From Candidatus Bipolaricaulota bacterium (GTDB taxonomy: Bacteria; Bipolaricaulota; Bipolaricaulia; RBG-16-55-9; DRXL01): 37,356 bases of DNA. Below, one piece after another: positions 1-37,356 of the stretch. The notes under the pieces were generated by a model. The model was not told where the DNA came from. It worked only from the letters and a program-made list of their open reading frames with translations, and searched no databases. Both the position numbers and the translations under genes were made by a program. The DNA is taken from positions 1 to 37,356 of the forward strand of contig JAUQPG010000012.1 in assembly GCA_030550495.1 (NCBI GenBank). The letters run 5' to 3'. Position 1 is the stretch's first letter; each line of letters begins with the position of its first letter.

Positions 1-1960
1 CCCGCTGCAAGAACGGGAAGAGATCGATATTGGCGTCTTCGGGGAGATTTTCTAATTGTCGTGCCCAGAGCTCCTTGCAGCCCCCAGCCGCGGGGATGAC
101 CCCAACGCCGAACTCGACCTGGCCCATATAGAGCTCGCAATGTGCCCGCACCCGCGCGCAGTGCAAGACGATCTCTGAGCCACCGCCAAGAGTCATATTG
201 AACGGCGCAGCCACGACGGGCTTCTCAAAATACTTTATGGCCATATTGGCGTCTTGGAACGCCTTCACCATCCGTCCCAGCTGCTCCCACGCCTTGCTCT
301 GGATCGCGCCCAAGACCAGGCCAATGTTTGCCCCGACAGAGAAGTTCTGGCCCTCGTTGCCGATCACGAGCCCAACAAAGTCGCGCCGGCGCACCTCTTC
401 CAAAGACGCGCTCAGCATCTCAATGATATCGGCGTCGATGGCGTTCATATAGGTGTGAAACTCTAGACAGGCCACGCCATCGCCCAAGTCTATCAACGAT
501 GCCCCTGGCGTCTCTTTAATAATGCGCTTTTTATCTTCTTTGAGCTCAGAGAGCACAAGCACGCCCGCGGGTCTGGGCAGCTCACGATATGCTTTTGTTT
601 GCACATCGAAATAGAACTTCTTGCTCTCTTTGCGCTGATAGAAGCTCTCCCCATGCGCCAACAGATCCTCGACGATCTTGGAGATCTGCTTGCCCTCGCG
701 CTTCATCCGCTCGACGGACTCTCTGACACCGATAGCATCCCAGGTCTCAAACGGCCCCAGCTCCCAGTTGAACCCCCACTTCATCGCGTTGTCGATCGAA
801 TAGATATTGTCTGAGATCTCCGGGATCAGCCGCGCTGCGTACAGCAGCGTCTCCGAGAGCACCTTCCAGGCGATGCGCCCCGCGCGGTCGTCGGAATAGA
901 CAACAGCTTTGATCTTCTCGCCTACGGTAGCCTGCTGACTTGCTTTTGCAAGCGACGGATAATCAAACTTCTCTTGAGGGCGATAGTCCAAAGTCTTATA
1001 GTCGAAGACCCAGAACTCCCTCTTGCCGTCGACGGTCTTCTCTTGATAGAAGCCCTTGCCCGTCTTGCGGCCCAGCAGCCCCCGCTGCAGCATCGTCTGC
1101 GCAAATGCGGGCAAGCGATAGACCTCGCGCATGGGGTCGTGGGGCAGATTTTCATAGATATTCTTCATCACGTCGGCCATGACATCGAGACCAACCAAAT
1201 CTACAGTCCTAAAGACAGCACTCTTAGGGCGGCCCAGCGCCGGCCCGAAGATCGCGTCGATTTCTTCGATCTTATACTCGTCTTCCAGCATCGCCTTAAG
1301 CAAATATGAGATCCCAAAAATCCCGATTCTATTGGCTATGAAGTTGGGTGTGTCTTTCGCTAACACAACCCCCTTGCCTAAGCGTCGCTCCGCGAAGTCC
1401 ATCATAAACTGTACGATCTCCGGGTCGGTCTCCTCGCCGGGGATGATCTCTAATAATTTCATATAGCGCACGGGGTTGAAGAAGTGCGTAATGAGCGTGT
1501 GACGCTTCAGCTCCGGCGAAGATTTCTGCGTGATCGCTTTGAGCGCAATCCCGGAAGTATTCGAGCTGACGATAGAGTCTTTCTTTCGAAACTTCTCGAT
1601 CTTAGCGAACACTTCTTGCTTGACGTCCAATCTTTCAAAGACGGCCTCGATGATCCAATCGGCTTCGCCCAAGCGATCTAAGTTATCTTCAGTATTCCCC
1701 ACGGTGATGAGCTGAGCGTCATTGGGGTCGAAGAAGAGCGCCGGGCTCGCTTTCAGCGCCCTCTGCAGCCCAGCATTGACGATACGATTTCTCACAGCGG
1801 GGTCTTGCAGAGTGAGTCCCTTCGCTTTCTCCTCAGGGGTCAATTCTTTGGGGACAATATCCAAGAGATGAACTTTAATCCCGACGCCCGCTAAGAGCGC
1901 GGCAATTCCCGATCCCATCGTGCCCGCGCCTAAGACAGCGGCTGTTTTGATCTCACGCAT
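1..1960 (-). CDS. 3-hydroxyacyl-CoA dehydrogenase / enoyl-CoA hydratase fusion (partial, C-terminus beyond window start)
   Basis: Translated by eye from ATG at 1960: MREIKTAAVLGAGTMGSGIAALLAGVGIKVHLLDIV (NAD-binding Rossmann motif), HFFNPVRYMKLLEIIPG, then a crotonase-type region (FSVGANIGLVLGAI...). Open to the window edge; not listed in the ORF track because it is truncated. Confidence 0.93.
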   Translation of the reverse strand, partial: MREIKTAAVLGAGTMGSGIAALLAGVGIKVHLLDIVPKELTPEEKAKGLTLQDPAVRNRIVNAGLQRALKASPALFFDPNDAQLITVGNTEDNLDRLGEADWIIEAVFERLDVKQEVFAKIEKFRKKDSIVSSNTSGIALKAITQKSSPELKRHTLITHFFNPVRYMKLLEIIPGEETDPEIVQFMMDFAERRLGKGVVLAKDTPNFIANRIGIFGISYLLKAMLEDEYKIEEIDAIFGPALGRPKSAVFRTVDLVGLDVMADVMKNIYENLPHDPMREVYRLPAFAQTMLQRGLLGRKTGKGFYQEKTVDGKREFWVFDYKTLDYRPQEKFDYPSLAKASQQATVGEKIKAVVYSDDRAGRIAWKVLSETLLYAARLIPEISDNIYSIDNAMKWGFNWELGPFETWDAIGVRESVERMKREGKQISKIVEDLLAHGESFYQRKESKKFYFDVQTKAYRELPRPAGVLVLSELKEDKKRIIKETPGASLIDLGDGVACLEFHTYMNAIDADIIEMLSASLEEVRRRDFVGLVIGNEGQNFSVGANIGLVLGAIQSKAWEQLGRMVKAFQDANMAIKYFEKPVVAAPFNMTLGGGSEIVLHCARVRAHCELYMGQVEFGVGVIPAAGGCKELWARQLENLPEDANIDLFPFLQR

Positions 1961-1978
1961 AGTCGCTTGCTCCCTTCT

Positions 1979-3127
1979 TTAGACTCTCTCGAAGACCGCG
2001 GCCATCCCCTGGCCGCCACCCACACACATCGTCACCACCCCAAACTGCGCGTCGCGCCTGGGCATCTCGTGCACGAGCGTGACCAACAAGCGACACCCCG
2101 ACGACCCGAGCGCATGGCCCAATGCGATGGCTCCCCCGTTCACGTTCACCTTCTCCATAGGCAGATCGAGCTCTTGAATGACCGCGAGCGCCTGCGCCGC
2201 AAACGCCTCGTTGAACTCAAAGAGATCTATGTCCTTGAGCGAGAGCTTCGCTTTTTGCAAGGCCTTGGGGATCGCATAAACCGGGCCGATGCCCATGATC
2301 TCTGGGCGGACGCCCGCCGCAGCCGCAGAGACAAATCGCGCCATTGGCTTCAATCCCAGCGAGCACGCTTTTTGCTTGGACGCAATCAGCACCGCCGAAG
2401 CGCCATCAGTCAAGGGCGACGAGTTTCCAGCAGTAACCGTGCCCCCCTCGCGAAAGACGGGCTTTAATTGCGCCAAGGCTTCAAGCGTCGTATCGCGCCG
2501 AATTGTCTCATCGACTGTGTGTGTGATCGTCTTGCCGTCTACGTGTACTGTCAGGGGGACGATCTCGTCCTTGAAGCGCCCCGAGTCGGTAGCGCGCACG
2601 GCCTTCATGTGCGACTCATACGCGAATTTATCTTGAGCTTCACGCGAGATCTTGTACTTTTCCGCGACGTTCTCCGCGGTGATCCCCATGGGCGTGTAGA
2701 CTTCTGGGTACTCCTGAGCTAGGATCGGGTTTGGACGAGGGGTGTAGCCGCCCATCGGCACCATGGTCATCGATTCGACCCCACCAGCGATAATCAGATC
2801 GGCGTCGCCGTACGCGATCGCGTAGCAGCCGTTGACGACCGACTCCAAGCCCGAGGCGCAGAAGCGATTGACCGTGCATGCGGGCACGGTCTCCGGGATC
2901 TTCGCTAAAAACTGAGCGATACGCGCGACGTTCATGCCCTGCTCGGCTTCAGGCATAGCGCAGCCTAAGCGAATATCGTCGAGCTCTTTCGGGTCGACCC
3001 CCGTGCGCTCGATGAGGGCTTTCAAGACCGCTGCGGCCAGCTCGTCGGGGCGTGTCTCCCGCAAGACGCCCCGGACGGCTCGTCCCACAGCACACCGGAC
3101 AGCCCCAACAACCACGACTTCGCGCAT
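1979..3127 (-). CDS. acetyl-CoA C-acyltransferase (thiolase)
   Basis: 382 aa; VNRFCASGLESV nucleophile motif, GGAIALGHALGSSGCR, C-terminal CVGGGQGMA. Confidence 0.95.
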   Translation of the reverse strand: MREVVVVGAVRCAVGRAVRGVLRETRPDELAAAVLKALIERTGVDPKELDDIRLGCAMPEAEQGMNVARIAQFLAKIPETVPACTVNRFCASGLESVVNGCYAIAYGDADLIIAGGVESMTMVPMGGYTPRPNPILAQEYPEVYTPMGITAENVAEKYKISREAQDKFAYESHMKAVRATDSGRFKDEIVPLTVHVDGKTITHTVDETIRRDTTLEALAQLKPVFREGGTVTAGNSSPLTDGASAVLIASKQKACSLGLKPMARFVSAAAAGVRPEIMGIGPVYAIPKALQKAKLSLKDIDLFEFNEAFAAQALAVIQELDLPMEKVNVNGGAIALGHALGSSGCRLLVTLVHEMPRRDAQFGVVTMCVGGGQGMAAVFERV

Positions 3128-3139
3128 AGGAAGACCTCC

Positions 3140-3919
3140 TCACTTCTCGTGCTTAGCCAACTCCGCATCGATCATCGCTTTAAATCGCTCATAGGGATGG
3201 GCTCCAACCAACGGACGCCCGTTGATAAAGAAGAGTGGCGTTCCAATAGAACTTGGTCGTTCGGCTTCAGGCACCCGAGCCAGGAGATCTCGCAAGATCT
3301 GACGATCTTTCTCGACTTCCTCTCTGGCCCAGTCTGACTCCAGACACCGGGTAAACGCCTCCACGTCGAGCCCTAGATCCTTGGCAAGCGCTCTCAGATC
3401 TTCTGCGCTCATGCGGCGAGCCGAGCCCTCGCTAAAGATCTCATAAAACAATCTATCATGGTACTCCCAGAAGTGCCCCTGGGCGTGGGCACACTCGCCC
3501 GCTTGGGCTGCCAACTGCGCGACCTCTCCGTGCACGATCAAATTATGAAAGACGTACCTGACTAGCCCTGGCTGAATGTACTCTTGGTCTATCTTGGGGA
3601 ACGTTTGGAAGAGATGGCGTGCGCAGTAGGGGCAATAGAACTCAGCAAACTCAATGATTGTCACAGGGGCCTCGGCCACGCCCTTTGTCGGTTGCTCTGG
3701 GATATTTTCAACAGCCGTCGGAGTAGGTTGAGCAGGCTCTGTGGGTTGCTGAGGCTGCTCTGGCTGTGGTGGCGGAGCCGGTGCGGTCGTCGTCTCAGGG
3801 GGCTTGGCCGGGCGCGACGAGATCCAATTGAGCGCGATCACCGCGCCGGCTGCAACGATAGCGAGAATCACTATCCAGACAATGGGGTTGCTCACGATGT
3901 GAGTCTTCTTCGCAGACAT
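3140..3919 (-). CDS. DsbA-family thioredoxin-fold protein with N-terminal membrane anchor and Pro-rich linker
   Basis: 259 aa; TM segment VWIVILAIVAAGAVIAL, Pro/Gln-rich linker, EFYCPYCARHLFQTFPKI (CPYC), cis-Pro region IGTPLFFINGRPL. Confidence 0.88.
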   Translation of the reverse strand: MSAKKTHIVSNPIVWIVILAIVAAGAVIALNWISSRPAKPPETTTAPAPPPQPEQPQQPTEPAQPTPTAVENIPEQPTKGVAEAPVTIIEFAEFYCPYCARHLFQTFPKIDQEYIQPGLVRYVFHNLIVHGEVAQLAAQAGECAHAQGHFWEYHDRLFYEIFSEGSARRMSAEDLRALAKDLGLDVEAFTRCLESDWAREEVEKDRQILRDLLARVPEAERPSSIGTPLFFINGRPLVGAHPYERFKAMIDAELAKHEK

Positions 3920-3983
3920 GGGGTCTCCTTTGTATCGAGTTCTTATATATTTTGCTCGATGAGCGAGTCTGTGTGCAACTCTC

Positions 3984-5219
3984 TTATGCCTCCTTAGGCG
4001 GCCTGGCGATTAAGATCAGGGCTGCGGCGGCGGCGGCCAAGACAGCGAGTACTACGAATGCCCCGCTCCAAGCGCCCGTGGCAGAACGGACTTGCGCCCC
4101 GATGATCGGCCCGAGCACCCCCGCCGCTCCCCACGCCGAGAAGACCCACCCGTAATTGACTCCCAGGTGCTTCGTCCCATAATAGTCTGCTGTGAATGCC
4201 GGCATGACCGAGAGACTGCCCCCATAGGCAAAGCCGATGAGACTGATCCCCAGCGTGTAGAGTGTGAAATCGTGGGCATTGGGGAGAATAAAGAGCAGCG
4301 TCACGATGAAGACAGCTTGGGCTAGGATCGTCGCGCCTTTGCGACCAAGATGATCAGAGATAAACCCGAACGCCGGGCGCCCCAGACCGTTGAGAACCGA
4401 CATTAAGCCCAAGGCCCCCGCAGCCACCGTCGCGTTCAGCCCAGCGAGCTCCTGACCCATAGGGACCGCTTGGGAGATCACCATCAACCCGACCCCAGCC
4501 CAGAAGAGAAAGACGACCCACAAGAGATAGAACTGAAACGTTTTGGCCATCTGGGAAGGAGGGTAATCTTTCTGATCTTTGGAGCCAGGGCCGTTCTCTG
4601 GGGGTGTCCAACCCGCGGGCTTCCACCCCACAGGGGGATTGCGCAGGATCGCACCAGCGATCACAACCAAAAGCCCAATGATCACCCCCAAGACCGCAAA
4701 GGTCCTGTAGACACCAATCTGAGAGATGAGCCAGGTGCCCACCGGTGCGATGATCAACGAGCCCGCGCCAAATCCCAACACTGCTAAGCCTGTGATGAAC
4801 CCCCGCATGTCGGGGAACCATTTCACGCATGTCGCAATGGGGGTGACATACGCAAAGCCGACGCCCAACCCCACAAGCACACCATACGTGATGTAGAGCC
4901 CCAGGAGCGTTTGGCCAAACTGGCCAGCGAGCAGAAAGCCCGCACCAAGCAGAACTCCGCCAGTCATGGCGACAATTCGTGGCCCGACGCGATCCTGCCA
5001 CCGCCCGGCAACGATCATCCCCACGGCGAAGAAGACCACACAGAGCGTGAAGGGCAGTGTTGCTTCTTGAATGGACCAGCCGTGTAAACTCATCAACGGA
5101 TTACGAAAGATGCTCCAGGAGTAGACGTTTCCCAGGCCCAATTGCATCAAGACTGCCGCGATGACGAAGAGCCACCGATTCGGCAGGCGCTCTTCAATAG
5201 TCACTGTTGTATTTTTCAT
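3984..5219 (-). CDS. MFS transporter, OFA (oxalate/formate antiporter) family
   Basis: 411 aa, about 12 hydrophobic segments; LGLGNVYSWSIFRNPL and GLGVGFAYVTPIATCVKWFPDMRGFITGLAVLGFGAGS are typical of the OFA family. Confidence 0.88.
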   Translation of the reverse strand: MKNTTVTIEERLPNRWLFVIAAVLMQLGLGNVYSWSIFRNPLMSLHGWSIQEATLPFTLCVVFFAVGMIVAGRWQDRVGPRIVAMTGGVLLGAGFLLAGQFGQTLLGLYITYGVLVGLGVGFAYVTPIATCVKWFPDMRGFITGLAVLGFGAGSLIIAPVGTWLISQIGVYRTFAVLGVIIGLLVVIAGAILRNPPVGWKPAGWTPPENGPGSKDQKDYPPSQMAKTFQFYLLWVVFLFWAGVGLMVISQAVPMGQELAGLNATVAAGALGLMSVLNGLGRPAFGFISDHLGRKGATILAQAVFIVTLLFILPNAHDFTLYTLGISLIGFAYGGSLSVMPAFTADYYGTKHLGVNYGWVFSAWGAAGVLGPIIGAQVRSATGAWSGAFVVLAVLAAAAAALILIARPPKEA

Positions 5220-5256
5220 GGTGCTCTCTTTCTATGAAAGCTCAAAGTGAGCCCCA

Positions 5257-5289
5257 TCCCTCCCTCGCCTTGCCCTGACGAGGGAGGGA
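5257..5289. repeat. Perfect inverted repeat, 11-bp arms with 11-nt loop (TCCCTCCCTCG...CGAGGGAGGGA); terminator-like or dispersed palindrome
   Basis: Arms 5257-5267 and 5279-5289 are exact reverse complements, in the gap between the acs stop and the OFA gene start. Confidence 0.75.
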
Positions 5290-5314
5290 GTGGGAAGGAG
5301 GAGGTCATGTGCGC

Positions 5315-7288
<1,974 letters not shown>

Positions 7289-7385
7289 ATTCGATCACTC
7301 CATTTCCGTTGTACTTTAATTCTAGAGGGCATAGGGAGAGGAGCGCCATGATACGGCGCAGGGCTGGGAATGATTTCGCTCAGGC

Positions 7386-7417
7386 CCCCTCTCCCGTGGC
7401 CACCCACGGGAGAGGGG
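7386..7417. repeat. Perfect inverted repeat, 14-bp arms with 4-nt loop (CCCCTCTCCCGTGG / CCACGGGAGAGGGG), followed by TTGGGGTGAG
   Basis: Arms 7386-7399 and 7404-7417; lies just downstream of the fhs stop (7433, minus strand). Confidence 0.8.
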
Positions 7418-7432
7418 TTGGGGTGAGAGCTT

Positions 7433-9193
7433 TTAGAACAGTCCCGTCACTTTGCCGGTCTTGACGTCAATATCAATTCGTCGGAACGCTGGATCAGATG
7501 AGGTCCCGGGCATCAAACTGATCGTCCCGGTCACGGGGCACAAGAACTTCGCCCCAGAATAGATGAGAATATCGCGGACGGGCAGGACCCACCCCTTGGG
7601 CACCCCCTTCAGCTCGGGATTATGACTGAGCGACAGATGCGTCTTGACCATCATCGTTTGGTAGTTGCTGTACTTAGGGTCGGATTCGATCTTCTTGGCT
7701 TTGGCTTCGGCTTCGGGGGTCCAGCTCACTCCGTCAGCCCCGTAGACGACTTTTGCGATCTTCTCGACCCGCTCACGCAGCTTCATCTCCAACGGATAGA
7801 GAAACTCAAACTGTGACGGCTCTTGAGCAGCGTCGATGATCGCGTCGACTAATTCTAACGCGCCCTCACCGCCTTTGAGCCAATGTTCTGAAACAGCACA
7901 GCGCGCCCCAGCAGCTTCGACGGCCTTCTTCACTGCAGCGATCTCGGCTTTCGTATCTGTAGGGAAGACGTTGATACAGACCACAGGCACGATCCCGGAA
8001 GTCTGAATGATCTTGAGATGATGCAGCAAGTTGGGCAAACCCTGCTCGACAAGCTTCACGTTCTCTTTTGTGTACTCTTGCGGGATAGGCCGACCGGGCA
8101 CGACCTTGGGGCCGCCGCCGTGCATCTTCAGCGCCCTGATCGTCGCAACGAGGACTGACACATGAGGCTTCAGCCCGCTGAGCCGACACTTCACATTCCA
8201 GAACTTTTCAAAGCCGATATCGGCCCCGAAGCCTGACTCCGTCACGTGATAGTCAAAGAGCTTCAGCCCGAGCAGATCGCCGATGATCGACGACTGCCCC
8301 ACGGCGATATTGGCAAACGGCCCGGCATGGACTAAGACGGGCTGATACTCGATCGTGCAGCAGAGCGTAGGATTGATAGTATTGCGCATCCACGCGGCCA
8401 TGGCCCCGTCGACTTCCAAGTCTTTTGTCGTAACGGGGTTGCCCTTCTTGTCAAACGCGACCGTGATCTGTCCGATGCGCTCGCGCAGATCCGCTAAATC
8501 TTTCGCGATCGCGAGAATAGCCATCAATTCCGAGCTGACGGCAATATCGAAGCGCGACTCCATCATATAGCCGTCCATGCGCCCGCCTAGCCCAATCACG
8601 ATGTGTCTTAAAGCTTGAGCGCAGAAGTCTATAACCCAGCCCATCTGGACGTTGGTCGGGTCTATGTCTAATCTGCGAAGCCCGATCTTCTTGAGCTGCT
8701 CGTCGTCATAATTGCGCTCGTGCTGGAGCCGAGCCGTGAGGGCGACCATCGCCAAGTTATGGGCGTTCGCAATATCGTTAATATCCCCAGTGAGCCCGAG
8801 GGAGAACTCGGTCATAGGGATCAGCAGGGCGTTGCCGCCGCCGGCGGCCGTCCCCTTAATGTTCATAGACGGGCCACCGGAGGGCTGACGAATACAGCCG
8901 CCGACGTTTGCGCCGCGCTTGCCCAGCCCTTCAATAATCCCCAGCGTCGTCGTGGTTTTGCCCTCACCAAGGGGGGTTGGTGTGATCGCCGTGACTTCGA
9001 TATATTTGCCATCACGCTTGTCTTTGAGCCTCTGCATGATCTTGGCGAAGTCGAGCTTGCACACCCGTCCGTAGGGTAGGACTTCGTCTTTCTTGAGCCC
9101 TAAGCGATCGCGCCACTCGTCAGGGGTGGGCATCTTCTCCTCGGCCAGTTCCGCGATCTGCCAGTCCTTCAGCTTTGTGGGATCGTATGCCAT
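7433..9193 (-). CDS. fhs: formate--tetrahydrofolate ligase
   Basis: ORF track start 9199; [14 protein letters not shown] at 9193 is a likely alternative start. Motifs [55 protein letters not shown]. Confidence 0.97.
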
Positions 9194-9206
9194 AAGCATC
9201 GCCTCC

Positions 9207-10145
9207 TTAGCTCTTCAGTCCCGACTTTTGTACGATCTCCGGCACAGCCTCTTCCCATTCAATAGCCATAATGTGCACGCCTGCAACCCCTTGGATCTCT
9301 TTAAGCTGCTGAATCAATTCTACACAGATCTTGATCCCTTCTTGTCTCCACGCTTCGGCTCTCGCTTGCTTGTCTTCGATCCCCTTGCCTGCGGCCTCCA
9401 TGCGCGAGACGATCTCATTGGGAACGTCTAGGCCCGGAACGTTGTCGCGCATATACTTAGCAGCTCCGGGCGTCTTGATCGGGCTGACTCCCGCTATGAT
9501 ATAGACTTTGTCGAGCAATCCCAAATCGCCCACCCGGGCGATGAACTCCCGAAATCTTTGGATATTATAAACGATCTGGGTCTGGATGAACTGGGCCCCG
9601 GCTTCGACTTTCTTCTTTAAGCGCAATGCGCGAAACTCATACGGTGGCGCAAACGGATTCTCCACAGCCCCGATAAACATAGCAGGGCGCTCGCCGGTCA
9701 GCTCATCCCCCGATAAGAAGCGCCCCTCGTCGCGCATCTTTTTCACTGTCTCGATCAAGTGTACCGAATCGAGATCGAAGACGCCCTTGGCTTGTGGGTG
9801 ATTCCCAAACGACTGATGGTCTCCCGTCAGGCAGAGCACATTGCGAATGCCGAGAGCATACGCGCCAAGAATATCGCTCTGCAGGGCAATTCTATTGCGA
9901 TCCCGACACGTGATCTGAAAGACCGGGTCGAGCCCAAAAGATTTCAAGATCGCGCACGCCGCGAGGCTGCTCATGCGCGTCACGGCTGTCTGGTTATCCG
10001 TGACGTTGGCAGCGTCGACCCAGTCTTTTAAGAGCTTTGCTTTCTCTTCGATGACTCTTCGGTCGGCGCTCTTGGGCGGGCCGCACTCGGCGGTCACCAC
10101 GAATTTTTTTGCTTCCAAAGCGCGCTGGAGATTGCTTTCGGGCAT
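9207..10145 (-). CDS. metF: methylenetetrahydrofolate reductase, MetF-type
   Basis: 312 aa; [61 protein letters not shown]. Confidence 0.92.
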
Positions 10146-10155
10146 ATTTCTCTCT

Positions 10156-10836
10156 TCAGGTCTCTAACAGCATATCTTCCCGCACACGCTTTCTTGGACC
10201 TCCATGACGATCCGAGGACCAATCTTTTGCCGCAAAGATATTCTCTATATTCTGTCGCTGATTGAGCTTCCCTAGACGTTCATAGATCATGACCCACGCG
10301 CAGGGGCGCGGGCCGTTGTGAGCGACTTCGCATGTGCCATCGGCACGCACGCCCCCGCACGGGCCATTGAGTAAATTCTTGGCACACCGCGCAATAGGAC
10401 AGATCCCTCCAGTCAAGTGCAGAATGCAATTGCCGCAGCCGGCGCAGACCTCGGCCCAGACCCCTTGGCGCTCGACTTCACCAAAGAATTTTGTGTTGAG
10501 CGCGGGCAAGATCGGAACGTCAAATCTCTCTGAGAGCTTATTGACCCCGACCCCGCATGCCAGCGAGAGCACCGCTTCTTGCTGCTCAATAGTCTTTGCC
10601 CAGGGCTCATTAAACTCGTCGTCGCACTGGCGCTTGACCGCGCCCTCGATAATTTCGATGGGGCGGCCCTGCTGCTTGCGCGCCAGCCGCACCGCTGCAG
10701 CCAATAACCCGACTTCTTTTTCGCCCCCGGCCATGCAGACTGCCACGCACGTCTGACACCCCAGAAAGAGCACTTTTTTATAGGGCTCCAGCATCTGCAG
10801 GATCTCTTCTATCGGTTTTTGGTCAGCGACAATCAT
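10156..10836 (-). CDS. metV: MetV-like zinc/Fe-S protein (methylene-THF reductase C-terminal domain family)
   Basis: 226 aa; KKVLFLGCQTCVAVCMAGGEKEV, CAGCGNCILHLTGGICPIARCAKNLLNGPCGGVRADGTCEV. Adjacent to metF; ATGA overlap with the upstream gene. Confidence 0.88.
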   Translation of the reverse strand: MIVADQKPIEEILQMLEPYKKVLFLGCQTCVAVCMAGGEKEVGLLAAAVRLARKQQGRPIEIIEGAVKRQCDDEFNEPWAKTIEQQEAVLSLACGVGVNKLSERFDVPILPALNTKFFGEVERQGVWAEVCAGCGNCILHLTGGICPIARCAKNLLNGPCGGVRADGTCEVAHNGPRPCAWVMIYERLGKLNQRQNIENIFAAKDWSSDRHGGPRKRVREDMLLET

Positions 10837-11273
10837 CTGCGGCCTCCTTCAAGAGCTCCCTTCTCTTGAGGGGAGGGGTTGGGGGAGAGATTCTTAATCC
10901 GTTCTGTCAGCTCCCGCGCAATCTGCGCGAATCTGTCCCCTTGGGCCGAACTGAGATTGAAGAATTCTAATCGCTCCGGCGCAATGCCGAGCTTTGGCAG
11001 TAAGCTCTTGACAGCGAGCACGCGCTTCTTGGCTCGCAGATTCCCAGAGATGAAGTGACAGCTCCCCTCTAGACACCCAGCGACCATGACGCCATCAGCT
11101 CCGGCTTCAAACGCTTTCAGTATATAGAGCGCATCGAGCTTCCCCGTGCAGGGCAAACGAATAATATGCACATTGGGTGGGTATCTCAAGCGCAAGACCC
11201 CAGCCAAATCTGCCGCGGCAAATGCACAATAGTGGCAACAGAACGCCACGATCTTGGGCTCGTTAGTGTTCAT
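10833..11273 (-). CDS. mvhD: MvhD-like (F420-non-reducing hydrogenase iron-sulfur subunit D / HdrD-type) electron-transfer protein
   Basis: Likely start MNTNEPKIVAFCCHYCAFAAADLAG at 11273; GCLEGSCHFISGNLRAKKRV. Overlaps the hdrA stop by 11 nt. The C-terminal tail NLSPNPSPQEKGALEGGRR is encoded by a dispersed repeat. Confidence 0.9.
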   Translation of the reverse strand: MNTNEPKIVAFCCHYCAFAAADLAGVLRLRYPPNVHIIRLPCTGKLDALYILKAFEAGADGVMVAGCLEGSCHFISGNLRAKKRVLAVKSLLPKLGIAPERLEFFNLSSAQGDRFAQIARELTERIKNLSPNPSPQEKGALEGGRR

Positions 11274-14200
11274 ACGCAAACAGCTCCTCCAACATTCTGA
11301 GCTCTTGAATATCTTCAAACTGCCCAAGCTGGATGGCTTTGGCCGGGCAGTCCGCCGCGCAGATCCCGCACCCTTGGCACTTCACCGCTTCTATCTCTGC
11401 AAGCCCAAGTTCATTAATAAAGACTGCACCGAAAGGGCACTCTCGCACGCACGTCAGGCACGCCGTGCACTTCTCTGGGTCTACCGACGCGACGATCCCC
11501 CCGGCTTCAAGCTGCTCCTTGGAGAGAATGATCGCTGCTCGCCCGGCAGCCGCTTGAGCCTTGGCGATCAGCTCGGAGATCGTCCCCGGCGCGTGCGAGC
11601 CCCCACAGAGGAAGATCCCGTGTGACGCAAAATCTACGGGGCGCAGCTTGATATGCGCTTCTACGAAAAAGCCGTAAGCGTCGAGCGGGACCTTCAAGAG
11701 ACGACTCAGCTCTTCGTTATACGGATCGGGCACGACGCCAGTGCTCAGCACAACCAGATCGGGCTTGATCAGAACTTCCTGGCGCAGGCGCGCATCACGC
11801 ACTGTCACGAAGAGCTGATCTCTCTCTTTACGCACGACGGGCGGCGCCTGCTCATCGTAGCGAATGAAGACGACCCCGCTATCGCGCGCACGACGATAGA
11901 GATCTTCCAAAAAACCATAAGAAATCATCTCGCGATAGAGCACATAGACCTGACGATCTGGGTCTTGGTCTAAGAGCGCGAGCGCATTTTGGAGAGCTTC
12001 TGCGCAGCAGATGCGCGAACAGTAGGGTCGCTGTTCGTTGCGCCCCACACATTGGATCATTACGATAGTTTTCTCTCTGGCTTCTGATCTCTCGATTTTG
12101 GCTTCCAACTCACGCTGCGTCAGCACGCGCCCATCTTCACCATAGAGATATTCGTTCGGCTTATGCTCATGCGCTTCCGTAGCAACGATCACGACGCCGT
12201 GCTGGATGCGCTCCTCGCCCCTGTGCAGCACCGTCGAGAAATTCCCAACAAACCCAGAGATCTCTTTCACTGCCGTGTTCGTACGCACGCGGATCTTCGG
12301 GTGTGCACACACCCTATCGAGCAAGTTGGCCCTTAAACTCTGCACGTCTTCGCCCTCTGGCGTGCGAGCGATCTCTTTCAGGTCAGACCCAAGCTCTGAT
12401 GATTTTTCGACGAGATGCGTCTCGAAGCCGCTGTCGGCCAGCGTCAGCGCCGCGACCATCCCCGACAGCCCACCGCCGAGCACGAGCGCGACTGGGGTTA
12501 CTTTCACAGACTGCACCGCAAGCGGTTTCAGCTCGCGCGCTTTCGCCACCCCCATGCGCACCAATCTCTTGGCTTTTTCTGTGGCTTTCTCTGGCTGATC
12601 CGAATGCACCCACGAGCACTGCTCGCGAATGTTGACCATCTCGAATAAGAACTTATTGAGCCCGGCTTCGCGGATCGTATCCTGAAAGAGCGCTGCTAGG
12701 TTTCTCGGCGTACACGAAGCGACCACGACTCGATTGAGCTGTTTTTCGCGAATGACTTCTTTCATGTGCTTGAGATTGTCTTGGCTGCACGTGTAGAGCA
12801 CGTTTTCGGCGTGGACGACGCCAGGGAGCGTCTGAGCATACTCAGCAACGGCCTTGACGTCCACAACCCCAGCGATGTTGCTCCCGCAATGACAGACGAA
12901 GACGCCAATTCTCGGGGTACCCTCAGACACAAACTCTTCGGGATACTGCTTCGCTTTGGTGCGCGTGCCTCGTGCTGGCGCTAAGAGCGCCTCAACGGCG
13001 GCTGCAGCGGCGCTTGCTTGAATGACCGTTTCGGGAATATCTTTCGGTCCCGTGAACGCCCCAGTGACGAAGACGCCCTCCCGCGTGCTCATGACGGGAT
13101 TAAACAGACTTGTCTTGGCAAAGCCGTGTTCGTTTAACTCTATGCCGAGCTTGCGCGCGAGCTCTTGTCCTTTGGCACTGGGACGCATCCCCACGGCGAG
13201 CACGACCAAATCAAACTCTTCTTCTCGCAAAGAGCCCGACTCGTCCCGATAGCACACGAGCAGATTTTTCGTCTCTGGGACTTCCGTGACTTGCGAGATC
13301 ATCGAGCGAACGTAGCGCACGCCGTGCTCTTCTTTCGCGCGCCTGACTAAGTTCTCAAAGCCCTTGCCGTAAGCGCGCAGATCAATATAGAAGATCGTCG
13401 GCTCGATAGCGTGATCGTGCTCCTTGGCGACAATCGCTTCTTTGGTGGCGTACATACAACAGACGGCCGAACAGTAACTCTGATGGCGCAGATCGCGCGA
13501 GCCGACGCACTGGATGAACGCGACTTTCTTCGGGGCTTTGCCGTCGGAGGGCCGCAAGACTTTGCCCGTCGTCGGCCCAGAAGCGCTGAGCAGGCGCTCA
13601 AACTGCGGAGCCGTCAGCACGTTGGCGTAGCGCCCAAACCCGTACTCCCCCACACGACGAGCATCATACGGCTCGAACCCCGGTGCTACGATCACTGCGC
13701 CCACGTCGAGCGTCAAGACTCTTTCAGTCTGGGTAAAATCGAGCGCCCCGCGCTCGCAGGCTTTGAGACAGTTCTGCGGGCAGCGCCCGGACTTAAAGAA
13801 AATACACGTCTGGGGGTCAACGACGGCTGCCAATGGCACGGCCTGTGGAAATGGGATATAAATGGGCTTGCGCTTGCCCAGACCTACGTCGAACTCGCTG
13901 GGGAACTTCGCGTCTTGGTAGACGCACGAGGCGATGCACCGCCCGCACGCGATACATCGCGTGATGTCTACATAGCGCGGGCGCTGACGAAGTGTGATTT
14001 GAAAATTTCCGGGCTGTCCCTCGAGCGCTTCGACAGAAGCGAGCGTCATAATCTGGACGTTGGGGTGACGGCCGACCTCGACAAGCTTGGGCGAGAGCAT
14101 GCACATGGCGCAGTCATTTGTCGGGAAGGTCTTATCTAACTGAGCCATGCGCCCGCCGATGGCCGGGCCCTCTTCGATCAGATAGACATAAAACCCGGAA

Positions 14201-14280
14201 TCGGCCAGATCGAGGGCCGCTTGAATGCCCCCGATCCCGCCGCCCACTACCGCGACAGCGCCGTGCATGATTTCGCTCAT
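11263..14280 (-). CDS. hdrA: HdrA-like flavin/iron-sulfur electron-bifurcation subunit with tandem HdrA/FAD modules and C-terminal 2x[4Fe-4S] domain
   Basis: Start MSEIMHGAVAVVGGGIGGIQAALDLADSG at 14280 (ATGA overlap with the upstream stop); CIACGRCIASC; second FAD module VALVLGGGLSGMVAALTLADSGFETHLVE; CTACLTCVRECPFGAVF and CQGCGICAADCPAKAI. Confidence 0.93.
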   Translation of the reverse strand: MSEIMHGAVAVVGGGIGGIQAALDLADSGFYVYLIEEGPAIGGRMAQLDKTFPTNDCAMCMLSPKLVEVGRHPNVQIMTLASVEALEGQPGNFQITLRQRPRYVDITRCIACGRCIASCVYQDAKFPSEFDVGLGKRKPIYIPFPQAVPLAAVVDPQTCIFFKSGRCPQNCLKACERGALDFTQTERVLTLDVGAVIVAPGFEPYDARRVGEYGFGRYANVLTAPQFERLLSASGPTTGKVLRPSDGKAPKKVAFIQCVGSRDLRHQSYCSAVCCMYATKEAIVAKEHDHAIEPTIFYIDLRAYGKGFENLVRRAKEEHGVRYVRSMISQVTEVPETKNLLVCYRDESGSLREEEFDLVVLAVGMRPSAKGQELARKLGIELNEHGFAKTSLFNPVMSTREGVFVTGAFTGPKDIPETVIQASAAAAAVEALLAPARGTRTKAKQYPEEFVSEGTPRIGVFVCHCGSNIAGVVDVKAVAEYAQTLPGVVHAENVLYTCSQDNLKHMKEVIREKQLNRVVVASCTPRNLAALFQDTIREAGLNKFLFEMVNIREQCSWVHSDQPEKATEKAKRLVRMGVAKARELKPLAVQSVKVTPVALVLGGGLSGMVAALTLADSGFETHLVEKSSELGSDLKEIARTPEGEDVQSLRANLLDRVCAHPKIRVRTNTAVKEISGFVGNFSTVLHRGEERIQHGVVIVATEAHEHKPNEYLYGEDGRVLTQRELEAKIERSEAREKTIVMIQCVGRNEQRPYCSRICCAEALQNALALLDQDPDRQVYVLYREMISYGFLEDLYRRARDSGVVFIRYDEQAPPVVRKERDQLFVTVRDARLRQEVLIKPDLVVLSTGVVPDPYNEELSRLLKVPLDAYGFFVEAHIKLRPVDFASHGIFLCGGSHAPGTISELIAKAQAAAGRAAIILSKEQLEAGGIVASVDPEKCTACLTCVRECPFGAVFINELGLAEIEAVKCQGCGICAADCPAKAIQLGQFEDIQELRMLEELFAYEH

Positions 14281-15704
14281 CGTGTGTTCACAGTCGGCTG
14301 TGTTCGGCACGTGATCTTTTCTGAGCCAACGAGATGCGAATTCAGCATCAAATCTTTCTCGCTCCCGCCCAGGGCGAGACCTACGAGTTGCGTGATGAAC
14401 AGCACGGGGATTGTCGGCTCCCGGCCATCTTTGCGAGAGAGCGTCCATTGGGCCCAGTCGAGATTGTATTGACAGAACGGGCACGACGTCACGAGCACAT
14501 CAGCGCGACAGCGCCGCGCCATCTCCAAAATCTGAGAGCACATCTTGAGCGCGATCTCTTCGCTAATGACCGAAAAGCTCGCGCCGCAACAGGACGTCTT
14601 TGCGGGCCACTCTACAGCTGTCGCTCCGGCAGCCAAGACGAGCCGTTCCATCATCGTTGGGTGCTCGCGGTCATCGAAGCCTGTGACCCTTGGGATGCGC
14701 GTTGCCAAGCACCCGTAGTAGCACGCAACTTTTAGACCCTCAAGAGCTTTGATCTTTTCTTTCTGGATGCGCGGCGCGTGCTCGCTCAGCACTTCGAGAA
14801 TATTTTTTATCTGCACACGCCCATCCAGAGGGCGTTCAATCGCCCGAGAGATGCGCTCGCGGGTCTGCGGGTTCTCCAGAGCTTTTTGCGTGATCTTCAG
14901 ACGGCTATAGCACGCCGAGCACGCAACGAGTAAATCACTGCCTAGCTCTTGGGCAATCGCCAAGTTTCGCGCGGGCAGCGCATACGCTAAGTCTCTATTC
15001 AGAGCATGAGCTGAAGTTGCGCCGCAGCACGTCCAGCCCGGAAGCTCTTCTATCTCGATCCCCAAACGCTCCCAGACCCAATCGAGAGAGCGTTTATAGG
15101 GCCTCGCCGACGAGCTGAGCGTGCATCCGGGATAGAAGCGCATCACCAGACTTCGCCTGGACCGTTCGCCTTCGCCGGCCTTTGGCCGGCCTCGTCTGGG
15201 CCATAACTCCAGACGTCTCTTACGCAGGAGCTCCCAGCCCAACGCCGCCCGCGCAAACGGCTTTTTCAGTTTCAGATTGTAGCGAGCCATCAGCTCCAGC
15301 TCGCTTACCCGCCCGCCCCTGCGCACACAGCCTAAGAAGATCTGATGGAAGTCGCGGGCCTGAGGCAGTGCCGGCGCAAAGCCCTCACGCAGCGAGAGCT
15401 CGCGCAGCGTGTCCATCACATGCGCAATATCGATATCGTTGGGGCAGCGCACCGAGCACGTATAGCACGAGACACAGAACCAGAACGCATTGCTAGAGAG
15501 TACGGCTTCTCTCGCTCCAAGCTGAATCAGCCGAAAGAGCTCATTGGGGGTATGCTGCATATAGGAGACCATAGGACAGCCGGTGGCGCAGCGATCGCAT
15601 TGGAAGCAGCGCCGCACCAATTCGCCGCTGTGCGCCTCGATCTCTTTGAGAAGATCAGCAGACTGCACTGTAAGTTGGCGATCTCCTGCCTGAGCCCCTG
15701 TCAT
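14277..15704 (-). CDS. HdrC-HdrB fusion (heterodisulfide reductase-like subunits C and B in one polypeptide)
   Basis: 475 aa; HdrC part CFQCDRCATGCPM and CVSCYTCSVRCPNDIDI; HdrB part with two CCG domains (FYPGCTLSSSARPYKRSLDW...GWTCCGATS and CYYGCLATR...TSCCGASFSV...SCPFCQYNLD). Confidence 0.92.
   Translation of the reverse strand: MTGAQAGDRQLTVQSADLLKEIEAHSGELVRRCFQCDRCATGCPMVSYMQHTPNELFRLIQLGAREAVLSSNAFWFCVSCYTCSVRCPNDIDIAHVMDTLRELSLREGFAPALPQARDFHQIFLGCVRRGGRVSELELMARYNLKLKKPFARAALGWELLRKRRLELWPRRGRPKAGEGERSRRSLVMRFYPGCTLSSSARPYKRSLDWVWERLGIEIEELPGWTCCGATSAHALNRDLAYALPARNLAIAQELGSDLLVACSACYSRLKITQKALENPQTRERISRAIERPLDGRVQIKNILEVLSEHAPRIQKEKIKALEGLKVACYYGCLATRIPRVTGFDDREHPTMMERLVLAAGATAVEWPAKTSCCGASFSVISEEIALKMCSQILEMARRCRADVLVTSCPFCQYNLDWAQWTLSRKDGREPTIPVLFITQLVGLALGGSEKDLMLNSHLVGSEKITCRTQPTVNTR
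15146..15199. repeat. Compound palindrome within the HdrC-HdrB linker
   Basis: Outer arms CCAGAC (15146-15151) / GTCTGG (15194-15199); inner perfect hairpin GCCGGCC-TTT-GGCCGGC (15174-15190). Confidence 0.6.
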
Positions 15705-15889
15705 AAAATTCTTTTCCCTACTGTTCTATATAGTTGATTGTAGATTTGTGAACGTGGGCAAGCTATGAGAAAGATCATTAAGAAATCTGATTCCAGTCAA
15801 AGACAGAGGAAACGTTGGACTACTTGTTCTGAAGGCGGGCGCGTCCAGAGCGAGACGACTACCAAGAGCACAACGGCTTGCCGACGAGC

Positions 15890-16113
15890 CATGCCCGATG
15901 AGATAGAACAGTGTGGGAATCACTCAAGCCGAGGCAAGTGCGATGTAGCCGTAGGTGTCGATCCTTTGGCGATAGGCGTTGCCTGGGGTGCCTAGCATAT
16001 AGAACGCCGTCATATTGGTCGCATAGACCGTGTGGGCGATGGTCTTTTGTAGCTCCACCAGCCGATGACTAAGAGAACGAAACGAAGACCCGCTCTTTGA
16101 TGCGCAGGCTCAT
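15890..16113 (-). pseudogene. Decayed sodium:solute symporter (SSS family) fragment
   Basis: Reading the minus strand from ATG 16113: MSLRIKERVFV, then frame-shifted LRFVLLVIGWWSYK, then another frame KTIAHTVYATNMTAFYMLGTPGNAYRQRIDTYGYIALASA*VIPTLFYLIGH. SSS-like pieces in different frames plus an in-frame TGA. Confidence 0.65.
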
Positions 16114-16116
16114 GGA

Positions 16117-16989
16117 TCAAGCCCCCACGGTGCGCTTAGCAGATTCGACGGTATTTTTTAATAACATCGCGATCGTCATGGGGCCGACACCGCCAGGCAC
16201 CGGCGTAATAAAGCCCGCGACTTCCTTGGCAGCTTCAAAGTCCACATCGCCGACTAACTGTTTCTCGCCCACACGGTTGACCCCAACGTCAATCACAACT
16301 GCGCCGGGCTTGATCATATCAGCCGTGACGAGCTTAGGCCGCCCCGCCGCCACAACTAAGATATCTGCTTGGCGGCAGACTTCTTTAAGGTTCTTTGTGC
16401 GCGAATGCGCGATAGTCACGGTCGCTTGCTTGGCGAGCAAGAGCATCGCCACGGGCTTGCCCACAATCACGCTGCGCCCCACGACCACAGCGTGCTTGCC
16501 CTCGATCTGCGTCCCCGTTGACTCAATGAGCTTGATGCACCCGGCAGGCGTGCAGGGAACAAAGAGAGGCAACTCCTCCCAGAACTTGGCCGAGAGCAGC
16601 TTTCCCAGATTTATAGGGTGAAAGCCGTCCACGTCTTTATTGGGGCTAACTTCTTGTAAGACTTTATGCTGATCGAGATGGTCCGGCAGGGGCAGCTGCA
16701 CGAGAATCCCATGAATGCGCGTGTCTGCGTTCAGATTGTGAATGAGCTCGATCAGCTTCTCTTGGGGGGTATCGGCGGGCAGGTGGATCTTCTGAGAATA
16801 GATTCCCGTCTCCTCGCACGCTTTTGCTTTCATATTGACATAGACTTTCGAAGCGGGATTCTCCCCAACTAAGACCGCAGCCAGCCCCGGCGTGATGCCG
16901 TACTTCTGCTGAAGCTGCGCAACTTCTTTTTTGAGTGCGTCGCGGATCTGCTGCGCGACCTGCTTGCCGTCAATAACAGTAGCAGCCAT
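16117..16989 (-). CDS. folD: bifunctional methylenetetrahydrofolate dehydrogenase / methenyltetrahydrofolate cyclohydrolase
   Basis: Likely start [16 protein letters not shown] at 16989; [70 protein letters not shown]. Confidence 0.97.
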
Positions 16990-17096
16990 AGCCCACCTCG
17001 CTTCTGGAATTTGCTTCATTCTAGGGGATCTCGGCTCGGTACACTATGATACACGGCAGCCACGAAGATGATCACTGGCAAGCAACTTACAGTAAG

Positions 17097-19139
17097 TTAA
17101 GCAACCCGCTCGACCTGCGCAGCGCAGACTTTGAGCTCCGTGATCCCGCAGATGGGGTCTACGGCGTCGTTTGTTAAGATATTCGTTGGGCTTTCGGCGT
17201 AGTGAAAGGGCATCCAGATGACGCCCTCGGCGATCTCAGCGATCTGGGCTTTGACGACAAGCTCGCCGCGGCGCGTGCGCACTCGCACCCGATCTCCAGC
17301 TTTCACGCCGAGCTTCTGGGCGTCAGAAGCACTGAGCTGCACAAAGTTCTCCGGCTCAGCCCTCCCAGCTTTGGTGCGCCGGGTCATCGTCCCGCAATTG
17401 TATTGCATAAAAGTACGCCCGGTCGTCAGCAAGAACGGATATTCTGAATCGGGCAGCTCCGCTGGCGGGAAGTAGTCGATCCCGATGAGCTGCGCCCGCC
17501 CCCGCGTAAACTTGTCTCTGTGTAAAAATTTCGTGCCCGGATGGGTCTCATCGGGGCAGGGCCATTGGAGCCCATAATTCTCTTCTAAACGTCTGTAGCT
17601 GATCCCCGCGTAGATGGGGACTAAGCGTCGGATCTCCTCAAAGATCTCTTCAGGGCTTTGGTAGCTCATTCTATAGCCCAAGCGCTGAGCTAATTCGCAG
17701 AGAATCTGCCAATCGGGCTTGCTTGCGCCGATGGGCTCGATGGCTTTTCTGATGCGCTGCACGCGGCGCTCGGAGTTCACAAACGTCCCGTCTTTTTCGG
17801 CGAAGCTCGCCGCGGGGAGCACAACATGCGCGAATTGTATCGTTCGACTGGGGAAGGGATCCTGCACGATCACGAGCTCGGCGCTTTGCAGCGCTCTTTC
17901 GACTTTCTTCACATTGCCCTCAGTGAGTGCCGGGTCGGAGCCAATGATATAGAACGCTTTGAGCTCTCCCATGAGTGCTCGCTCCCACATGCGCGAGCAA
18001 AAGAGAAAAGAATCTGAAGAGGGCACGGGGAGCTTCACACCCCAGGCCCGCTCGAACTTCTCGATGACTGCTGGGTCCTTCCAACTCTGATAGCCCGGCA
18101 GCGTCTCGGGCCGACACATATCGGTCGCGCCCTGGACGTTGTTCTGCCCGCGCAGCGCGTTGATCCCGCTCGATTCTCTCCCGAAATTCCCCGTGATGAG
18201 CGCGAGATTACAAAGCGCCCGGACGTTATCCGTCCCCGTGCGATGCTCCGTCACCCCTAGCCCGTAAGCGATGCTCGCGGGCTTTTCGCGAGCATAGAGC
18301 TCAGCAGCTTGTTTGATCTGCGCGGCGGGCACGCCGCAGAGTTTTTCGACAGATTCGGGGGTATACTTCTGCACCACGCTCCAGAACTGCTCAAAGTTCT
18401 CGCAGCGCTCCTCGATGAAGCCCTTGTCGTGCAAATTATTGGCGATGATATGCTGGGCCATCGCGTTAAAGAGCGCGACTTCGGTGCCGGGCTTGCTCTT
18501 TAGGTGCACGGTGGCGAGCTTGGCTGGCTCCGTTGTGCGCGGGTCTATCACAATGAGCTTTGTGCCGTTCTTGACGGCGCGCTTCATCCAGACCGTCCAG
18601 ATGATGGGATGGGCATGGGGAGTATTGCTCCCAACGAGCATTAAGACTTTCGGCCCAGGCTCGGCAAATTCTGAAATAGAGTTCGTCATCGCGCCGCTGC
18701 CCAGCGACAGGGCTAAGCCCGCTACGGTCGCCGAGTGGCAGATGCGAAAACACTGATCTACGTTATTGGTGCCGAGCACGGCGCGCGCGAATTTTTGAGC
18801 TAAATAATTCTCTTCAACCGTAGCTCGTGCAGAGCTGATCACCCCGATAGCATCGGGGCCATAGCTCTGCTTGATGCGCTGCAGCTCACGGGTGATATAG
18901 TCATAGGCTTCGTCCCAGCTCACTTCCGTGAGCGTTCCGTTCTTGCGCAGCAGAGGCTTGTGCAGTCTGTCAGCGTGATGGACGAACTCGTAGGCTGTCG
19001 CGCCCTTGGGGCAGAGCGTGCCGCGATTGACCGGGTGATCTGGGTCGGGCCGCAGCCCGATGAGCTTATTCTCTTCTGTCTTGAGGATGACGCCACAACC
19101 GACGCCACAGTACGGACAGACGGATTTGACCTCGGGCAT
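17097..19139 (-). CDS. fdhA: formate dehydrogenase catalytic subunit (molybdopterin/tungstopterin, Cys-type)
   Basis: 680 aa; N-terminal CPYCGVGCGVILKTEENKLIGLRPDPDHPVNRGTLCPKG; CFRICHSATVAGLALSLGSGAMTNS (Cys at the Sec/Cys position); C-terminal molybdopterin dinucleotide-binding region. Confidence 0.9.
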   Translation of the reverse strand: MPEVKSVCPYCGVGCGVILKTEENKLIGLRPDPDHPVNRGTLCPKGATAYEFVHHADRLHKPLLRKNGTLTEVSWDEAYDYITRELQRIKQSYGPDAIGVISSARATVEENYLAQKFARAVLGTNNVDQCFRICHSATVAGLALSLGSGAMTNSISEFAEPGPKVLMLVGSNTPHAHPIIWTVWMKRAVKNGTKLIVIDPRTTEPAKLATVHLKSKPGTEVALFNAMAQHIIANNLHDKGFIEERCENFEQFWSVVQKYTPESVEKLCGVPAAQIKQAAELYAREKPASIAYGLGVTEHRTGTDNVRALCNLALITGNFGRESSGINALRGQNNVQGATDMCRPETLPGYQSWKDPAVIEKFERAWGVKLPVPSSDSFLFCSRMWERALMGELKAFYIIGSDPALTEGNVKKVERALQSAELVIVQDPFPSRTIQFAHVVLPAASFAEKDGTFVNSERRVQRIRKAIEPIGASKPDWQILCELAQRLGYRMSYQSPEEIFEEIRRLVPIYAGISYRRLEENYGLQWPCPDETHPGTKFLHRDKFTRGRAQLIGIDYFPPAELPDSEYPFLLTTGRTFMQYNCGTMTRRTKAGRAEPENFVQLSASDAQKLGVKAGDRVRVRTRRGELVVKAQIAEIAEGVIWMPFHYAESPTNILTNDAVDPICGITELKVCAAQVERVA

Positions 19140-19147
19140 AGAGCCTC

Positions 19148-20593
19148 CTAATAGTCGCCAAGCTCCCTCTTAAAAGTATCACACAGGGCCTTGCCCCAGT
19201 TATCGAGAGCTGTCAGCTTGCCGAAGAAGAACCGCAGTACCGGCGGCTCCTGCACGAACTTCAGACCCTTCACAATATCGCGATGTTTGTAGAGCCAACT
19301 GATCCGATCCACAGCATACTCAATATGCGAGATCGTGTAGACCCGGCGAGGGACAGCGATCCGAGTCAGCTCCAAGTCTGCTAGGATCTCTTTGCCCGTC
19401 TTGGGGTCGCGATCTGTGGAGATCGTGCCGCGCTCCATCGTTCTGATCCCTGAAGCGAGATAGACAGCTGCCGCCAGGGCTCCGGCGGGATACTGATTCT
19501 GCGAGATATGGGGCAAGAAGCGCCGCGCGTCGAGGTGACATGCTAGTCCCCCTGGCGGCGTGACCACCGGCACACCGTTCTCTAGGAGTCTATTGGCGAA
19601 ATACTTCACTTGCTCGACGGCGCAGCCGGCGACTTCCGGCGCAACCATCTCCCGCATTCCGATGGCCATTGCCTCGACTTCTTTGACCGACATGCCCCCG
19701 TAGGTGAGAAAGCCCTCATAAACCGGCAGCCAATCCCGTAACTGAAGATAGAACTTCTCGTTGTTGGTGGCGATCAGGCCGCCGCGCACGCTGGTGTTCT
19801 TGCGTGCGCTCATATAATACACGTCAGCAAGAGAGCATATCTCTTTAATGATCTCCGCGACGCTCTTCTTCTCATAGCCCTTCTCGCGCTGCTTGATCAA
19901 ATACGCGTTCTCGCTGATGAGGCTGCCATCGAGCACTAAGAGCAAGCCATGCTTATCGCAGATCTGCCGGACCTGTCGCATATTTTCAAGCGAGAACGGT
20001 TGCCCCCCCAAGAGATTCGTGGTCGCCTCCATGCGCACATAGGCGATCTTCTCCGGCCCGTATTTTTTGATGACGTCTTGAAGCTTTTGAATATCTATAT
20101 TGCCCTTGAAGGGGTGGGTGCTCTGGGTATTGAGGGCTTCGTCGGCGTAGATCTCCAGCATGGTGCCGCCCAGGATCTCAATATGCGCGCGGGTCGTGGT
20201 GAAGTGATAGTTTGTGGGGACAACCTGACCGGGTTTAAGAAAGACTTTATCTATCAAGTGCTCGGCGGCGCGCCCCTGGTGCGTGGGCAGCACATATTTA
20301 TACCCCAAGATCTCTTGCACAGCGTCGACTAGGCGATAGTAGCTCTCGCTGCCGGCGTAGGCGTCATCGGCGACCATCATCCCGGCGAGCTGATGATCGC
20401 TCATGGCGTTGACGCCGCTGTCGGTGAGCATATCCAAAAAAATATCGCGCGTGCGCAAGAGAAACGTATTATAGCCAGCTTCTTCGAGGGCGCGCAGGCG
20501 CTCCTCTACCGGGCGCAGCTGGATCTTCTGCACGATGCGCACCTTGTGCATCTCGATGGGGATCTCCTTGCCGCTGGCTAGCCGTATGTTCAT
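19148..20593 (-). CDS. Tyrosine phenol-lyase/tryptophanase-family PLP enzyme (beta-eliminating lyase), atypical
   Basis: 481 aa; YNTFLLRTRDIFLDMLTDSGVNAMSDHQLAGMMVADDAYAGSESYYRL, THQGRAAEHLI, MSARKNTSVRGG (PLP-Lys region), VPRRVYTISHIEYAVDRI. Confidence 0.85.
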   Translation of the reverse strand: MNIRLASGKEIPIEMHKVRIVQKIQLRPVEERLRALEEAGYNTFLLRTRDIFLDMLTDSGVNAMSDHQLAGMMVADDAYAGSESYYRLVDAVQEILGYKYVLPTHQGRAAEHLIDKVFLKPGQVVPTNYHFTTTRAHIEILGGTMLEIYADEALNTQSTHPFKGNIDIQKLQDVIKKYGPEKIAYVRMEATTNLLGGQPFSLENMRQVRQICDKHGLLLVLDGSLISENAYLIKQREKGYEKKSVAEIIKEICSLADVYYMSARKNTSVRGGLIATNNEKFYLQLRDWLPVYEGFLTYGGMSVKEVEAMAIGMREMVAPEVAGCAVEQVKYFANRLLENGVPVVTPPGGLACHLDARRFLPHISQNQYPAGALAAAVYLASGIRTMERGTISTDRDPKTGKEILADLELTRIAVPRRVYTISHIEYAVDRISWLYKHRDIVKGLKFVQEPPVLRFFFGKLTALDNWGKALCDTFKRELGDY

Positions 20594-20637
20594 AAGTACT
20601 ACCTCCTGTGCGTTTTGGTGCCCTTATCTTACTACAC

Positions 20638-21264
20638 TCACACAGTGTGAATCAATCGGTCGCAGATCATCGCACCGAGATGCGCCAGCATCTCCAGATG
20701 ATGATAATGCCCTGCGGACGCGTCGAATAAGACTTGCGCGCTCGCGGGAAACTCGTCGCCCCCAGACCAGTAGACGACCGCCACTGGAATTCTTGGGAGC
20801 GCCCAAAACCGAAACGAAGCATCTCCAAGATCGAGGGGTTCACCGCTGAGCTTCTGCGCTGCTTGTCGAAAGCCCTCTATATTGTTCTTAAAATGGCGCG
20901 CCAAGAGATTCCCTGAATAGCTCTGAAACGCGCGCTCATAAAAAGCCCCATTGGGCAGCTCCCTAAGAGAGACCCACTGATGAGCTAAGGGCGTGCCGTC
21001 GGCGAGAACTAAATACTGTAAGAGCGCCGCCTGCACAGGATTGGGGCACTTCTGCCCCTCTGGGTCGAGAACTTCGAGTTCCGGCCAGGTGATCGTGTAG
21101 GGGAGCCCGAAGAAGCGCAACTGAAACTGCCCTTGGCCCTCCTCAATCTCATAGTAGATAGCCCCAGAGTTATCACCAACGATGCGCGGGTCCCGCGAGC
21201 GCAGCTCTTCGCGCGCCTGCGCGATCTGGGGCTCTAAGCTCTTCTCCCACGCTGGGTTACGCAT
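20638..21264 (-). CDS. DUF3786-like protein
   Basis: 208 aa; start overlaps the cooS stop by 8 nt; RDPRIVGDNSGAIYYEIEEGQGQFQLRFFGLPYTITWPELEV...QAALLQYLVLADGTPLAHQWVSLRELPNGAFYERAFQ resembles the DUF3786 family by recollection. Confidence 0.65.
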   Translation of the reverse strand: MRNPAWEKSLEPQIAQAREELRSRDPRIVGDNSGAIYYEIEEGQGQFQLRFFGLPYTITWPELEVLDPEGQKCPNPVQAALLQYLVLADGTPLAHQWVSLRELPNGAFYERAFQSYSGNLLARHFKNNIEGFRQAAQKLSGEPLDLGDASFRFWALPRIPVAVVYWSGGDEFPASAQVLFDASAGHYHHLEMLAHLGAMICDRLIHTV

Positions 21265-23164
21265 ACACGGGCGTATACATCGGCTCTTTGAGCTTCAGCT
21301 CGGCGCGCTTCTTGTCCAGATGCGCTAGGATCGCTTGCGCTGCTTTATGGGGATCCGGCTCAAAGAGGAACTTCCCGCCCACGAGTCTTTCTAAATCTTC
21401 CGTCAGGAGCTTGTGCATCCTGGGGCTGCCCAGCGTGGGGAAGGGCGTGTTGAAGTGCACCAGCACCCCCGACGCCACAAAATAGAACCCGATAGCAACG
21501 GCTTTCTCGCTCATCCATTCGGGAGCAGACCCCGCGACGGGCAGCTTCGAAAAATCTTCGCCCAGGCCGCCCTCGCTCACGATCTCCGCAAGTGTTATCA
21601 AGATTCGAGAGTTATCGACGCACGCGCCCACGTGCAGCACTGGCGGGATGCCCACGGCCTCGCAGATCTCTCTCAGCCCCGGCCCGGCATACTCGAACGC
21701 CGCTTCGGGCTTCAAGAACCCATACTTGGCATCGGCAATCGCCGAGCATCCCGAAGTGACGATGAGCACATCGTTCTTTAAGAGTTCTTTCGTCAGCTCG
21801 ATGTGCCCCCAGTCGTGCGGGGTGTTGGGGTTGTTGCAGCCGACAATCCCAACAGCACCGCGCAGCCGCCCGTCAATGATCGCGTCGTTGAGGGGTCTAT
21901 ACGTAGCGCGATAGCGCCCGCCCAAGAATCGAAAGACAGACTCGGACGTGAAGCCTGCGATCAGGTCCATAGATTCGTTGGGGATCTGCACCCGACGAGG
22001 ATCTCGGTTGGGGAAGTTCTCAATCGCTCGACGGATGATCTCCTTGGCGATTTGCAAGGCGTGCTCCTCTCGAAATTCGATGAACTCAGTATTGGGGAAC
22101 TTCGCTTTAGGAGAGGTCGCGATCAGCTTCGTATGGAAGCACTGGGCGAGGCTGCTGAGCGCGGGCATGATGCACTGCACGTCCACGATCATCGCGTCTA
22201 CGGCTCCTGTGGCTAACGCTAATTCTTGCTGCAAGAAGTTCCCAGCGATGGGGATGCCGTGGCGCATCAAAATCTCGTTTGCCGTGCAGCAGATGCCCGC
22301 GAGATTGATCCCTTTGGCACCCTTCTGGCGCGCAAGCTGCTGCAGTTCGGGGTCGCGGCTCGCGGCGACGAGCATCTCTGATAAGATGGGCTCGTGGCCG
22401 TGCACGACTACGTTCACTTCGTCTTTCTTGAGCACTCCTAAATTGACGCGGGCGCGCAAGGGTGTCGGCGTGCCGAAGAGAATGTCTTGTAACTCTGTCG
22501 AGATCATCGAGCCGCCCCAGCCGTCAGCCAGAGACGTCCGCAGCCCGTGCAGAATGATATTATAATAATCAGTGTCTACCCCCATCGTCGTGCGGTGCAT
22601 CATCTCCACGACTTCGCGGTCTATCCCACGGGGCATGATGCCCAGTTTTCTCCAAAGCTCTTGGCGGGCCTTGGGCGCACGATGCGTGAACGTCAGTTCG
22701 CCCTCTTGCTGGCCGAACTCCGCTAATATCTTTTCGGCTAACGACTTGGCGATCTCGGCGTCGCTTTTGGTGTCCGGGCCGATCCCAAACTCGGCGGCGA
22801 CTTTTCTGAGCTTAACGGGGTCTTTAATACGATAGCCGCCCTTGCCCTCAGCGGCCATTAAGAGAGTATGGGCGACGTCACGTCCATGGTCGGAGTGAGC
22901 AGCCGCTCCCCCTGCGATCATCCGTCCCAGATGGCGAGCCGTGAACGTATCGGCGTCGGCGCCGCAGACGCCGCGCTGCGGCCCTCTGCCAAACGGATCA
23001 ATCCGACACGGCCCCATATTGCAGATTCTGCAGCACAAGCCTAACTGTCCGAAGCCGCACTGAGGCTGCTGTGCCTCCCAGCGGTCCCACGCCGTCTCCA
23101 GACGCTCTTGTTTTGTGCGCTGGAGCATCTCTTGCGTTGCTCGGTCTACGCTGCGCTCTTTCAT
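21257..23164 (-). CDS. cooS: anaerobic carbon monoxide dehydrogenase catalytic subunit
   Basis: Likely start MKERSVDRATQEMLQRTKQERLET at 23164; CGFGQLGLCCRICNMGPCRIDPFGRGPQRGVCGADADT, NLAGICCTANEILMRHG, GIVGCNNPNT, SGCSAIADAKYG, HVGACVDNSRIL. Confidence 0.97.
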   Translation of the reverse strand: MKERSVDRATQEMLQRTKQERLETAWDRWEAQQPQCGFGQLGLCCRICNMGPCRIDPFGRGPQRGVCGADADTFTARHLGRMIAGGAAAHSDHGRDVAHTLLMAAEGKGGYRIKDPVKLRKVAAEFGIGPDTKSDAEIAKSLAEKILAEFGQQEGELTFTHRAPKARQELWRKLGIMPRGIDREVVEMMHRTTMGVDTDYYNIILHGLRTSLADGWGGSMISTELQDILFGTPTPLRARVNLGVLKKDEVNVVVHGHEPILSEMLVAASRDPELQQLARQKGAKGINLAGICCTANEILMRHGIPIAGNFLQQELALATGAVDAMIVDVQCIMPALSSLAQCFHTKLIATSPKAKFPNTEFIEFREEHALQIAKEIIRRAIENFPNRDPRRVQIPNESMDLIAGFTSESVFRFLGGRYRATYRPLNDAIIDGRLRGAVGIVGCNNPNTPHDWGHIELTKELLKNDVLIVTSGCSAIADAKYGFLKPEAAFEYAGPGLREICEAVGIPPVLHVGACVDNSRILITLAEIVSEGGLGEDFSKLPVAGSAPEWMSEKAVAIGFYFVASGVLVHFNTPFPTLGSPRMHKLLTEDLERLVGGKFLFEPDPHKAAQAILAHLDKKRAELKLKEPMYTPVYA

Positions 23165-23197
23165 AGCTCCTCCTTCAAATTCTATGGTTCTTTGTCG

Positions 23198-23227
23198 TTG
23201 GAGTGATCCTTTCGTTAAGGGTATAAT
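23198..23227 (+). promoter_or_regulatory. Candidate promoter for the toxin-antitoxin pair (-10 TATAAT, weak -35 TTGGAG)
   Basis: TATAAT at 23222-23227, 18-nt spacer from TTGGAG 23198-23203, 19 nt before the ATG at 23247. Confidence 0.4.
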
Positions 23228-23246
23228 CAATTGGGTGAGTTTCGAT

Positions 23247-23480
23247 ATGACCCAGAGAGTCGAAGCCATTTACGAAGACGGCGTGCTCAAGCCGCTGCAG
23301 CCGGTGCAGTTGCCGGAGCACCAACGGGTGCTTTTGGCAATCCGCCCCCTTCCCCAGCTCAGCCCTGACGAGATTCTCGAGCTGGCACAACAAGTCTATG
23401 CAGGGCTTTCGGAAGAAGAGATTGCCGAGATTGAAGCCATTGCTCTGGATCGCAGCAATTTCATGAAGCCCGCGGAGTGA
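23247..23480 (+). CDS. DUF104/AF2212-like antitoxin
   Basis: 77 aa from ATG 23247: MTQRVEAIYEDGVLKPLQPVQLPEHQRVLLAIRP, the characteristic antitoxin N-terminal motif; directly followed by a PIN-domain gene. The ORF track start at 23115 is too far upstream. Confidence 0.85.
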   Translation: MTQRVEAIYEDGVLKPLQPVQLPEHQRVLLAIRPLPQLSPDEILELAQQVYAGLSEEEIAEIEAIALDRSNFMKPAE

Positions 23481-23483
23481 GTG

Positions 23484-23903
23484 ATGACGACAATCGCTCC
23501 GGCCCTTCTCGACACCGATACGCTCTCGGAGATCATGCGGGGCCAACATGCTGGCTTGGTGCAAAAATCTCGACAGTATTTGCACGTGCACCATTACTTT
23601 AGCTTCTCGATCATCACGCGCTATGAGATCCTGCGAGGCTTGAAAGCCAAACAGGCAACAGCAAGATTGACAGCTTTCGAGCAATTTTGCCAGGTGAACC
23701 GAGTTTTGCCTCTGACAGATCCGATCATCGTGCGTGCCGCCGAGATCTACGCCGATTTGAAGCGCCAAGGGCAGCTGATCAGTGATGCGGATATTTTGAT
23801 TGCCGCGACAGCTATGACTCACAGATTGGTGCTGGTCACCAACAACGTAGCCCATTTTCAGCGCATCGCGGGTTTGCAAACCCTTAGCTGGAAAAGCCCC
23901 TAG
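23484..23903 (+). CDS. vapC: PIN-domain (VapC-like) toxin
   Basis: LLDTDTLSEIMRG (first Asp), ITRYEILRGLKAKQA (Glu), ISDADILIAATAMTHRLVLVTNNVAHFQRIAGL (Asp, TNN.xHF). Confidence 0.9.
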   Translation: MTTIAPALLDTDTLSEIMRGQHAGLVQKSRQYLHVHHYFSFSIITRYEILRGLKAKQATARLTAFEQFCQVNRVLPLTDPIIVRAAEIYADLKRQGQLISDADILIAATAMTHRLVLVTNNVAHFQRIAGLQTLSWKSP

Positions 23904-23919
23904 CCTCATTGTCCACATC

Positions 23920-24723
23920 TCAGCTCCTCTTTCGATATGCCTTCAAGTAGTCGTCGCTGTAGATCTCTTTATTGAGAATCAGCTCAGCTGTTGCCACGGC
24001 GTTCATCAGTTCTGTGTCGCAGACGTTGCAGATCGCTGTGTCGCACCCTGCGGCCATCGCCATGACTAAGAACGTCCGATTGATGAGCGAGCGCTCTTTA
24101 GCTTTGGAGCAGATATTGCTCAGCCCAATTGAGATGTGCGGCGGCGGGTCGGAGATCATCGCGAACTGTCTGATCGCTTCCAGGACGTTCTTCGCTTGCT
24201 CTTGCATGAACTTCAAGGGCATCACGATGGGATCGAGATAGATTCTGTCAGGGGTCAACCCAGCTTCACTGGCGACGGCGAAGATCTTTGCGCCAAGCTC
24301 GACTCTTCTATCTACATCTTGGGGGCTGCCGCGCTCGTCCATCACCACACCTATCAGCCCGGCGTTGTACTGCACTGCGAGCTCAACCAAGGGGACAAGC
24401 TTGCTGTCTTCGGCTGTGGTGCTGTTGATGATCACGGGCCGCCCGCCCCCGAATTCTTTGTACGCTTCCAAGCCCGCCTTCATGAGATCGAGCTTATTGT
24501 AGTCAACGGAGATTGGGGTTGGGACGGCCTCACAGACAGTTTGTATTAACCAACGAAAGTCGTCGGCGCTCTTGGAGACCGCGCCTAAATTCACGTCCAG
24601 ATAGTCTGCCCCGGCTTCGGTCTGCCTTCTCGCCCACTCTTGGATCGGGGCTTTATTACGTTCCCTGATCGCCGCGGCGATGTCTTTGAAAGAACCGTTG
24701 ATGCGCTCCCCTATCAGAATCAT
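23920..24723 (-). CDS. acsE: 5-methyltetrahydrofolate:corrinoid/iron-sulfur protein methyltransferase
   Basis: 267 aa; MILIGERINGSFKDIAAAIRERN, GADYLDVNLGA, ISVDYNKLDLMKAGLE, IINSTTAED, HISIGLSNICSKAKERSLINRTFL. Confidence 0.95.
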   Translation of the reverse strand: MILIGERINGSFKDIAAAIRERNKAPIQEWARRQTEAGADYLDVNLGAVSKSADDFRWLIQTVCEAVPTPISVDYNKLDLMKAGLEAYKEFGGGRPVIINSTTAEDSKLVPLVELAVQYNAGLIGVVMDERGSPQDVDRRVELGAKIFAVASEAGLTPDRIYLDPIVMPLKFMQEQAKNVLEAIRQFAMISDPPPHISIGLSNICSKAKERSLINRTFLVMAMAAGCDTAICNVCDTELMNAVATAELILNKEIYSDDYLKAYRKRS

Positions 24724-25700
24724 GTGAGACCATCTCCCATTAACTGTTTAATCGCTTGGCGTACACTGGCGACGGCCTGGGGATGGCGCAGGACCAAAAT
24801 ATCTGCGCCCGCTAAGAGATAGACATAAGCCGTTGTCGCCTCCCATAAGGGGCCACGCTCCCTTTGCGCGCCCCATTCAGGTAATTCTTGCTCGCTCGCT
24901 TTGGCTTCTTTCACACCCCAGACTTCGATGCCGATATCGCAGATCATGGGCTGCGAGAGCATCTTATCCCCACGAAGTGCAGCGAGCCGTGCGCGTTCCA
25001 TCACTGAGTAGACATACTCCAGCCCATAGCCCAGGGCGGCACTTGTGGGGTAGATCACGATATCCTCGGGCTTGAAGCCCATATCGGTAGCGAGAATATT
25101 CACTTGCTTGGCGATATTCACGTCGCACGGCGACTCAGCGATCACTTTGTGCTTGTACGCTGTGCAGAGCGCGACTAAAGTTTTATAGTTATCTTCGGTG
25201 ATCGTGCCTAGCAGACAGTTCTCGCCCGAGGCAGCTTCAGCAACAGCAGGAAAGATCTCGTTGTCTTTGTCGTCGTTGCCCGTGCCCCAAATAATTAATG
25301 GCACGCCGACAGACTCCAAGACGTGCTTGACGGCTTGCGCCGCTTCTTGGGGGCCGCGATTCTGCCGCACGGGATCGCAGCCAGCAAGCCTCAGACAGAT
25401 GAGATCTGCGCCATACTGCTCGACGCACTTTTTGGCCCACAGCCCCGGATCGTGCCAGACGTCGCGAAAGTGCTCGGCGAGCACCTCGGGCCAGTCTTGA
25501 GGAGCGACATCCCACACTTCCATAGCTATTGCCGGGGGATAGGGCATCTTGCCCTCAAAGTGATGGAACGGCAGCGCTGTTGCGCCGCCCACAGTGACTT
25601 TCTTCGTGCGGGTGCCGCCCTCGTCCTTGGTTGCGCCCAACGTCACGGTGTTGATCGCGTTTGTCCAAGTCTTCTTGACATCAGGAATAGCGAGGGGCAT
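24720..25700 (-). CDS. acsD: corrinoid/iron-sulfur protein small subunit
   Basis: 326 aa; GGATALPFHHFEGKMPYPPAIAMEVWD, PQDWPEVLAEHF, DLICLRLAGCDP, YPTSAALGYGLEYVYSVMERARLAAL; ATGA overlap with acsE. Confidence 0.95.
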   Translation of the reverse strand: MPLAIPDVKKTWTNAINTVTLGATKDEGGTRTKKVTVGGATALPFHHFEGKMPYPPAIAMEVWDVAPQDWPEVLAEHFRDVWHDPGLWAKKCVEQYGADLICLRLAGCDPVRQNRGPQEAAQAVKHVLESVGVPLIIWGTGNDDKDNEIFPAVAEAASGENCLLGTITEDNYKTLVALCTAYKHKVIAESPCDVNIAKQVNILATDMGFKPEDIVIYPTSAALGYGLEYVYSVMERARLAALRGDKMLSQPMICDIGIEVWGVKEAKASEQELPEWGAQRERGPLWEATTAYVYLLAGADILVLRHPQAVASVRQAIKQLMGDGLT

Positions 25701-25701
25701 C

Positions 25702-26487
25702 TTACGATCCTCCTCCGTTCCGCAAAATCTTCTCTAGGATCTCATGCACGGCAAGCTTGGCTGGAGAAGTCGAGGGCAGCTCGCTGAGGGGTTTGCCCTC
25801 TAAGCTCAAACTCCAGAGCGTCTCGTCTGTCGGTATCTCGCCGATGAGCGCAAGCCCTGCCTGGGCAAGCTTCTCCCGAAAAGATTCTGTCCCCAGCCGA
25901 GCTCGCATGCTCTCGCTCACGTTGTTGAGAGCCAAAAATCTCTTGCGGATGCACAGCTGCAGCTCATCAGCCAATCTGTTAATGCGAGCCGCAGCTTGCA
26001 ACGCGATGGGGTTGGCATCGCTGATGACTAATAAGACATCCACGTCTTGGGTTGTGCGTCGTGACAAGTGCTCCAATCCCGCTTCGTTGTCCAAGACAAC
26101 GTATTTATAGTTCTTGCTCAGCAGATCTATATAGCGTCTCAAGACGTGATTGACAGCGCAGTAGCAGAACGGGCCTTCGCCCCGGCCCATCGCCAACAGA
26201 TCAATGCCGTTGCTTTCGACAAGACACTGCTGGAGCCCGTACTCTAAATACTGATCTTTCGTGACCCCCGGCGGGAGGTCTTTAATTTTCTTTAGGGTCT
26301 CCTCGCGCAGGTCGCCAATAGTCCGCTCGACGTGCAGCCCTAAGACTTGATGGAAATTCGTATTGGGGTCGGCGTCAATCGCCAGCACCGGCCCGTCGCG
26401 ACGCTCAACGAGCGCGCGCACGATCAGCCCTGCTACCGTTGTCTTTCCGACGCCGCCCTTGCCGGCAACCGCTATCGTGAATGCCAT
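25702..26487 (-). CDS. cooC: CooC/AcsF-type nickel-insertion ATPase
   Basis: 261 aa; deviant Walker A AGKGGVGKTTVAGL, AIDADPNTNF, GPFCYCAVNHVLR (CXC), VLDNEAGLEHLSRRTTQDVD. Confidence 0.92.
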   Translation of the reverse strand: MAFTIAVAGKGGVGKTTVAGLIVRALVERRDGPVLAIDADPNTNFHQVLGLHVERTIGDLREETLKKIKDLPPGVTKDQYLEYGLQQCLVESNGIDLLAMGRGEGPFCYCAVNHVLRRYIDLLSKNYKYVVLDNEAGLEHLSRRTTQDVDVLLVISDANPIALQAAARINRLADELQLCIRKRFLALNNVSESMRARLGTESFREKLAQAGLALIGEIPTDETLWSLSLEGKPLSELPSTSPAKLAVHEILEKILRNGGGS

Positions 26488-28403
26488 AGTGCTTCCTTCA
26501 CCCGCAAGCGCTCCTGCACCGATGGGAAGCGCTCTAACTCTGTGTGGGGCAAGAACTTCGCCGCGAGAAATTCCTCGTAGTAGTGCGGGAAGCTGATGAG
26601 ATCATAATACGTCGCGCTTTGGGCGATCTCTTCACACTTCTCCCAGGCCTCCCGCGACAATAGTGCCATCTTCGCCCCGATGATAGACGTGTTCCCCACA
26701 AAGCGAATCTTCTCTAACGGCAGATCGGGGATCAGCCCAATCATAATCGCTTTCTCGCGGTCGAGATAGTTCCCAAAGCCTCCAGCGAGAAAGACTCTCT
26801 CTATGTCAGCGACGTCAAGGTTGAGCGATTTCATCAAGATCAATGCTCCGGCGTAGATCGCCGCTTTAGCTCGCAAGAGATTCTCGATATCCGCTTGGGT
26901 GATCACGATATCTTTCTCTGTGGCAGAGCGCTGCGCTGGGACGACGACGAACTCTAACATCCCGTCGCGCTCGCGGATGCGCGGGCTCGCTTCGGGGATG
27001 AGCCTCCCAGAGCGATCTATAAACCCAGCTTCTAAAAGCCCCGCGACTAAGTCTATCAATCCAGAGCCGCAGATCCCCTTGGGCTTGACGTTGCCTACTG
27101 TCTTATAGAGCACATTTCCGTCGGGAGAGATTTGAACTCTCTCAATGGCGCCACGGCTCGCTTTCATGCCGCACTTGACGCCAGAGCCCTCAAACGCCGG
27201 CCCTGCCGAGGCCGAGCACGTCACCATCCAACTGAAGCCGTCCTCGCGGCGCCCGATGACGATCTCCCCGTTGGTGCCCACGTCTATTAACATTACGGTC
27301 TTGTCAGACTCATAGAGTCCGGTCGCTAAAATGCCCGCGGTGACGTCACCGCCGACCCAGCCGCCGATCGCCGGGACGCAATAGAGCAGCCCCCTGGGAT
27401 TGATCTGAATCCCGACCTCGGCAGCACGCACCGGCGGGGGCGCCGTCGAGCACGACACATACGGATCGCGCCGGATCGAGCTCGGATCAAGCCCAAGCAA
27501 TAAGTGCATCATCGTGGTGTTGCCCGCGCAGACGACCGCCGAGCAGTCGTGCAACGCAATGTTATTGCGCGAGACCAGCGCTGTGATTAAATTGTTGATA
27601 TCGTTAACGATGGTCTTCTGGAGCTGTTCCAATCCGCCGCGCTCGGCGTAGATGATCCTTCGGGTGACTTCTTCGCCGTAGGCCCGCTGGGAGTTGTACA
27701 TGGCTTCGGCGTCTACGGTGCGCCCGGTGTTCAAGTCTACAAGATGGGCAACGACGGTTGAGGTGCCGACGTCTACGGCGATCCCGTAATTACGAGAAGA
27801 AGTATCGCCGCCTTCAAGCTGTAAGATCTCGACGGTGCCGCCGCGCAGCCCCAACGTCGCTGTCACCTTCCAATGGTTTTGACGCAAGAGCTTGGGCTGC
27901 GCTCGCAAGATCTTCAATCCCATCTGCATGATCGGATAGTCTCTATGCCGCCGGATCTCCCGATAGAGCCGTTGTTGGTCAGCTACGTTATCGTGCAGGG
28001 AGGGCGGGGGCAGCTCCAGATAGAGCTTCTGCACGAGGGGTTCGTGTCTGAAGGAGACCCTCTCTTCTTGGTAGAGGGCGCGGAAGCGCTGTGCGTCTAT
28101 GTCTATTAAGATCTGGCCTTCTTCGGCGCGGGTCTCAGGAGGGACTTCGACTTCGACGTCGCCCAAGACTTTGGTTTGACAGGCGAGCACATAGCCTCTC
28201 TGGATCTCATCGCGATTTAAGAGAGTCGTCGGCGCGGCTTCGATATTGCCGTTCTTGACGATGACGCGACAGCGCCCGCAGATGCCGTCGCCACCGCAGA
28301 TGCTCGCGAGTTCGACGCCAGCGGCCTTCGCCGCGGCTTGGATGGTGACGCCGCGCTCGACCTCGACGCTCACCTCATCGGGATGAAATCTCACTCTGGG
28401 CAT
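26472..28403 (-). CDS. RACo-like reductive activator of the corrinoid/iron-sulfur protein (2Fe-2S + ASKHA/DUF4445)
   Basis: 643 aa; N-terminal CGGDGICGRCRVIVKNG...CQTKV [2Fe-2S]; YGIAVDVGTSTVVAHLVDLNTG; VMLIDVGTNGEIVIG; FLAGGFGNYLDREKAIMIGLIPDLP. Confidence 0.93.
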   Translation of the reverse strand: MPRVRFHPDEVSVEVERGVTIQAAAKAAGVELASICGGDGICGRCRVIVKNGNIEAAPTTLLNRDEIQRGYVLACQTKVLGDVEVEVPPETRAEEGQILIDIDAQRFRALYQEERVSFRHEPLVQKLYLELPPPSLHDNVADQQRLYREIRRHRDYPIMQMGLKILRAQPKLLRQNHWKVTATLGLRGGTVEILQLEGGDTSSRNYGIAVDVGTSTVVAHLVDLNTGRTVDAEAMYNSQRAYGEEVTRRIIYAERGGLEQLQKTIVNDINNLITALVSRNNIALHDCSAVVCAGNTTMMHLLLGLDPSSIRRDPYVSCSTAPPPVRAAEVGIQINPRGLLYCVPAIGGWVGGDVTAGILATGLYESDKTVMLIDVGTNGEIVIGRREDGFSWMVTCSASAGPAFEGSGVKCGMKASRGAIERVQISPDGNVLYKTVGNVKPKGICGSGLIDLVAGLLEAGFIDRSGRLIPEASPRIRERDGMLEFVVVPAQRSATEKDIVITQADIENLLRAKAAIYAGALILMKSLNLDVADIERVFLAGGFGNYLDREKAIMIGLIPDLPLEKIRFVGNTSIIGAKMALLSREAWEKCEEIAQSATYYDLISFPHYYEEFLAAKFLPHTELERFPSVQERLRVKEALWHSR

Positions 28404-28406
28404 CGC

Positions 28407-29750
28407 TCACGCTTTCCATTCGTTCTTTAAGTACGCGGGGATCCCCGCAGCTTCCTCTGGGCCAACTAAGACCTCCCAGCCCCCTAGGTCTTCAATCTCG
28501 CCTTTGAGCACCGCCACTAAGCCTGGAATGACTAACTTCTTGTGCGCCACCAGGTCCATCACCCCATAGCTCTTCACAGCTTTGACAATGGCTTCCGCGG
28601 TGAGCTTGTCATCGGCGTAAGCATTGAGCACGCCCAGACCGCCTGTGTCCACGACGGCAATGTACGCTGGCACCCGGCTGTTTTCCACTTCGCCCTCAAC
28701 AGTGAAGTACGTGAGCGCGAAGTTCGTGGTGACGAGCACGGGTGACTGCGGGGTCGGCTCGCCAACTTTATAGAGCTTGGCTTCGACGGCGTTGGGCACC
28801 TGCGGATCAGTGAAGATATTCTGTCTCACTGTGAGAATGGGCAGGAGCTGCCAGCGCTCCGCCCCGTCCAGGATGATAAGGCCTGCGTACTTGCACACAA
28901 ACGTCACAGCATATGCTGTCTCTAAGAACGGGTCGCTCTCTGGTATGGAGACCATCACGGGATAGCCCACGGCTCGGAAATTCTTCTCCAGCGCGAGCCG
29001 GCGCAGCTGCGTCAATTTTGCTAAGCCGTCGGCAAGCCCTGAAATTTCGGGCTGGAGCACGAGGTCTTCAACGCCGAGCGATTTGATCTGTTGTGTCAGA
29101 TCGGCAAGCCCTTCGAGCGTCGCTGCGCGCACCGCGAGCGGGCACTTGAATTCTTTGGCTAGCGCCGCGAGTTCTGTAAAATTCTCTTTAGTCGCGGCGC
29201 ACAGCAGTGGCCGGCGCTCGGCGCAGACCTCAAGAGCTGCCTTGAGCGCCTGCGGTTCCGTGCTAGACAAGACAAGCGCCAACGGCGACTTTTCCGCAGC
29301 AACCTTGACGACTTGCGCAAATCTATTGACATCGCTAGTCGTCTGCTCGACAGCAATAGCGTTGACCCCGATGAGCTGCCCTACCCGCACAAACTGCAAT
29401 TGATTGATCTTCTCGACGCGCTGAGTCAGCTCACCCTCAGGGAGATCGTCTCGGACACGGATAGCGATCACCGTGGGGTGATGGAACTTCTCTTCGTGTC
29501 TGAACAAGACGGTCTCACCGCCGAGCTTGAGAGCCCGGTCTCCTGCACCGATAGTGACAGTCCGCATCGGCGGGGCCTGAGCTTCAGAGAGCGCCGCCTT
29601 CGCTTCAGCTGAGACGTGGGGGCATTGCTCCAGCCCGACTTTCTTGGCCGCGACTTGCATGGCAAACGCCATGCACGTTGGGAAATTACAATCCCCACAG
29701 TTAGTCTTGGGCAGATGCTTATAAATCTCTATGCCTGTCAGTTTCGCCAT
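28407..29750 (-). CDS. acsC: corrinoid/iron-sulfur protein large subunit
   Basis: Likely start MAKLTGIEIYKHLPKTNCGDCNFPTCMAFAMQVAAKKVGLEQCPH at 29750 (447 aa); the four-Cys N-terminal cluster motif is typical. Confidence 0.95.
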   Translation of the reverse strand: MAKLTGIEIYKHLPKTNCGDCNFPTCMAFAMQVAAKKVGLEQCPHVSAEAKAALSEAQAPPMRTVTIGAGDRALKLGGETVLFRHEEKFHHPTVIAIRVRDDLPEGELTQRVEKINQLQFVRVGQLIGVNAIAVEQTTSDVNRFAQVVKVAAEKSPLALVLSSTEPQALKAALEVCAERRPLLCAATKENFTELAALAKEFKCPLAVRAATLEGLADLTQQIKSLGVEDLVLQPEISGLADGLAKLTQLRRLALEKNFRAVGYPVMVSIPESDPFLETAYAVTFVCKYAGLIILDGAERWQLLPILTVRQNIFTDPQVPNAVEAKLYKVGEPTPQSPVLVTTNFALTYFTVEGEVENSRVPAYIAVVDTGGLGVLNAYADDKLTAEAIVKAVKSYGVMDLVAHKKLVIPGLVAVLKGEIEDLGGWEVLVGPEEAAGIPAYLKNEWKA

Positions 29751-29763
29751 AGCGATCAGCTCC

Positions 29764-32700
29764 CTACTGAACGATGGGTTCCATCTCGAGCGCCGGATGA
29801 CCCACACGCTGCAAGAACTCGAGCAGCTCTTCGCTGGTCGTGGCATCTTTTTCGGTAGCAATCTTGTCGAAGAGCTCCGGCATCCCGATCTCTTCTAGGC
29901 GCTTCTGCAGCCTCTCTTTGATCTCTTCTTTGAGCTCACTAGGCATCCAGACGAGTCTCTTGATGCCGCCCTCAGCGCTGATAAATTTTTCGCTGGTGAG
30001 ATAGAGCTTGCCTACGCCCAAGAATCCCGGCGTCTGCACGCCGCCGCCGACCTCGCCGGCCATGGTCGAGAACGTCATGCCGATAGGAGTCATGCCGTTA
30101 AACTCACGATTGACGACCATAACCCCGTTGCACTCGGGAAGCACCGCGACGATGCACTCGAAGCACCCGCAGTTCTTAATTAAGAGGCTATTAGCAAAGT
30201 AGCAATGGATATCCGCAAGGGTTATATTGTAGACGAGCTCATAGCGCCTTCTCCCCTTGTTGTCCACCGTCTCAACGGCAGTCACGGTATCTAAGAAGTA
30301 GTCCGTCTCCAGCGCGGCCCGCAGCTGCTCAGCCTCCGGGGCAGCTTCTAAGACCTTCTGCACGTTGGCTGACACGGGCCGCGAGCGACCTGACTGGTAA
30401 TAGTACAGTGTGCTGGGGCTAAGGACCATACGGCTGGCGGGCAGCTGGGCTAGGGCTTGGCCCACCCAGTGCGGCAATACTTCCTCTTGGGTCTTGTCGA
30501 GCTTGCCGTTACTAGGCATCTGACGGATGGCCGACAACACGGCTTGCTTCTCCGGATGCTTGGCCGGGATGACTTCTGCGAACCTGCGTAGGTTCGCCCC
30601 ATGCATGACGATCTTCCATACCGATCCCGATCTTTGGAGATTGCCGACAATGCCCAACCGCCGCAGCAGAAGCTGTAGATGGCGTGCGGCTCGCTCATCC
30701 GCAATGCACATATACCCTTCGGCAATGTCCCACCTTCCTGCATAGCGACGCAAGCGGACACTGCCGTCGCCGTCAAAGACCCCAGCCAAGAAGGCCGCGA
30801 TGTGTGCCTCCGGCAGACTCACCAACCGTCCCAGCTCCCAGCGTCCTTGGCTGCCGACACGGATTCCTAGGCGCTCCGCCAGCAAGCCCAAGACGGAATT
30901 GTTGCCAGAGAGGTGGAAGCAGGGTTTGGTCGGTGTGATCGTGCGTCCGCGCAACGTCGTTGGCTTGCCCGATTTGATCCGCCTCGTCAGACGATACCCT
31001 GGGAAGAGCCGCTGATAGATCTCTGTGAATTGCTCAATCAGCTCCTCATCGGTGTTAACAAAGCTGATAATGCGCTCATAGCGTCCCCGAGGGGTGATGC
31101 AGCCGTCGCTCGCGATCAAGCCCAACACATAGAAGCAATCCGGGGTGAGAGACCCCGGCAGAGGCTTGCGCGATCGGAAGTCTTTGGGCAGAAGATCGGT
31201 GATAGCAGGGAGATGTCCCGGCAGGCGCAGGTGCCGGAGCGCAATTAGGCGCTCGCCCGGCTGGATCTGATCCGCTCGGACCCATTGCAGGCCGTCCGGC
31301 CGATCAACGGCCAGCTCATGGTCCTTGGTCAAGATCAGCTGAGCCCCAGACTTCGTCTCTAGGCAAATCAGCTCGTCGGGGGCCTCGAAGCGCTGCAAGG
31401 CCACCACAGGCTCAGCATGGGCTTTGCCCTCACGCAGCGTCAGAACTTGAGCATCTCGATAGCGCTCGCCGCCTCGGTGCCTCTCGATGAACTCTCCAAT
31501 GGGCATGGGAACGCCGTCAATGATCAATTCCGTATCACCAACCACGCAGCTTGTCTGCGGGTCTTGCATAATAGAGTACATCGAGACTCTCTCTAAATTC
31601 CCGTTGGAGGCGACACGCACGTACTCGTTGACCCCTTGCCATTCGCCCAAGACGGGATCGAGGCAGAGGCCCTTGGGCACGGGTTTATTCGGGCCGTGCG
31701 GGTCCATCTCGTACGACGCCCCACAGTCGAGCCATGTATACGCCCCGCACAAACCTAATCTTTGTGGCGTCACGATGCAGACGTGATTGGGTGCATAGCT
31801 CTGACAGAGAATACAACTATAGAACGTGTCCACGTCTTCGTCCTTCATGCCCATGACGCGCTCGTCGCGAGCACGATAGATCTCACGTGCTTCTTTGAGG
31901 AGCGCTTCGACCTGGGCTTGATCGGTGACAATCTTCACTTGCACTTTGTCAACTAATGCCCCAAAGTCTTCTTTGAATTTTGCGACCAGGACCTCGCCGT
32001 AGTGCTTCAAGCGAAAGCCCTTCTCATACGCTTCTTTGGAGATGCGCACCCAGGGGATGTCGCGCTGCCCAATGTGCATTACGCCGTTAATGCAGCTGAT
32101 GAAGTGATGGATTCTTCTCTCCAAGACGGGCTCAAAGTCCGTCTTGAGATTGCGCCCGGCCACGTCGACAATCACCCCCAAGGGCATGGCTTCGCCTTCT
32201 CTGGCTTGATCTATATCCGGGCCGATCAGCTCGATCTTGCCATCTTCGACCTCGTCCATGGGTCGGGCACGCAACAGCTCGAACGCTGTGCTGTACTTTC
32301 CGCCGAACTCGACATAGAGATTCTCTTTACGCACGCGCTCGCCCTCAAAGCCCGCCCCGTAGGGTACGGGGATGGGGATCTTCGAGACCTTGATCTTGAG
32401 CCCTCGGACCTCAATGGCCTTGGAGACGATCTTATCCAAAGAGACCCCGGAGACGACGTGCTCATACGTACAGATGCCCCTGGGCAGAATCTGGGGGATG
32501 GGCACGTCAGCGATCACGGGAAATCCAAAGTTGATCGCGCCCGCGGCGGTCGCGTACTTCTCGTCGGTGAGGAGCTGCCCTGTGCTGTCGACGTTAGGGT
32601 CAGCGCCAAGCGCCAGCACAAACGCGAAGACGCGCTCCTTGTTATACAGCAAGATCTTGCGCGCAGCGTCGAAGCTGCCGGGCTTGATCCCGCCAAACGT

Positions 32701-33363
32701 CATCGCGGCGCGAGCCGCGAAATTGAGAGCAAAGACGGCTGCACTCACGGGCTTGCCGTAGGGGACTAAGAACGTGTCCCAGCTCATATCAATGCCTTCA
32801 TCGGCTAATTGCTCAGCCATGGAGCGCCCGTTGGAATCCCCAGCGATAAAGACTAAGATATTTCTCTCTTGCAGGGCGCGGGCTAGCTCGACGGCGTCTT
32901 TATTCGTCGGCAGCGCCCCAACACAGGCAGCGAACCCCGGCATCCGGCCGTCTACGAGCTTGATCCCTTGGGTTCTCAAGATCGTGTCGTCGGTGAAACC
33001 GAGCCAGGGCGGCTCCGGTTTATAACTTGGGTCTAAGTATCTCAAAGCTTCGATGATCTCTTCAGCGATCAGCGTCGCGATCCCCGCGTCGAGGGCATCG
33101 CCCAGATACGGGAGCCATAGTCGCTCTTCAGGAATGGGGGGCAGAAGCTCTTTCGCATACCGGAGCGCCTCCTGACAGTCCTGGAGCGTCTCCACCTTGA
33201 GGCCCGTCAGCGCTAAGATCAACGGCAAGTAATACGCCGTATTGGGGAAGCCGATCTTCTTCTCTGGCTTATACGCTGCTATCGCTTCAGCGAGCTTCTG
33301 CTCGGCTTCAGCAACGTACTTGTGAGCGCCACGGATCGCGGCAGACGCGATAATCTTAGACAT
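29764..33363 (-). CDS. acsB: acetyl-CoA synthase (CODH/ACS beta subunit) interrupted by an intein
   Basis: 1199 aa precursor; about 740 aa after intein removal. A-cluster Fe4S4 ligands SCILCQSYAPNHVCIVTPQRLGLCG; the distal-Ni CGC motif is reconstituted as PQTS|CGCFECIVAVLP. Confidence 0.96.
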   Translation of the reverse strand: MSKIIASAAIRGAHKYVAEAEQKLAEAIAAYKPEKKIGFPNTAYYLPLILALTGLKVETLQDCQEALRYAKELLPPIPEERLWLPYLGDALDAGIATLIAEEIIEALRYLDPSYKPEPPWLGFTDDTILRTQGIKLVDGRMPGFAACVGALPTNKDAVELARALQERNILVFIAGDSNGRSMAEQLADEGIDMSWDTFLVPYGKPVSAAVFALNFAARAAMTFGGIKPGSFDAARKILLYNKERVFAFVLALGADPNVDSTGQLLTDEKYATAAGAINFGFPVIADVPIPQILPRGICTYEHVVSGVSLDKIVSKAIEVRGLKIKVSKIPIPVPYGAGFEGERVRKENLYVEFGGKYSTAFELLRARPMDEVEDGKIELIGPDIDQAREGEAMPLGVIVDVAGRNLKTDFEPVLERRIHHFISCINGVMHIGQRDIPWVRISKEAYEKGFRLKHYGEVLVAKFKEDFGALVDKVQVKIVTDQAQVEALLKEAREIYRARDERVMGMKDEDVDTFYSCILCQSYAPNHVCIVTPQRLGLCGAYTWLDCGASYEMDPHGPNKPVPKGLCLDPVLGEWQGVNEYVRVASNGNLERVSMYSIMQDPQTSCVVGDTELIIDGVPMPIGEFIERHRGGERYRDAQVLTLREGKAHAEPVVALQRFEAPDELICLETKSGAQLILTKDHELAVDRPDGLQWVRADQIQPGERLIALRHLRLPGHLPAITDLLPKDFRSRKPLPGSLTPDCFYVLGLIASDGCITPRGRYERIISFVNTDEELIEQFTEIYQRLFPGYRLTRRIKSGKPTTLRGRTITPTKPCFHLSGNNSVLGLLAERLGIRVGSQGRWELGRLVSLPEAHIAAFLAGVFDGDGSVRLRRYAGRWDIAEGYMCIADERAARHLQLLLRRLGIVGNLQRSGSVWKIVMHGANLRRFAEVIPAKHPEKQAVLSAIRQMPSNGKLDKTQEEVLPHWVGQALAQLPASRMVLSPSTLYYYQSGRSRPVSANVQKVLEAAPEAEQLRAALETDYFLDTVTAVETVDNKGRRRYELVYNITLADIHCYFANSLLIKNCGCFECIVAVLPECNGVMVVNREFNGMTPIGMTFSTMAGEVGGGVQTPGFLGVGKLYLTSEKFISAEGGIKRLVWMPSELKEEIKERLQKRLEEIGMPELFDKIATEKDATTSEELLEFLQRVGHPALEMEPIVQ
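30172..31548 (-). mobile_element. Intein (459 aa) with LAGLIDADG homing endonuclease, inside AcsB
   Basis: Block A CVVGDTELIIDG (C1 codon 31546-31548); block B LILTKDHELAV; LAGLIDADG motifs LGLIASDG (31102-31125) and FLAGVFDGDG (30763-30792); C-terminal VYNITLADIHCYFANSLLIKN|C (N codon 30172-30174). Removal restores a contiguous AcsB. Confidence 0.95.
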
Positions 33364-33366
33364 ACG

Positions 33367-34692
33367 CTACACCCCCACCGTGTGTACTAATTCTTGGAAT
33401 TCGCGCTCGACAAAGCGCTCTTTGTTTTCAATAATTAACGGCAGCACTCGCCCCAGATCCGGCCCTAACTCTAAGAGCTCGTCTTTGACGGGAGCGATGG
33501 TGACGCGCCGCTCCATGAGAATGCGCAATACTCCTGCGGCTTCCACATCTCCCACGAGCACAAATCCTACGATCGTCTCGTCTTTCAAAAAGATCTTGCG
33601 ATAGATTCCTGGCACAGGTTGAGCTTCGAGCGTCTCGTCGTGTTCGCCAGGATGCCCGCCCAACGGCCCTGGCGTCAAGACGGCTAAGCCCGCCGAGATC
33701 ACAGGGACCCCAAAGAACTGCACAGAGTTCATGCGCATCGAGCCACGATAGATTGTCTCTTTATTGAGCATATTGAGCGCGGCCACGCGCCCCTGCTCGA
33801 CAGCGCAGGGCCAGAGCGCGTTGATCCATGGTTCGCCGCGCAGCACATCGCGCGCTTGCGCCACATCTCCCGCAGCGTAGATGTTCTCGACGCTCGTGCG
33901 CAGATAATCATCTACGCAAACCCCGTAATCCTTGCGAATTTGCGTGCCCTCGAGAAGCTCTAAGCTCGGATCTACGCCCTTGCCCACGACGACGAGATCA
34001 CACGGGAAGACCTCGCCCGACGCGATCTGCACGCCCTCTATCTTCTCTTTCGTGCCCAGCACCGCGACAGGCTTCGCTTTGGTCCGAATCGTGACCCCGT
34101 TCTGTTCGAAAATTCTCTCAAAGATCCGGGCTGAGCTCTCGTCGAGCATCTGCGAGAGCGCGTGGGGCGAGTCTATCAATACTGTAACGTCGACGCCGCG
34201 TTCTTTCAGCGCTTCTGCTGCTTTTAAGCCGACCAAGCCCCCGCCAAGCACCACAGCGCGTTTTGTCTTGGGCAGGCGCGTTAAGATCCCCTGGGCATCT
34301 TCGAGCTTGCGCAGCCCAAAGACCCCATCTCTGTGAATGCCCTCGACCTTGGGGAAGCGCGGCGCAGCCCCGGTTGCCAATAAGAGCTTATCGTACTTCA
34401 GCTTCTGCCCGTCTGAGAGTTCAACCGTGCTCTTCTCTGGAAGCAGCCCTACTGCCCGCGCATGAATCCTTTCGATCCCTAAGCGTTCGTAGAAATCAGG
34501 CGCACGGAAGAAGAGCTGTTCTTCCCCGAGCTTGCCCGCCAGATAATACGAGAGCAACGGCTTGGAGTACGTGATCTTCTCATCGGAGACGACGGTGATC
34601 TGGGCTGTTGGATCGTAGCGGCGCAGGGTCTCTGCAGCGCTGCTGCCCGCAGCCGACGCACCGATGATCACAAATCTCTGAGTCTTTTTCAT
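33367..34692 (-). CDS. FAD/NAD(P)-dependent pyridine nucleotide-disulfide oxidoreductase family protein
   Basis: 441 aa; FVIIGASAAGSSAAETLRRYDP, KYDKLLLATGAAPRFP, AVVLGGGLVGLKAAEALKERGVDVTV, NIYAAGDVAQA. Confidence 0.9.
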   Translation of the reverse strand: MKKTQRFVIIGASAAGSSAAETLRRYDPTAQITVVSDEKITYSKPLLSYYLAGKLGEEQLFFRAPDFYERLGIERIHARAVGLLPEKSTVELSDGQKLKYDKLLLATGAAPRFPKVEGIHRDGVFGLRKLEDAQGILTRLPKTKRAVVLGGGLVGLKAAEALKERGVDVTVLIDSPHALSQMLDESSARIFERIFEQNGVTIRTKAKPVAVLGTKEKIEGVQIASGEVFPCDLVVVGKGVDPSLELLEGTQIRKDYGVCVDDYLRTSVENIYAAGDVAQARDVLRGEPWINALWPCAVEQGRVAALNMLNKETIYRGSMRMNSVQFFGVPVISAGLAVLTPGPLGGHPGEHDETLEAQPVPGIYRKIFLKDETIVGFVLVGDVEAAGVLRILMERRVTIAPVKDELLELGPDLGRVLPLIIENKERFVEREFQELVHTVGV

Positions 34693-35210
34693 TGTCTTCC
34701 CTCCCAGACGGCCGTGACTGGCTCAGCTAAAACTCTCTGAAACTCTTCGAACGTCCCGGCAAAGAGCGCTTCTGTTGGGCACGCTTCGACGCACGCATAG
34801 CGCGAGCGCCCTACTTTCTCTCTTCGGTCCGGGCAGAGATCGCACTTGATGGCTTTGACTTTAGGCGTGATCGCACCATAGGGGCAGCGCATCACGCACA
34901 TCCAGCAGCCGACGCATTTGTCTGTATCACAGACAGTTTGGCCATCTTCTTTGTGCATCGCCCCGGTGATGCACGCATCCACACAGGGGGCGGGATCGCA
35001 GTGATGGCATCCTAGCGAGAGCACGACGCCCCCAATCGCCACACGATACGGCTGTGCTCCAACAGTTTGAACACGCCGGCGCGGCGGCCCAAGCTCTCTG
35101 TTCAGTACAGAGACGAACAGGTCTTTGCTGGGCGTATGCTCGACCGCGCATGCGATCTCGCACGCCCGACAGCCGACACAGCGGCGCGGGTCACAGAAGA
35201 GCCGCTCCAT
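34689..35210 (-). CDS. 4Fe-4S ferredoxin, CooF/HycB-like
   Basis: 173 aa; CVGCRACEIACAVEH, CHHCDPAPCVDAC, CDTDKCVGCWMCVMRCPYGAI, CDLC...CVEACPTEAL; ATGA overlap with the oxidoreductase. Confidence 0.9.
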   Translation of the reverse strand: MERLFCDPRRCVGCRACEIACAVEHTPSKDLFVSVLNRELGPPRRRVQTVGAQPYRVAIGGVVLSLGCHHCDPAPCVDACITGAMHKEDGQTVCDTDKCVGCWMCVMRCPYGAITPKVKAIKCDLCPDRREKVGRSRYACVEACPTEALFAGTFEEFQRVLAEPVTAVWEGRQ

Positions 35211-35241
35211 GACGCCTCCTTTTTGCCCCTCACCCCTTGCT

Positions 35242-35267
35242 CCCCTCTCCCTCTAAGGGGAGAGGGG
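35242..35267. repeat. C-rich palindrome (CCCCTCTCC ... GGAGAGGGG), overlapping the 3' end of the second cooC ORF
   Basis: CCCCTCTCCCTCTAAGGGGAGAGGGG followed by CTGGGGATGAGGG; same family as 7386-7417 by eye. Confidence 0.7.
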
Positions 35268-35999
35268 CTGGGGATGAGGGTGCTCAATGCTCTCTAAGAT
35301 CGCTTGAACGTGATGACGCATCTCCGCATCAGCGGTTGGGCCAGTAATGCGCAGCCGCTCGCTATAGGGCAGCGCCCCAATCACTGCTATCCCTAAGTTC
35401 TCTTGGATAGCACGCAGTTCCCCGGGCTCGCGAATCTTATTCGCGACCGCAAAGATTCTCCTGATCCCAATCTGCTGAGCTAGCGTAGAGATGCGCCGCG
35501 CGGTGACGATGCTCGCGCCATCAGGTTCGACGACAATGAGCAGAGCATCGACTCCCTGAGCTGTCGCCCGCCCTAAGGGCTCCAGCCCTGCTTCAAAGTC
35601 TAAGAGAATCAGCTCATCGCGTTCGAGCATGAGATGCTGCAGAAGACTCTTGAGAAAGGTATTTTGCGGGCAGGCGCAGCCGCCCCCGCCCTGACGGATC
35701 GGCCCCATCACGAGAAGCTTAATGCCGTCTCTCTCCACCGCGAAGCGTTCCGGGATGTCGTCGACTTTGGGGTTGAGCCGCAAGAATCCCTCTAAAGAGC
35801 CCAGGCGTTCTTCCATCAGTTCCTGCAGCTCTACAAGCGGGGTGATCTCTTCGGGGAAGCCAAGCATAAGGGCCAATGTGGGGTTCGGGTCGGCATCTAC
35901 CGCGAAGACGCGCTTCCCCTGCGAGGCAGCTTCTCGAGCTAACAGGGCACAGAGCGTTGTCTTGCCCACTCCGCCCTTGCCGGAGATCGCAACCTTCAT
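35253..35999 (-). CDS. cooC: CooC-type nickel-insertion ATPase (second copy)
   Basis: 248 aa; MKVAISGKGGVGKTTLCALLAREAASQGKRVFAVDADPNPTLALMLG, GGGCACPQNTFLKSLLQHL (CXC), LLDFEAGLEPLGRATAQGVD. C-terminal HPHPQPLSP comes from the repeat. Confidence 0.92.
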   Translation of the reverse strand: MKVAISGKGGVGKTTLCALLAREAASQGKRVFAVDADPNPTLALMLGFPEEITPLVELQELMEERLGSLEGFLRLNPKVDDIPERFAVERDGIKLLVMGPIRQGGGGCACPQNTFLKSLLQHLMLERDELILLDFEAGLEPLGRATAQGVDALLIVVEPDGASIVTARRISTLAQQIGIRRIFAVANKIREPGELRAIQENLGIAVIGALPYSERLRITGPTADAEMRHHVQAILESIEHPHPQPLSP

Positions 36000-36172
36000 A
36001 GCTGTTGCATTTTAGGCGAACTTCCCCAGCCTCGGCTATGATCAAAATCAGCTTAAAAACTAGCGAAAATCAAAATTGCCCGCGAAGAAGCACGTCATAT
36101 ATATTACTATATAGAAAAGGCGCAACGCACGGAGTTGCTGTGCTATCGGTGCAGCACTTATACTGGAGAGCC
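36000..36172. promoter_or_regulatory. Divergent intergenic region, locally AT-rich, between the acetyl-CoA cluster leader gene and hypF
   Basis: The genes on either side diverge; an AT-rich stretch (about 36040-36118, e.g. atatattactatatagaaaa) stands out against the GC-rich background. No specific promoter boxes assigned. Confidence 0.45.
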
Positions 36173-37356
36173 ATGAGCGAACACGCTGAACGAGCACGTC
36201 TGAAGATCGTCATCCACGGCGCGGTGCAGGGGGTGGGGTTTCGGCCTTTCGTCTATCGTCTGGCGACAGAGCTCAAACTGACGGGCTGGGTGCTCAATTC
36301 CGCTCAAGGGGTCTTCATCGAAGCCGAAGGGCCCAAGGAACAGCTCGAAGAGTTCTTGCGCAGGCTCGAGCGCGACAAGCCCCCACGCGCGTTTATCCAA
36401 AGCTTAGAAGCTTCCTGGCTCGACCCCATTGGCTACATGGAATTTTCTATTCGCCACAGCGACGAGTCTGGTCAGAAGATTGCATTTATTCTTCCAGACA
36501 TCGCAACCTGCCCCGATTGTCTGAGAGAGATCTTCGATCCAAACGACCGACGCTATCGCTACCCGTTCACGAACTGCACAAACTGCGGCCCGCGCTTCTC
36601 TATCATTGAAGCCCTCCCCTATGATCGTCCGAACACGACCATGAAGATCTTCAAAATGTGCCCGGACTGCCAAGCCGAGTACGAAGACCCAACTAATAGG
36701 CGCTTTCACGCCCAGCCCAATGCGTGCCCGCAGTGCGGGCCGCACCTAGAACTATGGGATCGTCGGGGCACCGTGCTCGCCCAGCGCGATGAGGCTTTGC
36801 GTCAAGCTGCCAAAGCGATTCGTGATGGGCAGATTGTTGCCGTCAAGGGGCTTGGGGGATTTCACTTGATCTGTGACGCTCGCAACGACGAGGCCGTCCA
36901 AGAGCTCAGAAGACGCAAGCACCGCGAAGAGAAGCCGTTTGCGCTTATGTACCCATCGCTGGAGCTGATAAAAGCTCACTGTGAAGTCTCGGAGCTTGAA
37001 GAGCGATTGTTACTCTCACCGGAGGCGCCGATTGTGCTCGTGCAGCAGGCTTCGCCTGCACCGTTAAAGCCCACGCGCAGCGTGGCCCCGCGCAACCCCT
37101 ATCTGGGAGTAATGCTCCCCTACACCCCGCTCCATCACTTATTGATGGCTGAACTTGGCTTCCCTGTCGTTGCCACCAGCGGCAATCTCTCCGATGAACC
37201 CATCTGTACCGACGAGCACGAAGCGCTCGAAAGACTCAATCAGATCGCGGATCTCTTCCTTGTGCACAATCGCCCCATCGCACGCCATGTGGACGACTCG
37301 ATCGTGCGGATCGTTGGGGGTCGTGAGCTGGTGCTCCGCCGCGCCCGCGGATACGC
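36173..37356 (+). CDS. hypF: carbamoyltransferase HypF, [NiFe]-hydrogenase maturation (partial, runs off window end)
   Basis: Translated from ATG 36173: acylphosphatase domain KIVIHGAVQGVGFRPFVYRLATELKLTGWVLNSAQGV; CPDCLREIFDPNDRRYRYPFTNCTNCGPRFSIIEALPYDRPNTTM; YrdC-like KGLGGFHLICDA; TSGNLSDEPI. Confidence 0.95.
   Translation, partial: MSEHAERARLKIVIHGAVQGVGFRPFVYRLATELKLTGWVLNSAQGVFIEAEGPKEQLEEFLRRLERDKPPRAFIQSLEASWLDPIGYMEFSIRHSDESGQKIAFILPDIATCPDCLREIFDPNDRRYRYPFTNCTNCGPRFSIIEALPYDRPNTTMKIFKMCPDCQAEYEDPTNRRFHAQPNACPQCGPHLELWDRRGTVLAQRDEALRQAAKAIRDGQIVAVKGLGGFHLICDARNDEAVQELRRRKHREEKPFALMYPSLELIKAHCEVSELEERLLLSPEAPIVLVQQASPAPLKPTRSVAPRNPYLGVMLPYTPLHHLLMAELGFPVVATSGNLSDEPICTDEHEALERLNQIADLFLVHNRPIARHVDDSIVRIVGGRELVLRRARGY

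Follow-up and report, generated by a model that had tools for sequence, protein, structure and literature searches.

In the redox trap of the MoaA intein, the N-extein cysteine is reportedly at position -3. In P. abyssi, a disulfide that joins an N-extein cysteine to the first intein residue, Cys1, blocks splicing of this intein (Callahan et al. 2011, as described in the review PMC10663303). Closer to the C-terminal splice junction, an Asp at position F:4 and a penultimate His are the usual assisting residues of inteins, not defining ones (PMC4031507), and splicing without a penultimate His has been described (Chen et al. 2000, as cited in PMC4031507).

The window is the whole stretch of DNA that we analysed, 37,356 nucleotides from a Bipolaricaulota (Acetothermia) genome (G000, the source genome; a 1.63-Mb MAG, 92% complete). 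A single open frame on its minus strand encodes a 1199-aa AcsB, which is 740 aa long without its insert, and this acetyl-CoA synthase (ACS) locus is the only copy that we found in the genome. We read the insert as a mobile, class-1-type, cis-splicing LAGLIDADG intein that sits before Cys595 (Moorella numbering) of the only ACS found in the genome, and we put the probability of this reading at about 0.92. The gene is divided as follows (a slash marks a splice junction throughout the text):

29764-33363, minus strand: acsB, bifunctional CODH/ACS acetyl-CoA synthase precursor (NF040764, 1031 bits; PDB ACS chains, E about 1e-205)
31549-33363, minus strand: N-extein, 605 codons, ending in DPQTS
30172-31548, minus strand: intein, here named AcsB-b, 459 aa, CVVGDTELI...SLLIKN
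29764-30171, minus strand: C-extein, 135 codons plus stop

The domains CODH_A_N, CdhC and ACS_CODH_B_C (Pfam) flank the insert on both sides, and the NCBIfam CODH/ACS alpha/beta model scores 1031 bits on AcsB in two pieces. Within the insert, Pfam finds LAGLIDADG_3 in two stretches (E 5e-20) and Intein_splicing with an E-value of 1.3e-8 and 35.3 bits, against a cut-off of 35.8 bits. The NCBIfam model intein_Nterm passes its cut-off (32.8 vs 24.5 bits), and the opening Cys of the insert is precisely where its match begins. When the intein is excised in silico, what is left is an ordinary 740-aa ACS, like those of close relatives in which the site is empty. The sequence-only reading had called the insert a LAGLIDADG intein, and the Pfam and NCBIfam matches, the motifs and the empty site in relatives bear it out; its coordinates and residue claims (30172-31548, minus strand, 459 codons, CVVGDTELI...LLIKN) were exact. 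That the sequence comes from a MAG is the sole point in favour of a chimeric assembly or the insertion of an unrelated domain. Six independent assemblies share the insertion, and base composition is nearly equal across the gene in the window (GC3 of 70 in the intein and 72 in the extein), so we regard this explanation as extremely improbable.

The position of the insert can be stated in terms of the A-cluster. As is established from ACS crystallography, the distal Ni is held by C595 and C597, which also link it to the proximal Ni, while C509 connects the proximal Ni to the [4Fe-4S] cluster, whose other ligands are C506, C518 and C528. The alignment of AcsB to Moorella ACS (PDB 1oao_C) breaks at DPQTS/C and resumes at NCGCFE, pairing window C1065 with residue 595 and window C520 with residue 509. 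It agrees with the earlier proposal that the CGC motif begins with the +1 Cys and that this residue is C595 in Moorella numbering:

30163-30171, minus strand: CGC codons of the A-cluster, the first of which encodes the +1 Cys, Moorella C595 (by alignment)

The intein is therefore inserted in frame directly before the codon of the A-cluster Ni ligand Cys595. Close relatives have an uninterrupted NPQTSCGCFEC or DPQTSCGCFEC at this site. The CGC tripeptide belongs entirely to the C-extein and is uninterrupted in the precursor; it is plausible, on steric grounds, that the unspliced precursor is unable to form the A-cluster.

The residues that would carry out splicing are located as follows:

31546-31548, minus strand: Cys1 codon, first splicing nucleophile, block A (invariant in intein alignments)
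31318-31329, minus strand: block B, TKDH (T74 and H77, both invariant)
30172-30234, minus strand: blocks F and G, VYNITLADIHCYFANSLLIKN, with the F:4 Asn, the block F His, the penultimate Lys and the terminal Asn

The intein thus has the class 1 features Cys1, T74xxH77, a C-terminal N459 and a +1 Cys, and Cys1, the splice residues and both LAGLIDADG motifs are invariant across the AcsB inteins compared. In block F, the His (H448) is present and F:4 is Asn. The penultimate residue is not His: it is Lys in every AcsB-b intein and Arg or Lys in AcsB-a, a second AcsB intein described below. The sequence-only reading had noted neither this residue nor the F:4 Asn. We do not take Lys458 or the F:4 Asn as excluding splicing, because PMC4031507 counts the usual residues at these positions as assisting. 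With both present, however, the predicted splicing may be slow or altered. The retention of Lys or Arg at the penultimate position of both AcsB sites also provides a handle on how Asn cyclisation proceeds without His.

The intein also has the features of a homing endonuclease, i.e., two LAGLIDADG motifs with their acidic residues and a matching fold:

31102-31128, minus strand: LAGLIDADG motif 1, VLGLIASDG, acidic D148 retained
30763-30789, minus strand: LAGLIDADG motif 2, LAGVFDGDG, acidic D261 retained

The intein profile matches solved inteins, e.g., Pho RadA (E 1.7e-9). A single-sequence structure prediction was discarded (pLDDT 40) and an alignment-based AlphaFold model was used instead; it was built from five sequences and is of moderate confidence, with a mean pLDDT of 67 and the splicing domain weakest. 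Its best fold matches are the full-length TliVMA intein (E 1.7e-14) and PI-PfuI, with PI-SceI also matched, and its endonuclease part matches I-Tsp061I and I-DmoI at a target-normalised TM of about 0.7.

AcsB inteins are present in 8 of 257 ACS-bearing genomes (2/39 in Bipolaricaulota and 6/9 in Aerophobota), a tally over these two phyla and those of G104, G105, G106 and G107 that includes some ACS fragments where the site is invisible. The sequence-only reading had suggested looking for the same insertion in other AcsB proteins, and a homologous intein was found in five other genomes. In Bipolaricaulota, the carriers are the source genome and G014 (RSWS19; same order, different family), and congeners with a readable site have it empty. 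In Aerophobota, the C595 codon is the insertion point in G100 (L059), G101 (L060), G117 (L197) and G118 (L198); the G118 contig begins within the intein and shows the C-terminal junction alone. Because the homologous insert occupies the same codon in all five, chance is excluded. Two further Aerophobota genomes, G102 (L129) and G121 (L196), carry the divergent intein AcsB-a before the C509 homologue, with junctions FYSCIL/CVPEKEN...VVRN/CQSYAPNH (one copy at L129:4567-6168, plus strand). The L129 copy is 27% identical to the window intein.

Elsewhere, contiguous ACS matches and frame lengths gave no AcsB intein in the phyla of G104 (116 ACS genomes), G107 (58), G106 (30) and G105 (5). Some other phyla have ACS frames about 1170 aa long, which were rejected as intein carriers because their ACS match is contiguous, which indicates a terminal fusion or extension. 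In G168-G171 and in several genomes of the phylum of G106, most ACS frames are of about this length and thus carry some 450 aa of additional terminal sequence. A seeming ACS insertion in G435 proved to be a stretch of masked bases. Patterns drawn from the window intein found no relative in viral contigs, and in non-AcsB genes of 60 relatives and 17 Aerophobota there was no close match (about 35% identity or less, or weak). The A05DMB20 acsB (L118; G010:C11, about 249129-251318), sister of the occupied G014 gene, has an empty site; it is broken over several frames with a TGA and is either a pseudogene or the product of sequencing errors. The site is also empty in Aerophobota G114 (L188), which has a short, archaeal-looking, CdhC-type ACS of 414 aa.

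The Wood-Ljungdahl pathway is defined by its ACS, and much of a Wood-Ljungdahl cluster lies in the window (7433-9199, 9207-10145, 17097-19139 and 21257-29861). Its content is FTHFS, MTHFR, a molybdopterin oxidoreductase, CODH, AcsD, AcsC and an AcsV-like activase, the last with a match below its curated cut-off. The genes placed individually are:

28407-29750, minus strand: acsC, CODH/ACS gamma subunit, directly downstream of acsB, start ATG at 29750 (PRK04165, E 1e-177)
24720-25700, minus strand: acsD, CODH/ACS delta subunit, same cluster
21257-23269, minus strand: CO dehydrogenase catalytic subunit, same cluster

Substitution patterns bear on whether the intein is functional. By the Nei-Gojobori method, intein dN/dS is about 0.10 between the window and G014 and about 0.2 among Aerophobota site-b inteins (extein synonymous sites are near saturation). 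The window intein is under purifying selection. An intein with no penultimate His, whose splicing is predicted from a MAG sequence, might instead have decayed, i.e., lost splicing, with the 1199-aa protein tolerated or ACS dead in this organism. We consider this very unlikely given the low dN/dS, an open frame and splice residues conserved over two phyla, the Wood-Ljungdahl cluster around acsB and the lack of a second ACS among the genes found in the genome.

The same comparisons carry information about mobility. The state of site b (C595) changes at least four times on the AcsB extein tree, and that of site a (C509) at least twice. Amino acid identity between the window and G014 is 86% in the extein and 78% in the intein, and between the window and L059 it is 73% and 58%, respectively (57-58% across the Aerophobota inteins measured). 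In Aerophobota, fourfold-site differences are smaller in the intein than in the extein for L059/L197 (0.27 vs 0.62, p 6e-6), L060/L197 (0.43 vs 0.70, p 9e-4) and L059/L060 (0.39 vs 0.54, p 0.002). The patchy spread, together with this lower synonymous divergence of the intein than of its host gene, points indirectly to homing, and an intein transfer that postdates the host split would fit the Aerophobota data. For window/G014 the gap is narrow (0.50 in the intein vs 0.58 in the extein, p 0.09); the intein may have reached the lineage of the source genome by recent transfer, or it may be an old inheritance that relatives have repeatedly lost.

A functional, mobile intein would be expected to work as follows, on the basis of general intein biochemistry. 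After translation, Cys1 would attack the Ser605-Cys1 bond, and the N-extein would then move onto the +1 Cys, which is later to bind Ni. Asn459 would cyclise next to Lys458, where inteins normally have His, and ligation of the exteins would give the 740-aa ACS. Splicing probably precedes Ni loading, because the +1 thiol needs to be free. At the DNA level, the endonuclease probably targets the strongly conserved sequence around the CGC codons, and the element is probably copied into empty acsB alleles. Such a site would be favoured because it is unable to mutate away and because imprecise loss would kill the enzyme. The AcsB intein can be explained without any benefit to the host.

The source genome and its relatives contain other inteins. 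A KorB-like 2-oxoacid:ferredoxin oxidoreductase beta subunit (G000:C2:5882-6907; L055:965-3067, minus strand) has a 376-aa intein inside a CxxC Fe-S motif (WCPG/C...HN/CGDFG), and similar frames of 700-701 aa occur elsewhere in the order (L151, L165). A radical-SAM protein, AmrS-like by eye (G000:C2, about 91000; L056:2-2305, minus strand), has a 446-aa intein with a penultimate Lys before the third Cys of CxxxCxxC (HCPY/C...KN/CQNWE). Both have a Cys at -3, and their +1 Cys lies in a known Fe-S ligand motif. SufB (G000:C6; L054:2319-5255, minus strand) has two inteins, at EG/CTAPIYS and NIG/SRLTMKYPS, as it does in several other genomes of the order. Bipolaricaulota and Aerophobota relatives have many further inteins, e.g., L200, L208 (RtcB), L206 (V/A-ATPase A), L164 (Mrp/NUBPL), L015 (dCTP deaminase) and L159 (proteasomal ATPase), whose hosts include Fe-S carrier, P-loop and RNA-ligase proteins. 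A preference of the lineage's inteins for metal sites only was considered and rejected, as the wider order also has inteins in GyrA-type topoisomerase and dCTP deaminase (Pfam) and in DnaB, UvrB and ribonucleotide reductase (junctions judged by eye). We therefore claim no general metal-site preference.

One proposal of the sequence-only reading fared less well, namely that splicing at the window site is a redox- or metal-responsive checkpoint: its junction (DPQTS/C) has no counterpart to the -3 Cys of the MoaA trap. The N-extein ends in SIMQDPQTS, with no Cys nearby, and in the C-extein positions +1, +3 and +6 are Cys. The C509-site intein does have the MoaA-type N-extein Cys at -3 (SCIL/C, with the N-extein ending in FYSCIL). 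In its general form, the proposal is that AcsB splices only in a reduced cell or with permissive metals, releasing the O2-sensitive ACS once it can be assembled. The appeal of this is that a metal ligand doubles as the +1 nucleophile, that redox-trapped splicing in an O2-labile enzyme has a precedent in the MoaA intein (PMC10663303), that the C509-site intein has a MoaA-like Cys-3/Cys1 pair and that Lys or Arg persists at the penultimate position of both sites. We nonetheless think it unlikely, since the window site has no Cys at -3, most close relatives have the same enzyme intein-free, the extra block F Cys is not conserved (Ala in L060) and the distribution is parasite-like. It is doubtful that the inteins at A-cluster cysteines make maturation of the ACS Ni site conditional on redox or metal state; if they did, splicing would gate ACS assembly because the future Ni ligand first acts as a free splicing thiol. 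Such a gate would be tightest at C509, where the MoaA-like Cys pair is present, and by the same reasoning might extend to the KorB-like and radical-SAM inteins. Redox gating, if real, is better sought at these three sites, because Cys-3 is present there. ACS offers a test of conditional splicing in which the known redox-trap geometry is present at one site and missing at the other.

The earlier reader knew of no described AcsB intein, and we likewise found no report of an ACS intein in the open-access literature (InBase and annotated protein databases were outside the scope of this search). PMC6390638 and PMC2718504 were considered as earlier reports and set aside because the inteins or mentions in them are not in ACS. 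The best reading is that an element of a known kind has a new host in AcsB, at two new sites. Both sites directly precede Ni-bridging cysteines of the A-cluster and are occupied by divergent inteins, across two phyla, which makes AcsB a clean case of homing elements settling on unchangeable residues.

Compared with known systems, the AcsB intein shares its architecture, a Hint splicing domain plus a LAGLIDADG endonuclease, with TliVMA, PI-PfuI and PI-SceI, but it is only 15-20% identical to them, is in a different host and, unlike them, has Lys where block G usually has His (PMC4031507). It shares with the P. abyssi MoaA intein an oxygen-sensitive metalloprotein as host, and a splice site with Cys1 and a thiol-based chemistry. 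The MoaA trap, however, pairs an N-extein Cys with Cys1, whereas the window site has no adjacent N-extein Cys and it is the AcsB C509-site intein that has Cys-3. SufB inteins (e.g., in Mycobacterium tuberculosis, PMC8891592) resemble it in that their host protein belongs to Fe-S metabolism; in AcsB, by contrast, the host is a carbon-fixation enzyme and the +1 Cys is a direct Ni ligand.
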